In this document: positions 1 to 64,000 of the stretch, in pieces
How the letters are laid out: every line of letters starts with the position of its first letter
Position numbering within the stretch: position 1 is the first letter of the stretch
Assembly: GCA_016870115.1 (NCBI GenBank)
Contig: VGCH01000004.1
Location: 124,001 to 188,000 of the forward strand
DNA from: Alphaproteobacteria bacterium
GTDB lineage: Bacteria; Pseudomonadota; Alphaproteobacteria; Reyranellales; Reyranellaceae
Direction: 5' to 3'
DNA: 64,000 nucleotides
The notes under the pieces: generated by a model
The model's input: the letters and a program-made list of their open reading frames with translations, nothing else
The model's database searches: none
Told to the model about the DNA's origin: nothing
Made by a program: the position numbers and the translations under genes

Positions 1-987
1 GATGTTCTGCACCTGGCGGAGCCGTTCGAGGCGACGTTCGGCCAGCGCGATCTGCTGATCGAGCTCGCGCGCCTGCTGCTGCTGGATGGTGCTGTCGGCG
101 GCGCCGACCGCCGGTTGGACGTAGGCCAGCACATCGCCCGCCGCCACGCGGGTGCCCAGCCGAGGAAAGCCGCCGGCGGGTGGTGCCAGCCGACCTGCGA
201 TCGCCGCCTGCACGACGCCCGAACCGTCGGGATCGGGAATGACCCGGCCAGGCAGCTCGACCGTGCCGGGGTGAAGCGCCCCCTCAGCGAAGAGCGTACG
301 GATCCCGAGAATGCGTTGCGTCGACTTGGGGACGAACAGCGCACCATCCGGAAAGCGTTGCGCGATGTCGCGCGTCGCGACCCGGTCGGCGCTGCGGGCG
401 TCGTCGGCCCGAGCGGATTCCGGCGCGACCGCGGCGAGCGTCAGCAGCGCGACAGCCATGGCCACGGGCCGACGGCGCAGAGCGACAGCAGCGAGCCCCG
501 CACCGGCGGCGAACGCAAGGGCCGCAGCCAGCCAGAGCACAGGATCGCCGAGACGCCTTGCCATGTCCGGCCGTGCGCCGGCGCTCGCCAGCTCCGGTGG
601 CGGCACCACGAGTGTCGCCGTCAACACCTCGACATCCCCGCCGGCCTGGACCGTGAAGGCGAGATCGTGGCGGCCGGGTTTGGCCAGCCAGGGCGCGTCA
701 ATGGCGTAGCCGCCCGCGCCATCGGGCGGGAGCTTCGCTGTACCGCCCGGTCCATCGAGCTCGATCGCGGCGTCGCCGATCGGGGCATTGTCGCGGAATC
801 GGTCGAGCGTCACGACCAGCCGAGTGCCCCGTGCGACCGCGACGAGTTCGAACAGGTCGGACGAGGCATCGGCGCGCGGCGCGATGGTGGCAGTCACGGG
901 CGGCGGCGGCGCGCCGTGGTCGTGACCCTCATGCGCCAGCGCCGGCCATGCACCGAGTGCCAGGATCAAGGCGAGGAGACGGGGCAT
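1..987 (-). CDS. CusB/CzcB-like efflux RND periplasmic adaptor, 3' part beyond window
   Basis: Periplasmic adaptor (membrane fusion protein) of a heavy-metal RND efflux system; only the first 329 codons lie in the window. A signal peptide ends at ALA and is followed by a His-rich start (AHEGHDHG, residues 18-25). Residues about 30-130 look like a YtkA/FixH-type beta-sandwich. A hydrophobic segment follows near residues 150-170, and then the HlyD/CusB barrel-sandwich begins (FVPKSTQRILGIRT, about 218-231) and runs into a Gln/Glu-rich coiled coil at the edge. The extra N-terminal domain is unusual for a plain CusB. The ATG at 987 lies three bases after the stop of the cupredoxin gene, so they are probably co-transcribed. 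Copper or silver as substrate is inferred from the neighbours; the pump itself would lie outside the window. Confidence 0.8.
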   Translation of the reverse strand, partial: MPRLLALILALGAWPALAHEGHDHGAPPPPVTATIAPRADASSDLFELVAVARGTRLVVTLDRFRDNAPIGDAAIELDGPGGTAKLPPDGAGGYAIDAPWLAKPGRHDLAFTVQAGGDVEVLTATLVVPPPELASAGARPDMARRLGDPVLWLAAALAFAAGAGLAAVALRRRPVAMAVALLTLAAVAPESARADDARSADRVATRDIAQRFPDGALFVPKSTQRILGIRTLFAEGALHPGTVELPGRVIPDPDGSGVVQAAIAGRLAPPAGGFPRLGTRVAAGDVLAYVQPAVGAADSTIQQQQARELDQQIALAERRLERLRQVQNI

Positions 988-990
988 GGC

Positions 991-1458
991 TCACTCCACC
1001 GTGACGGTGCCCACCATGCCCGCGGCGAGATGGCCGGGGATCAGGCAGGCGAACTCGAAGCGGCCGGGCTTGGTGAAGTGCCAGAGGATCTCGCCCGTGC
1101 CGCGCGGCTTCAGCCGCTTGGCGTTGGGCTCGTCGTGATCCATGTGCGGGTGCTGCTCCATCTCGATCGCATGGCGACGGTTCTCTTCGGTCGTGGCCAG
1201 CACGAACTCGTGGTCCAGCACGCCCGCATTGCGCGGCACGAAGCGGATCTGCTCGCCGGTGCGCACCCGAACGCTGTCGGGGATGAAGACCATGCGGCCT
1301 TCCCGTTCCTGCATGACAATGGGTACGACCCGAGCAGCTCGTTTGGGATCGCCGGGCTTGCCCCAGGCGGTTTCCTCATGGCCGGCATGGGCGCGGGCCA
1401 GGACAGGCCAAGCGGCCAGCAGCGCCAGCGCGCGCGCGACGCGACGTCGAACGATCAT
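991..1458 (-). CDS. Periplasmic cupredoxin-domain copper-binding protein
   Basis: Exported 155-residue cupredoxin. A signal peptide (to about residue 23, ARA|HAGHEE) precedes a beta-sandwich with the type-1 copper ligand pattern: His in the DHEFVL motif, then Cys, His and Met in CLIPGHLAAGM near the C terminus. A His/Met-rich loop (MEQHPHMDHDEP) may bind additional copper. Family knowledge: such small cupredoxins shuttle or buffer copper in the periplasm beside efflux systems. It sits between a His/Cys-rich small protein and a CusB-like adaptor on the same strand, with gaps of 39 and 3 bases. A GGGAGAG Shine-Dalgarno sequence lies just upstream of the ATG. Fold and export are confident; the exact partner is inference. 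Confidence 0.85.
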   Translation of the reverse strand: MIVRRRVARALALLAAWPVLARAHAGHEETAWGKPGDPKRAARVVPIVMQEREGRMVFIPDSVRVRTGEQIRFVPRNAGVLDHEFVLATTEENRRHAIEMEQHPHMDHDEPNAKRLKPRGTGEILWHFTKPGRFEFACLIPGHLAAGMVGTVTVE

Positions 1459-1497
1459 CGAACTCTCCCGTGTCTGAAGTTGAACCCTGAAGGGGGT

Positions 1498-1872
1498 TCA
1501 GACTCGGGGAGGTGGCGGATCCTTGGTCGGGAGGTGGCTGACCAGCGGCCGGGCGACGCCCGTGCCGGGCGATACGAAACGGGGCGCGGCCGGCGGCGCG
1601 AGGCCGGGGGCGAGCAGCGCTACCGCGCCCGCCATCATCGGGCAGCAAAGACCGGCGGCGTGCTTGGCGGACCCGTGGGCGGGGCAATCGATCGGCGGTG
1701 GCGGCGGATGGTCTGGGCACTCGCCTTGCGCGGTATCCACGAGGTGATGGCTGTGAGCGCCGGACTTGCCGCTGGCCGCGTGAGCCGTGGCACCGCGCAT
1801 GGCCGGCGCGCCCATCATGGGCACGACGAACGCCGCCAAAGCGATCAGCCAGAGGAACGGGCGCAGGCGCAT
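1498..1872 (-). CDS. Small exported His/Cys/Pro-rich protein of copper locus (DUF2946-like)
   Basis: A 124-residue protein with an N-terminal hydrophobic signal or membrane segment (residues about 5-24), then a His/Cys-rich stretch with paired metal-ligand candidates (HSHH, ECPDH, DCPAH, CCPMM) and a second hydrophobic patch around 75-95. It resembles the poorly characterised DUF2946-type proteins found in bacterial copper loci, but I recognise it only by composition and context. It is the first gene of a three-gene minus-strand group with the cupredoxin and the CusB-like adaptor. It starts 42 bases downstream of degP on the same strand, so read-through from degP is possible. A metal-binding role is inference. 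Confidence 0.6.
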   Translation of the reverse strand: MRLRPFLWLIALAAFVVPMMGAPAMRGATAHAASGKSGAHSHHLVDTAQGECPDHPPPPPIDCPAHGSAKHAAGLCCPMMAGAVALLAPGLAPPAAPRFVSPGTGVARPLVSHLPTKDPPPPRV

Positions 1873-1914
1873 CGGGGGCGACTATCCGGTAACCGGCACG
1901 CCGCGTCGAGGGGG

Positions 1915-3417
1915 CTACTTCGCCAGTCGCAGCGCCGCGAAGCGCGGATCGCCCTGGCGTTCGACAAAGAGCAGCACCGAGCGCTTCTTCTGCGCGACCA
2001 CTCGGTTCACGATCTCGGCGACCTCGGCCGGCGTCGTGACCGGCTTCTGGTCGACCTCGAGGATGACGTCGCCAGCCTGCAGCTGTTTCTCCGCCGCCGG
2101 GCTGCCGGGCGCGACCTTGGCGATCACCACGCCCTTCACCTGGTCGGAAAGCCCGTAGCGTTCGCGCAGCTGGTCGGTCACACGCTGCAGCGTGAGGCCG
2201 AGCTGCTCGACCGTGGAGGGCACGGCCTGATCGGCTTCCGGCTTCTTGGCGCCACCCTGGGCCGAAACATTCTGCTTCTCCGCCTCTTCCTGCTCGCCGA
2301 TCCGCAGCTTCAGCATCTCCTGCTTGCCGCCGCGCCACACGGCGATGTCGACGGTGCTGCCGACGCGCGCTTCGGCGACCATGCGCGGAAAGCGCCTGAT
2401 GTCGGCCACGTCGCGACCGGCAAAGCCCAGGATGATGTCGTTGCGCTTCAGTCCGGCCTTCGCGGCCGGCCCGTCAGCCACCACGCTCGCGACCAGCACG
2501 CCACGCGGCTTTTCCAGGCCGAAGCTCTCGGCGATATCGTCGGTGACGCTCTGGTAGCTGACGCCGATCCAGCCCCGGCGGACTCGGCCGAACTCGCGCA
2601 GCTGCTCGGCGATCTGCTTCACGGTGTTGGACGGGATGGAGAATGCGAGGCCGGCGTTGGTCCCGGTCGGCGAGTAGATCGCCGTGTTAACGCCCACCAC
2701 CTCGCCGTCGGCGTTGTAGAGCGGCCCGCCCGAGTTGCCCTTGTTGATCGCGGCGTCGGTCTGCAGGTAGTCCTCAAGCGAGGATTCCGAAAGCGAGCGG
2801 CCGCGCGCCGAGACGATGCCGGCGGTGACGCTGTGGCCGAGGCCAAACGGATTGCCGATCGCGATCACCCAGTCGCCCACGCGGGCCTTGTCCGAATCGC
2901 CCCAGCGCACGGCCGGCAGCGGCTTCTTGTTGGGCGGCTCGACCTTCAGCAGCGCGACATCGACGCGCGGGTCGGTGCCGATCAACTTCGCCTTGAGCTG
3001 CGTGTCGTCGCGCAGGATGACCGTGATGTCCTCGGCGCCCTGAATGACGTGGTTGTTGGTGATGATGTAGCCGTCACCATCGATGATGAAGCCGGAGCCG
3101 AGCGACGTGCCGCGCCGTTGCCTCTGGCCATCGCCGCGACGGTTCTCGAAGAAATCCCGGAACAGCTCCTCAAACGGCGAACCGGGCGGAAGCTGGGGCC
3201 GGTCGCCAAGACGCGGTCCCTGCTGCTGCTGCTGTGTCACCACCTGGGTAGTCGTGATGTTGACCACCGTCGGCATCAGCTTCTCGACCATGTCGGCGAA
3301 GCTCTGCGGGGCATCGCGAGCGTCGGCCGGCGCGGGGGTCAGAACCGGGGACGCGACCAGGATCGCCGCCGCGACCGCGACGGTCCGTCCAACCCTTTGA
3401 AATTCCACAAATTTCAC
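1915..3417 (-). CDS. degP: Periplasmic Do-family serine endoprotease DegP/HtrA
   Basis: Protease/chaperone of misfolded envelope proteins, 500 residues from the chosen start. A signal peptide is followed by a Gln-rich linker, a trypsin-like domain with His123 (TNNHV), Asp153 (VDVALL) and Ser229 (GNSGGP), and two PDZ domains (about 255-345 and 400-490). The GTG at 3417 is preferred because GGAGG lies six bases upstream; an in-frame TTG at 3423 directly abuts that site. The gene follows hflK-hflC on the same strand, the usual alphaproteobacterial arrangement, after a 164-base gap. That gap contains a GGCGCC...GGCGCC hairpin (3545-3566) that may terminate or attenuate hflC transcription, so degP may also have its own promoter. 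Confidence 0.95.
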   Translation of the reverse strand: MKFVEFQRVGRTVAVAAAILVASPVLTPAPADARDAPQSFADMVEKLMPTVVNITTTQVVTQQQQQGPRLGDRPQLPPGSPFEELFRDFFENRRGDGQRQRRGTSLGSGFIIDGDGYIITNNHVIQGAEDITVILRDDTQLKAKLIGTDPRVDVALLKVEPPNKKPLPAVRWGDSDKARVGDWVIAIGNPFGLGHSVTAGIVSARGRSLSESSLEDYLQTDAAINKGNSGGPLYNADGEVVGVNTAIYSPTGTNAGLAFSIPSNTVKQIAEQLREFGRVRRGWIGVSYQSVTDDIAESFGLEKPRGVLVASVVADGPAAKAGLKRNDIILGFAGRDVADIRRFPRMVAEARVGSTVDIAVWRGGKQEMLKLRIGEQEEAEKQNVSAQGGAKKPEADQAVPSTVEQLGLTLQRVTDQLRERYGLSDQVKGVVIAKVAPGSPAAEKQLQAGDVILEVDQKPVTTPAEVAEIVNRVVAQKKRSVLLFVERQGDPRFAALRLAK

Positions 3418-3581
3418 GGACAACCTCCGGCGGCCGCCCGACCGCCCGGCCGGTGCCGCGACACATTCGACCCCTACATGAGCGCCCTGTGTGGCGCAAT
3501 TGAGGAGGAGGGATTGTTGCGTTCTATTTCAACGACGTGATCGCGGCGCCACAGAGTCGAGGCGCCGGCGACCGCGCAGGC

Positions 3582-4457
3582 TCAGCGCTTGCCGTTGGGG
3601 CTGCCGAAATACCGGAAGAAGTCGCTCTCGGGGCTCAGGATCATGGTCGATCCGGAGGTCCCGAAGGCGCTGCGGTACGCCTCCATGCGGCGGAAAAAGC
3701 CGTAGAAATCGGCATCGCGGCTGAACGCTTCGGCGTAGAGGCGGGTGGCCTCGGCGTCGGCGTCACCCATCACGAACTGGGCCTTCAGACCGGCATCGGC
3801 CTTGATGACGGCGACCTCGCGATCGGCGGTGGCGGTGATGCGCTGCTTTTCCTCGTCGCCTTCGGCGCGCAGCTGACCGGCCTCGCGCTCGCGGTCGGTC
3901 TTCATGCGGTCGAACACCGACTTGGAGTTGGCGGCCGGCAGGTCGGCGCGCTTCAGCCGCACGTCGATCACCTCGACGCCCAGAGGCTTGGCCTTGGCGC
4001 TGACGCGATTGGTGATCTCGTCCATGAGGCTCGCGCGTTGGTCGGTCAGGACGGCGTGCAGTGGCACCGCCGACAGCACGCTCCGGATCTCGGAATTGAT
4101 CAGCGAGTCCAGCAGGCTGCGCAGCGAGATCTCGCCGCCCGGCACGGTCTGGGCGTAGAGTTTGGCGTTGACGATGCGGAAGCGGGCGTAGGCGTCGACC
4201 ACCAGCCGCTTCTGGTCACCGGCGATGATCTCGAACTCCTCGGCTTCGTAGTCGAGCACGCGCTTGTCGATGCGCTGCACGTCCTGGACAAACGGAATCT
4301 TGGCGTAGAGACCCGGTGACGTCTTGGGCTCGCCCACGATGGCGCCGAACTGGCGGACCAGCACTTGGCGGGTCGGATCGACGGTGTAGAGCGACTGCGA
4401 CAAGCCGACCAGAATCAAGCCGGCGAGACCGAGGAAAATCCAGGCGCGGATACTCAT
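3582..4457 (-). CDS. hflC: HflC, SPFH-domain modulator of FtsH protease
   Basis: Inner-membrane stomatin/prohibitin (SPFH) protein of 291 residues that assembles with HflK into a periplasmic cage around FtsH and controls turnover of membrane proteins. It has one N-terminal transmembrane helix (about residues 5-22, FLGLAGLILVGLSQSLYTV), the SPFH core with the DKRVLDYEAEE-type stretch, and a Glu/Arg-rich helical region near 190-230. Its start overlaps the hflK stop by four bases, so translation is coupled. Length and domain order are normal for the family. Confidence 0.95.
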   Translation of the reverse strand: MSIRAWIFLGLAGLILVGLSQSLYTVDPTRQVLVRQFGAIVGEPKTSPGLYAKIPFVQDVQRIDKRVLDYEAEEFEIIAGDQKRLVVDAYARFRIVNAKLYAQTVPGGEISLRSLLDSLINSEIRSVLSAVPLHAVLTDQRASLMDEITNRVSAKAKPLGVEVIDVRLKRADLPAANSKSVFDRMKTDREREAGQLRAEGDEEKQRITATADREVAVIKADAGLKAQFVMGDADAEATRLYAEAFSRDADFYGFFRRMEAYRSAFGTSGSTMILSPESDFFRYFGSPNGKR

Positions 4458-5662
4458 CGTGTGACTCCCTGCGGCACCGACATCTGGCGCGGTGGCTGCT
4501 GGCCAGCCGGCGCACCCTGCGGCCTGAGCTCCGGCAACGGTAGATAAGGCAGCACGCCCTGCCCACCGGCACTCTTGTCGATCATCACCTTGTTCACGTT
4601 GCGCAGCACGTCCTCGATGGTCTCGATATAGAGGCGCTCGGTCGTGATGTTCTTGGCTTTGGCGTACTGCTCGTAGACCTGGGTAAAGCGCTGGGCGTCA
4701 CCGCGTGCCCGGGCCACGGTCTGCGCCTTGTAGGCCTCGGCGCGCTGGATGATCGACTCGGCCTCGCCTTTGGCGCGCGGCAACACCTGATTGCGGTAGG
4801 TGTTGGCCTCGTTGATCTTGGTTTCCTTGTCGGCGCGCGCGGCCTGCACGTCGCGGAAGGCCGCGATCACCTCTTGCGGCGGATCGACCCGCTGCATCTG
4901 CACCTGGCTGACGCGGACGCCGACGTTGTATTCGTCGAGGACGCGCTGCAGCAGCTCCTTCACGTCCTGCTCGATGCGGATACGGCCGTCGGTCTGCGCG
5001 AACTGCAGGTTCGACTTGCCGATGATCTCGCGCATCGTCGCCTCTGCGGCGGCGCGGACGTTCTCCTCGGGATTGCGCACGGCGAAGGCGTACTGGGTGA
5101 CGTCCTTCACCTGCCACAGGATGGCGAACTCGATATCGACGATGTTCTCGTCGCCGGTCAGCATCAGGTTCTCCGACGTCGCGACCGGGCGGCCACGCTG
5201 CGGCGCACGGTCGCCAGCGCGGCTTGCGCCGAGGACGGTGCGGCGCTGATCCTGGACGTTGACCACGATCACGTTGCCGATCGGACCGGGGAAATTGTAG
5301 TGCAAGCCGGGCTCGACCGGCTTGCCGTAGGGCTTGCCGAAAATCAGTTGGATCGCCTGCTGGTTGGGCTGTACCCGGAAGAACCCGGTCAGCAACCAGC
5401 CCGCCACCACGAGCAACGCGATCAAGAGCGCGCCGCGCACCGAGCCCATACCGCCCGGGATGAGATTCTTGAGCCGCTCCTGGCCCTTGCGGATGACATC
5501 TTCCATGTCCGGCGGACGACGCGAGCCGAACGGACCACCGCCGCCTCCGCCACCACCGCCGCTCCCGCCGCGATTGCCGCCGCCGCCGCCCCAGGGACCG
5601 CCGCCGCCGCCATTTCCGCCGCCACCGCCCCAGGGGCCGCCGCTATTGTTGTTCCACGCCAT
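4454..5662 (-). CDS. hflK: HflK, SPFH-domain modulator of FtsH protease
   Basis: Partner of HflC, 402 residues from the ATG at 5662 (MAWNNNSGG). The in-frame extension upstream to 5728 was rejected because family members begin with this MAWN-type sequence. The N terminus is an extreme Gly-rich tract (about residues 8-45), encoded by a low-complexity GCC/GCCGCC run on the plus strand. A transmembrane helix (about 78-96, ALLIALLVVAGWLL) and the SPFH domain follow, then a C-terminal Pro/Gln-rich tail. It is divergent from the Mrp gene with 115 bases between starts, where both promoters must lie. Confidence 0.95.
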   Translation of the reverse strand: MAWNNNSGGPWGGGGGNGGGGGPWGGGGGNRGGSGGGGGGGGGPFGSRRPPDMEDVIRKGQERLKNLIPGGMGSVRGALLIALLVVAGWLLTGFFRVQPNQQAIQLIFGKPYGKPVEPGLHYNFPGPIGNVIVVNVQDQRRTVLGASRAGDRAPQRGRPVATSENLMLTGDENIVDIEFAILWQVKDVTQYAFAVRNPEENVRAAAEATMREIIGKSNLQFAQTDGRIRIEQDVKELLQRVLDEYNVGVRVSQVQMQRVDPPQEVIAAFRDVQAARADKETKINEANTYRNQVLPRAKGEAESIIQRAEAYKAQTVARARGDAQRFTQVYEQYAKAKNITTERLYIETIEDVLRNVNKVMIDKSAGGQGVLPYLPLPELRPQGAPAGQQPPRQMSVPQGVTR

Positions 5663-5777
5663 CCTGCACCTCGGGGACCGCCGGGACCTTTTGCCAGTCC
5701 GACGCGCTGCATATATGTCGTTCCGCACCCGGCTTCAATCGAACCGGCGCGGAATTGTGGGCCGCAAGGAGCAGGCG

Positions 5778-6920
5778 ATGGCTGAAGTGACCGAAGCGGC
5801 GGTGCGGCAGGCGCTGGCAGGTGTGCGCGACCCGGCCAACGGGACCGCGGTAACCGACTCCGGCCTGATCGACGGGATCGCCGTCCGCGCCGGCCATGTT
5901 GCGGTGACGCTGAAAGTCGACCCGGCGCGCGGACCCTCGCTCGAGCCGCTCCGGCTGGCTTGCGAGCAGGCGGTCCGGACTCTGCCCGGCGTGCTGTCGG
6001 CCACCGCGGTGATGACGGCGGAACGACCGGCGGCGGCCGCTCCGGCGCGTTCCCCGGCGGCGCACGGCCACGCTCATGGACCGCAAGCCGCTGCCGCACC
6101 CGGCGGTGGCCGGATCGAGGTTCCCGGCGTGAAGCACATCGTGGCGGTGGCCTCGGGCAAGGGCGGCGTCGGCAAGTCGACGACGGCGGTCAATCTCGCG
6201 CTGGGGCTCGCCGCCAATGGTTGCCGCGCGGGCCTGCTCGATGCCGACATTTATGGCCCCTCCATGCCGCGCATGTTGGGCGTCAAGGATAAGCCCGAAT
6301 CGATCGACGGCAAGAAGCTGAAGCCGATCGAACGCTACGGTCTTCGGACAATGTCGATCGGCTATATCGTGGCCGAGGACACGCCGATGATCTGGCGCGG
6401 CCCCATGGTGTCGAGCGCACTGGAACAGATGCTGCGCGACGTCGAATGGGGCGACCTCGACGTGCTGGTCGTCGACATGCCGCCCGGCACCGGCGACGCG
6501 CAGCTCACGCTTGCCCAGCGCGTCGCGCTGGCAGGCGCGGTGATCGTCTCCACACCGCAGGACATCGCGCTGGTCGACGCCCGCAAGGGACTGAACATGT
6601 TCCGCAAGGTGGCGGTGCCCGTGCTCGGCATCGTCGAGAACATGAGCTACTTCCTCTGCCCCAAGTGCGGCGAGCGGTCGGAGATTTTCGGCCATGGCGG
6701 CGCACGCGAAGAAGCCGAGAAACTCGGCGTTCCTTTCCTCGGCGAGGTTCCGCTGCATCTCGATATCCGCGTCACCTCCGATGGCGGCCATCCCATCGTC
6801 GCGGCCAAGCCCGAGAGCAGCCACGCCCAAGCCTATCGCAACGTCGCTGGCCGGGTCTGGAAGCAACTGTCGGGTGGCGACCGCGGCCCGCGCGCCGCGC
6901 CGCGCATCGTCGTGCGCTGA
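5778..6920 (+). CDS. Mrp/ApbC-family iron-sulfur cluster carrier P-loop ATPase
   Basis: Cytosolic 380-residue ATPase that binds and transfers Fe-S clusters. Residues 1-80 form the MIP18-like (DUF59) domain. An Ala/His-rich linker (about 85-110) follows, then the MinD/Mrp domain with the deviant Walker A SGKGGVGKS (126-134), DADIYGPS, the Walker B VDMPPGTGD, and the cluster-binding CPKC at 294-297. The ATG at 5778 is the start of the recognisable DUF59 domain; the longer in-frame reading upstream is antisense to hflK. It is often annotated Mrp, ApbC or Mip18-fused NifH-like ATPase. Confidence 0.93.
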   Translation: MAEVTEAAVRQALAGVRDPANGTAVTDSGLIDGIAVRAGHVAVTLKVDPARGPSLEPLRLACEQAVRTLPGVLSATAVMTAERPAAAAPARSPAAHGHAHGPQAAAAPGGGRIEVPGVKHIVAVASGKGGVGKSTTAVNLALGLAANGCRAGLLDADIYGPSMPRMLGVKDKPESIDGKKLKPIERYGLRTMSIGYIVAEDTPMIWRGPMVSSALEQMLRDVEWGDLDVLVVDMPPGTGDAQLTLAQRVALAGAVIVSTPQDIALVDARKGLNMFRKVAVPVLGIVENMSYFLCPKCGERSEIFGHGGAREEAEKLGVPFLGEVPLHLDIRVTSDGGHPIVAAKPESSHAQAYRNVAGRVWKQLSGGDRGPRAAPRIVVR

Positions 6921-6927
6921 GGCGCTC

Positions 6928-7479
6928 CTAGCGGGACTTGCGCTGCGCCGGCGCACGACGCCGCGGCGGCGGCTCGGCGCGACCGATCATGCCGTGAACG
7001 CCGATCATCGATCCCGCCACCAGCTCGAGCGCGAGGAAGCGCCGCTCCTCCACCCAGCCCGGCAGCTGGAGATTGAGCGCGAGATCGCGGCGGAAACCGA
7101 ACTGGTTGTAGTACTCGGGGTCGCCGACCAGAATGATGCGGCTGTGCCCCAGGATCCGCGCCTGCGCCATCGAGTGCCACATCAGCGCCTTGCCGAAACC
7201 GAGGCCTCGCAGCGCCGGGCTGACGGCGAGCGGCCCCAGCAGCAACGCCGGCCACTTGCCCGAAATCAGGATCGGCCAATAGCGGATCGAGCCGACCATC
7301 TCGTTCTTCTGGTCGACCGCGACGAAGCAGAGCTCTTTCAGCCGCGCCACACCGTCACGCAGGCGATAGACGGTCTTCTGCATGCGATCGGGCCCGAACG
7401 CGGCTTCGGTCATGCCCTCGATGCGGGCAGCGTCGCGCGTGCGCTCGCGCACGATGCGCATCGGGCCGTGGGCTTGCAT
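6928..7479 (-). CDS. GNAT-family N-acetyltransferase
   Basis: A 183-residue acetyltransferase of unknown acceptor. The acetyl-CoA binding motif A is seen as LLLGPLAVSPALRGLGFGKAL, followed by the HSRIILVGDPEYYNQFGF strand and turn typical of the YhbS-like subgroup. The C-terminal tail is Arg/Pro-rich and probably disordered. The ATG at 7479 has a GGAGG site six bases upstream. It is convergent with the Mrp gene (7-base gap) and divergent from the membrane protein at 7512, so it is probably transcribed alone. Substrate cannot be inferred. Confidence 0.85.
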   Translation of the reverse strand: MQAHGPMRIVRERTRDAARIEGMTEAAFGPDRMQKTVYRLRDGVARLKELCFVAVDQKNEMVGSIRYWPILISGKWPALLLGPLAVSPALRGLGFGKALMWHSMAQARILGHSRIILVGDPEYYNQFGFRRDLALNLQLPGWVEERRFLALELVAGSMIGVHGMIGRAEPPPRRRAPAQRKSR

Positions 7480-7511
7480 GATCGCCTCCGCCTGGGGAAC
7501 GGGCGGCCGTT

Positions 7512-9134
7512 ATGACAGCCCCCGATCCGCGCCTCAACCGCCGGCTCGCCGTAGCGTTGCTCGCAGCGCTCGCGCTCGGTCTTGCGCTCCTTGTGCCCCG
7601 CACGATCGACGGCGGCGGCGGCGAGTTCGTCTATTGGATCGAGGACGCGTACATCCATCTCGCGCTCGCACGGAACCTGGTCGAGCACGGCGTCTTCGGC
7701 GTCACCCCGCACGGCTTCACCGCCGCCTCATCGTCTCCGGGGTGGACGCTGGCGCTTGCCGGACTGATGGCGGTCGTGGGGGCCACTCCCCTTGCCGCGC
7801 TGTTCCTCAATATCGCCGCCGGTGTCGCGCTGGCCCTCGTCCTCGCGCACGCCTTCGCGTCGACCGGCAGCGCGCGCTGGGGCATCGCTGGCGCGGCCGC
7901 CGCGCTCGGCACCATCGCGCCCCTGCCCCTCATCCTCTCCGGCATGGAGCATGTGCTGCATTGCGCCGTGTTCGTCGCTGCCGCGCTGTTGGCGGCACGA
8001 CAGGCGAGCGACGAGCGGACGGCAGATCGCACGCGCCTGCTCGCGGCATTGCTGCTGTTCCTGCCGCTTCTTCGCCTTGAGAGCCTCTGGCTGCATGTTC
8101 TGTTGGCGGCGTTCGCGCTGTTGCGCGGCGACCGGCGGTTGGCCGCGCTCGCGATCGCCACCGGTGCTCTCCCGGTCGTGCTTCAGGGCGCGGTCAACCT
8201 CGCGCAGGGCTGGCCGTTCCTGCCGGCGCCCATCCTCGCCAAGACCGTCTATCTCAGCGAGGCCAATGACGGCTGGCTGGTCTGGTCGCTGAAGTACTTT
8301 CTCTGGTGGCCCGTGAAGCGCGTCGCCACCTACGTGCCCGAGCTCCTGATCCTGATGGTGGCCGCCGACGCCTGGCTTGCCTGGACGCTCTGGCGCGATC
8401 CTCGGGCGTGGCGCCGGCGGGTGTGGGTGCTGGTGTTCCTGTTTCTCGCCGGCGCCTGGACGCACGCCACCTTCGCCGCTTTCGGCTGGGGCGGCCGCTA
8501 TGAGTCCTATCTGCTGGCGCTGGGGTGGGTCGCCCTCGCGGGCGCCGGCGCGGCGATCGACTGGCCGGCGCTGCTCGCCCATCGCGGCAGGCGCGCAGCG
8601 GTCGCCGGCCTCGCCGTGCTGTTGGTGATCGCGGGCAGCGTCCGCGTCTGGAACCAGCACCGCGATCAAGCGGGCGCGGTCGAAACCGTCGCGCTGCGCG
8701 ATGTCTGGCCCGGCCGCTTCATCGCGACCCTGTGCCGCGAGAGTCCGTGCGAGGTTCGCGCGATGGCGATGAACATCGGTGCCCTGTCCTGGCACGCCGG
8801 GCCTCGCCTGACCGATCTGCTCGCACTGGGCGATCGCGAGGTACTGGACCTTCTGGGTCGGCGGCGCCTCGACAGTGCTGCGGTCGCGCGACTGGCGGCC
8901 GACCGCGAGATCGAGGTCGCGCTGATCTTCGAGGATTGGTACGCGACCTGGATCGGCGGCACGCCGCCGCTGGTGAAGGTGGCGACGCTCCGGCAACGCA
9001 CCGACTGGCCGACACCACTGACGCTCTACGCCCGCGACGAGGCAGGTGCCCGGCGGCTGGCGGGAGCGCTGCGCCGCCAGGAGGCGACGCTGCCGCAGCG
9101 GCTCGATATCGATTGGGCGCCCGGCTACCAGTGA
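7512..9134 (+). CDS. Polytopic membrane protein, probable GT-C-type glycosyltransferase
   Basis: A 540-residue integral membrane protein with about ten hydrophobic segments and a soluble C-terminal part (about residues 400-540). Early in the sequence, after the first helix, an acidic loop [19 protein letters not shown] is followed by a [12 protein letters not shown] stretch. This matches the ED...ARNL...SPLW layout of bacterial GT-C (arabinosyl/mannosyl-like) transferases that use polyprenyl-phosphate sugars. I do not recognise a specific family member and the donor and acceptor are unknown. It overlaps the convergent SDR gene by ten bases. Confidence 0.6.
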
Positions 9135-9886
9135 GCGAGATAGCCGCCGTCGACCGCCAGCACCTGCCCGGTGATGTAGGACGCCCCCGGCGAGCAGAGA
9201 AACAGCACCGCGGGTGCGAGCTCCGCCGGCTCGCCCCATCGCCCCAACGACGTGCGTTGCCGCAGCCACTGCGCGATCGCGGGATCCGATGCCCAGTGAA
9301 GATTGGGTTCCGTCCGGAAGTACCCGGGCGCCACACCATTCACCGTGATGCGATGCGCGCCGAGTTCGGCCGCGAGCGCGCGGGTCAACCCGTCCACGCC
9401 GGCCTTGGCCATGGTGTAGACCGCGTCACCTGCTTGCGCGATCGGGCCCGCGATTGAGGAGATGTTCACGATCCGCCCGCCACGACCGCCAGCGATCATG
9501 ACTCGCGCGGCGAGTCGGGCGAGTTCGAAGGGCGCCAGCAGACCGGTGGCGATGACCCGCTCGACCGAGGCGCGGTCGAAGTCGAACAGCGCCCGACGAT
9601 CCCGCGCGCCGACATTGTTCACCAGAATGTCGAGGCGACCGCTTGCACCCTCCAGCCGCGCGAGCGCCGTCGCCGCGGCCTGCGAATCGGCGATATCGAA
9701 GGGAAGCGCCCGAGCCCGTCCACCTTCACCGGCGATGGCACCAACCGCCTCCTCCAGCGGAGCCGCGCTGCGGCCGTTCAGCCAGACCTCGGCGCCCGCA
9801 CCCGCCAGCGCCCGCGCGATCTCGCGCCCCAGTCCCCGGCCCGCGCCGGTCACCAGCGCGACCTGCCCGGCGAGGTCGCCCGCCAT
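9125..9886 (-). CDS. SDR-family oxidoreductase
   Basis: A classical short-chain dehydrogenase/reductase of 253 residues. It shows the cofactor motif TGAGRGLG (residues 14-21), NNVG, the catalytic Ser (NISSIAG) and the YTMAK Tyr-Lys pair, and the C-terminal [12 protein letters not shown]. It resembles gluconate 5-dehydrogenase/3-oxoacyl-ACP-reductase-like SDRs, but the substrate cannot be deduced. Its start directly follows the thyX stop (9886/9887), so the two are likely co-transcribed, although no functional link is evident. Confidence 0.88.
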
Positions 9887-10822
9887 TCAGTCGCGGCCGA
9901 GTGTGGCCATCAGCTCGCGCCATTCGCGGGCGCTGAGGCCACTCGACTTCTGGTCGACCGTCTCGCCCGCCAGCATCCGCCGCACGATCGCGATGCCGGT
10001 GCGCGACAGTCGGGCACCGCCCAGCGCGTATTCCTGGAAAGCGTCGTGGGTCATCGGACACCAACGCCTGAGCGTGTCCACCATCACGTCGGCATAGGCG
10101 CAAATCTCGTACTGCGCGTGGCTATCGGCGCGCAGCGACAGGAAATGCATTAGATTGTGCAGGTCGGTCTTCCAGTACCATTGGGTATAGAAGCCGAGCG
10201 ACAGGTTCATGCGCGCAAGCTCGCGCGCAAGGCCAGAGCGCTCCGGGTCGAGCGGCTGGCCGTCCTCGCCCTCGTTCAGCATCTCCATGTAGTGCTCGTA
10301 GGCGAGCTCCGCGTCGCGCTTCAGAAGATCGAACACCCGGGCGGCCTCCCGCCCTTCGAGCACGCCGGCGCGGCCCTGGCGGTTGGTGCTGCTCTGCGCG
10401 GCAAGGTGCTCGGGCGCCGGCAGGTAGAACTCGTTGTCGAGGATTGAGTAGCGCGCCGAGTACTCGTTCACGTTGGCGGTGCGATGGCGGATCCACTGGC
10501 GCGCGACGAAGATCGGCAGCTTCACGTGATACTTGATCTCGCACATCTCGAACGGCGTCGTATGCCGGTGGCGGATCAGGTAGTTGATGAGGCCGCGATC
10601 CTCGCTCACCTTCTTAGTGCCGCGACCGTAGGACACGCGCGCGGCCTGCACGACGGCGGCGTCGTCGCCCATGTAGTCGACCACCCGCACGAATCCGTGG
10701 TCCAGCACCGGCAGCGCCGCGTACAGCACTTCCTCCAGCGCCGGCACAACGGCGCGCAGGGTCGGGCGAGGCTCGCCGCGCGCCTGGTCGATTTCGGCCT
10801 GCTGGGCCGCGGAAAGGGGCAT
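9887..10822 (-). CDS. thyX: FAD-dependent thymidylate synthase ThyX
   Basis: Makes dTMP from dUMP using methylene-tetrahydrofolate and NADPH via FAD. The ThyX signature is present as [15 protein letters not shown] (residues 112-126), preceded by RQWI. A conserved C-terminal region ([18 protein letters not shown]) also fits. At 311 residues it is slightly longer than the core family. It lies upstream of an SDR gene on the same strand and divergent from ssrA. No thyA is present in the window. Confidence 0.95.
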
Positions 10823-10911
10823 CGTCGTTTCCTTGATGAGTGCGCGCGGGACTGTAGTCGCCCGCCGCCGCCTCTCACCATGGGGAAAAGAACGCGCGCC
10901 CGGCGGCCGCC

Positions 10912-10940
10912 TTCAAAATGCCCGGCGAAAGGCCTATATT
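10912..10940 (+). promoter_or_regulatory. Candidate sigma-70 promoter of ssrA
   Basis: TTCAAA (10912-10917) and TATATT (10935-10940) are separated by 17 bases. The first transcribed bases would be near 10947, just before the acceptor part of the permuted tmRNA. Position and spacing are good; the -35 element is a 4/6 match. Confidence 0.5.
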
Positions 10941-10946
10941 GGCGAT

Positions 10947-11232
10947 GTCGGGAAACCGACTATGGCGATAAACGCCGCGTGGCATAAGCGTTTCGGACCC
11001 GGGGGCGGTACCCGGCGCCTCCACCATTCCTCGCACCGGTCCGCCGGCGCGATCGAGGGGGCGAAATAGGATCGACGAGCGTGGTAAAGGCGCGGTTTTT
11101 GCTCGGTATGGTTCCGCCGTGACGGGCCACACACAAGTGCCAACGATAACGACGTTGCACTCGCTGCTGCCGCCTAACAAGCGGACGTAAGCGCGGTTTC
11201 GGGAGGGCACCGGGCAACAGAAGCCCTCCCAC
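10947..11232 (+). ncRNA. ssrA: Two-piece (circularly permuted) tmRNA
   Basis: Ribosome-rescue RNA. As in other alphaproteobacteria the acceptor piece comes first: a CCGGG/CCCGG T-stem (10999-11003, 11011-11015), the acceptor strand CGCCTCC (11016-11022) and ACCA to 11026. About 30 bases of intervening sequence follow (11027-11056), removed in family members. The coding piece begins GGGGGCG at 11057, pairing with the acceptor strand as a 7-bp stem whose third pair is G-U, the alanine identity element. The tag frame at 11139-11177 reads ANDNDVALAAAA then TAA. The T-loop reads GGCGGTA rather than TTCGA-like. A GGGAGGGC...GCCCTCCC hairpin (11201-11230) closes the coding piece or terminates transcription. 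The ends are approximate. This element fills most of the gap between thyX and sspB. Confidence 0.93.
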
Positions 11233-11309
11233 TTTCCTTCCATCGACATGGGCCGGCGCGGCCGTTGACTCTGGCTGGAGCCAAGCCGATGCTCGATCCA
11301 GGATCAAAA

Positions 11310-11867
11310 ATGGCCGAACGTTTCCAATATGAGTCGCTAGTCGACGACGCTCTGCGTAGCGTCGTGCGCAAGGTGTTGACCGATGTCGCGGCCAAGGGCC
11401 TGCCGGGCTCGCACCACTTCTACATCAGCTTCCGCAGCACCGAGCCCGGCGTGCGCATGCCCGACTATCTGCGCGCGAAGTATCCCGAGGAAATGACCAT
11501 CGTCTTGCAACACCAGTACTGGGATTTGGTGCTGGACGACGAGCATTTCGAAGTGACGGTGAGCTTCAACAAGCAGCACGAGCGGATTCGCGTGCCGTTC
11601 ACCGCGCTCTCGGCCTTCGTCGATCCCTCGGTGCGCTTCGGCCTGCAATTCGACCGCAAGGACAAGGGCACCGTGCCCGGTCCGGCCGTCGTGCCGCAAC
11701 GCGCCGACGCCGCATCACCAGCCGCGTTGCCGGCGCCCGACAAACGTCCGGCAGGCGCCGCGTCGCCGACGCCTGAAGGAGCCCCGGCCGAGCCAGCCGG
11801 TGAGGCGGCGACGGCCGCCGATGAGGCCGGCAAGGTCGTGAAGCTCGACCTCTTCCGAAAGAAGTAG
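11310..11867 (+). CDS. sspB: SspB-like ClpXP adaptor protein
   Basis: Adaptor that delivers ssrA-tagged proteins to ClpXP, alpha-type. The 185-residue product has the folded tag-binding domain (ALRSVVRKVL, EMTIVLQHQYWDL, FTALSAFVDPSVRFGLQF; residues about 8-125), then a Pro/Ala-rich flexible linker, and ends in the short basic ClpX-binding tail VVKLDLFRKK. The start at 11310 has AGGA six bases upstream; an in-frame ATG at 11289 with GGAG upstream would add seven residues and is also possible. It lies directly downstream of ssrA, whose encoded tag it should bind, and upstream of fumarase on the same strand. Confidence 0.9.
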   Translation: MAERFQYESLVDDALRSVVRKVLTDVAAKGLPGSHHFYISFRSTEPGVRMPDYLRAKYPEEMTIVLQHQYWDLVLDDEHFEVTVSFNKQHERIRVPFTALSAFVDPSVRFGLQFDRKDKGTVPGPAVVPQRADAASPAALPAPDKRPAGAASPTPEGAPAEPAGEAATAADEAGKVVKLDLFRKK

Positions 11868-11919
11868 ACGCCGGATCGAGGTTGCGGCAGGGAACGCCGC
11901 GCCCGGCGAGGAGTGACCC

Positions 11920-13536
<1,617 letters not shown>

Positions 13537-13540
13537 CGCC

Positions 13541-13578
13541 GGAAAAAGAATGACCCGGGAGGTTTCCCTCCCGGGTCA
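13541..13578 (-). terminator. Intrinsic terminator between convergent genes
   Basis: A perfect 12-bp stem TGACCCGGGAGG/CCTCCCGGGTCA (13551-13562, 13567-13578) with a TTTC loop. On the minus strand it is followed by a T-rich run (complement of ggaaaaagaa), so it fits best as terminator of the SH3 gene, and the stem may also stop fumarase transcription. Confidence 0.8.
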
Positions 13579-13648
13579 GTCCGCTGTCCCGCGACGCTCC
13601 GGCAAAATTCCCCAGAACCGGATCGTCGCGTCCCCCCAAACTCGTCGT

Positions 13649-14206
13649 TCAGCCGCGGCAGCCGTCTTCCGCGTTCGCGCACCAGCGGTCGATCCAGACA
13701 TTGCCGTAACGGGCATTGATGACCTGCAGCCAGCTGCCGCGGCAGCCCAGCACGCGGAACTTCATGTCGTCGCCTTCGATGCGCGCGATCTGGCGGCCGA
13801 GCAGACCAGGGCGGTTGAAGACCGAGATGGCGCCGTCGACGCGGGCATCGACCGCCAGCGCGTCGGCAGGGATCCAACCCACGCTCGGAGCCACCGTCGC
13901 TGCACCCGCATCGTAGTTCTGAGCCGAGGCCAGCGCGATCTTCGCCCAGCCACCCTGGCTGCCGGTGATGGTGACGATCGAGGTGATCGGCTCGCCCGCC
14001 GCGTCGCCGCGGACCGCGAGACGCCCGACCAGCGCACCTTCCGGCGTCGGTTCGGCCCGAACGACAAGATCCTCGCCGGCCTGCAGAAGAGCATAGGCCC
14101 GGGTCGGGACGCAGGAGCCCGGTTCACCGGTGCTGGCGTCGACCGACTGCTGAACCACGGTGAAAGCCGCGAAGGCGGCGACCGTGCCGACGATGGCGCG
14201 AATCAT
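13649..14206 (-). CDS. Exported bacterial SH3-domain protein
   Basis: A 185-residue secreted or periplasmic protein. A signal peptide (MIRAIVGTVAAFAAFTVVQQSVDA) precedes two SH3b-like repeats: one with VRAEPTPEGALVGRL...GGWAKIAL (about 40-85) and one with VFNRPGLLGRQIARIEGDDMKFRVLGCRGSWLQV (about 125-165). It ends in a Cys-containing tail (WCANAEDGC). Such domains usually bind cell-wall peptides, but no enzymatic domain is present. The ATG at 14206 has GGGGA six bases upstream; an in-frame upstream ATG at 14245 lacks a site. It lies downstream of typA on the same strand with a 290-base gap. Confidence 0.75.
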   Translation of the reverse strand: MIRAIVGTVAAFAAFTVVQQSVDASTGEPGSCVPTRAYALLQAGEDLVVRAEPTPEGALVGRLAVRGDAAGEPITSIVTITGSQGGWAKIALASAQNYDAGAATVAPSVGWIPADALAVDARVDGAISVFNRPGLLGRQIARIEGDDMKFRVLGCRGSWLQVINARYGNVWIDRWCANAEDGCRG

Positions 14207-14430
14207 GTGATGTTCCCCAAGTTGCGCCGGCGGATCCCCATCCACCGGCCCCTCTTTCCCACGGCCGCCATCTAGCCCGGCGGAGACGGCGGAGTCGCGT
14301 CGGGTTTTGTATGGATTGTGTCGCAGGGCACGCCCGGAATCGCGTGTGATATCAATGGCTTGCGGTTAGTGCGTGCAGTCCGCACGCGGGTCAAAGCGGG
14401 CGGCGCGATACGGCCGTTACAGGCGCCCTC

Positions 14431-14463
14431 GAATCTTTCAGATCCAGCTGGCTCAGCCGGATC
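14431..14463. repeat. Intergenic palindrome, degenerate copy
   Basis: GATCCAGCTG (14441-14450) faces CAGCCGGATC (14454-14463) with one mismatch and a 3-base loop, preceded by AATCTTTC. It shares the TCTTT...GATCC-GC...GGCTCAGCCGG layout with the element at 46766. It lies just past the typA stop and may act as its terminator. The rest of the 14207-14496 gap shows no gene that I can support. Confidence 0.45.
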
Positions 14464-14496
14464 GCAGCGCCGAAGAGCGAGGCAGCGCCGGTCGCG

Positions 14497-16323
14497 CTAC
14501 TCGGCGGCGGCGGCGGCCTTCTTGGCGCGCTTGCGATCCTCGGGATTGAGGAAGCGCTTGCGCAGCCGGATCGACTTGGGCGTCACCTCGACCAGCTCGT
14601 CGTCCTCGATGTAGGCGATCGCCTGCTCGAGCGACATGCGGCGCGGCGGCGTGAGCCGGACCGCTTCATCCTTGCCGGCGGCGCGGATGTTGGTGAGCTG
14701 CTTGCCCTTCAGCACATTCACATCGAGATCGTTGCCGCGGCTGTGCTCACCGATCAGCATGCCTTCGTAGACCGGCGTGCCGGGATCGATGAACATCGGC
14801 CCGCGCTCTTCGAGGTTCCAGAGCGCGTAAGCCACCGAGATGCCCTCGGCATTGGCGATCAGCGCGCCGTTGCGTCGCCCGGCGATGGGGCCGCGAAACG
14901 GTCCGTAGGAATGGAACAGCCGATTCATGACGCCGGTGCCGCGCGTGTCGGTCAGGAACTCGCCGTGATAGCCGATCAGGCCACGCGAGGGCGCGAGGAA
15001 GACCAGACGCGTCTTGCCGGCGCCCGATGGGCGCATGTCCTGCAGCTCTCCCTTGCGCAGCGAGATCTGCTCGACCACGACGCCGGTATGAGCGTCGTCG
15101 ACATCGATCACGACTTCCTCGATCGGCTCCTGGCGCTGGCCGGTGGCGGGATCGGTGCGGAAAAGAACGCGGGGCCGGGCGACCGCGAGTTCGAAGCCCT
15201 CGCGGCGCATGGTCTCGATCAGAACGCCAAGCTGAAGCTCGCCACGACCGGCGACCTCGTAGGAATCGGCGGTCTCGCTGTAGCGCACGCGGATCGCGAC
15301 GTTGCCCTCGCCTTCGCGCATCAGACGGGCGCGGATCATGCGGCTCGTCACCTTGTCGCCCTCGCGGCCGGCATAGGGCGAGTCGTTCACCATGAAGTTC
15401 ATGGCAAGCGTCGGCGGATCGACCGGCTGGGCCGGCAGGGCGAATTCGACCGCCGGATCGGCGAGCGTGTCGGCCACGGTCGCGGTCTTGAAGCCGGCCA
15501 GCGCCACGATATCGCCCGCCTCGGCCAGATCGATGCCCTGGCGCTCGAGACCGCGGAAGGCCAGCACCTTGGTCACGCGAACCTGCTCGATCTCGCGCCC
15601 CTCGCGGGTCATGGCACGCAGTACCATGTTGGGTTTCACCGAGCCCGAACGGATGCGACCGGTCAGCATGCGGCCGAGGAACGGATCGGTGTCGAGAGTC
15701 GTCACCAGCATGCGGAAGGGCTGGTCGGCGTCGATCTGCGGCGCCGGCACATGGCGCAGGATGAGATCGAACAGCGGCGCCATGTCCTTGCGCTCGGCCT
15801 CCAGTGAGGTCGCCGCCCAGCCCTGCTTGGCTGAGGCGAAGAGCGTCGGGAAATCGAGTTGCTGGTCGTTCGCTTCCAGGGCGGCGAACAGGTCGAACAC
15901 CTCATCGTGAACCTGATGCGCGCGCGCATCCGGCCGGTCGACCTTGTTGATCAGCACGATCGGGCGCAGCCCCAGCCGAAGCGCCTTGCCGACCACGAAC
16001 TTGGTCTGGGGCAACGGACCTTCGGCGGCGTCCACCAGCACCACCACGCCGTCGACCATCGAGAGGATGCGCTCGACTTCGCCGCCGAAATCGGCGTGGC
16101 CCGGCGTGTCGACGATGTTCACCCGCACGCCGTTCCAAACCACCGAAGTCGCCTTGGCGAGGATGGTGATACCGCGCTCGCGCTCGAGGTCGTTGGAGTC
16201 CATTGCCCGCTCGGCGACCTGCTGGTTGTCGCGGAACGTGCCGCTCTGCTTCAGCAGGCAATCGACCAGCGTGGTCTTGCCATGGTCGACGTGCGCGATG
16301 ATCGCGACGTTGCGGATGTCCAT
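14497..16323 (-). CDS. typA: Ribosome-associated GTPase TypA/BipA
   Basis: Translational GTPase of 608 residues acting on ribosomes in stress and in 50S assembly. G1 is AHVDHGKTTLV (residues about 10-20), switch regions and G3 DTPGHADFGGEVER, G4 NKVDRPDAR, then domain II, EF-G-like domains III and V, and the TypA-specific C-terminal domain (QLTNIRAAGKDEAVRLTPPR). The Lys/Ala-rich tail is typical. It is divergent from a small RHH gene. Confidence 0.97.
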   Translation of the reverse strand: MDIRNVAIIAHVDHGKTTLVDCLLKQSGTFRDNQQVAERAMDSNDLERERGITILAKATSVVWNGVRVNIVDTPGHADFGGEVERILSMVDGVVVLVDAAEGPLPQTKFVVGKALRLGLRPIVLINKVDRPDARAHQVHDEVFDLFAALEANDQQLDFPTLFASAKQGWAATSLEAERKDMAPLFDLILRHVPAPQIDADQPFRMLVTTLDTDPFLGRMLTGRIRSGSVKPNMVLRAMTREGREIEQVRVTKVLAFRGLERQGIDLAEAGDIVALAGFKTATVADTLADPAVEFALPAQPVDPPTLAMNFMVNDSPYAGREGDKVTSRMIRARLMREGEGNVAIRVRYSETADSYEVAGRGELQLGVLIETMRREGFELAVARPRVLFRTDPATGQRQEPIEEVVIDVDDAHTGVVVEQISLRKGELQDMRPSGAGKTRLVFLAPSRGLIGYHGEFLTDTRGTGVMNRLFHSYGPFRGPIAGRRNGALIANAEGISVAYALWNLEERGPMFIDPGTPVYEGMLIGEHSRGNDLDVNVLKGKQLTNIRAAGKDEAVRLTPPRRMSLEQAIAYIEDDELVEVTPKSIRLRKRFLNPEDRKRAKKAAAAAE

Positions 16324-16426
16324 CGTGATTTTCCGGGGGGTTCGGGTGGGCCGGGCTTATACCGGCGCCCCCCGCCCGCGGCAAGGCGCCTTGAGGCGGC
16401 CTGACGCCGCTGCCACAGTCGAAACC

Positions 16427-16645
16427 ATGCGCAAGAGATCCGTCACCCTCGACGGCCACAGCACCAGCGTCTCGCTGGAGGACCCATTCTGGTCCGAGTT
16501 GGTGAAACTCGCCGAGGCGCGCGGTCAGTCCCTCAACGCGCTCATCGCGGGGATCGACCGCACGCGCGAACCGGCAACCAACCTGTCGAGTGCGCTCCGT
16601 CTCTTCGTGCTGGCGGAGCTGCGACGGAAGATCAGTCCAGTTTGA
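16427..16645 (+). CDS. Ribbon-helix-helix domain protein
   Basis: A 72-residue protein resembling the PF13467 ribbon-helix-helix group. An initial basic strand (RKRSVTLDGHSTSVSLE) is followed by two helices (DPFWSELVKLAEARG and SLNALIAGIDR) and a C-terminal helix with SSALRLFVLAELR. RHH proteins usually bind DNA as dimers, but the target is unknown; this gene may regulate divergent typA. Its 3' end overlaps the convergent nitroreductase gene by 14 bases. Confidence 0.8.
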   Translation: MRKRSVTLDGHSTSVSLEDPFWSELVKLAEARGQSLNALIAGIDRTREPATNLSSALRLFVLAELRRKISPV

Positions 16646-17462
16646 AGCCGCGCCGGCGCACGAAAGCGCCGAAATCGGCCCGCTCCGGCACTGAATATTG
16701 CCGCGCCTTGTCCTCGGACCAGCCATAGGACTCGGCCGTCCCGAAGCGCTCCACGGCGCGCTGGGTGCGATAGGGCTGCACCGCTTCGCGACGGCGATCG
16801 TAGTCGGCGATGCGCGCTTCAAGATCGCGTTCGTCGTAGCGGTCGCGATGTACGGTCACGTCCAGCGGCAGGCGCGGGCTCATGACGCCGGCGAAAGACG
16901 GCCAACCCATCCCCAGGCCCGCCACCGGAAAGACGTGCGACGGCAGGCCGAGAATCTCCGCCACCTCGGCGGCGCGATTGCGGATGGCGCTGATCGGACA
17001 GGTGCCGAGTCCCGCCCGATCGGCGGCGGCCACGAAGGTCGCCAACACGATCCCGGCATCGACCGCGGCGTTGAAGAAGGCGTCGAGATGGTCGTTGACG
17101 AAGGGCCGGTCGCGCCACTCGAACAAGAGCCGATGCCGCCGATTGTTGCCGCAAAACACCAGCAGCACAGGCGCCGGAACCACCCAGGGATTGTCCGGCA
17201 ACAGCGCCTCGATCCGCGCCCGCTGGGCGGGGTCGGCCACGATCACGATATCGGTCTGCTGCAGGTCGCTCTTGGAGGGCGCCGACAGCGCCACCGCGCA
17301 CAAGGTCTCGACCAGCGCGGGATCGACCGGCTTTTCCAGGTATCGGCGCATGACTCGCCGGTCCGCCATCGCGGCCAGAGTGTCGACCCCTTGCGGGGCG
17401 TCCGCCAGCGCCGGCGCCGCGCCGAAACGGGCGCGCAGCGCGCCCAGCAATCGATCCAGCAT
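16632..17462 (-). CDS. Nitroreductase-family FMN oxidoreductase
   Basis: A 276-residue flavin-dependent oxidoreductase of the nitroreductase superfamily. RRVMRRYLEKPVDPALVETLCAVALSAPSKSDLQ (residues about 35-68) is the typical N-terminal FMN-binding region, and GLGTCPISAIRNRAAEVAEILGLPSHVFPVAGLGMGWP is the conserved central part. The physiological substrate is unknown. It follows the AsmA gene by 7 bases on the same strand and so is probably in its transcript. Confidence 0.88.
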   Translation of the reverse strand: MLDRLLGALRARFGAAPALADAPQGVDTLAAMADRRVMRRYLEKPVDPALVETLCAVALSAPSKSDLQQTDIVIVADPAQRARIEALLPDNPWVVPAPVLLVFCGNNRRHRLLFEWRDRPFVNDHLDAFFNAAVDAGIVLATFVAAADRAGLGTCPISAIRNRAAEVAEILGLPSHVFPVAGLGMGWPSFAGVMSPRLPLDVTVHRDRYDERDLEARIADYDRRREAVQPYRTQRAVERFGTAESYGWSEDKARQYSVPERADFGAFVRRRGFKLD

Positions 17463-17469
17463 CGGCCCC

Positions 17470-20400
17470 TCAGCGCCCGAAAGGATTGGGCAGGGTCAAC
17501 CCGCGCTGCTGTTGCTGCTGCGGCTGCGTGGTCGTACCGCCGCGTTGCTGCTGCTGCCCGCCGCCAAGTCCCAGGATCAGCGACTGCACGCCGCCACCGC
17601 CGCCCTGCTGCGGTTGGGTTGCCCCGGGCAGCGTGCTGGTCATGCCCGGCGGGTCCTTGGCGGTACCGCGCGCGACGTTGATCGACGGCGAGCCCGTCGG
17701 GCCCTTGGCGGTCGTGATCAGGTACGGCGCCGACGTGTCCTCGGCGATGACGAAGTTCACCGTCGTGTCGGTGGTCGAGTTCACGAGGTTGGTGCGGCTC
17801 ACGACATTGGCAGTCGCGCGATTGCCGTTCACCACCAGGCCGTTGGTGGTGAGGGTGCCCTGGGCGATGTCAGCTCGGCCGCCGATCACGTTGTTGTGGT
17901 TCACGAAGCGGTTCAGCACCAGCGAGACCGCGTTCAGCATGTTGCCGACCGAAGAGCCGCCGCGCTGGCCCGTCGCCGCCATCACGTTGCCGAGGGTATT
18001 GTCGATCACCGCGCCGGCCGCACCAGTCGCCGCCGAGCCCAGCACCTGCAGCGCCTTGTCGGTCGTCACGGTGACAGCTCCGCCCAGCGCCGTCCCGCCC
18101 GCCAGCGAACCCTTGATCTGGTCCGGCGTCGTGCTAGTGCCGCGCAGCGCGATCCCGGTGGCACTCAACTTCCCGTCGATCGTCACCTTGGCGAGTGCAC
18201 CGCCGAAGACGTTGCTGCCGGACGTGGCCTGCAGCATGTCACCGATGTCGATGTTGTTGGCGTTGCCCTTGAAGTCGAGGTTGAGCGCGGGCTGGCTGGC
18301 GTTCACCGTGCCCGTGAGATCCAGCGCGCCGCCATAGAGGCCGCCGGTCAGCTGCTGAAGGGTCAGCACGCCGTCCTTCAGCGTCGCCTGGATCTGCGCG
18401 TTGGTGAGGCGCAAGGGACCGTTCACCAGGCTCGCCGCCTGCAACTTCACTGACGCGTCGAGCACGCGCATCGGCGAGGTGTCGATCGGCTTGTTGTTGC
18501 TGGCCGCAGCTTGTTGTCCCCGTGCCGGCGGCGCACTCCCGCCCAGCTTGCCGAGATCGAGCCCGCCCGGCGCACGAAGATCGGCCGTGACTGTCGGTCG
18601 ACCGGCTAGGCGAGCGTCGACCGAACCTTCGACCGTCTGGCCGTTCAGCCCGAGGCTGCCCCGCCAGGCCACCGACTGCGGCGCACCCGAAGCGGCGCCC
18701 GGCAGCGCGAGCGTGCCGGTCGCCTTGACCGCCATCCCCAGTGCATTGACCGAGATATCGCGCAGCGTCAGCTGCTCGACCGAGCCCGCGATCCCGCCAC
18801 TGGCCGTGATCGGTCCCTTGGGCGCGCTGGCGCCGCCGAGCTTGGCCAGGCGCTCGAGGTCTGGCGCCTCCAGGTTGAAGGCGACATCCGGACGCGGCGT
18901 GCCGGTGATGCCGGCCACCGTGCCGCGCAGCGCGAAGCGCCCGCCCGCGAGGTTGCCGACCTTGACGTCGTTCAGCCGCAGCGTGGAGCCCGCGAGCGCG
19001 ATATCGATATCGACGCCGCCGATCGTCTCCGTGTTGACGATGAGACGCGCGACCTTGGCCTTGAGCCCGATCGACGGCCCACCGGCGGCGGCCGGCGCCG
19101 CCGGCGCTGCCGGCGCGGCGGCGCGCGCCGGAGGAGTCGCCGGCTTGGCGGCGGTGGCCGGCCGATAGGCGTCAACATTGAGCGTATCGATGTCGAGCGT
19201 CGCCACGACGCCAAGCGGCGCCAAGGTCACCGCCACACCGCCGCGACCCTTGATGTCGTCCAGTTCGAAGGTCGCGTCACTCACCTGTACGGTGTTGTTG
19301 GTCCCGGCCATGCGACCGCGAAAGCTGACGCGTGCCAGTCGATCAGCCGGCATGCCAGTCGTATCGACCTGAAGCCAGGCGAGCGTATCGCGCAGCTTCG
19401 GTCCCACCAGCGAGAAGTCGCCGCTCACCTGCGGGCGCGCGGCGTCGCCGCTCATCGTCGAGCGCGCCTGAAGGACGAGATCGCCGGGCAGCGAGGCTTG
19501 CAGTTTCGGCACGGCGACCGCGCCGTTGCGCACATCGAGTTCCAGCCCGAGATTGCGGATGGTGCCCTTGTTGTAAAGGATCTCCGCGACATCCAGCGCG
19601 AGCTTCACCGTCATGTCGCGCGGCAGGCCGCCCGGCGGCGCCGTGGCCGGCGCGGCAGGTGTGGCCGGTGCGGCGGGCCGGGAGGCGCCCGTGGCCGCCG
19701 GCGGGGTTGCCGCTTTCGGCGCCGCCGCCATCCACTTGTCGAGATCGAGCTTGGCCACGCTCACCTTGCCATCGACGGCAAGGGCGGGCTTGAGGCGGAC
19801 GCTGAGCGAGCCCGCACCCTGGTCCTGGCCCAGCCCCAGCTTGAAGTCGCGCAGCGCGACCGCGTCCGACGAGGCCTCAAGTTGGCCGTCGAACGAGAAC
19901 TTGCCCGCCAGCATCGGCGGCAACGCGGCCGGGGGCTGCCCCGCGGCTTGCGTGAGCGCCGCGACCAGCCCGGCCAGCGAGTCCGCGGCAATGGTGGTCT
20001 TGCCGGCGACCTTCGCCTTGGGTCCAAGCTCGCTCAACGTACCCTTGAAGGCGATGCGGCCGCCGCCGGCGTCGAGCGCGATGTCGGTCGCGTGACCGGA
20101 CGCCTCACGCGCGCCCAGCCGCGCGTCGAGCTTGAGCGGCGCGCCGTTGGCCACCAGCGTGCCGGCCGCAGACAGCGGACCCTGCGGCGATCCGACCGAC
20201 GCCGTGAGCTCGATCTTCTCGACCGTCACATTCATGCCGGCCTTGGGATCCGAGAACGAGAGCGTGCCGTTGCGGATCGCGATGTGGCCGATCGAGGGAC
20301 CGCCGCCAGCCGCGGGCTTCGCGCCAGCGGTCGGTGCGGGGGCCGCCGCTGGGACCATGTCCCAGTTCGCCTTGCCGTCAGCCGCGACCTCGAGCGCGAT

Positions 20401-20739
20401 CTTGGGTTCCACCAGCGTGACGCTTGAAATCACCACCTTGCCGCCCAGCAGCGCAAGGATCGAGGGACTGGCGCTCACCTGGCGCAGCTCGACCATGTGC
20501 GTGGCCTTGCCACTAGGCATATTCGAGAGCTTGACGCCCGACGCTGTCACTTCGGGCGAGGGAAAGAGCGAGAGCCGGATCGGTCCCTCGATGACGAGAT
20601 CGCGGCCGGTGGCCTTCTTCACCTCGGCGGCGATCTGTGGCTTGTAGGAGTTGACGTCGATCAGGCTCGGCGCGACCAACAGGCCAAGCACGACAATGCC
20701 GACACCTACGCCGGCACCGACCATGAGTTTGCGCCGCAT
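17470..20739 (-). CDS. AsmA-family envelope protein
   Basis: A very long (1089-residue) AsmA/TamB-related protein anchored in the inner membrane by one N-terminal helix (about residues 5-26, MVGAGVGVGIVVLGLLVAP), with the rest in the periplasm. The N-terminal AsmA signature DVNSYKPQIAAEVKKATGRDLVIEGPI is clear. Ala/Pro-rich linkers split the chain near 130-145, 345-370 and 545-560. The C-terminal AsmA_2-type region (GTSTTPDQIKGSLAGGTA...GRADIAQGTLTTNGLVVNG) precedes a Gln/Gly-rich low-complexity tail. Members of this superfamily are implicated in outer-membrane lipid transport and biogenesis. It is divergent from a DUF4169 gene. Confidence 0.9.
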   Translation of the reverse strand: MRRKLMVGAGVGVGIVVLGLLVAPSLIDVNSYKPQIAAEVKKATGRDLVIEGPIRLSLFPSPEVTASGVKLSNMPSGKATHMVELRQVSASPSILALLGGKVVISSVTLVEPKIALEVAADGKANWDMVPAAAPAPTAGAKPAAGGGPSIGHIAIRNGTLSFSDPKAGMNVTVEKIELTASVGSPQGPLSAAGTLVANGAPLKLDARLGAREASGHATDIALDAGGGRIAFKGTLSELGPKAKVAGKTTIAADSLAGLVAALTQAAGQPPAALPPMLAGKFSFDGQLEASSDAVALRDFKLGLGQDQGAGSLSVRLKPALAVDGKVSVAKLDLDKWMAAAPKAATPPAATGASRPAAPATPAAPATAPPGGLPRDMTVKLALDVAEILYNKGTIRNLGLELDVRNGAVAVPKLQASLPGDLVLQARSTMSGDAARPQVSGDFSLVGPKLRDTLAWLQVDTTGMPADRLARVSFRGRMAGTNNTVQVSDATFELDDIKGRGGVAVTLAPLGVVATLDIDTLNVDAYRPATAAKPATPPARAAAPAAPAAPAAAGGPSIGLKAKVARLIVNTETIGGVDIDIALAGSTLRLNDVKVGNLAGGRFALRGTVAGITGTPRPDVAFNLEAPDLERLAKLGGASAPKGPITASGGIAGSVEQLTLRDISVNALGMAVKATGTLALPGAASGAPQSVAWRGSLGLNGQTVEGSVDARLAGRPTVTADLRAPGGLDLGKLGGSAPPARGQQAAASNNKPIDTSPMRVLDASVKLQAASLVNGPLRLTNAQIQATLKDGVLTLQQLTGGLYGGALDLTGTVNASQPALNLDFKGNANNIDIGDMLQATSGSNVFGGALAKVTIDGKLSATGIALRGTSTTPDQIKGSLAGGTALGGAVTVTTDKALQVLGSAATGAAGAVIDNTLGNVMAATGQRGGSSVGNMLNAVSLVLNRFVNHNNVIGGRADIAQGTLTTNGLVVNGNRATANVVSRTNLVNSTTDTTVNFVIAEDTSAPYLITTAKGPTGSPSINVARGTAKDPPGMTSTLPGATQPQQGGGGGVQSLILGLGGGQQQQRGGTTTQPQQQQQRGLTLPNPFGR

Positions 20740-20828
20740 CGGCGAGGCTCCATTTGAAACAGGTTGGCGGACTCTAGCGGACCGGCCGGCCGCCCGGCAT
20801 AGGGAAGTTTGAGGATCGGGAGGAGTCC

Positions 20829-21023
20829 GTGGTGGAGATCGTGAACCTCACCCGTGCCCGCAAAGACCGCGCGCGCCGGGAGAAGAGCCAGGCGGCCGCC
20901 GAGAATCGGGTCCGCTTCGGCCGCACCAAAGCGGAGAAGGCCCGCGACCGCGACGACGCCCGACGGAGGAAGGAAGCCCAGACCGCGCGGCGGCTGGACG
21001 ACGGCGAAACCGGAAAAACCTGA
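20829..21023 (+). CDS. DUF4169 family small basic protein
   Basis: A 64-residue, very Arg/Lys-rich helical protein (IVNLTRARKDRARREKSQAAAENRVRFGRTKAEK...) matching the alphaproteobacterial DUF4169 pattern. The GTG start has a strong GGGAGGAG site upstream (20817-20825). Family function is unknown; the charged helix could bind nucleic acid, but that is speculation. Confidence 0.8.
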   Translation: MVEIVNLTRARKDRARREKSQAAAENRVRFGRTKAEKARDRDDARRRKEAQTARRLDDGETGKT

Positions 21024-21044
21024 GCCGCGGCGGTTATCGCCGCG
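21012..21044 (-). terminator. Candidate intrinsic terminator of the HxlR gene
   Basis: CGCGGCG (21026-21032) and CGCCGCG (21038-21044) form a 7-bp stem with loop GTTAT, overlapping the HxlR stop. On the minus strand a TTTTT run (complement of 21014-21018) follows after a short spacer. Confidence 0.5.
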
Positions 21045-21534
21045 TCCGGGTCACGCGCTCGAAGAATTCGCGGGTCTGGGGCTCCGCTCCGGGACCCGGA
21101 ACGGCACGCACGCTGGTGAGGTCCAGCCTCTGGCCGGTCGGCGCATCGACCAGGATCGGTTCGATCGCTCGGCCGTCGCCTCGCGTCACCAGCTCCATCG
21201 GTTTGCCATCGCGGGCGGCGGGGCCGTGCCGGTCGCCCCACTCCTTCAAGCCGACGATCACCGGAAACAGCGCCGCGCCCCGGTCGGTGAGCCGATACTC
21301 ATGCCGCACCGGGCGTTCCTGATAGGCGACGCGCCGGAAGATCCCGGCCTCGACCAGCTTCTTGAGACGCACCGTCAGCACGTTGCGCGCGACGCCAAGG
21401 TTGGCCTGGAAGTCGTCGAACCGCCGCACGCCATAGAAGGCGTCGCGCACGATCAACAGCGTCCACGGCTCGCCCACGACATCGAGCGCCGCCGCGATCG
21501 AGCAATTCATCCGAGCATGGGACGTCCGCCGCAT
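21034..21534 (-). CDS. HxlR-family winged-helix transcriptional regulator
   Basis: A 166-residue DNA-binding regulator. The HxlR hallmark is near the start: Cys in RMNCSIAAALDVVGEPWTLLIVRDAFYGVRRFDDFQ, then helix-turn-helix ARNVLTVRLKKLVEAGIFRR and the wing YQERPVRHEYRLTDRG. The start at 21534 (MRRTSHARMNCS) was chosen because the HxlR domain begins there; an in-frame start upstream would add 27 unrelated residues. It is divergent from an SDR gene, and the 98-base shared upstream region is a plausible operator; such regulators often control an adjacent redox gene. Confidence 0.88.
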   Translation of the reverse strand: MRRTSHARMNCSIAAALDVVGEPWTLLIVRDAFYGVRRFDDFQANLGVARNVLTVRLKKLVEAGIFRRVAYQERPVRHEYRLTDRGAALFPVIVGLKEWGDRHGPAARDGKPMELVTRGDGRAIEPILVDAPTGQRLDLTSVRAVPGPGAEPQTREFFERVTRTRR

Positions 21535-21632
21535 GGCCGTGAGTATAGGCAGCGACCGACTGCGGGCAACCGAACGTCGATTGCGGCTGGCCCGGTCGCA
21601 TGCTTTACCCGCCACAAACCGAGGAGAACGAG

Positions 21633-22388
21633 ATGCGGCTGGCAGGCAAGGTGGCGGCGGTGACGGGCGCGGGCCAGGGTATCGGCGAGGCGATCGCCCG
21701 CCGGTTCGCGGCCGAGGGCGCGGCGGTGGTGGTGAACGACGTCGACCCCGCGCGCGCCGGCAAGGTCGCTGCCGGGATCGAGAAGGATGGCGGACGCGCC
21801 TTCGCGCTCGCAGGCGACATCACCAAACTCGAGGCCAACCAGGCTCTGGTGGCGGCCGGACAGAACCAGTTCGGCCGGTTCGACTGTTTCGTCGCCAATG
21901 CCGGTGTCACCCACTGGAACAAGCCGATGATGGACGTCACCGACGACGAGTTCGACCGCATGTTCGCGGTGAACGTGAAGGGCGTCTATCAGGCGGCCAA
22001 GGCCTGCGTGCCGCTCTGGGAAGCGCAGGGCTCGGGCAACTTCATCGCCATCGCCTCCACCGCGGGCCTGCGGCCGCGCCCCGGCCTGGTCTGGTACAAC
22101 GCCACCAAGGGCGCGGTGATCGTGGCCATCAAGGCCATGGCGGCCGAGTTCGGGCCCAAGGGTATGCGGTTCAATTCGATTTGCCCGGTGGCCACCGAGA
22201 CGCCGCTGCTCGCGGCCTTCATGGGCGGCGACAACGCCGACAATCGCAGCCGCTTCAACGCCACGGTGCCGCTCGGCCGTCTTGGACAGCCGGCGGATCA
22301 CGCAGCGGCAGCGGTGTTCCTCGCGTCCGATGACAGCGCATTCATCACCGGTGTGGCGCTGCCGGTCGATGGCGGCCGCTGCATCTAG
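21633..22388 (+). CDS. SDR-family oxidoreductase
   Basis: A classical short-chain dehydrogenase of 251 residues: TGAGQGIG (12-19), VANAG, IAIASTAG, the YNATK catalytic pair and the terminal ITGVALPVDGGRCI. It resembles glucose/3-ketoacyl-type SDRs; the substrate is unknown. The ATG at 21633 has GAGGAG seven bases upstream. It is divergently arranged with the HxlR gene, suggesting control by it. The stop TAG is the first part of an intergenic palindromic repeat. Confidence 0.88.
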   Translation: MRLAGKVAAVTGAGQGIGEAIARRFAAEGAAVVVNDVDPARAGKVAAGIEKDGGRAFALAGDITKLEANQALVAAGQNQFGRFDCFVANAGVTHWNKPMMDVTDDEFDRMFAVNVKGVYQAAKACVPLWEAQGSGNFIAIASTAGLRPRPGLVWYNATKGAVIVAIKAMAAEFGPKGMRFNSICPVATETPLLAAFMGGDNADNRSRFNATVPLGRLGQPADHAAAAVFLASDDSAFITGVALPVDGGRCI

Positions 22389-22447
22389 AGTTTCTGCGTT
22401 CAGGTGGAACCGCGCGGGCGGCTCCATCCGATCCGAAAAGACTCTAG
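22385..22447. repeat. Intergenic palindromic repeat, best copy, bidirectional terminator candidate
   Basis: CTAGAGT (22385-22391) faces ACTCTAG (22441-22447); inside, GGTGGAACCGC opposes GCGGCTCCATCC, giving a long imperfect hairpin. The TAG stops of both convergent genes (SDR at 22386-22388, nhaA at 22446-22444) are part of its ends. Related sequences occur at 29979, 38123, 46766 and 60413. Confidence 0.7.
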
Positions 22448-23568
22448 ACGGCGCGACGTAGCGGGGACTCGAGTCGCAGGAGCGTGTAGCCAACCACCGC
22501 CGACAGCAGCGAGCCGGACAGCACGCCCAACCGCAGGAGCGGTGCCATCGCCTCGTCCTCGAAGGCGAGCGTGCCGATGAAGAGGCTCATGGTGAAGCCG
22601 ATACCCGCGCAAGTGCCGACGGCATAGAGCTGGAGCCAAGTGGCACCCTGCGGCAGCCGGGCGAGACCGAGAAACACCAACGGCGCGGCGAAGGCGAAGA
22701 CGCCGATCTGCTTGCCGACGAAGAGACCGGCGGCGATCCCCAGCGTCACCGGATCGGTGAAGCTCGACCACCCCATGCCGGAGAGCGACAGCCCGCTATT
22801 GGCGAAGGCGAAGACCGGCATGATGAAGAACGCCACCCAGGGCTTGAGTGCGTGTTCGAGCTTCACGAAGGGCCGCTCTTCGCCGCCGTCGGACGCCGCC
22901 GGCAACGGCAGGCAGAAGGCGAGGACAACCCCCGCCAGGGTCGCGTGAACGCCCGACTTCAGCACACAGACCCACAGCACGACGCCGACCAGGATGTAGG
23001 GCCCGAGGGCGCGGACGCCCGCACGATTGAACGCCAGCAGTATCGCCACGCACGCCGCGGCCAGCCCCAGCGACAGCGTCGACAGGTTGCTGGTGTAGAA
23101 CAGGGCGATGATGACGATGGCGCCTAGATCGTCGACGATCGCAAGCGTCAGCAGGAAAAGCTTGAGCCCGAGCGGCACCCGGCTGCCCAGCGCCGCCAGC
23201 ACACCCACGGCGAAGGCGATGTCGGTGGCGGCCGGAATGGCCCAGCCCGCGAGAGCGACCGGATTTCCCCAATTGAGCGCGACATAGATCGCCGCCGGAA
23301 CGATCATGCCGCCGGCCGCGCCAGCCACCGGCAGCACGATCTGGCGCGGATCGGCAAGGACGCCCTCCCGGATCTCGCGCTTGATCTCCATGCCGACCAG
23401 CAAGAAGAACACCGCCATCAGCCCATCGTTGATCCAGAGCAGCAGCGGCTTGTCGATGCCGGCCGAGCCGACGGTCAGCGCGAGGCGGGTGCCAAGCAGC
23501 CCCTCGACCACGGGATCGAACGGTGTGTTGGCGAGCACGATCGAGAGCACGGCCGCCAGCAGCAGCAT
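22444..23568 (-). CDS. nhaA: Na+/H+ antiporter NhaA, N terminus in doubt
   Basis: Inner-membrane sodium/proton antiporter. From the ATG at 23568 it is 374 residues with about eleven membrane segments. It shows LLLWINDGLMAVFFLLVGMEIKREI near the start, the discontinuous-helix region PAATDIAFAVGVLAALGSRVP and the paired aspartates of the family in LAIVDDLGAIVIIALFYT. The reading frame continues upstream with family-like residues (FGALLHNEAAPGA) to a TAA at 23608-23610, beyond which lie two codons and an ATG at 23619 with a good GGAG site. So the native start is probably 23619 with a nonsense codon at position 4, or translation begins at 23568 without a visible ribosome site. It is the only such ambiguity in an otherwise intact gene. 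Confidence 0.85.
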   Translation of the reverse strand: MLLLAAVLSIVLANTPFDPVVEGLLGTRLALTVGSAGIDKPLLLWINDGLMAVFFLLVGMEIKREIREGVLADPRQIVLPVAGAAGGMIVPAAIYVALNWGNPVALAGWAIPAATDIAFAVGVLAALGSRVPLGLKLFLLTLAIVDDLGAIVIIALFYTSNLSTLSLGLAAACVAILLAFNRAGVRALGPYILVGVVLWVCVLKSGVHATLAGVVLAFCLPLPAASDGGEERPFVKLEHALKPWVAFFIMPVFAFANSGLSLSGMGWSSFTDPVTLGIAAGLFVGKQIGVFAFAAPLVFLGLARLPQGATWLQLYAVGTCAGIGFTMSLFIGTLAFEDEAMAPLLRLGVLSGSLLSAVVGYTLLRLESPLRRAV

Positions 23569-23649
23569 CGCGCCAGGCGCCGCCTCGTTGTGCAGGAGGG
23601 CTCCGAATTACCGCCGCATGTCGTGCTCCGAGGGGTTCTACCCAAATGG

Positions 23650-23677
23650 AAACGCCCGGGCCTTGCGGGCCCGGGCG
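23650..23677 (-). terminator. Intrinsic terminator of the Bax inhibitor gene
   Basis: CGCCCGGGCC (23653-23662) pairs with GGCCCGGGCG (23668-23677), a 10-bp stem with a 5-base loop. On the minus strand TTTCC follows at once. A second 9-bp hairpin (23685-23693 with 23696-23704) lies between it and the stop codon. Confidence 0.7.
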
Positions 23678-23706
23678 TCCGGTGGCTGGCGGCGTGCCGC
23701 CAGCTG

Positions 23707-24462
23707 CTATTCGCGTTCCTGGCCGAGGAAGCTCATCAGGAACTGGAAGAGGTTCACGAAGTTCAGATAGAGGCTGAGCGCGCCCAGAACGGCGATCTTG
23801 CCCAGCATGTCCGAGCCCCAGGCTTCGGCATACTCTTCCTTGATGCGCTGCGTGTCGTAGGCGATCAGACCCGAGAAGATCAGCACGCCTACCGCCGAGA
23901 TGATGAAGCTCATCGTGCCCGACGGCGAGATCATGTTCACGATCCAGGCGAGCAGCAGCCCAATCAGGCCCATGAACAGGAACTTGCCCATCCCGCTCAG
24001 GTCGCGCTTGGTGGTGTAGCCGTAGAGGCTCAGCGCACCGAAGGCGGCGGCGGTGATGAAGAAGGTCCGCGCCACCGAAGCGCCGGTGTAGCGGAACAGC
24101 AGCACCGACAGGCTGATGCCCATCAGCACGGTCAGCGTCCAATAGATGGCCTGGATCGAGCCGAGGCTCATGGTCGCCGCCTTGAAGCCGACCAGCAGCA
24201 GCAGCCCGATCGGGGCGAGCATCGCCACCCAGCCCAAGATGGTGAAGCCGACCACCTGACCGCGCGCGTTGAACTGGATGAACGTCTTGGCCAGATCCGG
24301 CGACATGAACATCAGCATGGCGACAATGCCCGACAGGGCAAGGCCAGAGGCCATGTAGTTGTAGACGCTCAGCATGTGGCTGCGCAGGCCGGCATCGAAT
24401 GCCGCCTGGTCGACGGCGCCAACGCCGGCGCGATTGAAGACTTGGCTATATTCGTTCGCCAT
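23707..24462 (-). CDS. Bax inhibitor-1/YccA family membrane protein
   Basis: A 251-residue polytopic protein with seven hydrophobic segments and the family signature near the C terminus (FIISAVGVLIFSGLIAYDTQRIKEEY). YccA, the E. coli homologue, modulates FtsH; other family members are calcium leak channels. The N terminus (ANEYSQVFNRAGVGAVDQAAFDAGLRSHMLSVYNYMASGLALSG) is typical of alphaproteobacterial members. The 128-base upstream region contains TTGATT and AAATAT-like boxes about 18 bases apart. It is followed by a strong terminator. Confidence 0.92.
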   Translation of the reverse strand: MANEYSQVFNRAGVGAVDQAAFDAGLRSHMLSVYNYMASGLALSGIVAMLMFMSPDLAKTFIQFNARGQVVGFTILGWVAMLAPIGLLLLVGFKAATMSLGSIQAIYWTLTVLMGISLSVLLFRYTGASVARTFFITAAAFGALSLYGYTTKRDLSGMGKFLFMGLIGLLLAWIVNMISPSGTMSFIISAVGVLIFSGLIAYDTQRIKEEYAEAWGSDMLGKIAVLGALSLYLNFVNLFQFLMSFLGQERE

Positions 24463-24590
24463 AGGTTCAGACCTCCGCGGGAGCTATGCGTCCCGTGCCG
24501 CGCATATTTGGGCTCGGATGGCCCCCGAATCAAGCGGCTTAGCGCCTTGAAAACCCGCAATCTAATTGAAATTAGTGTGAAATCCGGCGC

Positions 24591-27118
24591 TCACTCGTTG
24601 CGCAACAAAGCCAGCGGCCGCTGACGCAGCGCCTGCAGGGTTCCCGCAAGCCCAAAAGCCAGCGTGAGCAACATCGCACCCAACGCGACCGCGACACCCA
24701 CGGCCGGCAGGAACGTCCAGTCGAGCCCCATCAGGCGGCGCACGACCACCCAGGCGCCGAGCGTCCCCACAGCCAGGGCGGCGGCGGCGGTCACTAGACC
24801 CAATGCGGCGAACTCCCAGGCGAAGATGCCGGCGATGCGCCCGCGTGTAGCGCCCAGGACCTTCATGACGACCGCCTCGTGGATTCGCCGGCGCTGGGTG
24901 GCGAGCATCGCGCCGGCGAGAACCAGCAGCCCGGCCACGATGCTGAGCGTGCCGATCACCCGCGATGCCAGCCCGATATTGCCCAGCACGCCAGCCGCCG
25001 TTTCGATGGCGTCGCGGATGCGGACCACGGTGACGTTGGGAAAGTTGTCCGTGACAGCGCGAAAGACGGCGTCCTCCGCCTCCGGTTTCGCGCGCGCGGT
25101 GGCGAGGAAGGTGTGCGGCGCGCGATCGAGCAAGCCGGGCGAAAAGACGAAGACAAAATTGATCGAGAGCGTCGTCCACTCGATGCGGCGCAGCGAGGCG
25201 ATGCGCGCCTCGATGTCGCGACCGAGCACGTTCAGGGTGATGTTGTCGCCGACCCCGATGCCGAAGGCCGACGCGAGCTCGACGTCGAACGAGATCAGCG
25301 GCGGCCCGCGGTAGTCGGCCGGCCACCACTCGCCCGCCACCAGGCGCGTACCCTCGGGCATGCGCGCGGCATAGGTCACGCCGCGATCGCCCTCCACCGC
25401 CCAGCGCGCATTGGGCGGCACCTGGATCTCGCTCACCGGCCGGCCGGCGATCCGCACGATGCGTCCGCGCAGCGACGGCACCTTGTCGACCTGCCCCGCG
25501 CCTGGAACGGCAGCGATAGCCGCCTCGAAGGCCGGCATCTGGCTCGACTGGACATCGACGAAGAAGAACGCCGGCGCGTCCTGCGGCATGCGCTTGGTCA
25601 CCTGCTCGCGCAGGTTTCCCTCGATCAACGCGGTCGCCACCAGAACGGTGAGACCGAGGCCGAGCGAGAGCATGACGATGGGTGTGGGCGCGCCGGGGCG
25701 ATGCAGATTGGCGAGCGCCAGCCGCAGCGCGGCGAAGCGCGGCTTGCCCGCTCGCGCCGCCGCCCACATCACAAGACGCGCTAGCGCCGGAAACGCGATG
25801 AACGCGCCGATCGCGCCGATCGTGAACCAGATCGCGACCCGCCGCTCGTCGGCGGCAAGAATGGTGAAGCCCGCAAGCACCGCTGCCGCACCGCCGACCG
25901 CCACAATCTCGACCCAGCGCAGCCGCGCGCGATCGACCACGGCGCCCCGCATCAAGGTTGCGGCCGGGACCAGCCGGGCCCGCAACAGCGGCAGGAGTGC
26001 GAAAACCAGAGTCACCAGGACACCGAACGCCGCCGCGATTGCGAGCGGCCGCAGATAAACGGCCACACGGGCGCGGACGGGAAGAATCTCGGCCACAGCA
26101 GCATCGGCAACAAAGGGCAACGCGGCGCCGCCGACGATGCCGATCACGATGCCGATCGCGGCAAGAACGCCCAGCTGAAGCAGATACGTCGTGAAGACGA
26201 GATCGCGCGGCGCACCGACACATTTCAGGATGGCGATGGTGCGGGTGCGGGTCGCGAGAAAGCTCGACACCGCATTGCCGACACCCACGCCACCGACCAG
26301 CAGCGCGGCCAACCCGATCAGGCCGATGAACTGGGTCAGCCGATCGAGCCACGTGCGGATGCCCCCGCCTGCCTCGGCGAGCCCGCGCAGCCGCCAGCCC
26401 GCCTCGGGGAACCTGCGCTTCAGCTCGTCCAGCACCGCGCGGTCGGAGGCGCCGGGCGCCAGCCGCAGCCGGTACTCCCAGGTGAGCAGGCTGCCCGGCT
26501 GGGCGAGACCCGACTCCGCCACCGCGCCGAACGACATCATCAGGCGCGGGCCGAGGCTCGCGAAGGCGTTCAACCCGCGATCGGGCTCGCGATGGATGAC
26601 CGCCCGCAGCTCGACGACGACCTCGCCGACACGCACCCGATCGCCGAGCGCCGCGCCGAGCCGCGCCAGAGCGGCTTCCTCGACGACCGCCCCCCACACG
26701 CCATCGCGCCGGGCGAGCGCGACTTCGAACGCGACGCCATCGCGCAACTGCATCGCGCCATAGAGCGGGTAGGCATCCTCGACCGCCTTGAGCTGGACCA
26801 GCGCCGGACGCTGCTCCGGCTTGACCGGCCGTGCCATGGCGCGGCTATCGATCCAGCGCACCAGCGTGCCGCGCTCGCGCATCGCCGCCATTTGCTCGGC
26901 CGTGGCCTCGCGATAGAGCAGCGAGATCGCAACGTCGCCGCCCAGGATCTCGCGGGCATCGGCGCGTAGCCCTTCCTCGACTGCGCGGCTGAACGACAGG
27001 ATCGCCGCGATCGCACCGACACCAAGCGCCAGGCAGGCGATGAACAGGCGGAAGCCCGACAGGCCGCCCCGCATCTCGCGCCGCGCCAATCGCACGGCGA
27101 GAGGCAGAGTCGCCGCGC

Positions 27119-27122
<4 letters not shown>
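24591..27122 (-). CDS. ybbP: FtsX-like ABC transporter permease, YbbP type
   Basis: Membrane subunit (843 residues) of a MacB/LolCDE-like ABC system. There is an N-terminal helix (about 22-45), two FtsX domains (about 255-400 and 715-840) and additional central helices near 420-490, the ten-helix duplicated layout of YbbP. It overlaps the ATPase stop by four bases (ATGA) and is translated after it. The ybbA-ybbP-tesA neighbourhood matches that of E. coli. The exact substrate of YbbAP is not settled. Confidence 0.88.
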
Positions 27123-27844
<722 letters not shown>

Positions 27845-27863
27845 GGGAACTCCGGGGCGAACG

Positions 27864-28556
27864 ATGTCGATGCTCTCTGCATATGGCGGTTCTACGGCCC
27901 GGATCAACGCACGGTTTTGTTTAGTTATGTTGCTGCTGGCGGCATGGATCGTGCCGGCGGCAGCCCAGAGCCCGCCGGTGCGTCTCGCGGTGCTGGGCGA
28001 CAGCCTCGCGGCGGGATACGGGCTGAAGCCGGAGCTCGGCTTCACCGCACGCCTTGAGGCGGCGCTGCGCGCGCGCGGCCGCGCCGTCGAGGTGCTGAAC
28101 CACGGCGTGTCGGGCGACACGACCGCGGGCGGCGTGGAACGGATCGACTGGATGCTGGGCGACAAGCCGGACATCGTCCTGATCGAGCTCGGGGCCAACG
28201 ACGCGCTGCGCGGCCTCGATCCGGCCGAGGCGGAGCGCAATCTCGACCGCGCGGTCGTCCGTCTCAAGCAGGCGGGCGTCGCGGTCTGGCTCGCCGGCAT
28301 GCTCGCGCCGCGCAACTTTGGCCCTGAATACGCGGGACGCTTCGATCCGCTCTATGGCCGCCTCGCTTCCCGGCATGACGTGCCGCTCTACCCATTCTTC
28401 CTCGACGGGGTGGCGCAGGTGCCGGACCTCAACCAGCCCGACGGCATTCATCCCAACGCCCGCGGTGTCGAGGTCATGGTCGACCGCATCCTGCCCTTCG
28501 TCCTGCAACAGCTCGATAGCCATGCCGCGTCTGTTCGCCGCCCTGCCCGTCCCTGA
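27864..28556 (+). CDS. tesA: Arylesterase / multifunctional acyl-CoA thioesterase I, TesA-like
   Basis: An exported SGNH hydrolase of 230 residues. A signal peptide (MLLLAAWIVPAAA) is followed by block I GDSLAAGYG with the nucleophilic Ser, block III GANDALRG, and block V DGIHPNARG with catalytic Asp and His. The start at 27864 has a GGGGCGA site; an internal ATG at 27927 would leave a short but valid signal peptide. It is divergent from ybbA and overlaps the following thpR gene by 35 bases. Confidence 0.9.
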   Translation: MSMLSAYGGSTARINARFCLVMLLLAAWIVPAAAQSPPVRLAVLGDSLAAGYGLKPELGFTARLEAALRARGRAVEVLNHGVSGDTTAGGVERIDWMLGDKPDIVLIELGANDALRGLDPAEAERNLDRAVVRLKQAGVAVWLAGMLAPRNFGPEYAGRFDPLYGRLASRHDVPLYPFFLDGVAQVPDLNQPDGIHPNARGVEVMVDRILPFVLQQLDSHAASVRRPARP

Positions 28557-29067
28557 CGAGATCGCCGACGCGCTGGCGCCGCTGCAGAACGGCGTGCCCC
28601 AGGCCCACTGGGTCCCCGTCGAGAACCTGCACATCACGCTGGCCTTCATGGGCAATGTCGAAGGCGCGACGCAACGCGACCTCGTCGACGAGCTGGGCGA
28701 CATCGCGGGGCCGCCCTTTGCGGTGCGGCTGTCGGGCGTCGAGGCCTTCTCCTCCGGCAAGCGCCCGATTGCACTGGTCGCCAAGGTCGAGCGCGGCGAG
28801 CGGCTGGACTGGCTCCAGCGCAAGGTCGCGACGGTGGCGCGCAACTGCGGTGTCTCGCTGGAGCGGCGCGCGTTCCGGCCCCATGTGACACTGGCTCGGT
28901 TCGCCGACGACGCCGAGACCGGCCATCACCTCGCGCAGTTCCTGGCCAGCCACGCGCTGTTCTCGGCCGGACCATGGATCTGCGAGGGCTTCGCGCTCTA
29001 TTCCAGTCACCGCGCCGGCGCCGGCCGCGCCTACGTGGCAGAGGCCGAGTACCCGCTCACCTTCTGA
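28522..29067 (+). CDS. thpR: RNA 2',3'-cyclic phosphodiesterase
   Basis: A 181-residue 2H phosphoesterase that opens 2',3'-cyclic phosphate ends of RNA. The two catalytic motifs are LHITLAFMG and FRPHVTLARF, spaced about 85 residues apart as usual. The start MPRLFAALPVPDEI is the typical family N terminus and lies inside the 3' end of tesA, implying translational coupling. Confidence 0.92.
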   Translation: MPRLFAALPVPDEIADALAPLQNGVPQAHWVPVENLHITLAFMGNVEGATQRDLVDELGDIAGPPFAVRLSGVEAFSSGKRPIALVAKVERGERLDWLQRKVATVARNCGVSLERRAFRPHVTLARFADDAETGHHLAQFLASHALFSAGPWICEGFALYSSHRAGAGRAYVAEAEYPLTF

Positions 29068-29108
29068 CCCGGCGCCGCGCTATACTGCTCGCCCGTCCGG
29101 AGGAACCG

Positions 29109-29972
29109 ATGGCCGCACCGTTCCGTCTCGTCCCGATCGACGCGAGCTTTGGCGCGACGGTCACCGGCCTGTCGTTGCGCGACCTCGACGCAGAGGGCTT
29201 CCGCGCCCTGTACGACGCCTGGCTCACCTACGCGCTCCTGATTTTTCCCGGGCAGCATCTAGATCGCGCCGCGCAGATCGCGTTCGCCCGCCGCTTCGGC
29301 CCGCTCGAGTTCGACATCGCCGCCCTCAGCAACGTGAAGAGCGATGGATCGCTGCGCCGCGAGGCCGACAACGACGACATGATGAAGATCCTGAAGGGCA
29401 ACATGGGCTGGCATGCCGACAGCACCTACATGCCCGTGCAGGCCAAGGGCGCCGTCTTCACCGCCGAGATCGTGCCGCGGTCGGGCGGCGAGACCGGCTT
29501 CGCCGACATGCGCGCGGCCTGGGATGCGCTCGACCCCGGCCAGCGCCAGCGGATCGAGTCGCTGGAGGCACGGCATTCGCTGCACTACAGCCAGTCCCGC
29601 ATCGGCCATGCCACCGCTCGCGCCGACGGAGAGTATTCAGGCTATGGCCTGCACGACGGTCCGGTGTCGCGCCGGCCGTTGAAGAAAATCCACCCCGAGA
29701 CCGGCCGTCCCTCGCTGCTGATCGGCCGGCACGCCCATGACATTCCAGGCATGAGCCGCGCGGAGTCGGAGGCCTTCCTCGATGGGCTGGTCGAGTTCGC
29801 CTGCCAGCCGCCGCGCGTCTGGCATCATCATTGGCAGCCGGGCGATGCGTTGCTTTGGGACAATCGCTGCCTGCTGCATCGCGCCACGCCGTGGGACATG
29901 ACCGAACCGCGCGTCATGTGGCACAGCCGCATCGCGGGCGATCCGGTCAGCGAAGCCGCGCTCGCAGCCTGA
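29109..29972 (+). CDS. TauD/TfdA-family Fe(II)/2-oxoglutarate dioxygenase
   Basis: A 287-residue alpha-ketoglutarate dioxygenase. The iron triad is His102 and Asp104 (GWHADSTY) with His257 (LLHRATPWD), and Arg268 (EPRVMWHSR) is the 2-oxoglutarate anchor. Relatives cleave taurine, 2,4-D or other small sulfonates and ethers; the substrate here is unknown. A strong GGAGGAA site precedes the ATG. It lies at the start of the accessory catabolic block but on its own transcript. Confidence 0.88.
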   Translation: MAAPFRLVPIDASFGATVTGLSLRDLDAEGFRALYDAWLTYALLIFPGQHLDRAAQIAFARRFGPLEFDIAALSNVKSDGSLRREADNDDMMKILKGNMGWHADSTYMPVQAKGAVFTAEIVPRSGGETGFADMRAAWDALDPGQRQRIESLEARHSLHYSQSRIGHATARADGEYSGYGLHDGPVSRRPLKKIHPETGRPSLLIGRHAHDIPGMSRAESEAFLDGLVEFACQPPRVWHHHWQPGDALLWDNRCLLHRATPWDMTEPRVMWHSRIAGDPVSEAALAA

Positions 29973-29978
29973 CGGATC

Positions 29979-30029
29979 GAAAGGCGACGGAATCGCGTGA
30001 GCGGTGCCCTCTAAATCGGGAACGCTCTA
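29979..30029. repeat. Intergenic palindromic repeat copy
   Basis: Read on the minus strand it starts TAGAGCGTTCCCGATTTAG and ends GCTCACGCGATTC, similar in layout to the copies at 22385 and 38123. Its TAG (30029-30027) is the stop codon of the LLM monooxygenase gene. Boundaries are approximate. Confidence 0.5.
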
Positions 30030-31343
30030 CTCCGCCTGAGACAGGTGTGCGCGCAGCGTCGTGCCGGCATAGGCCGTGCGCAGGCGGCCGCGCCGCTGCA
30101 GTTCCGGCACGACGTGATCCACGAACTCCTCGATCGCGCCCGGAACATGGGTCGGCGAAAGCATGAACCCGTCGCCTCCCACAAAGTCGATGTAGGCTTC
30201 CATCTGATCCGCGATGTCGGCGGCGGTGCCGACGAATTGCGGCAAGCCAACGCTTTGTCCGTGATTGCGGGCGACCTCGCGCAGCGTGAGCAACCGGCCC
30301 TCGGCGGTGCGGTAGCGGGTCTGCATGCGCTGCAATTGCGGCTCGGTGCGGTGCGCCATCACTGTGTCGAGCGGCAGGATGGAGAGATCGAAGTCGAGGT
30401 GCGCCGACAGGATCGCTAGTCCGCCCTCCAGCGGCACCAGCGCGTTATGCGCGTCGCGACGCTCCTCCGCTTCCGCGCGGCTTGATCCCAGGATCGGCTG
30501 CAGGCCGAACAGCACCTTGCAATCGTCGGGCGCGCGGCCCGCCTCGGCCGCGGCCTTGCGTATATCGTCACGATAGGCGCGGGCGCCCGCGAGGTTGGGC
30601 TGGATGGCGAAAATCGCATCAGCGTGCCGGCCGGCGAAGGCGCGGCCTTTGGGCGACGTGCCGGCCTGCAGGATCGCCGGGCCGCCCCAAGGCGAGGGCA
30701 CGACGTTGAGCGGACCCCGCGAGCGGAAGAACCGGCCCTCATGTTCGATGCGGCGCACCTTCGCCGGATCGACGAACGTCCCCGACGCGCGGTCGGCGCG
30801 CACGGCGCCCGGTTGCCAGCTCGCCCACAGTTTGCGGCAGACCTCGAAGAACTCGTCGGCACGGTCGTAGCGCTCGTCGGTCGGCCGCATCGCCTCGCCG
30901 TGATTGGCGGCCTGGTTGTGATTGAGACTGGTGACGACGTTCCAGCCGGCGCGGCCATGCGTCAGATGATCGAGCGTCGCCCACAGCCGCGCCGCGTGGA
31001 ACGGCTGCTGGTGGCTGACCGAGTACGTGGCCGCGACGCCGATCTTCTTCGTCGCAGCCGCCATGTAGGAGAGCAGCGGGATCGGATCGTGCTCGGGCGC
31101 CTGCGCGGCGTGCCGCAACGCCGGGTCCATCGAGCCCGTGTAGGTGTCCGAGATGTAGTTGAGGTCGGCAAAGAACACCATGTCGAACAGCCCGCGTTCG
31201 CAGGTGCGCGCGATGTGCTGCCAGAAGGCGGGCTCGGTCCACGCGAAGCCGCGCTCTGCCGTCTGCGGATGCCGCCACATGGCGAGGCTATGCCACGTCG
31301 GCCCATGCACCATGAACTGCGCGAGATGCAGAAGCCGCTTCAT
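30027..31343 (-). CDS. LLM-class flavin-dependent monooxygenase (NtaA/SnaA/DszA family)
   Basis: A 438-residue bacterial-luciferase-like monooxygenase that uses FMNH2 from a separate reductase. Conserved parts are GPTWHSLAMWRHP near the N terminus, FDMVFFADLNY, TYSVSHQQPFHAARLWATLDHLTHGRAGWNVVTS and QAGTSPKGRAFAGRHADAIFA. Relatives oxidise nitrilotriacetate, EDTA, dibenzothiophene sulfone or pristinamycin precursors, so a C-N or C-S bond is the likely target. It is the last gene of the minus-strand operon, one base after the acyl-CoA synthetase. No flavin reductase is present in the window. Confidence 0.88.
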   Translation of the reverse strand: MKRLLHLAQFMVHGPTWHSLAMWRHPQTAERGFAWTEPAFWQHIARTCERGLFDMVFFADLNYISDTYTGSMDPALRHAAQAPEHDPIPLLSYMAAATKKIGVAATYSVSHQQPFHAARLWATLDHLTHGRAGWNVVTSLNHNQAANHGEAMRPTDERYDRADEFFEVCRKLWASWQPGAVRADRASGTFVDPAKVRRIEHEGRFFRSRGPLNVVPSPWGGPAILQAGTSPKGRAFAGRHADAIFAIQPNLAGARAYRDDIRKAAAEAGRAPDDCKVLFGLQPILGSSRAEAEERRDAHNALVPLEGGLAILSAHLDFDLSILPLDTVMAHRTEPQLQRMQTRYRTAEGRLLTLREVARNHGQSVGLPQFVGTAADIADQMEAYIDFVGGDGFMLSPTHVPGAIEEFVDHVVPELQRRGRLRTAYAGTTLRAHLSQAE

Positions 31344-31344
31344 G

Positions 31345-32895
31345 TCACAGGATCCTGCTCTTGCGGTCGCCCCAGTAGCGGTCGCGCAGCAGGCGCTTGT
31401 AGAGCTTGCCGGTCGGAAGCCTCGGCAGCTCGGCCTCGAAGTCGATGGTGCGCGGGCACTTGATCGAGGCGAGATGCTGCCGGCAATAGGCGATCAGGCG
31501 CTCGGCCGTCTCCGCCGTCGCGGGCACGCCGGGCACCAGCTGCACCACGGCCTTCACTTCCTCGCCCATATCGGGGTTGGGCACGCCGAACACGGCGGCG
31601 TCGGCGACCTCGGGGTGGCTGATCAGCAGGTTCTCGCACTCCTGCGGATAGACGTTCACGCCCCCGCAAATGATCATGAAGGTCGCGCGGTCGGTGAGAT
31701 GCACGAAGCCATCGTCGTCGACATAGCCGACATCGCCTACCGTGCTCATGCTGCCGTCCGTGGAGCGCGCCTCGGCGGTGCGGCTGGGATCGTCGAAATA
31801 CTCGAACGGCGTCGCGGTCCTGAACCACAAGGTTCCCGGTGTGCCCTTGGGCACCGGCTTCATCGCCTCATCGAGGACATGCAGCTCGCCCAGCAGCACG
31901 CGGCCCACCGTGCCCTTGTGCGCCAGCCACTCCGCGCTGTCGCAGGCGGTGAAGCCCAGCCCCTCGGTGGCGCCGTAGTACTCGTGAATGATCGGACCCC
32001 ACCACGCGATCATCTGTTCCTTCACCGGCACCGGGCAGGGCGCGGCGGCGTGGATCGCGATCTGCAGCGAGGAGAGATTGTGCTTCGTGCGCACCGCGTC
32101 GGGCAGCTTCAAGAGCCGCGAAAACATCGTCGGCACGAGCTGGCTGTGGGTCGCCCGGTAGCGCTCGACCAGCGCCAGATACTGCTCGGGATCGAACTTC
32201 TCCATCACGATCGCGGTGCCGCCGGATCGGATGGTCAGCCCGACCGCGGCCTGCGGCGCGGAGTGGTACATGGGCGCGGGCGAGAGATAAATCATGCCAT
32301 CGCGGTAGCGCCACAGCCGGGTGAGGAAGGTGAAGAGCGGGCCCGGCTCCGAGGGTGGCCCCTCCGCGAGCGGCCGCAAGATGCCCTTGGGTCGGCCGGT
32401 GGTGCCCGACGAATAGAGCATCGCCGTGCCGATCGCCTCGTCGGCGATCGGGCTCGCCGGCCGGCCGCGCACAGCCTCATCAAAGGTGATCACCTTGCCG
32501 CCGTCGCCCGGACCGTCGACGCAGACCGCGATCTCGACCGCGGGGCACTGCGCCAGCGCGGCCATCGCGGTCGCGCGCCTTGCCTCGGAAAAGAACAGCA
32601 CGCGCGAGCGGCTGTTGGTCACGATGTAGGCAAGCTCCTCAGGCGTGAGGAACGAGTTGACGCACGTGTAGTAGAGACCCGACCGTTCGCCGGCGCCGCA
32701 GATCTCGATGAAGCGCGGATGGTTCTCCATGAACATCGAGTAGTGGTCGAGGCGGTTCAGTCCGCGCGCGCGCAGGAAGTGCGCCAGGCGGTTGGTGCGC
32801 GCCTCCAGCTCGCCATAGGTCACGGACTCGCCTGACGAAGCCATGATGAAGGCGATGCGCTCGGGGTGGCTGGCGGCGTGACGGCCCGGATACAT
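31345..32895 (-). CDS. AMP-binding acyl-CoA synthetase
   Basis: A 516-residue ANL-superfamily ligase. The phosphate-binding motif is YSSGTTGRPKG, the adenine motif YYGATEG, then GDVGYVDDDGFVHLTDR and the C-terminal lysine motif PRLPTGKLYKR. It resembles medium- or long-chain-type (FadD-like) acid ligases; the acid is unknown. Third gene of the Bug-hydrolase-ligase-monooxygenase operon, with gaps of 19 and 1 bases to its neighbours. Confidence 0.9.
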   Translation of the reverse strand: MYPGRHAASHPERIAFIMASSGESVTYGELEARTNRLAHFLRARGLNRLDHYSMFMENHPRFIEICGAGERSGLYYTCVNSFLTPEELAYIVTNSRSRVLFFSEARRATAMAALAQCPAVEIAVCVDGPGDGGKVITFDEAVRGRPASPIADEAIGTAMLYSSGTTGRPKGILRPLAEGPPSEPGPLFTFLTRLWRYRDGMIYLSPAPMYHSAPQAAVGLTIRSGGTAIVMEKFDPEQYLALVERYRATHSQLVPTMFSRLLKLPDAVRTKHNLSSLQIAIHAAAPCPVPVKEQMIAWWGPIIHEYYGATEGLGFTACDSAEWLAHKGTVGRVLLGELHVLDEAMKPVPKGTPGTLWFRTATPFEYFDDPSRTAEARSTDGSMSTVGDVGYVDDDGFVHLTDRATFMIICGGVNVYPQECENLLISHPEVADAAVFGVPNPDMGEEVKAVVQLVPGVPATAETAERLIAYCRQHLASIKCPRTIDFEAELPRLPTGKLYKRLLRDRYWGDRKSRIL

Positions 32896-32914
32896 GGATT
32901 TCCCCGTTGGCGTT

Positions 32915-33967
32915 TCAAACGAAAGTGAGCAGGCGGCGCGGATTGTGCACCAGAATGGCGTCGATCTCGGCCTGATCGTAGCCGCGCTCGCGCATCAGCG
33001 GCACGACATTGCGGAAGATATGGCCATATCCGTGCCCGCCGAAGCTCTGCAGCCGCGTGCGATAGCAGATGTCGTGGCTGATCACGACGCGGTCGAGGTG
33101 GCCCCGCCGAATCAGCGCGCGGATGAGCGCCAGCCGCGTAGAGTCGTTGGGCATGTCGATGTCGGAGAGGCTGTAGTAGCTCGCCTCTTGGCCGAACAGG
33201 TCGAACTCGACGGTGACGCCCGTGTCGGCGAGTCGCAGCAGCCGCTCCTCATCGAAGATCGTGCGATCGATATGGCTGATCACGATGCGATCCGTCGGAT
33301 GGCCGATCGATCGCGCGAAATCCGCGACCTCCTGCGGCTGATCGGGGTGGCGGCCGGGATGGACATTCAGCGCGGCGCCGGTTTCCTCCTGGGCGAGGAA
33401 CGCCGCCCGCATGACGCGCCGCTCGCTCGGCGTCCACGGCGCCTGGCAGCCGATCTCGCCGATCATGCCGGCGCGAACGTCGGTGCCCCAGGCGCCCTCC
33501 AGCACCTGGCTCGCCATCTCGGCCGCGAAATCCTCGATCGGACGCGCGTGATGCTCCGGCGGCTGGTAGTCGTTCACGTAGTAGCCGCAGCCCATCACCA
33601 GATGCACGCCGGTACCCTGCGAGATGCGCCGCAACCCGGCGGGGTCCGGTGAAAGGCCGCCGCAGGTCAGCTCGACCACGGTCTCGCCGCCCTCGGCTTT
33701 GAGCGCGCCGAGTTCGCGAACGGCGATGTCCTCGAGGTCGAGCAGATACTTGCGGCCCGCCCGTTTGAGGCCGCGGCCGTAGTTCATCTGCCAGACATTC
33801 TCGAGCGTGATCTCGGGTCCGAGATCGTTGGCGCCCCGCGTGCCGGGCGGGCGGATATCGCACAGCACGTGCTCGTGCATCAGCGTGCGCCCGAGCTTCT
33901 CCGGCGCGAGCAGCCCCAGCACCGTCTGGATCGAGCCGCGCAGTTCGGTCCGCGACAGTCGCGTCAC
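32915..33967 (-). CDS. Phosphotriesterase-related amidohydrolase-fold protein
   Basis: A 350-residue TIM-barrel metal hydrolase of the PTE/PHP-like group. Metal ligands are seen as His31 and His33 (LMHEHVL), Glu171 in GEIGC at the place of the carboxylated lysine, His203 (NVHPGRH), His232 (ISHIDRT) and Asp in ISHDICY. Glu instead of Lys is common in the lactonase-like branches of the family. A GTG start at 33967 is preferred, placed just after the upstream gene's stop; an in-frame TTG at 33991 would overlap that gene. Substrate unknown; lactone or carbamate/amide cleavage is possible. Confidence 0.82.
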   Translation of the reverse strand: MTRLSRTELRGSIQTVLGLLAPEKLGRTLMHEHVLCDIRPPGTRGANDLGPEITLENVWQMNYGRGLKRAGRKYLLDLEDIAVRELGALKAEGGETVVELTCGGLSPDPAGLRRISQGTGVHLVMGCGYYVNDYQPPEHHARPIEDFAAEMASQVLEGAWGTDVRAGMIGEIGCQAPWTPSERRVMRAAFLAQEETGAALNVHPGRHPDQPQEVADFARSIGHPTDRIVISHIDRTIFDEERLLRLADTGVTVEFDLFGQEASYYSLSDIDMPNDSTRLALIRALIRRGHLDRVVISHDICYRTRLQSFGGHGYGHIFRNVVPLMRERGYDQAEIDAILVHNPRRLLTFV

Positions 33968-33977
33968 GGCGCCGCGC

Positions 33978-34970
33978 TCACTGCGGCTCAAGCTTGGCCG
34001 CCTCGACCACCTTCTTCCACTTCACGTTCTCGCGCGCGATGTGCTCGGTGAGCGCTCGCGCATCGCCCACCAATTCGGCGGCGCCCGCGTCGCGGATCTT
34101 CTTCACCACGGCCTCGCTCCGCATGCCCTTCACGATCTCGTCCGACAGTCGCTTCACGACCTCGGTCGGTGTGCCGGCCGGCGCCGCGACATACCACCAG
34201 GGCGCCGCATCGAAGCCCGGATAGCCCTGTTCGGCCACCGTCGGCACGTCGGGCGCGGAGAACCAGCGCTTGGACGACGTCACCGCGAGGCATCGCAGCG
34301 CGCCGCTCTGGAGGTGCTGCAGATAGGGCGGGAGATTGTCGACGGTCGTGAGGATGTGGCCGGCGAGCAGATCCTTCAGCACCAGCGAACTGCCGCGATA
34401 GACGATGTGCTCCATCTTCAGACCCGCGAGCGACATGAAGTACTCGTGCGCGAGATGGCCCGACCCGCCGATCGCGGGTGAACCGTAGCTGAGTTTGCCC
34501 GGCGGCTGGCTCTTCACGTAGGCCACGAACTCCGCCAGCGTCTTGGCGGGGAACGAGGGATGCAAGGTGTATCCGTTCGCCACCTCGCCGACGAGCGCCA
34601 CCGGCGCGAAGTTGGCGTTGGTGAAGGGCATGCTCTTGTAGAGAAAGTGATTGGTTACTGCGGTCCCAATCGTGCCCAGCAGGATGGTGGCGCCATCGGC
34701 CGGAGCCTTGGCGACGATGTCGGCGCCCACGTTGCCGCCGGCGCCGGTTTTGTTGTCGACCACGAACTGGCCGCCCGTCGCGTCGGACAGGAGCTGCGCC
34801 ACGACGCGACCCAGAATGTCGGTGGTGCCGCCAGGCGCGAAGGGCACGACCACCCGAACCGGCTTGTTGGGATAGGCCGCCTGTGCCCAGCCGTGCCGGG
34901 CAAGCTGGGGCGCGGCAAGCGTGCCCGCGGCGGCGGCAATGAGCGTGCGGCGACGGCCGATCTTGAGCAT
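33978..34970 (-). CDS. Bug-family (TctC-like) tripartite-tricarboxylate-type solute-binding protein
   Basis: A 330-residue periplasmic binding protein. An N-terminal twin-arginine-like signal (GRRRTLIAAAAGTLAAPQLARHGWAQA) is followed by the Bug hallmark YPNKPVRVVVPFAPGGTTDILGR and GAGGNVGADIVAKA. Such proteins bind carboxylates or amides and feed TctAB transporters or act in sensing; no tctA or tctB gene is in the window. It is the first gene of a four-gene minus-strand operon and diverges from the dimethylformamidase-like gene with only 53 bases between, so both units probably respond to the same compound. Confidence 0.9.
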   Translation of the reverse strand: MLKIGRRRTLIAAAAGTLAAPQLARHGWAQAAYPNKPVRVVVPFAPGGTTDILGRVVAQLLSDATGGQFVVDNKTGAGGNVGADIVAKAPADGATILLGTIGTAVTNHFLYKSMPFTNANFAPVALVGEVANGYTLHPSFPAKTLAEFVAYVKSQPPGKLSYGSPAIGGSGHLAHEYFMSLAGLKMEHIVYRGSSLVLKDLLAGHILTTVDNLPPYLQHLQSGALRCLAVTSSKRWFSAPDVPTVAEQGYPGFDAAPWWYVAAPAGTPTEVVKRLSDEIVKGMRSEAVVKKIRDAGAAELVGDARALTEHIARENVKWKKVVEAAKLEPQ

Positions 34971-35023
34971 GGCGTTCCTCCCTTGGTTCGGGTGACTATA
35001 GCGCCTCCAAGGCGGAGGCCAAT

Positions 35024-37183
35024 GTGGTCGCGAAATTGACGGGCTATGCGGATCGCGTGTCGGTCCGGCCGGGCGACCGGATCGCGTTCAGCGTGTCGGC
35101 GGTGGGGCCTGACCCGGTCCGCGCGCGTGTGGTGCGCATCGTGTCGGGAGACCCCAATCCCGCCGCGCCGCCCCGCAAGTTCGTCGCCTGTCCGGAGATT
35201 CCCGAAGCGACCTTCCCCGCGACACCGCGCAGCGCGCACCCCGGATCCTATGCGGAGATTCCGACCGGGGTGGGTTTCGCGCTGCCCGCACGCGTCAGGC
35301 TCGACGCCATCATCTGGCCGACCTTGCCGCAGTCGGGTCCGCAGGCCGTGCTCTCACGGCGTGACCCCGCGACCGGCGCCGGCTTCAGCCTGTTGCTCAG
35401 CGAGACCGGCATGGTGCTGGAGACCGGAAGCCTGCGCGTTCAGACCGGAAAGAAACTGCGCCGACGCGCGTGGTACGCTGTGTGGGCAGAGATCGATACG
35501 GCAAAGGGCACCTGCACCGTCGGTCAGCGGGCTCTGAAGCCGGTGTATGGCACCGACGATTCGGGCGAGGCGACGCTCGCGGGCGCCGTCCGGCCCGACG
35601 GGGGCAGCGCGATCCTGATCGGCGCCGATGCGTCGGCCACGGCCCCGGGGCAGCGTTACTTCAACGGCAAGATCGAGGCGCCGGCCATCGAGGGCGTGGC
35701 GCGCTGGGACTTGTCCAAGGGTATCGGCACGCTCGACGTGACGGATACCGGGCCGCGCCGCCTGAATGGTCGCTTGGTGAACCTGCCGACCCGCGCGATG
35801 AAGGGACACAACTGGACCGGCGTCGAGCGCGACTGGAAGCGCGCGCCCGAACAATACGCCGCGATCCACTTCCACGACGACGATCTGCACGATTGTCGTT
35901 GGCCCGAGAGCGTCGGCATCACCATCCCGGCGACGCTGCCGAGTGGCGTCTATGGTCTCGCGCTCTCCTGCGGGCGCGAGAGCGACACGATTCCGTTCTT
36001 CGTGGTGCCGACGCCGGGCGCGCGGCGCGCACGCGTCGCCTACCTCGCCTCGACCTTCACCTACCAGGTCTACGCCAACTTCTCGCGCGGCCTGTTCAGT
36101 GACGGCTTCCGCAAACGAGTGAAAGACTGGCAAGCCGCGCCCAACAATCCCGACGACCATCTCGAGTACGGTCTGTCGACCTACAATCGTCACCGCGACG
36201 GGTCGGGGGTCGCCTATTCCTCGTGTTTGCGGCCGATGCTCACCTGGCGGCCGGACTTCGTGTCGTTCAACGGCGGCGAATCGGGGCTGCGGCACCTGCC
36301 GGCCGACACGCACCTTCTGGCGTGGTTCGATCGGATGGGCATCGCGTTCGACGTGCTGACCGACGAGGAACTCGACCGCGAGGGCCCGGCGTGTCTCGCC
36401 CCCTACAAGGTCGTGGTGACCGGCACTCACCCCGAGTACCACACCGAGGCGTCGCTCGACGCGCTGCAGGGCTACACCGAGACGGGTGGCCGGCTGGTCT
36501 ATCTCGGCGGCAACGGGTTCTACTGGCGCGTGGCGCGCAGCGCGGCGGTTCCCGGTGTGATCGAGGTGCGCCGCACCGAGGGCGGCATCCGCACCTGGGC
36601 GGCGGAGCCCGGCGAGTATCACCACGCGCTGGACGGCGCCTATGGCGGATTGTGGCGCCGGTCCGATCGCGCGCCCAACTTGCTCGCGGGCATTGGCTTC
36701 TCTAGTCAGGGCCTGTTCGTCGGCAACGGCTATCGCCGGACCGCGGCCGCCGACGACCCCGCCCATGCCTGGGTGTTCGAGGGCGTGCGCGAGCGCCTGT
36801 TCGGATGTTTCGGTCTGTCGGGTGGCGGCGCGGCCGGTTTCGAGCTCGATCGCGTCGATCACGATCTCGGCAGCCCGCCCAACACCGTCATTCTCGCGAC
36901 CTCCGAGGGTCACGATCCGACGAAGTTCGTCGTGGTGCATGAGGAGCGGCTGGGCTTCGACACCACGATTCCCGGCGAGAGCCTCGCACGGCTGATCCGC
37001 GCCGACATGGTCCATCTCGAGAAGCCGCGCGGCGGCGCGGTGTTCTCGACCGGCTCCATTACCTATTGCGGCAGCCTGCCCACCAACGGCTTCGACAACG
37101 ACGTGTCGCGGCTCACCTTCAACGTCGTGAACCGTTTCGGCGAACTTGGCCTCGCCTGGCCGTTCGCGCCCTCCGGAGGCTAG
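35024..37183 (+). CDS. N,N-dimethylformamidase large-subunit-like protein
   Basis: A 719-residue protein resembling the large subunit of N,N-dimethylformamidase (DmfA2). The N-terminal part starts YADRVSVRPGDRIAFSVS, followed by a concanavalin/LamG-like region (about 85-240), a linker, and a C-terminal amidotransferase-like domain with RVAYLASTFTYQVYAN, YGLSTYNRHRDGSGVAYSS, TGTHPEYHTEASLDAL and YLGGNGFYWRVA. In characterised enzymes a mononuclear iron held by two Tyr and one Glu cleaves the amide; I cannot map those residues with certainty. The small subunit is not encoded nearby. A GTG start is used with GGCGGAGG five bases upstream. It forms an operon with the downstream N-carbamoylase-like gene (6-base gap). 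Confidence 0.82.
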   Translation: MVAKLTGYADRVSVRPGDRIAFSVSAVGPDPVRARVVRIVSGDPNPAAPPRKFVACPEIPEATFPATPRSAHPGSYAEIPTGVGFALPARVRLDAIIWPTLPQSGPQAVLSRRDPATGAGFSLLLSETGMVLETGSLRVQTGKKLRRRAWYAVWAEIDTAKGTCTVGQRALKPVYGTDDSGEATLAGAVRPDGGSAILIGADASATAPGQRYFNGKIEAPAIEGVARWDLSKGIGTLDVTDTGPRRLNGRLVNLPTRAMKGHNWTGVERDWKRAPEQYAAIHFHDDDLHDCRWPESVGITIPATLPSGVYGLALSCGRESDTIPFFVVPTPGARRARVAYLASTFTYQVYANFSRGLFSDGFRKRVKDWQAAPNNPDDHLEYGLSTYNRHRDGSGVAYSSCLRPMLTWRPDFVSFNGGESGLRHLPADTHLLAWFDRMGIAFDVLTDEELDREGPACLAPYKVVVTGTHPEYHTEASLDALQGYTETGGRLVYLGGNGFYWRVARSAAVPGVIEVRRTEGGIRTWAAEPGEYHHALDGAYGGLWRRSDRAPNLLAGIGFSSQGLFVGNGYRRTAAADDPAHAWVFEGVRERLFGCFGLSGGGAAGFELDRVDHDLGSPPNTVILATSEGHDPTKFVVVHEERLGFDTTIPGESLARLIRADMVHLEKPRGGAVFSTGSITYCGSLPTNGFDNDVSRLTFNVVNRFGELGLAWPFAPSGG

Positions 37184-37189
37184 ACGCCC

Positions 37190-38125
37190 ATGTCGCGCTT
37201 TCTCACCGTCGGCGCCGCCCAGCTTGGTCCCATCGAGCGTCGTCACTCGCGTCGCGAGGTGGTCGAGCGGCTGCGCGCGCTGCTGGAGCAGGGCCGGCGT
37301 GCCGGCTGCGAGCTGGTGGTTTTCCCCGAACTCGCACTCACGACTTTCTTTCCCCGATGGTGGATGGAAGACCAGGCCGAGATCGATTTCTTTTTCGAGC
37401 GCGAGATGCCGTCGGCCGACACGGCGCCGCTCTTCGAGGATGCCCGCCGCGCCGGTATCGGCTTCTGTCTCGGCTACGCCGAACTGACACGCGAAGACGG
37501 CCGCACGCGCCGCTTCAACACCGCGATCCTGGTCGAACGGGACGGCCGCATCGTCTCGCGCTACCGCAAGATCCATCTGCCCGGCCATGCCGGCCACGAG
37601 CCCGCCCGCGCCTTCCAGCATCTGGAGAAGCGCTACTTCGAACCCGGCAATCTCGGATTTCCGGTGGTCCGCGCCTTCGGCGGCCTGATCGGTATGTGCA
37701 TCTGCAACGATCGGCGCTGGCCCGAGACCTATCGCGTGATGGGGCTGCAGGGCGTCGAGATGGTGCTGCTGGGCTACAACACGCCGCTGCACAATCCGCC
37801 GGCGCCCGACCATGACGAGCACAGCTGGTTCCACAACGCGCTGTCGCTGCAGGCCGGCGCCTACCAGAACGGGACCTGGGTCGTCGGCGTCGCCAAGGGA
37901 GGCATCGAAGAGGGCGTGCCGTCACTCGCCGACAGCATGATCGTGGCGCCCTCGGGCAAGATCGTCGCGCGCGCGCCGTCGGTCGGCGACGAACTGATCG
38001 CCCATCGATGCGATCTCGACGCCGGCCGAAGCTACAAGACCACGACCTTCAACTTCGCGCTGCACCGCCAGCCCGAGCAGTATCGGCTGATCGTCGACCG
38101 CAAGGGCGCCATCGAGCCGCCTTAG
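37190..38125 (+). CDS. N-carbamoyl-D-amino-acid hydrolase-like nitrilase-superfamily amidase
   Basis: A 311-residue carbon-nitrogen hydrolase. The catalytic triad falls at Glu47 (VFPELAL), Lys127 (RYRKIHLPG) and Cys172 (CICNDRRWPE), the same positions as in characterised D-carbamoylases. LEKRYFEPGN and GYNTPLHNPPAPDHDE also match that branch. It hydrolyses N-carbamoyl compounds to amine, CO2 and ammonia in the family; the natural substrate here is unknown. It is second in the operon with the dimethylformamidase-like gene. Its TAG stop is the edge of an intergenic palindromic repeat. Confidence 0.9.
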   Translation: MSRFLTVGAAQLGPIERRHSRREVVERLRALLEQGRRAGCELVVFPELALTTFFPRWWMEDQAEIDFFFEREMPSADTAPLFEDARRAGIGFCLGYAELTREDGRTRRFNTAILVERDGRIVSRYRKIHLPGHAGHEPARAFQHLEKRYFEPGNLGFPVVRAFGGLIGMCICNDRRWPETYRVMGLQGVEMVLLGYNTPLHNPPAPDHDEHSWFHNALSLQAGAYQNGTWVVGVAKGGIEEGVPSLADSMIVAPSGKIVARAPSVGDELIAHRCDLDAGRSYKTTTFNFALHRQPEQYRLIVDRKGAIEPP

Positions 38126-38191
38126 AGTCCCATTGTTCAGGAGGATCGCACGAGCGGTTCCCCTTGGCCGAAACCGTTCCCGGCGCGATCA
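38123..38191. repeat. Intergenic palindromic repeat copy
   Basis: Starts TAGAGT and continues with GTTCAGGAGGATCGC, matching the TAGAGT...GTTCAGGTGGAACCGC of the copy at 22385. GGATCGC opposes GCGATC, and CGGTT opposes AACCG. It provides the stops of both convergent genes: TAG at 38123 and TGA at 38191-38189. Confidence 0.55.
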
Positions 38192-38809
38192 GTCCGAGCC
38201 GCGCGTTTCGGTCGAGCGATCCCAGAAGTTGGGCACGACGCGATTGGTGTAGCCCGACACGAAAGGCCGCTCCTCGTGCGTGCCGGAATCGTAAACGTGG
38301 CGACGCACCGCGCCGATATTGCCGCCATAGACATGGATGCTGATCGAGCTGCGGTCCTTCAGCACATTCGACACCTGATGGATGTCGCCGCGCGAAGGCC
38401 GCAGCACCTCGACATCGCCCGGCGCGAGCACCGACAGGGAACCGAGGCTCAGCCGGCCGCTTGCTGGATCGCGCACGAAGGCCTGCGAGGTCTCCGAGCC
38501 CCGCAGCATCCCAACAAGACCCCAGACGCAGTGATCGTGGACCGGTGTCAGCGCGCCAGAAGCGCAGACGAAGCTCACCACCGAGAACCGCTCCAGCGGA
38601 TCGCACCACAAAAGGTTCTGGGCGTAGCCGTGCGGCGGGCCCTGGGCCGCGAGCTCGGGCAGCCAGTCGTCGTGCCGCACCAGATCGGCGAGCAGCCGGG
38701 CGCCCACCTCGACGATGGCATCCTCGTCGCGGTCCTGTACGGCGCCGCCTACAAGCTGCGTCATGTCGGCAATGAAGCGGCGCAGCCGCGCAGAACCGGT
38801 GGCGCTCAT
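38189..38809 (-). CDS. Cysteine-dioxygenase-like cupin (COG5553 type)
   Basis: A 206-residue cupin with the thiol-dioxygenase pattern TPVHDHCVWGLVGMLRG. His91, His93 and His144 (GDIHQVSN) are candidate iron ligands, and Cys94 follows the HDH. This family oxidises thiols such as cysteine or 3-mercaptopropionate to sulfinates; the true substrate cannot be read here. Its start overlaps the stop of the CoA transferase by one base (translational coupling). The N-terminal cupin of the multi-rhodanese protein at 41919 is related in layout (PPHNHTTWATIAGVHG). Confidence 0.8.
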   Translation of the reverse strand: MSATGSARLRRFIADMTQLVGGAVQDRDEDAIVEVGARLLADLVRHDDWLPELAAQGPPHGYAQNLLWCDPLERFSVVSFVCASGALTPVHDHCVWGLVGMLRGSETSQAFVRDPASGRLSLGSLSVLAPGDVEVLRPSRGDIHQVSNVLKDRSSISIHVYGGNIGAVRRHVYDSGTHEERPFVSGYTNRVVPNFWDRSTETRGSD

Positions 38810-39969
38810 CACGGCGCGGGGCGCACGCGCGACGTGCGGACCGGCAGCGAGAGAACCGCCTCGGAATCGGCGCCCAGCGCAGGCGGCGCACGCCGGATCG
38901 GCGGCGTCTTGCCGTCGAAGCGCACCGGGAACCGGAGCGTCCGCGTCGTTCCGCCACCGGGGAGCGCGATTTCCGTCAGCCAATCCATGTGGTGCACCTG
39001 CGGATCGTCCAGGATTTCGGCGTAACCGTTGATCCGGCCGTGCGGCACGCCCGCCGCCTCGAACGCAGCCAGCCAGTGATCGACCGATCGGGCGGCGAAC
39101 CGCTCCTCAAGCACGACGCGCAACGCCTCCTGATTGGCGGCGCGCAGCGCCGTCGTGGCGAATCGCGGATCGGACCCGAGCTCGGGCAGTGCCACCACCT
39201 CGACGACCGACGCCCAGAGCCGGTCGTTGCCGGCGGCGATCACGAAGTGCCCATCGCTTGCGCGAAACGCGCGATAGGGCGCGTTGCGCGGATGCGCCGA
39301 TCCCAGTTTGCGCGGATTGCGGCCGGTGCCGAAATACTCGCTGGTCTGGAGCGCGGCGATCCCCAGGCTGGCGCCCAGCATCGACACATCGATATGCGCG
39401 CCCTCCCCGCCTTGCTGCACGCGCCGCAGCACCGCGGCGATCGAGAAGGCGGCGTAGAGCCCGGCGCTGAAATCCGAGACCGGTACGCCGCACTTCACCG
39501 GCGCGCCGCCCTCCTCGCCGGTGACGCTCATGATGCCGCTCATCGCCTGCACCGTGACGTCGAAGCCGCCCTCGCCCGCGCGCGGTCCGGTCTGCCCGAA
39601 CGCGGAGATCGAACAATAGATCAGTGTCGGCTTCTCGGCGCGCAGCGCCGCCGCGCCAAGACCCAGCCTGTCCATCGCGCCGGGCCGATTGTTCTCGATC
39701 ACGACATCCGCCGAGAGCGCCAGTTCGCGGGCCGCAAGCGCATGCCCGGGATTCTTGAGGTCGAGCACAGCCGAGCGCTTCTCCCGGTTGAGCGAGGCGA
39801 AGTTCTCGCTGAAGCCGTCCCGATGCGGCGGCCACTGCCGCAACGTGTCGCCGCCCGGCGGCTCGATCTTGACGACATCGGCGCCCAGATCGGCCAGCAG
39901 CGAGCCGCAGAACGGACCGGCCGCCACCTGGCAGAATTCGACAACCTTCACTCCGGCAAGCGGCAGCAT
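38809..39969 (-). CDS. CaiB/BaiF-family (class III) CoA transferase
   Basis: A 386-residue formyl-CoA-transferase-like enzyme. The N terminus LPLAGVKVVEFCQVAAGPFCGSLLADLGADVVKIEPPGGD and the ISAFGQTGP motif are typical; the catalytic Asp is in the GFDVTVQAMSG region. It moves CoA between carboxylic acids; donor and acceptor are unknown. It is translationally coupled to the downstream cupin, suggesting a thioester or thiol intermediate, which is inference. Confidence 0.9.
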   Translation of the reverse strand: MLPLAGVKVVEFCQVAAGPFCGSLLADLGADVVKIEPPGGDTLRQWPPHRDGFSENFASLNREKRSAVLDLKNPGHALAARELALSADVVIENNRPGAMDRLGLGAAALRAEKPTLIYCSISAFGQTGPRAGEGGFDVTVQAMSGIMSVTGEEGGAPVKCGVPVSDFSAGLYAAFSIAAVLRRVQQGGEGAHIDVSMLGASLGIAALQTSEYFGTGRNPRKLGSAHPRNAPYRAFRASDGHFVIAAGNDRLWASVVEVVALPELGSDPRFATTALRAANQEALRVVLEERFAARSVDHWLAAFEAAGVPHGRINGYAEILDDPQVHHMDWLTEIALPGGGTTRTLRFPVRFDGKTPPIRRAPPALGADSEAVLSLPVRTSRVRPAP

Positions 39970-39992
39970 CCCGATTCCCCTCCGCTCGCGGT

Positions 39993-41846
39993 TCAGCGGC
40001 GTGCGTCCTGCGCCACATAGCGCGGCCAGTCGTGCGCGGCGATCTGGTCGAGGGACGGCGTCGGCTGGCCGAAGCGCAGCTGGTACATCCAGTAGTTGGC
40101 CAGCACGCGCTGCACGAAGTCGCGTGTCTCATTGAGCGGGATCGACGCGATGTAGAGCATCGGATCGTGCAGCGCGCCCAGCGAGGAGTCCCAGCGCGCG
40201 ACATTGCCGGGCCCGCCATTGTAGGCCGCGACCGAGCGCACGAGGTTGTTGTCGATCGAGCCCTCGGACATCAGGTGGAAGATGTATTGCTGGCCCATCG
40301 AGACGTTGTAGCCGGGATCGTAGGGATTCATGCCGGCGCGGTCGGGCAGGAACCGCGTCGTGACGAGGCGCGCCGTGCCCGGCATCAGCTGCATCAGCCC
40401 CATCGCGCCCGCCCAGCTGCGGGCCTTGGGATTGAACGCCGATTCCTGGCGCATATGGCCCAGCACCAGCGCGCGATCGACGACCCATCCCTCGGGCGGC
40501 GACCAGGGCGGGATCGGGAAGCTCGCCCCGTCGTAGCCCTTGATCAGATGCCGCTGATCCCACGCTGCGTTGGCCACCCGCGCCGACAGGGCAGGGAGAC
40601 TGGCGCGCTGGGCGAGCGCCAGCACCGCCTCGATGTAGCGCGGGTCGGCGTCGATCGAACCCGAGTAGAGCTCGCGCTCTGCCGCAGTCGCGGCACCGAG
40701 CTGCAACAGCGCAAGCCCGCGACGTCCGGTGCGATCATCCGACAGCAGCCGCACCCGATCGCGGTCGAGTGCCGGCACCGACCAATCGGGCTCGATGCGC
40801 ATGCCAAGCGCGCGCTGCGCCACCAGCCCGTGGAAGGTCCGGCCATAAAGGGCGGCCCGCTTGAGGTAGGGCGCGAACTTGTGCGGATTGCCGGCCAGAA
40901 GGTTGGCCCGTGCAGCCCAGAAGGCGCCGGCGCTCAGTGTCCAGGAAGACGCCCGATCCGGCGGCGCGTCGGCGACCAGCTCGAACCGGCGGGCCGCGTC
41001 GCTCATCGCACCAGACCGGAACGCGGACATCGCGGCGATCCAGTTCGCGTCCGGCGCGCCGGCACTCTCAACCGGCACCGCGACGCTGTTCTGGGCGTCC
41101 GCCTCCAGCGCGCGGGTGCGAACGCGGCCGCGCCACATCTCGGTCTCCTGCGGACCGAGAACTTCCGTGGTGGTCGGCCGGTCCAGCAGCACGCGGGCGG
41201 CATTGAAGCCGCCATCGGCGATCATCCTGTCGAGCTGTGCCCGCAGGCCCTGGGCGCGACCGGCATCGGCGCCACTAACGGTGCGCGCCGCCGCGAAGCT
41301 GGGCGACGCCTGCGCCTGCGACACGAACGAGGAGGGCGTGAGCTCGGCGGCGCCCGCCGTTCGACGGGCCAGCGCCAGACGATAGATCGCCGGCGCGTCA
41401 GGGTGATCGTTGAACTCCTGCAGCCAGGCGGCAAGTTGGTCGAACCGCGCGGCGTAGCCCGGTGCGAGCAGGCGCTGTGCGCCCACATATCCCATCAGGG
41501 TGCGATCGCGCAGTTGGGCGATTTCGGCGTCGGCCTGTCCCCAATTGCCGCCCGCCTGCGCCTGGAAAATGCGCCGGTAGCGCTCGCGGCTCTCGGCATC
41601 GAGAACCTGGGGCAGATCGGCCACGGGCGCGATCTCGTCGAGCTCGATCACCGGCGGCGGCGGCACAAACACCGGCCGGCGCGGCTGGGCGACCGGTCGC
41701 GCCGGCGGCCGCACAGTCGTCGCGGCGGCGCGCTGCGTCGCCGGCGACGCCTCCGGGCGCGGGGGCGGCTTGGTCGTGCTCTGGGCGAGAGCGCCGCCCG
41801 CGACCAGGGTCGCCATGGCCAGGACTGCAATCGAGGTGCGGATCAT
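39993..41846 (-). CDS. Soluble lytic transglycosylase (Slt-type)
   Basis: A periplasmic 617-residue murein lytic transglycosylase. A signal peptide (to about residue 21, GGALAQ) leads to a Pro/Ala-rich linker, then an all-helical superhelix (about 75-430) and the C-terminal SLT catalytic domain. The catalytic Glu is in HMRQESAFNPKARSW, followed by GAMGLMQLMPGTARLV and YNGGPGNVARW. It cleaves glycan strands to 1,6-anhydro products. The start is divergent from the cupin-rhodanese gene. Confidence 0.93.
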   Translation of the reverse strand: MIRTSIAVLAMATLVAGGALAQSTTKPPPRPEASPATQRAAATTVRPPARPVAQPRRPVFVPPPPVIELDEIAPVADLPQVLDAESRERYRRIFQAQAGGNWGQADAEIAQLRDRTLMGYVGAQRLLAPGYAARFDQLAAWLQEFNDHPDAPAIYRLALARRTAGAAELTPSSFVSQAQASPSFAAARTVSGADAGRAQGLRAQLDRMIADGGFNAARVLLDRPTTTEVLGPQETEMWRGRVRTRALEADAQNSVAVPVESAGAPDANWIAAMSAFRSGAMSDAARRFELVADAPPDRASSWTLSAGAFWAARANLLAGNPHKFAPYLKRAALYGRTFHGLVAQRALGMRIEPDWSVPALDRDRVRLLSDDRTGRRGLALLQLGAATAAERELYSGSIDADPRYIEAVLALAQRASLPALSARVANAAWDQRHLIKGYDGASFPIPPWSPPEGWVVDRALVLGHMRQESAFNPKARSWAGAMGLMQLMPGTARLVTTRFLPDRAGMNPYDPGYNVSMGQQYIFHLMSEGSIDNNLVRSVAAYNGGPGNVARWDSSLGALHDPMLYIASIPLNETRDFVQRVLANYWMYQLRFGQPTPSLDQIAAHDWPRYVAQDARR

Positions 41847-41918
41847 GGCCGAACCCTAGTGGCAAGCGCGCTGGGGCGGCAAGCGCGAGCTGGGTATAGT
41901 CAGGCGAGGAGGAACCCC

Positions 41919-44099
41919 ATGACCCTGCATCAGGAACGCGCCCGTGCCATTCGCGGCCTCGTCGATCGCGCCCGCGCCACTCTCGCCCGCCACGGCGAGG
42001 GCCGTGCTGCGCTGGCCGAGATCGGCGCCGATCTCGCGAAGCTCGCCGGTCGCGCTGAGCTGTTTCCGCAGGACGCCTATCCGTTGGGCGCCGATGGCGG
42101 CATCTATCGCCTGAGCGAGGATCCCGACCGCCGCTTCGCGCTCTACGCCTCGGCCGGTGGCCCGGGCAAGAAAGTGCCGCCGCACAATCACACCACCTGG
42201 GCCACGATCGCGGGCGTCCATGGCGCCGAGCACAATGTGGTCTACGAACGGCTCGACAATCGCGCCCGCGCCGACTTCGTGCAGCTGCGGGTCGCTCGCG
42301 AGAAGACGCTGAAGCGTGGCGACGTGATCGACTTTCTGCCCGACGAGTTCCACCATATCGAGACGCCTGCCGGCACCGGGAACGCGCTTCACCTGCACTT
42401 CTACGGCCTGAGCCTTGAACATCTGCCCGACCGCGTCAGCGTGGACATGGCGACCGGGACCGCCAAGCGCTTCATGGCCCGCGCCAAGATCCTGACGCCG
42501 CTGATCGAGGTGGCCGACGTCCAGACCTTGCTGCGCGCAGGAGAGGCTTTCGCGTTCCTCGATGTGCGCGAGGAAGGCGAGTTCTCGACCGAGGGCCATC
42601 CGCTCTTTGCCGTGCCGCTGCCTCTGTCGAAGCTGGAGCCACGGGCCCACGCGCTCCTGCCCGATCCGCATGTCCGGATCGTGCTGATGGACGGCGGCGA
42701 GGCCGGCGCGGACGCGCGGGCCAATCGCGCGGCGGCGGCGCTGTCGCGGCTGGGCTACACCGACCTCGCGGTGATGCGGGGCGGGCTCGCGGGCTGGAAG
42801 GCCGCGGGCGGCGAGGTGTTCACCGGCGTCAACGTCCCCTCGAAGGCGTTCGGCGAAGTGGTCGAGCATGAATGCGACACGCCGCGCATCGATGCCGCCG
42901 ACCTCCAGAAGCTGGTCGATGCCGGCACCGACATGGTGATCCTGGACTCGCGACCCTTGCCCGAGTTCACCAACATGTCGATCCCCGGCGGCGTCGACTG
43001 CCCCGGCGCCGAGCTGGTCTATCGCGTGAAGGACTTCGCACCGCGGCCCGAGACGTTGGTGGTGGTGAACTGCGCGGGTCGCACGCGCTCGATCATCGGC
43101 GCGCAATCGCTGATCAATGCCGGGTTGCCCAACAAGGTGATGGCATTGAAGAACGGAACCATGGGCTGGCACCTCGCCGGCCTGAAGGTGGCGCGCGGCG
43201 AGACGCGCAGCTTCGGCCCGCAGGGCGACGGCGCCGCCCGCTTCGCCCGCGGCGCGGCCGACGAGATCGGCCGGCGCTTGCCGATCCGACGGATGGACAA
43301 GGCCGGACTTGAGGCACGACTGGCCGCGGGTGGTGCGGTCTACCGGCTCGATGTTCGCGATCCGGCCGAATACGCCACCGGCCACCTGCCCGGCTTCCGG
43401 CATGCCGCCGGCGGCCAGCTTGTGCAGGCGACCGATCAATATGTGGGCACGCGCAACGCCACGATCGTGCTGCACGACAATGACGGCGTGCGCGCCACCA
43501 TGACCGCGCATTGGCTGGTGCAGATGGGATGGAGCGACGTGCATGTGCTGGAGCATCGCCCGACGGCGGGGGAGCTCACGACCAAACCCGAGCCCCGCTA
43601 CCCGGCGGGCTATCGCGTCGCCGAGTTGGCGGGCATCGCGCCGGCCGAGCTCGCCCGCACGCTCGATCGCGCGATCGTCGTCGATCTCGATACCAGCCTG
43701 CGTTATCGCGATGGCCATGTGCCCGGCGCCTGGTTCGCTGTTCGCGCCCATGTCGCGAAGCATGTCGCGGCAATGCGCGCGGCGACGCCGAACGCCGAGC
43801 GGATCGTTCTCTGCGGACCCGACCCCGATCTGCTGGCGCTCGCGGCGGCGGCGCTCGCCGATGCGGGTTTGCCGGTCGTCGCGCTCGCCGGCGGATTCAA
43901 AGCGTGGCGCGACGGCGGTCACGCCGTCGAGACCGGACACACCCGAATGGCGGATCCGCCCACCGACGTCTGGTACCGGCCGTACGACTTCAAGGACGAC
44001 GTCGAGGCCGCGATGCGCCAGTACCTCGACTGGGAGGTCGATCTGGTGCCGCAGGTGGCCCGCGACGGGGCCGCGCGGTTCCAGGTTTTCAGGCGCTGA
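41919..44099 (+). CDS. Cupin (thiol-dioxygenase-like) fused to four rhodanese domains
   Basis: A 726-residue cytoplasmic protein of unusual architecture. Residues about 35-175 form a cupin with His89, His91 (PPHNHTTW) and His145/146 (EFHHIET). Four rhodanese repeats follow. Repeat 1 (about 200-305) has Asp258 in LMDGGEAG where the active Cys should be. Repeat 2 (325-428) has Cys385 in NCAGRTRS. Repeat 3 (457-545) has no Cys (LHDNDGVRA). Repeat 4 (576-672) has Cys632 in LCGPDPD. So two repeats look sulfur-transfer competent and two look structural. A role in persulfide or thiol oxidation with sulfur relay is inference. The ATG at 41919 has GGAGGAA upstream; the long in-frame extension upstream is antisense to the transglycosylase gene. 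Confidence 0.85.
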   Translation: MTLHQERARAIRGLVDRARATLARHGEGRAALAEIGADLAKLAGRAELFPQDAYPLGADGGIYRLSEDPDRRFALYASAGGPGKKVPPHNHTTWATIAGVHGAEHNVVYERLDNRARADFVQLRVAREKTLKRGDVIDFLPDEFHHIETPAGTGNALHLHFYGLSLEHLPDRVSVDMATGTAKRFMARAKILTPLIEVADVQTLLRAGEAFAFLDVREEGEFSTEGHPLFAVPLPLSKLEPRAHALLPDPHVRIVLMDGGEAGADARANRAAAALSRLGYTDLAVMRGGLAGWKAAGGEVFTGVNVPSKAFGEVVEHECDTPRIDAADLQKLVDAGTDMVILDSRPLPEFTNMSIPGGVDCPGAELVYRVKDFAPRPETLVVVNCAGRTRSIIGAQSLINAGLPNKVMALKNGTMGWHLAGLKVARGETRSFGPQGDGAARFARGAADEIGRRLPIRRMDKAGLEARLAAGGAVYRLDVRDPAEYATGHLPGFRHAAGGQLVQATDQYVGTRNATIVLHDNDGVRATMTAHWLVQMGWSDVHVLEHRPTAGELTTKPEPRYPAGYRVAELAGIAPAELARTLDRAIVVDLDTSLRYRDGHVPGAWFAVRAHVAKHVAAMRAATPNAERIVLCGPDPDLLALAAAALADAGLPVVALAGGFKAWRDGGHAVETGHTRMADPPTDVWYRPYDFKDDVEAAMRQYLDWEVDLVPQVARDGAARFQVFRR

Positions 44100-44141
44100 A
44101 GGGCATCGCTAAATCCTTGCAGAACAAGGGAAATCGGTTCC

Positions 44142-44170
44142 TTGACAGGGACCGACACAGCCCCTAGACA
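44142..44170 (+). promoter_or_regulatory. Sigma-70-like promoter of the ATP synthase F0 operon
   Basis: A consensus TTGACA (44142-44147), a 17-base spacer and TAGACA (44165-44170) sit about 60 bases upstream of atpI. This is the best promoter match seen in the window. Confidence 0.7.
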
Positions 44171-44230
44171 TCCGCCCGCACACGGGCGGCGGCACCTCAT
44201 TCGGGGCGCGGTCGTCCGCACGCGGTGGCG

Positions 44231-44602
44231 ATGGAACCTCCCTCACGCGAAGCCAAACCGGACTACGATCCGGACGGCGACCGGCGGCGGGTCGACGCGC
44301 TGGACGCGCGCCTTGCGGCGGCCCGGAAAAACGTCGGCAAACCGCGCGAGGACAGCGGATTGTCGCACCGCCAGACGGGCGTTGCCTACCGTGTGTTGGT
44401 GGATATGATCGCGGGCCTTTTGGTCGGGGGCTTCCTCGGCTGGTGGCTCGATCGTTGGTTGGGGACGACGCCCTGGGGCCTGGTGGTGATGACCATCCTC
44501 GGTTTCGCGGGCGGTGTGAACAACGCGTGGCGCGCCATCAAGGCCTACTCGGCCGGTGCTACACGGGATGCGGACCGAAACCGGGAACCGCGTCTGCCCT
44601 GA
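44231..44602 (+). CDS. atpI: ATP synthase-associated protein AtpI/AtpZ
   Basis: A small (123-residue) membrane protein at the head of the F0 operon. The charged N-terminal half precedes two transmembrane helices (about 58-76, VDMIAGLLVGGFLGWWLDRWL; and 82-100, GLVVMTILGFAGGVNNAW) with the conserved GGVNNAWR end. Homologues help c-ring assembly or form a Mg/Ca transporter. The ATG at 44231 is taken; an in-frame GTG six bases upstream is possible. Confidence 0.88.
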   Translation: MEPPSREAKPDYDPDGDRRRVDALDARLAAARKNVGKPREDSGLSHRQTGVAYRVLVDMIAGLLVGGFLGWWLDRWLGTTPWGLVVMTILGFAGGVNNAWRAIKAYSAGATRDADRNREPRLP

Positions 44603-44639
44603 CAACGGCGTGCGCGGCATCGAGTGAAGCGGGGACGAC

Positions 44640-45377
44640 GTGGCCGGAAACAGCAGCCCGATGGAGCAGTTCGAGATCAAGCGCCTGGTCTCGTTGAAGA
44701 TCGGCGGACTCGACGCCTCCTACACAAATTCCGCGCTCTGGATGACCCTGGTGGTGATCCTTGCCACCGTGGTCTTCGTGATCGGCACGCGCCAGCGCGC
44801 GCTGGTCCCCGGCCGCCTGCAGTCGGCCGCCGAGGTCGGCTACGAATTCATCGCCAACATGATCCGCGACAATGTGGGCGACGCCGGCCGCAAGTACTTC
44901 CCCTTCATCTTCACGCTTTTCATCTTCGTGCTGGGCTGCAACGCGCTCGGCATGATCCCCTACTCTTTCACGCCGACCAGCCACATCGTGGTGACCTTCG
45001 CGCTCGCCGCCGTGGTCTTCATCGGCGTCACCGTGATCGGCTTCGCCCGCCACGGCATGCACTTCTTCTCGTTCTTCCTGCCCAAGGGTGTGCCGGCGGT
45101 TCTGGCGCCGCTCCTGGTGGTGATCGAGGTCATCTCCTACTTCATGCGCCCGGTGAGCCTGTCGGTCCGGCTGTTCGCCAACATGCTGGCCGGCCACACG
45201 ATGCTGAAGGTGTTCGGCAGCTTCGTGGTCGGCATGGGCATCATCGGCGGCTGGGCGCCGCTTGCCTTCATCGTGGCACTGACCGGCCTCGAGCTGCTGA
45301 TCGCCTTCCTGCAGGCCTATGTCTTCGCGATCCTGACCTGCCTCTACCTCAACGACGCCATCCATCTCCATCACTGA
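44640..45377 (+). CDS. atpB: ATP synthase F0 subunit a
   Basis: Proton-channel subunit, 245 residues, with five to six membrane helices. It shows the [26 protein letters not shown] terminus typical of alphaproteobacteria and the essential Arg in [14 protein letters not shown]. The GTG start at 44640 has GCGGGGA six bases upstream; an internal ATG at 44661 is less likely. Confidence 0.97.
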
Positions 45378-45399
45378 CAAGGTACGAAAGGAACATCCC

Positions 45400-45627
45400 A
45401 TGGACGCTTCTGCCGCCAAGCTGATCGGCGCCGGCCTCGCCACCATCGCCCTCGCCGGCGTGGGTGTCGGTATCGGCAACATTTTCGGCAGCTACATCGC
45501 CGGCGCGCTGCGCAACCCCGAGGCCGCCCCGCGCGTCTTCGGCAACGTGATGCTGGGCTTCGCGCTCACCGAAGCGGTCGCGCTGTTCGCGCTGGTCGTG
45601 GCCTTCATGCTGCTGTTCGTGTTCTGA
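45400..45627 (+). CDS. atpE: ATP synthase F0 subunit c
   Basis: A 75-residue hairpin proteolipid. The polar loop is RNPEAAP and the proton-binding carboxylate is Glu58 (ALTEAVALF). The glycine-rich first helix ([18 protein letters not shown]) packs the c-ring. Glu58 is the usual proton-type site; the Na+-binding pattern is not evident. An AAAGGAA-type site precedes the ATG. Confidence 0.97.
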
Positions 45628-45656
45628 TCGTCCTCGGACGTTCGGGAACTCCGACC

Positions 45657-46232
45657 ATGCGCAAGACGGCCTCTGCCGCCCTCGCCGGTACCCTCGTCGC
45701 GATCTGGGGTAGCGCCGCGCTCGCCAAGAGCGGCGGCATGCCCCAGCTCAATCCGGCGGACATGGTGCCCCAGCTGGTGTGGCTCGCGATCGCGTTCGTC
45801 GCGCTCTACCTCGTGATGTCGAAGCTGGCGATCCCGGCTATCGGCGGCACGCTGGCGGCGCGACAGGGCCGGATCGACGGCGACCTGGCGGCGGCCGAGC
45901 AGGCCAACGCCGCGACCCGCGATCTGGTGGCGAGCTACGAAAAGCGGCTCGCCGACGCCCGTGAGGAGGCCCGTCGCACTGTGCGCGAGCGCGCCGACGC
46001 CGATCAGGCGACGGCGAACGCGCGGCAGGCCGAGACGCAGGCGCGACTGAACGCCCGCATCGCGGAGGCCGAAAAGCGCATCGAGGCGCAGCGCGCAGAG
46101 GTCATGTCCGGACTGGGCAGCCTCGCCGCCGGGATCGCCGCCGACATGTTCGCCAAGGTCTCCGGCCGCACGGCCGATGCCGGCGCACTGGCGGCTGAGG
46201 TCGCGACGGCGCTCAAGGGAGGCACGCGATGA
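45657..46232 (+). CDS. atpG: ATP synthase F0 subunit b'
   Basis: Peripheral-stalk subunit, 191 residues, the b' form of the paired b/b' stalk found in alphaproteobacteria and cyanobacteria. There is a signal-like hydrophobic N terminus, a membrane helix (about 39-57, MVPQLVWLAIAFVALYLVM) and a long Ala/Glu/Arg-rich coiled coil. It overlaps the b gene by four bases. It is a paralogue of the next gene. The symbol used for b' varies between annotations. Confidence 0.92.
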   Translation: MRKTASAALAGTLVAIWGSAALAKSGGMPQLNPADMVPQLVWLAIAFVALYLVMSKLAIPAIGGTLAARQGRIDGDLAAAEQANAATRDLVASYEKRLADAREEARRTVRERADADQATANARQAETQARLNARIAEAEKRIEAQRAEVMSGLGSLAAGIAADMFAKVSGRTADAGALAAEVATALKGGTR

Positions 46233-46759
46233 TCGGCACCGCATGGGCCGCCGGCAACGGCGCGGGCGGCGGTGGACTCTTTTCCGATCCGTCCTTCTGG
46301 GTTGCGGTCGCGTTCGTCCTGTTCTTCGTCGCTGCCGGCAAGATCCTGTGGAAGGGTCTCAGCGGCGCGCTCGATAAGCGCGGCGCCGATATCGCCCGCG
46401 CACTTGCCGACGCCGAGCGGCTGCGCGACGAGGCGGTGAAGGCCCGGGCCGACGCCGAGCGCACCCTCGCGCAGGCGACGGCGGAGGCCGAGGGAATCAT
46501 CGGCCAGGCGCGGACTGACGCGGAGCGCATGCGCGACCGCGCCGCGCAAGGCCTCGAGAACGCGCTGAAGCTGCGCGAGCAGCAGGCGCTGGACCGCATC
46601 GCCCAGAGCGAGGCCGCGGCCGCCAAGGAAATCCGCGATGTCGCGGTCGATGCCGCGATGGCCGCGACCCGCGCGCTGCTGAAGCGCGACCTGGCCGCCG
46701 GTCAGGCCGGCGCTTTGGTCGATCAGGCGATCGCCGAGCTGCCGCGCCGCCTCCACTGA
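46229..46759 (+). CDS. atpF: ATP synthase F0 subunit b
   Basis: Second stalk subunit, 176 residues: a membrane helix (about 21-40, SFWVAVAFVLFFVAAGKILW), then a long amphipathic coiled coil. It closes the F0 operon atpI-B-E-b'-b. The F1 genes are absent, as in other alphaproteobacteria where they form a separate operon. Strong terminator follows. Confidence 0.95.
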   Translation: MIGTAWAAGNGAGGGGLFSDPSFWVAVAFVLFFVAAGKILWKGLSGALDKRGADIARALADAERLRDEAVKARADAERTLAQATAEAEGIIGQARTDAERMRDRAAQGLENALKLREQQALDRIAQSEAAAAKEIRDVAVDAAMAATRALLKRDLAAGQAGALVDQAIAELPRRLH

Positions 46760-46765
46760 CGTCGA

Positions 46766-46810
46766 GAGTCTTTTCGATCCGGCAGGGCTCAGCCGGAGCC
46801 GGAAGCACTC
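46766..46810. repeat. Intergenic palindromic repeat copy
   Basis: GAGTCTTTTCGATCCGGC opposes a right arm ending GGAAGCACTC around a GGGCTCA loop. The left arm resembles the reverse complement of the copy at 22385 (GAGTCTTTTCGGATCGG) and the element at 14431. It lies between atpF and the operon terminator. Confidence 0.5.
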
Positions 46811-46832
46811 CAGGCCCGAGCGACTGCAGTGA

Positions 46833-46858
46833 CCCCGCGGAATCCCCGCGGGGTTTTT
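46833..46858 (+). terminator. Intrinsic terminator of the atp operon
   Basis: CCCCGCGG (46833-46840) and CCGCGGGG (46846-46853) form an 8-bp GC stem with a 5-base loop, followed immediately by TTTTT. A textbook rho-independent terminator 73 bases after atpF. Confidence 0.92.
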
Positions 46859-46862
46859 CGTT

Positions 46863-48025
46863 TCAGGATTCGGCCGCTTGGCCCGCGAGCTGTGCCTGGA
46901 CGTCGACCTGCCCGCCGCTCGCCTTGTCGAGGAAGGCCTTGTTGCGCTCGCGCAGCTCGGCGTCGGTGTCGCCATAGAGGAACGGCAGATAGGCGTAGCG
47001 CGTACCCTTGGTCACCGGCAGCGCCTCGTGCAGCAGCGAGCAGGAGAACACCACCGCGCCGCCCGTCGGCGCGCGGTAGGCCTGCTGGCCGAACTCCGGC
47101 ACCCGCAGATCGCCGCCCTCATATTCCTGGGCGTTGAGGTTGATGGTGACCACGAAGCGGCGGTGGGCGGTGCCTTTCGTCGTGTTGTCGCGATGCGCCT
47201 TGAAGAAGCCGCCCTCGGTCGAGTCGTAGCGCGCCACGATGTGCCGCTCGATGCGCGTCGGGTCGAACTGAAAGGAACGCCGGATCAACGGCGCCAGCCG
47301 CCGATAGACGCGGGTCATCGCCGCCTCGCGGAGCCGGGTGTCTTCGATCTGGCAATCGCGACGACGCTTGAAGCTGTGGTCGATCTTGCCGACCGTGTAT
47401 TCGCCCTCCTGGCGCATGAAGCCGGAGTCCTCGCCGCCCCGACCATTGTAGTAGTCGATCAGCGCGCGACAGAAGGACGGCTCGAAGACGCGTTCGGCAA
47501 CCAGCACCGGCGCATGATTGATCGAGTGCGCCGTCGCTTGCCAGGTGGCGAGCCGGCGGATGCCCTCGACCAGCGGCGCGATCGCGGGCGCAGTGTCGGC
47601 CTCGCTGACCGCGACGGATTGCAGGCACCGCAGGCCGCGGTCCAACGCCACTACGCCCGCCTCGACCGGCCCGTCGGCGGTCAGCGGCGCGCCATCGGCC
47701 GTCGTGACGGTATAGCCGAACTTCGCCGCCAGCCGTCGGCGTAGTCCATGAAATAGCGGATGCCCGGCAGATTCTGATCGATGCCGTAGGCCGCGAGATC
47801 GTCGGGCGAGGACACGACATAGAAAAGCATCAGGTGCGTGTCGTCGAACGCGGCACGCGCCGCCTCGACCTCGGCTACCAATCGTTTGCCGGCCGTGTTC
47901 ACCGGATGGCCGGGGAACAACAGCAGCACCGGGCGGCCGGCCACGGTGTCGAAGTTGAACTCCGGATTGGAGGGCGATGGCGCCTGGAAGAACGGCGCCG
48001 GCTCGCCGAACAGCAGTTTGCGCAT
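46863..48025 (-). pseudogene. Redoxin-like / 2OG-Fe(II) oxygenase fusion, interrupted by a frameshift
   Basis: The reading frame opens at 48025 with a thioredoxin-fold redoxin domain (GEPAPFFQAPSPSNPEFNFDT, PVLLLFPGHP) that lacks a peroxidatic Cys. It runs to DYADG near 47735 and then loses sense. The continuation, LAAKFGYTVTTADG, is in another frame and leads to a prolyl-4-hydroxylase-type domain. The latter has the His-x-Asp pair in KAHRDNTT, the distal His in SLLHEALPV and Arg in KGTRYAY. One missing base in the GACGGCTGG run (about 47733-47736) restores a 387-residue fusion. It may be a true mutation, a recent one, or a sequence error. It lies 51 bases after gcvPB on the same strand. Substrate unknown. 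Confidence 0.8.
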
Positions 48026-48076
48026 GGCGGCAGCATATCACAGCCGCCGCGCCCTCCCCATCCCGGCGTCCGGCTG

Positions 48077-49666
48077 CTACTCCGCCGCCATCCGTTGCGG
48101 TCCGCCCTCGGGGCTGCGGTTCGACGGGCGCCAGCGCAACAGCGGCTTGCGCGCCGCCAGCGTCTCGTCGAGGCGCCGGCGCGGCGCCAGCCGCGGGGCG
48201 GCCTTGAAAGCCTCCACCTCGGTGCCCGACTTCGCCCGCTCCGCGAGCGACCGCAGCGCGGCGATGAAGACATCGAGGTCTTCCTTCGCCTGGCTCTCCG
48301 TCGGCTCGATCAGCATCGCTCCATGCACCACCAGCGGGAAGTACATGGTCATCGGGTGATAGCCCTCGTCGATCATCGCCTTGGCGAAATCGAGCGTGCT
48401 GACGCCGGTGTCCTTGAGGAACGAGTCATCGAACAGCGCCTCGTGCATGCAGGGCCCCTCGAAGGCCGGGCTCATCACGTCCTTCAGCCGCGCCATCACG
48501 TAGTTCGCCGACAGGACGGCGTCCTCCGATGCCTGCTTCACGCCATCCGCGCCGTGACTCATCATGTAGGCGAGCGCGCGGCTGAACATGCCCATCTGCC
48601 CGTGGAAGGCCTTCAGCCGGCCGAACGGTTTGCCCTCGCTGGATCCGCCCTCCTCGGCCACCCGCCAGCCCGTGGCATCCTTCACCACCCACGGGTGCGG
48701 TGCGAAGGGCGCCAGCGCCGCCGACAGGACCACGGGACCCGCGCCCGGACCGCCGCCGCCGTGCGGCGTGGAGAACGTCTTGTGCAGGTTGATATGCATG
48801 CAATCGATGCCGAGATCGCCCGGCCGCACACGACCCGCGATCGCGTTGAAGTTGGCGCCGTCGCAATAGAAGTAGGCGCCGGCGGCGTGAACCGCGTCAG
48901 CGATGTCGACGATCTCGCTCTCGAACAGCCCGCAGGTATTGGGGTTGGTCAGCATGATCGCCGCCACGTCCGGAGCCAGCGCAGCCTTGAGCGCGGCGAG
49001 ATCGACACGCCCCCGCGCGTTGGCCGGAATCGGCTTCACGGTGAAGCCGAGCGCCGCGGCCGTCGCGGGATTGGTGCCGTGAGCGGACTCCGGCGCCAGC
49101 ACGACGCGACGGCGATCGCGTTCGCCGCGCGCCTCAAGGGCGGCCGCGATCGCCATCATGCCGCACATCTCGCCATGGGCGCCGGCGGCCGGCGACATCG
49201 CCACGGCCGGCATGCCGGTCAACGTCTTCAGCCAGTGGGCGAGCGTGTCGATCAGTTCCAGCGCGCCCTGCACCGTCGAGACCGGCTGCAGGGGATGCAG
49301 ATCGCCGATGCCGGCCAGACGCGCGACCTTCTCGTTCAGTCGCGGATTGTGCTTCATCGTGCAGGAGCCGAGCGGATAGACGCCCATGTCGATGGCGTAG
49401 TTCTTCTGGCTGAGCCTTGTGTAGTGCTGCACGACCTGCGGTTCGCTGAGGCCGGGCAGACCGATCTCGCCCTTGCGGCGCAGACCGCCCAGCCGATCGG
49501 CGACCGCCTTGGGCGCGGGCAGATCGACGCCGGTGCGGCCGGGCTGGCCCATCTCGAAGATCAGCCGTTCCTCGAGCTGCAGCGCGCGATTGCCGGTGAA
49601 GGTGGCGGGCGCCGACGCGGCGCCCGCCGCGATGCCGCCGGTGCGGCCCTGCGAGCGGTCCATCAC
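48077..49666 (-). CDS. gcvPB: Glycine dehydrogenase (decarboxylating) subunit 2
   Basis: PLP-bearing half of the split P-protein of the glycine cleavage system, 529 residues. The PLP lysine is in [32 protein letters not shown] and [17 protein letters not shown] are typical. It starts inside the gcvPA stop (4-base overlap), consistent with 1:1 synthesis. The C-terminal tail after about residue 490 is basic and variable. Confidence 0.96.
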
Positions 49667-51009
49667 AGCACCTCCCTCAGCGCCGCGACCAGCGGGTCCA
49701 TGCCCATCGCGGTCGCGGTCTCCGTTGCCGCCAGCAAGAGCAGGTTGTCGACCGACCGATCCTCCGGGATCAGCCGCGAGACCGGCAGTCCGCCCAGAAT
49801 GCGCCGCTTGGCCAGTGCCTCGACGACCGGTGCCGCGGGCTTCGGCAGACGCACCGTGAACTCGTTGAAGAAGCTCTTGTTCACCACCTCAACACCCGGG
49901 ATCGCGGCCACCTTGTCGGCCAACTCGATCGCCTTGGCGTGGTTCAGCTCGGCCAGCCGGCGGAACCCGGCCTCGCCCAGAAGCGTCAGATGCACCGTGA
50001 AGGCGAGCGCACAGAGACCGGCGTTGGTGCAGATGTTCGAGGTCGCCTTCTCGCGGCGGATATGCTGCTCCCGGGTTGAGAGGGTCAGCACAAAGCCGCG
50101 CTTGCCGTCGGCATCGACCGTCTCGCCGGCCAGCCGGCCCGGCATCTGGCGGACATATTTTTCACGCGTGGCAAACAGTCCGACATAGGGGCCGCCGAAG
50201 CCCAGTCCGTTGCCGAGCGACTGGCCCTCGCACACGACAATGTCGGCGCCCATCTCGCCGGGCGGCATCACCAGCCCAAGCGACACGACCTCGGTCACCA
50301 CCACGATCAGCAGCGCACCGGCGGCGTGACAAGCCTCGGCGAGCCGCGAGAAATCGCGCAGATGACCGAAGAAGCCCGGATTCTGCACGACGACGCAGGA
50401 GGTCTCCTTGTCGATCGCGGAGATCAGGTCCTCGCGACCCTCGATATCCGGCGGTGCGGAGATGGCCGAGAAGCCTTCCCATCGGCCGGTGGTCTCGATG
50501 ATGCGGCGATACTGCGGATGCAGCCCGCCCGAGATCAGCGCCTTGTGCCGGCGCGTGACGCGGTTGGCCATCAGCACCGCTTCCCCGGCGCCGGTCGAGC
50601 CGTCGTACATCGAGGCGTTCGCCACATCCATGCCGGTGAGCAACGCCACCTGCGTCTGGAACTCGAACAGGTACTGCAGCGTGCCCTGGGTGATCTCGGG
50701 CTGATAGGGCGTGTACGAGGTCAGGAACTCGCCACGCTGGATCATGTAGTCGACCGTCGCGGGCACGTGATGGCGATAGGCCCCTGCACCAATGAAGAAC
50801 GGCGCGCTGGCGGGCGACACGTTCTTGGCCGCCATCGCCTGGAACGCGCGTTCGACCTCGAGCTCGCCCTGGTGGTCGGGAAGACCGGCCACCTGCCCCG
50901 CCAGTCGCGCCGACGCCGGCACGTCGCGAAACAGCTCGTCCACCGAGCGCGCGCCGATCGCGGCCAGCATCTCGCGCCGGTCGGTTTCGGTCAGGGGCAG
51001 ATAGCGCAT
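49663..51009 (-). CDS. gcvPA: Glycine dehydrogenase (decarboxylating) subunit 1
   Basis: Other half of the split P-protein, 448 residues, forming the heterotetramer with gcvPB that decarboxylates glycine onto the H-protein lipoyl arm. The N terminus [19 protein letters not shown] and [39 protein letters not shown] are diagnostic. The start at 51009 follows a GAGGAG site; the longer open frame upstream is antisense-free but out of frame with gcvH and has no family similarity. Confidence 0.96.
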
Positions 51010-51023
51010 CGCCTGTACTCCTC

Positions 51024-51401
51024 TCAGCCCAGCGTCTTCACGAACGCGGCGTAGCCCGCCTCGTCCATCAGGCCCGCGAGCTCGCCGGGGTTGGCGAGCT
51101 TCACCTTGCAGAACCAGCCTTTGCCCGTCGGGTCGGCGTTGACCTCGCCCGGCGCGTCCGCGAGCGCAGCGTTGGCCTCGATCACCTCGCCCGATACCGG
51201 CGAATAAATGTCCGAGGCGGCCTTCACCGACTCGACCACAGCAACGGCCTCGCCCTTGGCGACCGCGCGGCCGGCTTGCGGCACCTCGACGAACACCACA
51301 TCGCCCAGCTGCTGCTGGGCATAGTCGGTGATGCCGACGGTTCCGATGCCGCCTTCGACGCGGATCCACTCGTGCTCTTCACTGAACTTCATGTCGGCCA
51401 T
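51024..51401 (-). CDS. gcvH: Glycine cleavage system H protein
   Basis: A 125-residue lipoyl carrier. Lys60 in [15 protein letters not shown] is the lipoylation site, and [14 protein letters not shown] begins the domain. It shuttles the aminomethyl group between P and T proteins. It lies between gcvT and gcvPA with gaps of 10 and 14 bases. Confidence 0.97.
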
Positions 51402-51411
51402 CGGGCCCTCC

Positions 51412-52542
51412 CTATCCCCGCCAATAGGCGTGCTTCACTAACGGCATCGTCACGACTGCGGCCGGTACCGGCTTGTCGCGCACCATCAACTCGACCTTCG
51501 TGCCGGCGGCAGCATGGCTGCCCGCGACGTAACCCATGGCGACCGCGCGACCGAGCGTCGGCGAAAAGCCACCCGACGTGACGGTTCCAACCGCCACGCC
51601 GCCGGCCATGATCGCCGCGCCCTCGCGCGCGATCGCGCGCCCCTCGGGCAGAATGCCGACACGACGACGCGGTGCGCCGTCCGTGATCTGGGCGCCGATC
51701 ACGTCGGCACCGGGATAGCCGCCCGCGCGCGCGCCGCCGGGGCGCCGGTCCTTGCCAATGCTCCAGAGGAGACCCGCCTCGACCGGTGTCGTGGCGGTAT
51801 CGAAATCGTGACCGTAGAGGCAGAGGCCGGCCTCGAGCCGGAGCGAGTCGCGGGCGCCCAGCCCGATCGGCTTCACTTCCGGTTGAGCCAGGAGCTTGCG
51901 CGCGACCGTTTCGGTCGCCTCGGCGGGAGTAGAAATCTCGAACCCGTCGCCGCCGGTATAGCCGGAGCGCGTGACGTAGCAGCGCGCGCCCTCGATGAGC
52001 GCGAAGGCGCCGGTCATGAACTTGAGCGCCGCCAGTGCGGGCGCGAGGCGGCTGAGCGCGGCCGCCGCCTGCGGGCCCTGGAGTGCCAGCAGCCCGCGCG
52101 TGAACATCGGCTCGATCTCGCAGTCCGCCGCGAGATGCGCCTGCAAATGGGCAAGATCGGCGTCCTTGCAGGCGGCATTCAGCACCACCAGCAGATGGTC
52201 ACCCGTGCTGGTGACCATCAGATCATCCAGGATGCCGCCCTGGGCGTTGGTGAGCTGGGTGTAGCGCTGCTGGCCCGGGGCCAGGCCCGCGATATCGCCC
52301 GGTACGATGCGCTCCAGCGCGGCGCTCGCCGAGCGGCCAGGCTTTCCGGTCAGTCGCACTTGGCCCATATGCGAGACGTCGAAGAGGCCGCAGGCGATGC
52401 GGGTGTGGGTATGCTCCGCGATGATGCCGGCGGGGTACTGCACCGGCATTTCGTAGCCCGCGAAGGGCACGATGCGCGCGCCGAGTTCGCGGTGAAGTTC
52501 GAAGAGAGGGGTGCGTTTCAGCGGGCCCGGAGTTTCCGTCAC
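51412..52542 (-). CDS. gcvT: Glycine cleavage system aminomethyltransferase (T protein)
   Basis: A tetrahydrofolate-dependent aminomethyltransferase of 376 residues. [24 protein letters not shown] and [10 protein letters not shown] are the conserved N-terminal motifs, with [12 protein letters not shown] and [16 protein letters not shown] further on. A GTG start at 52542 with GGGAG eight bases upstream. It is the first gene of the gcv operon; its ribosome site is complementary to a segment of the riboswitch. Confidence 0.96.
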
Positions 52543-52597
52543 GCAAGGTCTCCCAAGAGTCGCGTTCGCCGACGCAACAATCGCGCCGATCGCGACC

Positions 52598-52795
52598 CCC
52601 TCTGTCCGGAGACCTGAAAGATTCGCCGAGCCCGCAGGTCCGGCTTACTTCGTCGGTGGGCGATCGAGCCGCAGCCCGATGCCACTTTCCAGAGACCCAA
52701 TTCCCCCGCGGTCCGTTTGCCTGAGAGTTTCCGGGGCCGGTTGCTCCTTCGGCGGCACGCCAGCCCGGGGCCGCGCGCTCTCTCCCACGGGGGCT
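52598..52795 (-). promoter_or_regulatory. Tandem glycine riboswitch upstream of gcvT
   Basis: Read on the minus strand, aptamer 1 shows GGGAGAGA (about 52790), GCCGCCGAAGGAGCAA and AAACTCTCAGGCAAA. Aptamer 2 shows TCTGGAAAGTGGC (about 52693), CCGACGAAG and AATCTTTCAGGT ending with GGACAGAGG (about 52600). These are the standard glycine aptamer core motifs in tandem with a short linker. It should raise gcv expression when glycine is high. The 8-base AGGTCTCC of aptamer 2 (52615-52608) is exactly complementary to GGAGACCT over the gcvT ribosome site (52553-52546), suggesting translational control. The rest of the gap up to 53059 holds two divergent promoter regions and no gene that I can support. 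Confidence 0.95.
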
Positions 52796-52809
52796 TTGTG
52801 GGCGGGCGG

Positions 52810-52839
52810 ACCATAGCGGTGCCCCCGCGCCAGCGGCAA
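52810..52839 (-). promoter_or_regulatory. Candidate gcv operon promoter
   Basis: On the minus strand TTGCCG (52839-52834) and TATGGT (52815-52810) are 18 bases apart, placing transcription start near 52803, just ahead of aptamer 1. Confidence 0.45.
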
Positions 52840-53059
52840 CGCTAAAGCGACGAAACGGCACGAATCCCGGGGAAAACAGGTGCTTTCGAGCCACGGTGCC
52901 GCAATATCCGCAGGCGTCGTGCAGAACTTACACTCGTTACAAGTCCGCGCGCGCCGGACCGTCGCCCAGGGTGGTAAATTTGCACTGCCCGGCCTCCGTA
53001 TTTCGGCCGAGCGCGTCCCTATTCCCCGCGTTTGCCGCCCTCCTGCCCCAGAGGCCCTC

Positions 53060-53908
53060 ATGTCGACCCTTCCCCGCCGCGCGGTTCTCGCCGCGGCCGT
53101 TCTGGCGCCATCGTTTGCCCTCTCCGCGCGGGCCGAACCGGCGCGTGAACTCACGCTCGGCATCGTGCCCAACATGAGCGCACGCGCGATCCTCGTGAAC
53201 TATCAGCCGTTCCGCGAGTACCTGGCCGCGTACCTTGCCCAGCCGGTTGCGATCGCTACGGCGCCAAACTTCGTCGATCACCATCGACGCACCATGGACG
53301 ACGGCTACGACATCGTTGTCACGGCGGCCAATCTCGGCCGGGTGGCCCAGCTCGATGGCGGCCACCGCCTGGTTGCGGTCTATGAACCCGGTATCCCCGG
53401 TCTGTTCGTGGCGTCGAAGGACCGCCCCGTCGCGACGCTCGATGCGCTGCGCGGTCGCGCGGTCGCGATGGCCAATCCGCAATCGCTCGTGGCGATGCGA
53501 GCGGTCCAGTGGCTGGAGGCGCGCGGCCTGCGTCGCGACGTCGACTACCGAGTCGTGCATACCCGCAACGAGGAGAGCCTGGCACAGTTGCTGGCGACCG
53601 GCGACGCGCCGCTCGCGGTCATGAGCGCCGGCGAACTGCGTGCCCTGAGCGAGGACGTGCGGGCGGGCCTCCATGTCCACGAGGAGTTCGTGCGCGTGCC
53701 CGGTTTCTTCGTGCTGGTGTCACCCTGCGTCGACGACAAGGTCGCCGGGCGGATCGCGCGCGCGGTACTCGAATTCCCGGCCACCGAGGCAGGCAAGCGC
53801 TTCGCCGAGTTGACGGGCGTCCGTGCGATCCGTGAACCGCGCGCGTCCGACTTCGCCGAAGTGGATCCGGTCATCGACGGCACGCGCCTCGCGCTCGCGC
53901 CGCGCTAA
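53060..53908 (+). CDS. PhnD-like periplasmic substrate-binding protein
   Basis: A 282-residue exported binding protein of the phosphate/phosphite/phosphonate (PhnD) family. A signal peptide ([22 protein letters not shown]) is followed by [40 protein letters not shown] and the hinge region [15 protein letters not shown]. No ABC permease or ATPase gene adjoins it. Instead a membrane hybrid histidine kinase starts 20 bases after its stop, so it may serve as ligand sensor for that kinase. Ligand unknown. Confidence 0.85.
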
Positions 53909-53928
53909 ACGAGGGAAAGGCCAGCTCC

Positions 53929-55866
53929 GTGTCGCTCACCAGCGCCATCGTCGCCGGCCCCCCGCTGCGCAAGCGGCTGCGGCTTCCGCCGTGGTCGTTC
54001 CGCAACAAGCTGCTGGCCGTGAGCTTGCTCGCGACCTTCGCGGCGCTCACGGCGATGAGCGCGTCGCTCACCTTTCTCGTGCAGAGCAAGCTGCAGGCCC
54101 AGCTCCTGGAGCGCGCGGCGACCGAGCGTCCTCTGCTGGTGGCGACCATGTCGCACCTGCTGGCGGAGCGCGACTACGCCACCCTGCAGCAAGTGTTTCG
54201 CGAGAGCACGGACTGGCGCGGCCTCGCGCACCTCGTCGCGATCGACGCCCAGGGCCGCCTGATCGCGGCCGAGGGCTGGGATGTGGCGCGCGCCGGGGTG
54301 CCGACCAAACGTCCCGGTCCGGTCGCCGGACCCGACGGCGTGCGACGCCTGCTGTTCGAGGCGCCGATCGTGGTGGGTGGCCAGCTGCTGGGAACGCTCT
54401 ACTACGGGGTCTCGTGCGAGACGCTGCACCGCGCCGAGGACGATACCACCCGCTTCACCCTGATCGTCGCGTGTCTCTGCTTCGCCGCCGTCATGCTGGC
54501 GATCGGTGCGATGCACGATCGCACCGTGGGACCATTCGAGCAGCTGCGGGAGGCGACCGAGGCGCTGAGTCAGGGCCGCGAGGCCGTCGCCCTGCCGCTG
54601 CGCCGCACCGACGAGATCGGCGCGCTCGCCCGCTCCTTCAAGCGCGTGTCGCGCGAAGTCCGCCGACGCATCGCCGCCCTCACTGAATCCGAGCAAGCCC
54701 AGCGGCGCCTGCTTGAAGATGCCCGCGAACGCCAGCGCGAACTGGCCGAGGCAAAGGTCGCGGCCGAAACGGCGGCCGACGCCAAGTCGCGCTTTCTTGC
54801 GATGATGAGCCACGAGATCCGCACCCCGATGAACGCGGTCATCGGATTGGGAAGCCTGCTGCGCGATACCCGCCTCGACGCCACCCAGCGCCACTATGTG
54901 CGCACCATCGCGGACTCCGCCGAACACTTGCTCGGCATCATCAACAACATCCTCGACTTCTCACGGCTGGAAGCGGTCGGCGACCGCGTCGCCCGGCGTG
55001 TGTTCGAGCCGCGCGCGGTGGCCGGATCGCTGATCGAGCTGGCGCGCGCCCTGCCCGGCGGTGACGTGCCGAGCCGGCTGTGCGGCGATGAACAGAAGCT
55101 GCGCCAGATCCTGCTCAACTATCTCGCCAACGCGGTGAAGTTCACGCCGATGGGGGAGGTCGCGCTCGCGGTCTCGGCCACGGGCGGCACCTCAGAGCGG
55201 CCCCTGCTGCGATTCGCGGTGACCGATCAGGGACCGGGCATTCCCGACCGCGAACGCGCCCGTCTATTCGCGCCTTTCGAGAAACTCGCGCCCAGCGTCG
55301 GCGCGGATCGCGGCGGAACCGGGCTGGGACTCGCGATCTGCGCGCGTCTCGCCGATGTGATGGGCGGCCGGGTCGGCGTCGATAGCGCGCCCGGCCACGG
55401 CTCGACCTTCTGGGTCGAGGTGCCGCTGGACGTCGCGCCGGCCGAGGTAGCGCCCAGCGCCGCGGACGCGCCCGTGGTCACGTGCAAGGTAGGCCGCAAG
55501 CGCATCCTGGTGGCCGAAGACACGCCCTCCAGCCGGCTGGTGATCCGCGCCATGCTAGGCAAGCTGGGACACGAGGTCGAACTGGCCGCAGACGGTGCCG
55601 AGGCCGTCGCGAAGGGCCGGGCCGGCGGGTTCGACCTGATCCTGATGGATGTCCAGATGCCGGTGATGGAGGGCTACGAGGCGGCGGCGCGGCTGCGTGC
55701 GATGGGCGGCGCCCTGGCCACGGTGCCGATCGTGGCGCTGACGGCCTTCGCGGACGACGCGGATCGGCGCCGCGCACTGAAGTCGGGGATGACCGACCAC
55801 CTCGCCAAGCCGGCGCGGGAGGAGGACCTGCGCGCCACGATCGAGCGTCATTGCGGGCACGCCTGA
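53929..55866 (+). CDS. Membrane hybrid sensor histidine kinase/response regulator
   Basis: A 645-residue sensor kinase. There are TM helices at about 27-50 and 175-197 bounding a periplasmic domain of about 125 residues. A HAMP-like linker (198-250) and a coiled coil follow, then HisKA with His295 ([14 protein letters not shown]). The ATPase domain has N-box [10 protein letters not shown]1 DQGPGIP and G2 GGTGLGLAI. The C-terminal receiver has Asp574 ([15 protein letters not shown]). No Hpt domain or output regulator is encoded in the same operon. A GTG start at 53929. The likely input is the PhnD-like protein encoded just upstream. Confidence 0.93.
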
Positions 55867-55879
55867 TCGGCGCGGCGGC

Positions 55880-56413
55880 TCAACGGTTGGCGGCAGCCCG
55901 CCGGTTGTATTGCAGCTCCTGCGGCGTCGGACGCAGACCGACCACCACCCGGTAGCCCGCCAGATCCTGCGGCTGGCTGAAGGGCAGCTTGAGCGCGATC
56001 TCCTCCTGCGAGGAGCCGCGCGGGTTGGCGGCGCTGAGCTTGTACTCGGCGGTGAAATCCTGTCCCTGGACCACCCGCCCGCTACCATCCAGCAGCCGCA
56101 CGAAGAACGGCACCGCGGTGACGGGTTCGGCGAGGGCCGGTCCCGCGATCGCGGTGATGCGCAGCTTCAGCTCGACCTCGAGCTGGTTGCGCGAGATCTC
56201 GCAGCTCGAGCTGGCGGGGCTCATCGCGGCCTCGAACACGACCTCGCGCGGATCGACCGAGGCGCCGCGAAAGCGGACGAGACGCTGCGCGTCCTGCAGC
56301 GTGAGCGGCGTCGGACACCAGGCGCCGGCCGCCACATCGCGGTCGGATCGACCGCCGCAGCCGGCCAGCAGCAGCGCCGCACCCAGACCGAGGAGGATTC
56401 GCCCCGGACTCAT
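55880..56413 (-). CDS. Putative lipoprotein, unknown function
   Basis: A 177-residue exported protein with a lipobox LLLAGC (Cys19). Residues about 60-165 are predicted beta-rich, with [34 protein letters not shown] do not recognise a family. Its start overlaps the CDGSH gene's stop by four bases, so they are translationally coupled. It is convergent with the hybrid kinase (13-base gap). Confidence 0.75.
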
Positions 56414-56652
56414 GCCAACGACTTATGGGTGCCGTCGCACAGCGGCGACTTGCCGGTCTTCTTGCAGGCGCAGAGCCAGTGATCGCCGGATTTCTCGGCC
56501 GTGTACTTCATCGGCACCATGCCCGACCCTTTGTGGGTCCCGTCGCAGAAGGGCTGGTTCTTGCTCAGCCCGCAGGAACACCACCAGTAATCCTTGCCCG
56601 CCTCCAGGTTCACCTTCACGGGCGCCTTGGACGCCACTACTGGTCCGGTCAT
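56410..56652 (-). CDS. CDGSH-type iron-sulfur protein, two domains
   Basis: An 80-residue protein with two mitoNEET-like CDGSH motifs: [16 protein letters not shown] (about 25-40) and [16 protein letters not shown] (about 61-76). Each should hold a [2Fe-2S] cluster through three Cys and one His. Prokaryotic members are thought to act in redox or iron handling. The N-terminal Pro/Val/Lys segment is typical. The gene begins the pair with the lipoprotein. Confidence 0.93.
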
Positions 56653-56769
56653 GCTGCTTCCTTCATTGGGGGCGCTTTGTTACGGTGCCGCGCCGTTGCG
56701 TTACAGGCCCTGAGTCTAGGGAATGGTCCGCATCGCCGCAAGCCGACGCCGCCCGCAGACCGCACCGAG

Positions 56770-57720
56770 ATGACCCAGGCCAAACGACCGCTGACGATCC
56801 TGCTGGCGAGCCCGCGCGGCTTCTGTGCCGGCGTCGATCGTGCCATCCAGATCGTCGAGCGCGCGCTTGAGCGCTACGGCCGGCCGGTCTTCGTGCGCCA
56901 CGAAATCGTGCACAACAGATTCGTGGTCGAGAGTCTCGAGGCCAAGGGCGCGGTCTTTATCGACGAGCTCGACCAGGTGCCGGACGACCGTCCGGTGGTC
57001 TTCTCTGCCCACGGCGTGCCCAAGGCGGTGCCGGCCGAGGCACGGCGCCGCAACCTCCTCTTCGTCGATGCGACCTGCCCGCTGGTCTCGAAGGTCCATC
57101 GCGAAGCCGAGCGCCACCATGAGGCTGGCCGGACGCTGGTGCTGATCGGCCATGGCAGCCACCCCGAGGTCATCGGCACGATGGGCCAGTTGCCCGACGG
57201 CGCGGTCGTGCTGGTGGGGGACACTGCGCAGGCCGAGCGGCTGGAGATCGCCGACCCGACGCAGCTCGCTTACGCCACGCAGACCACGCTGTCGGTCGAC
57301 GACACCGCCAACATCGTCGCGGTGCTGAAGCGCCGCTTCCCGGCCATCCAGGGCCCGAAGATGGAGGACATCTGCTACGCCACCACCAACCGCCAGGCCG
57401 CCGTGAAGGCGATCGCGGCGCGTTGCGAGGCGCTGGTAGTGATCGGCGCACCCAACTCCTCCAACTCCATGCGCCTGGTCGAGGTGGCGGCGACCTATGG
57501 CTGTCCGCGCGCGCGGCTTGTTCAGCGCGCCGCCGACATGGACTGGGCGTGGCTGGGCGACGCGGCCCGACTCGGCGTCACCGCCGGCGCCTCGGCGCCC
57601 GAGGTTCTGGTCGACGAGCTGATCGCGGCGGCCCGCGCGCGCTTCGATGTCACGGTGGAGGAAGTCCCGACCACCGAGGAGAATGTCGTCTTCAAGCTGC
57701 CGCGCGCGTTGGTGGCCTGA
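56770..57720 (+). CDS. ispH: 4-hydroxy-3-methylbut-2-enyl diphosphate reductase
   Basis: Last enzyme of the MEP isoprenoid pathway, 316 residues with a [4Fe-4S] cluster. The three cluster cysteines are in [13 protein letters not shown] (Cys19), [12 protein letters not shown] and [32 protein letters not shown] and [11 protein letters not shown] are conserved substrate-binding motifs. The ATG at 56770 was chosen by family length; the ribosome site is weak. It overlaps thrB by one base. Confidence 0.97.
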
Positions 57721-58679
57721 TGGCGGTCTACACCGAGGTCGGCGAGGCCGAGCTGGCGGCGTTCCTCGCCGAATACGACATCGGCGCGCCGGAAGCGCTG
57801 AAGGGCGTGGCCGAGGGCGTCGAGAACTCGAACTACCTGCTGACCACGACCCGTGGCCAATATTTCCTGACGCTCTACGAAAAGCGCGTCGATCCGGCCG
57901 ACTTGCCCTTCTTTCTCGGCCTGCTCGACCATCTCGCCGCGCGCGGCATCGTGTGCCCGCGCCCGATCCACGGTCGCGACGGCAGCGCGCTGCGCCAACT
58001 CGCGGGTCGCCCCGCCTCCATCACGACCTTCTTGCACGGCCTCTCGCCACGCCGGCCCGAGACGCGGCATTGCGCGGCCATCGGCACGGCGCTCGCACGG
58101 CTGCACGAGGCGGGCGGGGACTTCGCACCGCACCGCGCCAACGCGCTGTCGGTCGCGGGTTGGCGGCCGCTCTTCGAACAATCCCGCGCCGACGCCGACG
58201 GAGTCGCGCCCGGGCTCGCGGCGGAGCTGGCGGGCGAACTCGCGCTGCTGGAGCGCGACTGGCCGCGCGGACTGCCGTCCGGTGTCATCCATGCCGATCT
58301 CTTCCCGGACAATGTGCTGTTCCGGGGACCCGAGCTCTCCGGCCTGATCGACTTCTATTTCGCCTGCAACGATTCGCTCGCCTACGATCTCGCGGTCTGC
58401 CTTAACGCCTGGTGCTTCGAGCCTGACAGATCCTGCAATGTTACCAAGGCGCGCGCGCTGATCACGGCCTACGACCAGGTGCGTCCGCTCTCGCGCGGAG
58501 AGCGTGAAGCGCTGCCGCTGCTGGCGCGGGGCGCGGCGCTGCGCTTTCTGCTGACGCGGCTTTACGACTGGATCAACACACCGGCCACCGCGCTGGTGAA
58601 GCGCAAGGATCCGCTGGAGTACCTCGCGAAGTTGCGCTTCCACCGCAACGTCGTGTCGCTCGGCGACTACGGCCTGTGA
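57720..58679 (+). CDS. thrB: Homoserine kinase, type II
   Basis: Phosphorylates homoserine in threonine synthesis; 319 residues with the choline/aminoglycoside kinase fold. The catalytic loop is [14 protein letters not shown], followed by [10 protein letters not shown] for metal binding. The N terminus [21 protein letters not shown] is the alphaproteobacterial ThrB form, not the GHMP type of E. coli. Start ATG overlaps ispH stop, and its own stop overlaps rnhA. Confidence 0.96.
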
Positions 58680-59119
58680 GCGCGCTCCCCAGTGTCGAGG
58701 CCTTCACGGACGGCGCCTGCCGGGGCAACCCGGGGCCGGGCGGCTGGGCGGCCCTCTTGCGCATCGGCGAGCGCGAGCGCGAGCTCTCGGGCGGCGATCC
58801 CGCAACCACCAACAATCGCATGGAGCTGATGGCCGCGATCGCCGCTCTCGAGGCGCTGAAGCGGCCCTGCGCCGTGCGGCTGGTCACCGACAGCACCTAT
58901 GTGCGCGACGGCATCACCCGCTGGGTCATCGGCTGGAAGCGCAACGGCTGGCGCACCGCCGATCGCAAGCCGGTAAAGAATGTCGACCTGTGGCAGCGCC
59001 TCGACGCGGCCCGCGCGGGCCATACGATCGACTGGCAATGGGTGAAGGGCCATAGCGGCCACCCCGAAAACGAGCGCGTGGATGCGCTCGCGCGGGCGGA
59101 GATCGAACGCCTGCCGTGA
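58676..59119 (+). CDS. rnhA: Ribonuclease HI
   Basis: Degrades RNA of RNA-DNA hybrids, 147 residues. The acidic residues of the active site are in [26 protein letters not shown] and VTDSTYV, with the last Asp in [18 protein letters not shown] contains the His. A GTG start overlaps the thrB stop (GTGA). End of the ispH-thrB-rnhA operon. Confidence 0.97.
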
Positions 59120-59136
59120 GCCGCCCCAACGAAAGA

Positions 59137-59158
59137 GGGCGGGACTTGCGTCCCGCCC
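59137..59158. terminator. Terminator hairpin between rnhA and the peroxiredoxin gene
   Basis: GGGCGGGAC (59137-59145) and GTCCCGCCC (59150-59158) form a 9-bp stem with TTGC loop. On the minus strand TCTTTC follows, so it suits the peroxiredoxin gene best; both genes may use it. A second 6-bp hairpin lies at 59168-59183. Confidence 0.6.
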
Positions 59159-59183
59159 CCTACGCCGTCCGGCATTGGCCGGA

Positions 59184-59666
59184 TCAGAGACTCTTGAGGA
59201 CGTGCTCGGCCGTCGACACCTCGAAGGCGCCCGGCTTCTCGACATGGAGCTGGGTGATCACCCCGTTCTCGACGACCATGGCGTAGCGCTGGCTGCGCTT
59301 GCCCAGGCCGAACTTCGAACCGTCCATCGTGAGGCCCATGGCCTCGCTGAACTCGGCGTTGCCATCGCCCATCATCAGGATCCGGTCACCGACCTTCTGA
59401 TCCCGGCCCCACGCGCCCATCACGAACGCGTCGTTCACCGAAATGCAGGCGATCGTATCGACACCCTTGGCCTTCAAAGCGTCCGCGTTGGCCAGAAACC
59501 CTGGCACATGCTTGGCGCTTCAAGTGGGGGTGAACGCCCCCGGCAGCGCGAACGCCACCACCTTCTTGCCCGAGGCGAACAACTCTTCCGTCGTCATCGC
59601 CTTCGGACCCTCGGCCCCCAGCATCCGCAGCGTCGCGGACGGGACCTTGTCACCGACCTTAGCCAT
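59184..59666 (-). CDS. Peroxiredoxin (Prx5 type), probable selenoprotein with in-frame TGA
   Basis: The family sequence runs MAKVGDKVPSATL ... VVAFALPGAFTPT, then TGA (59522-59520), then SAKHVPGFLANADALK to the normal C terminus at 59184. This gives 160 residues with the TGA as codon 49. In Prx5/AhpE-like peroxiredoxins the motif is GAFTPTCS, so TGA exactly replaces the peroxidatic Cys codon. Both halves are intact and in frame. A SECIS-like hairpin follows the TGA. Selenocysteine is therefore the best reading; a TGC-to-TGA mutation is the alternative. The enzyme would reduce hydroperoxides with thiol donors. Start ATG at 59666 has GGGAG upstream. Confidence 0.85.
59476..59522 (-). promoter_or_regulatory. 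Candidate bacterial SECIS element
   Basis: On the minus strand, starting within the TGA codon, GAAGCG (59521-59516) pairs with CGCTTT (59481-59476) with one G-U pair. Inside, GCCAG (59505-59501) pairs with CTGGC (59495-59491) around a GGTTT loop. The loop starts 19 bases after the TGA, close to the 18 of E. coli fdhF, whose loop also begins with GG (GGTCT). Confidence 0.7.
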
Positions 59667-59806
59667 ACTCGTAAAACTCCCAGGGTCGCCGCCGACACGC
59701 GGCAGGAACGGGCGGAAACTAGGGGAGAGGTTCTGGTTTGTCCATTGCCGAGCCCCCCTTGAACCTTTCCCGGACAATCCCCACCCCCATACGCGAGGAT
59801 GACCCG

Positions 59807-60406
59807 ATGACCGGCTCCCTTTCCCCCGCGGCCGGACTTGTCGGCCGCTTCCTCGTGGCCGCGCCGTCGATGCCCGACGAGCGCTTCCGCAAGAGCGTGA
59901 TCCTGTTGTGCCAGCACGACGAGGATGGCGCGCTGGGGCTGATCGTGAACAACAGCGTCGACGATCTGGCCCTCGCCCAGGTTTTCAAGCAGCTCGGCAT
60001 CGAGGGCGCGCGGGCGGAGTCGGACCGGCCGGTCCTGTTCGGCGGCCCGGTCCAGACCGAACGCGGCATGGTCCTGCACAGCGAGGAGTATCGCCGCGAC
60101 GGCACGCTGCCGGTCGCGGGCGGCCTCGCCCTCACCGCCTCGCTCGAGGTGCTGCGCGACATGGCCGACGGACGCGGACCGGCGCGCGCCTGGCTGGCGC
60201 TGGGTCACGCCGGGTGGGGCTCCGGCCAGCTCGAGCGCGAACTACAGGACAACGCCTGGCTGGTGGTCGATGGCGATCCCGAGCTGGTGTTCGACGGCGA
60301 TCTCGACGGCAAGTGGCAGCGCGCGCTCGACCGGCTGGGCGGCGGCGGGCCCGAGCGCCGGTCCTTCGACCCGGCGCTCTACTCCCACCAATCCGGGCGG
60401 GCCTGA
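59807..60406 (+). CDS. YqgE/AlgH family protein
   Basis: A 199-residue protein of the YqgE/AlgH family (DUF179). LVGRFLVAAPSMPDERFRKSVILLCQHDEDGALGLIVNNS, VLFGGPVQTERGMVLHS and ARAWLALGHAGWGSGQLERELQDNAWL are the conserved blocks. Biochemical function remains uncertain. The ATG at 59807 has GAGGA upstream. It is divergent from the peroxiredoxin gene (140 bases between starts). Confidence 0.93.
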   Translation: MTGSLSPAAGLVGRFLVAAPSMPDERFRKSVILLCQHDEDGALGLIVNNSVDDLALAQVFKQLGIEGARAESDRPVLFGGPVQTERGMVLHSEEYRRDGTLPVAGGLALTASLEVLRDMADGRGPARAWLALGHAGWGSGQLERELQDNAWLVVDGDPELVFDGDLDGKWQRALDRLGGGGPERRSFDPALYSHQSGRA

Positions 60407-60412
60407 CACCTC

Positions 60413-60480
60413 CTAGAGCACGATGAGGTCAGGCGGGAGCGCATGGCGTCCCACCCGATCCCGTTCCGCTCCAGCGTGCT
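60413..60480. repeat. Intergenic palindromic repeat copy
   Basis: Starts CTAGAGCACG and ends CGTGCT (60475-60480), with GGTCAGGCGGGAGCGC as internal match to the GTTCAGGTGGAACCGC of the copy at 22385. It lies 7 bases past the yqgE stop. Confidence 0.5.
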
Positions 60481-60497
60481 TGCGGTCGCGGGCGTTC

Positions 60498-60523
60498 CGA
60501 TCCGGCCGGTGACGGCCGGATCG
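60498..60523. terminator. Perfect hairpin between convergent genes
   Basis: CGATCCGGCCG (60498-60508) and CGGCCGGATCG (60513-60523) form an 11-bp stem with a GTGA loop, but there is no T-run on either side. It may terminate yqgE or the oxidoreductase gene. Confidence 0.4.
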
Positions 60524-60531
60524 AAGTGACC

Positions 60532-63500
60532 CTACTCCGCGGCGATCGCCGCCGTGCCGGGATTGCGGTAGGCGGCCAGCAGCCCGGCCTCGCGCTTCTT
60601 CGCCTCGGCGATGTTGCGCTCCTTGACGTGACCGAAACCGCGCATGGTCTCGGGCAGGCCCGCGATCTGAACCGCGAGCGCATGGTTGGCGATGTCGAGC
60701 GTCCCCAGCAGACCGTCGATGGTCGCCATGTACTCGCCGATCAGTCGCCGCTCGGTGCGTCGTTCCTCGGTGTAGCCGAAGATGTCGAACCGGCCGCCGC
60801 GCAGTCCCTTCATCCGCGCCAGCACGCGGAAGGCGCCCAGCACCCAGGGCCCGAAGGTGCGCTTCTTCAGATGCCCGGTGTCGGGATCGCGCTCGGCGAG
60901 CAGCGGCGGCGCGAGATGGAAGGTGAGCGTGTAGTCGCCCTCGAACTGCGCCTCGAGCTTGGCGCGGAACGCAGGGTCGGCATGCAGGCGCGCGACCTCA
61001 TACTCGTCCTTGTAGGACATGAGCTTGTAGAGCGACTTGGCCGCCGCCTCGGCCAGCCCCGAACGTCCGCGCGCGCGCTCCTTCTCGGCCGTCACGACCT
61101 TGTCCACGAAGACGCGATAGCGCTCTCCCCACGCACGATCCTGATAGGCCTCAAGAAGCTCGACGCGCTTGGCCACCAGTTCGGACAGCGTGCGGGCCAC
61201 CGGCCGCTCCAGCCGCTGCGTCGGCTTGGCCGCGGCTTGCACAGCCGCGATGTCATGCGCCGCCAACCGGCCCCAGTTGAAGGTGCGCAGGTTGGCCTCG
61301 ATCGCCACGCCATTCAGCTCGATGGCGCGACGGATCGACTCGAACGACAGCGGCAAGAGCCCCTTCTGCCAGGCATAGCCCACCATGAAGAGGTTGGTGG
61401 CGATCGAGTCGCCCAGGATCGCGGTCGCCAGTCCCGTGCCGTCGATGAACGACACCGCGCCGTCGCCGGCGGCGTCGCGGATCGTCTTCATCATGCCCTC
61501 GGCGCCGAAATCCATGTCGCCGTCGCGCACGAACATCGCCGTCGGCTGGACATAGCCGTTGATCACGGCGCGGGTGACGCCCTGTTCGATGCGCGACAGC
61601 GCCGCGGGCGCGGCTGCCACCACCATGTCGCACCCCAGCACCAGATTGGCCCCACCCGCCGCGATGCGGACGGAGTGCAGGTCCTCGGGCCGCGGCGCGA
61701 GGCGCACATGGCTCATCACGGCGCCGTTCTTTTGCGCGAGCCCGGTGAAATCGAGCACCGTGCAGCCCTTGCCCTCCAGATGGGCGGCCATGCCGAGGAG
61801 CGCACCGACCGTGATCACGCCGGTGCCGCCGATGCCGGTCACCAGAATGCCGTAGGGCTCCGACAGCGGCCGCAGCGTCGGCTCGGGCAGCGTCGCGAAC
61901 GGATCATCGCGCACGACCTTGAGGCCCGGCCGTTGCGACTTGCGCACCTGACCGCCATTCACCGTCACGAAACTCGGGCAGAAGCCGTTGAGGCAGGAGA
62001 AGTCCTTGTTGCAATTGCTCTGGTCGATCTGGCGCTTGCGGCCCAACTCGGTCTCGAGCGGCTTCACCGACACGCAGTTGCTCTTGTCGGAGCAATCGCC
62101 GCAGCCCTCGCACACCGCATCGTTGATGAAGACGCGCTTGGCGGGATCGGGGAACGTGCCGCGCTTGCGCCGGCGGCGCTTCTCGGCGGCGCATGTCTGG
62201 TCGTAGACCAGCACGGTGAGGCCCGGGATCTCGCGCAGCTCGCGCTGGATACGGTCGAGTTCATCGCGGTGATGCACCGTCACGCCCGGCGCGAAGCCCG
62301 CGTTCAACGGATACTTGTCCGGCTCGTCGGTCACTACAACAACGCGCCGCGCGCCCTCGGCCGCCACCTGCTTGGTGATCTCGGGCACGGTGAGCGGCCC
62401 GTCATGCGGCTGGCCGCCGGTCATGGCGACAGCGTCGTTGAACAGGATCTTGTAGGTGATGTTGACGCCCGCGGCGGCGGCCTGGCGGATCGCCATCAGG
62501 CCGGAGTGGTAGTAGGTGCCGTCGCCGAGATTCTGGAACACATGCGTCTCGGCGGTGAACGGCGCCTGACCGATCCAGGTCACGCCCTCGCCGCCCATGT
62601 GGCTGATCAGTGCCGTGCGCCGCTCGGGCATCCAGATCGCCATGCCGTGGCAGCCGATGCCGGCCATGGCGCGGCTGCCGTCGGGGACGCGCGTCGAAGT
62701 GTTGTGCGGGCAGCCGGAGCAAAAAAACGGCGTGCGCGCGACCTTGGCCGGCGGCGCCGCCAGCAGCTTTTCCTTCGCCTCGAGGCGCGCCAGCCGCTGG
62801 CGCAACTCGGGCGACTCGCCCTCGTGCTTCATCAGGCGGTTGGCGATCACCATCGCGACGCCGGTCGGCGACAACTCGCCCTCGCTCTGGAACAGAACTC
62901 GGCCGGTCTCGTCGGTCTTGCCGATCACGCGCGGTCGACGATCGGCCGGCAGGTTGTAGAGCAACCGCACCAGCTGGTCCTCGAGGTTCGACCGCTTCTC
63001 TTCCACGACGATCACCTCGTCGAGACCTTCGGCGAAGCGGCGGGCGCCCTCGGGCTCCAGCGGCCAGGTCACGCCGACCTTGTAGAGGCGGATGCCGAGC
63101 GACTTCGCCCGCGCCTCGTCGATGCCGAGATCCTCCAGCGCCTGGCGCGTATCGAGATAGGCCTTGCCGGTGGTCATGATGCCGATCCGCGCGCGCGGCG
63201 GATCGATGGCGATGCGGTCGAAGCCGTTGGCGCGCACGAAGGCGCGCACGGCGTCCATCTTCGGGCCGTGGAGGCGCCGCTCCATCTCGAGCGGCGCGTC
63301 GGGATTGCGGATGCCGAGCCCACCGGGCGGCAACCGGAAATCGGTCGGCAGCATCACGCGGATGCGCTCGGGATCGACCCACACGGAGGCGCCGGACTCG
63401 ACCGTCTCTGAGATCGCCTTGAATCCGACCCAGCAGCCCGAATAGCGCGACAGCGCGAAGCCCAGGATGCCGAAATCGAGATACTCCTGGACCGTCGCCG

Positions 63501-64000
63501 GGTTCACGACCGGGATCATGGCGGCAGAGAAGACCTGCTCACTCTGATGCGGCAGCGTCGAGGACTGGCAGCCATGATCGTCGCCGGCCAGCGCGATCAC
63601 GCCGCCATGCGGCGAGGTGCCGGCGGCGTTGCCGTGCTTCAGCACGTCCATCGAGCGGTCGACGCCCGGACCCTTGCCGTACCAGATCGAGAACACGCCA
63701 TCGACTGTGGCCCCGGGGAACAGGTTCACCTGCTGCGTGCCCCACACCGAGGTCGCGGCCAGGTCCTCATTGAGTCCCGGCTGGAAGTGGATGTTGTGTT
63801 CCTTGAGGTACTTCTTCGCGGTCCACAGCGCGTTGTCGTACATGCCGAGCGGCGAGCCGCGATAGCCCGAGATGAAGCCGCCGGTATTGAGCCCCGCCGC
63901 GAGGTCGCGCTGGCGCTGCATCATGGGCAAGCGCACCAGCGCTTGAATGCCGGTGAGATAGACGCGCCCGCGACCGAGACGGTAGCGATCCTCCAGCGCA
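60532..64000 (-). CDS. Indolepyruvate ferredoxin oxidoreductase family protein, 5' end beyond window
   Basis: A large fused 2-oxoacid oxidoreductase; at least 1156 codons are in the window and the start lies off the right edge. The first visible residues, LEDRYRLGRGRVYLTGIQALVRLPMMQRQRD, are the usual N terminus, so only a few codons are missing. There is an N-terminal pyrimidine-binding domain and a TPP domain (GMGGEGVTWIGQAPF-like, GDGTYYHSGLMAIRQAAAAGVN). A ferredoxin-like cysteine region follows (CEGCGDCSDKSNC, CNKDFSCLNGFCPS), and then the gamma domain (GIGGTGVITVGALLGMAAHLEGKG). It oxidatively decarboxylates aryl- or branched 2-oxoacids to acyl-CoA. The convergent gene is yqgE. Confidence 0.92.
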   Translation of the reverse strand, partial: ALEDRYRLGRGRVYLTGIQALVRLPMMQRQRDLAAGLNTGGFISGYRGSPLGMYDNALWTAKKYLKEHNIHFQPGLNEDLAATSVWGTQQVNLFPGATVDGVFSIWYGKGPGVDRSMDVLKHGNAAGTSPHGGVIALAGDDHGCQSSTLPHQSEQVFSAAMIPVVNPATVQEYLDFGILGFALSRYSGCWVGFKAISETVESGASVWVDPERIRVMLPTDFRLPPGGLGIRNPDAPLEMERRLHGPKMDAVRAFVRANGFDRIAIDPPRARIGIMTTGKAYLDTRQALEDLGIDEARAKSLGIRLYKVGVTWPLEPEGARRFAEGLDEVIVVEEKRSNLEDQLVRLLYNLPADRRPRVIGKTDETGRVLFQSEGELSPTGVAMVIANRLMKHEGESPELRQRLARLEAKEKLLAAPPAKVARTPFFCSGCPHNTSTRVPDGSRAMAGIGCHGMAIWMPERRTALISHMGGEGVTWIGQAPFTAETHVFQNLGDGTYYHSGLMAIRQAAAAGVNITYKILFNDAVAMTGGQPHDGPLTVPEITKQVAAEGARRVVVVTDEPDKYPLNAGFAPGVTVHHRDELDRIQRELREIPGLTVLVYDQTCAAEKRRRRKRGTFPDPAKRVFINDAVCEGCGDCSDKSNCVSVKPLETELGRKRQIDQSNCNKDFSCLNGFCPSFVTVNGGQVRKSQRPGLKVVRDDPFATLPEPTLRPLSEPYGILVTGIGGTGVITVGALLGMAAHLEGKGCTVLDFTGLAQKNGAVMSHVRLAPRPEDLHSVRIAAGGANLVLGCDMVVAAAPAALSRIEQGVTRAVINGYVQPTAMFVRDGDMDFGAEGMMKTIRDAAGDGAVSFIDGTGLATAILGDSIATNLFMVGYAWQKGLLPLSFESIRRAIELNGVAIEANLRTFNWGRLAAHDIAAVQAAAKPTQRLERPVARTLSELVAKRVELLEAYQDRAWGERYRVFVDKVVTAEKERARGRSGLAEAAAKSLYKLMSYKDEYEVARLHADPAFRAKLEAQFEGDYTLTFHLAPPLLAERDPDTGHLKKRTFGPWVLGAFRVLARMKGLRGGRFDIFGYTEERRTERRLIGEYMATIDGLLGTLDIANHALAVQIAGLPETMRGFGHVKERNIAEAKKREAGLLAAYRNPGTAAIAAE

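Follow-up and report, generated by a model that had tools for sequence, protein, structure and literature searches.

A candidate selenocysteine-containing peroxiredoxin of the Prx5 type in an alphaproteobacterial family

Peroxiredoxins containing selenocysteine (Sec) are known (Sohling 2001), and reviews list the bacterial ones as COG1225 or PF00578 (AhpC-TSA type) with a TxxU motif. For Sec-decoding alphaproteobacteria a 2006 survey gave FdhA as the only selenoprotein (PMC1794560), and a 2025 paper describes three selenoproteins in one alphaproteobacterium (PMC12013277). In the open-access literature we found no Prx5-type or COG0678 bacterial selenoprotein, an absence that is not proof of novelty, and in titles and abstracts nothing that ties Reyranella or Enhydrobacter to selenoproteins. 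The DNA analysed here is a stretch of 64,000 nucleotides, referred to as the window, from an alphaproteobacterium. Its first-pass annotation had proposed a probable selenoprotein of the peroxiredoxin family and had noted that Sec peroxiredoxins exist in other bacteria.

The gene had been placed at the right coordinates with its strand unstated; it lies on the minus strand (Table 1). Reading the TGA at codon 49 as U gives a single protein of 160 residues, MAKVGDK...GAFTPT-U49-SAKHVPGF...HVLKSL-stop, and this codon is the sole interruption of the peroxiredoxin frame. The Pfam family Redoxin (PF08534) spans residues 3-157 with an E-value of 4.7e-36 and the two halves are therefore one domain, bearing out the earlier description of two in-frame halves parted only by a TGA at the catalytic Cys. 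The Redoxin domain combined with a PxxxTxxC/U active site, here PGAFTPTU, assigns the protein to Prx5/PrxII. Membership in the COG1225/PrxQ-BCP selenoprotein peroxiredoxins was considered and rejected, as the best match is not BCP/AhpC-TSA (124 bits for PF08534 vs 36 bits, 6e-9, for PF00578). Solved relatives, with E-values from 3.5e-51 to 3e-34, are the 1-Cys peroxiredoxin 5k2i (3.5e-51), whose peroxidatic Cys aligns with U49, 1tp9, which we take to be poplar PrxII, and human Prx5 (1h4o). The window protein and the aligned copies also have Cys74, 25 residues past U49, presumably a resolving Cys as in plant PrxII chemistry. Mechanical ORF calling breaks the gene into 59777-59520 and 59507-59184, just as had been expected of ordinary annotation, and since no NCBIfam selenoprotein model matches the window peroxiredoxin above its cut-off, routine annotation is likely to split it or to label it a pseudogene. 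Elsewhere the window holds a permuted alphaproteobacterial tmRNA (10908-11268, plus strand) and tandem glycine riboswitch aptamers (52600-52797, minus strand).

Table 1. Features of the peroxiredoxin locus, in window coordinates.
Feature	Coordinates	Strand	Evidence
Prx5/PrxII-type peroxiredoxin, 160 aa with predicted Sec49	59184..59666	minus	translation; PF08534 4.7e-36; PDB homologues 5k2i, 1tp9, human Prx5
Terminal stop TGA of the peroxiredoxin gene	59186-59184	minus	translation
In-frame TGA, predicted Sec49, peroxidatic Cys codon	59520..59522	minus	distinct copies in the same column: 22 with TGA, 37 Cys copies with TGT/TGC
Frozen 11-codon stretch 3' of the TGA (putative SECIS region)	59487..59519	minus	synonymous-difference fractions in Sec copies
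SECIS-like hairpin UG-[U]-GCCAG-GGUUU-CUGGC-CA	59489..59508	minus	bulged U 59506, loop 59500-59496; spacing and shape as in fdnG
Gene taken to be of the yqgE/AlgH family (by recognition), divergent, syntenic marker	59807..60406	plus	ORF list
Presumed ribonuclease HI gene (rnhA, by sequence recognition), convergent neighbour, context only	58676..59119	plus	ORF list

A peroxiredoxin homologue is present in 52 of the 61 genomes searched. TGA copies occur in 15 genomes, the window genome included, which belong to five genera of one family, presumably the Reyranellaceae; the carriers comprise the isolates Enhydrobacter aerosaccus ATCC 27094 and Vineibacter terrae as well as Reyranella sp., and in the family copies the TGA is always codon 49, with no other stop. 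Aligning Prx5 homologues, as had been advised, revealed the Cys/Sec pair at exactly this column (22 TGA, 21 TGT and 16 TGC among distinct copies). We also scanned 84,980 species with the pattern F-T-P-x-TGA-xxx-H-x-P-G and obtained 25 matching stretches, 23 of them peroxiredoxins, almost all within one family; L088 and L093 lack a peroxiredoxin frame and were discarded as chance matches. All tested genomes of the scan matches contain selB except that of L099, which also lacks the hairpin and whose TGA may be a sequencing or assembly error. A one-base error of this kind might be suspected in the window gene too, as TGC and TGA differ by a single base, the window genome is a draft of 59 contigs and L099 may be just such a case. 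The same TGA, however, recurs in independent isolates and metagenome assemblies, and the codons downstream of it are systematically unlike those of Cys copies, so that we regard the probability of an error as practically negligible. Within the family selB is found in nearly every genome, including those with Cys copies only, and thus does not discriminate between the two states. A Rokuibacteriota assembly contains a further Prx5-type peroxiredoxin with a TGA (L085), with selB in the genome and a 6-bp hairpin of its own, possibly an independent occurrence outside the alphaproteobacteria.

The window genome (G000; 3.56 Mb, 59 contigs, 100% complete) contains all four genes that the first-pass annotation had named as a check. 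Profile searches detected selB (443.8 bits, cut-off 242) and selA (2.2e-168), selC is a tRNA-Sec with anticodon TCA (UCA), and selD scores over its cut-off, the SelD domain being fused behind a pyridine-nucleotide oxidoreductase domain. This fusion (L075:3615-5990, minus strand) has, in addition, a sub-threshold match to the model 'fusion_not_SelD'. On one strand of contig C19 the order is fdnG-fdnH-fdnI-fdhE-selA-selB, followed by a repeat-protein ORF, which we take to be a TPR protein, and then selC. The formate dehydrogenase-N gene fdnG itself has an in-frame TGA (ETQARI-U-HGPTVASLAP); it lies directly upstream of fdnHI-fdhE-selA-selB (L077/L112, G000:C19 near 12830), and a similar SECIS-like element is found 3' of the fdnG TGA in ten family genomes. 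Two other redoxin genes of this genome also contain an in-frame TGA. The second redoxin, L073 (G000:C39:16890-18234), reads WASW-U-GCR and scores 255.7 bits against NCBIfam NF041054 WAxxUGC_long, below the cut-off of 300; every one of the 14 family genomes with a homologue has the TGA. The third, L072 (G000:C9:97995-99480), reads FFRGHW-U-PYC (UxxC, PF00578), and in six further genomes of the family its close homologues have at least one TGA each, counted with the codon unaligned and with some of the stops terminal.

In the RNA downstream of UGA 49 the apical loop GGUUU lies 19 nt past the UGA and is closed by GCCAG/CUGGC, confirming the loop and spacing reported at first pass. The weight that had been placed on this fold proved too great, as the hairpin is conserved in Sec copies but is thermodynamically ordinary and on its own weak evidence. 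In single-sequence folding the bare hairpin has z = -0.19 vs dinucleotide shuffles; the window apical hairpin has -6.7 kcal/mol, and of the codon positions in these genes 23% have a model hairpin at least as stable as -5.4 kcal/mol. Among synonymous recodings, 4-5% yield a hairpin that equals the real one in stability. Being invariant, it gives no covariation. Three features do exceed chance: the TGA is conserved, the synonymous sites are frozen and the architecture recurs in fdnG. The 18 distinct Sec copies hardly vary in the codons AGC GCC AAG CAT GTG CCA GGT TTT CTG GCC; their synonymous-difference fractions are 0.00-0.11 at codons +1 to +10 and 0.21 at +11. For the block +0 to +7 the fraction is 0.048 in Sec copies vs 0.38 in Cys copies and for +8 to +15 it is 0.14 vs 0.35, the values elsewhere in Sec copies being 0.21-0.56. 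In Cys copies CCA accounts for 1% of Pro codons, and TTT (6.5%) and GGT (13%) are rare as well; the Ser codon is AGC in Sec copies vs TCN in Cys copies.

The window element has 13 nt between the UGA and the bulged U, followed by 5 bp and a loop that starts with G, an architecture with a chance rate of 0.23% of window positions. The fdnG SECIS of the same genome, GG-[bulged U]-GGCCA-GUC-UGGCC-CC, likewise combines 13 nt, a bulged U, 5 bp and a G-first loop, although primary sequence and loop size differ (GUC vs GGUUU). A geometry close to that of E. coli fdhF had been claimed originally; this holds in part, since the bulged U and the G-first loop resemble the fdhF SECIS, but fdnG is the better match. 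Comparison with a bacterial SECIS model, also suggested at first pass, turned out favourably in geometry, in a region conserved at the nucleotide level in Sec copies: the bSECIS model allows a loop of 3-9 nt, an upper stem of 4-16 bp with G in the first two loop positions, a distance of 16-37 nt from the UGA and an MFE <= -7.5 kcal/mol (PMC13188914), and the 5-nt loop, 5-bp stem, leading GG and 19 nt of the window hairpin are all within the limits. The energy cut-off is reached only if it is applied to the whole stem-loop (-10.7 to -19.2 kcal/mol for the whole hairpin region in standard copies), which is our reading of its scope; applied to the apical stem alone, nearly all copies fail. A scan of the window at Rfam gathering thresholds gave no SECIS family match. 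Two family copies in selB-bearing genomes, L071 and L084, keep the TGA and continue with CCC GGG TTC GTG GCC without the standard hairpin, perhaps because their SECIS is of a second type or is decaying; their downstream sequence is close to that of TGT copies.

Among Sec copies dN/dS is 0.10 upstream of the TGA and 0.24 past codon +11, the latter value indicating that the part behind the TGA is under selection as protein; both halves are under purifying selection. dS in the same copies is 0.22 in the SECIS stretch vs about 0.8-1.2 elsewhere. We consider it exceedingly unlikely that a TGC-to-TGA nonsense mutation has killed a Cys peroxiredoxin and left a pseudogene: the gene is split by ORF calling and several relatives hold Cys paralogues, as a pseudogene would allow, but 15 genomes share the TGA in an otherwise undamaged frame, and the purifying selection on both halves and the synonymous freeze 3' of the TGA speak against decay. 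Readthrough of the TGA by a near-cognate tRNA (Trp, Cys or Arg), or an altered code, would likewise hold the downstream half under selection. Here the true stop of the gene is itself TGA, tRNA-Sec and SelB are present, the TGAs stand at Cys positions of redox enzymes and the SECIS-like element is conserved, all of which makes decoding other than as Sec very unlikely.

The gene thus almost certainly encodes, as far as sequence can tell, a Prx5/PrxII-type (atypical 2-Cys or 1-Cys) peroxiredoxin with Sec as the peroxidatic residue. This reading is indicated by the complete sel machinery, the frozen RNA signal and the many relatives with TGA, and is further backed by the matching fdnG element, the selection on the downstream half and the other TGA-containing redoxins of the family; machinery, Cys/Sec column and conserved RNA region likewise lend support to the probable selenoprotein of the first-pass annotation. 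Translation with Sec, enzyme activity and resolving partner are predictions. SelB with Sec-tRNA(Sec) would bind the hairpin, which begins 11 nt past the UGA, and codon 49 would be decoded as Sec in place of termination by release factor 2. The Sec49 selenolate might then reduce H2O2 or organic peroxides, being converted to a selenenic acid, which could be resolved either by the conserved Cys74, at the 25-residue distance known from plant PrxII, or by glutathione/glutaredoxin.

The place next to yqgE is common to the window copy, many Reyranella Cys copies and the TGA copies L084, L090 and L091, and several genomes hold a Sec and a Cys copy together, often in tandem. In a tree computed with the active codon and the SECIS stretch removed, the Reyranella Cys copies (TGT/TGC) nest inside the Sec clade, suggesting reversion from Sec to Cys. 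A tree that confines the Sec sequences to one exclusive clade is rejected by the AU test (p = 0.0026), but one with a single reversion is not (p = 0.43). By parsimony 3 changes suffice, where shuffled labels need 12 or more. The best fit is a single gain with one or two later reversions from Sec to Cys. That Sec arose several times is unlikely, since the Sec copies have the frozen string in common, but the count could be blurred by gene conversion between copies in tandem, and several internal nodes are weakly supported. TGC relatives lacking a conserved hairpin, originally named as a finding that would speak against a selenoprotein, do exist, but they appear as reversions inside the Sec clade, and 15 genomes keep the TGA. 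We lean towards a history in which the yqgE locus exchanged Cys for Sec a single time and afterwards reverted once or twice, with every state still living, including a divergent second SECIS (L071, L084) that resembles the codons fixed in TGT copies. If true, the locus would provide a natural series in which the reasons for gain and loss of Sec could be measured. The Sec and Cys orthologues at this one locus offer a direct test of the benefit of Sec to these bacteria.

The gene appears to be a genuine selenoprotein gene that is new in its Prx5 subfamily and lineage, Sec peroxiredoxins as such being already known. It would enlarge a group once listed with formate dehydrogenase only (PMC1794560) by a Prx5-type selenoenzyme and a set of four or more TGA-containing redox genes, in a gene class likely to be overlooked by routine annotation. 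The bacterial Sec peroxiredoxins of the COG1225/PF00578 type, e.g. that of Eubacterium acidaminophilum, also have Sec for the peroxidatic Cys in a TxxU motif (T-P-T-U in the window protein) and a SECIS within the coding region, as in the window gene; the window protein differs from them in matching PF08534 best and in its alphaproteobacterial host. The WAxxUGC_long (NF041054) and Prx-like UxxC selenoproteins are likewise Trx-fold redox proteins with a TGA in G000, yet their subfamilies and active-site motifs are different from those of the Prx5-type gene. The bacterial 1-Cys protein 5k2i and the plant and human PrxII/Prx5 proteins 1tp9 and 1h4o belong to the same sequence family as the window protein but use Cys where it has U49, and at the position equivalent to Cys74 5k2i has Ser, whereas the window protein keeps the Cys.
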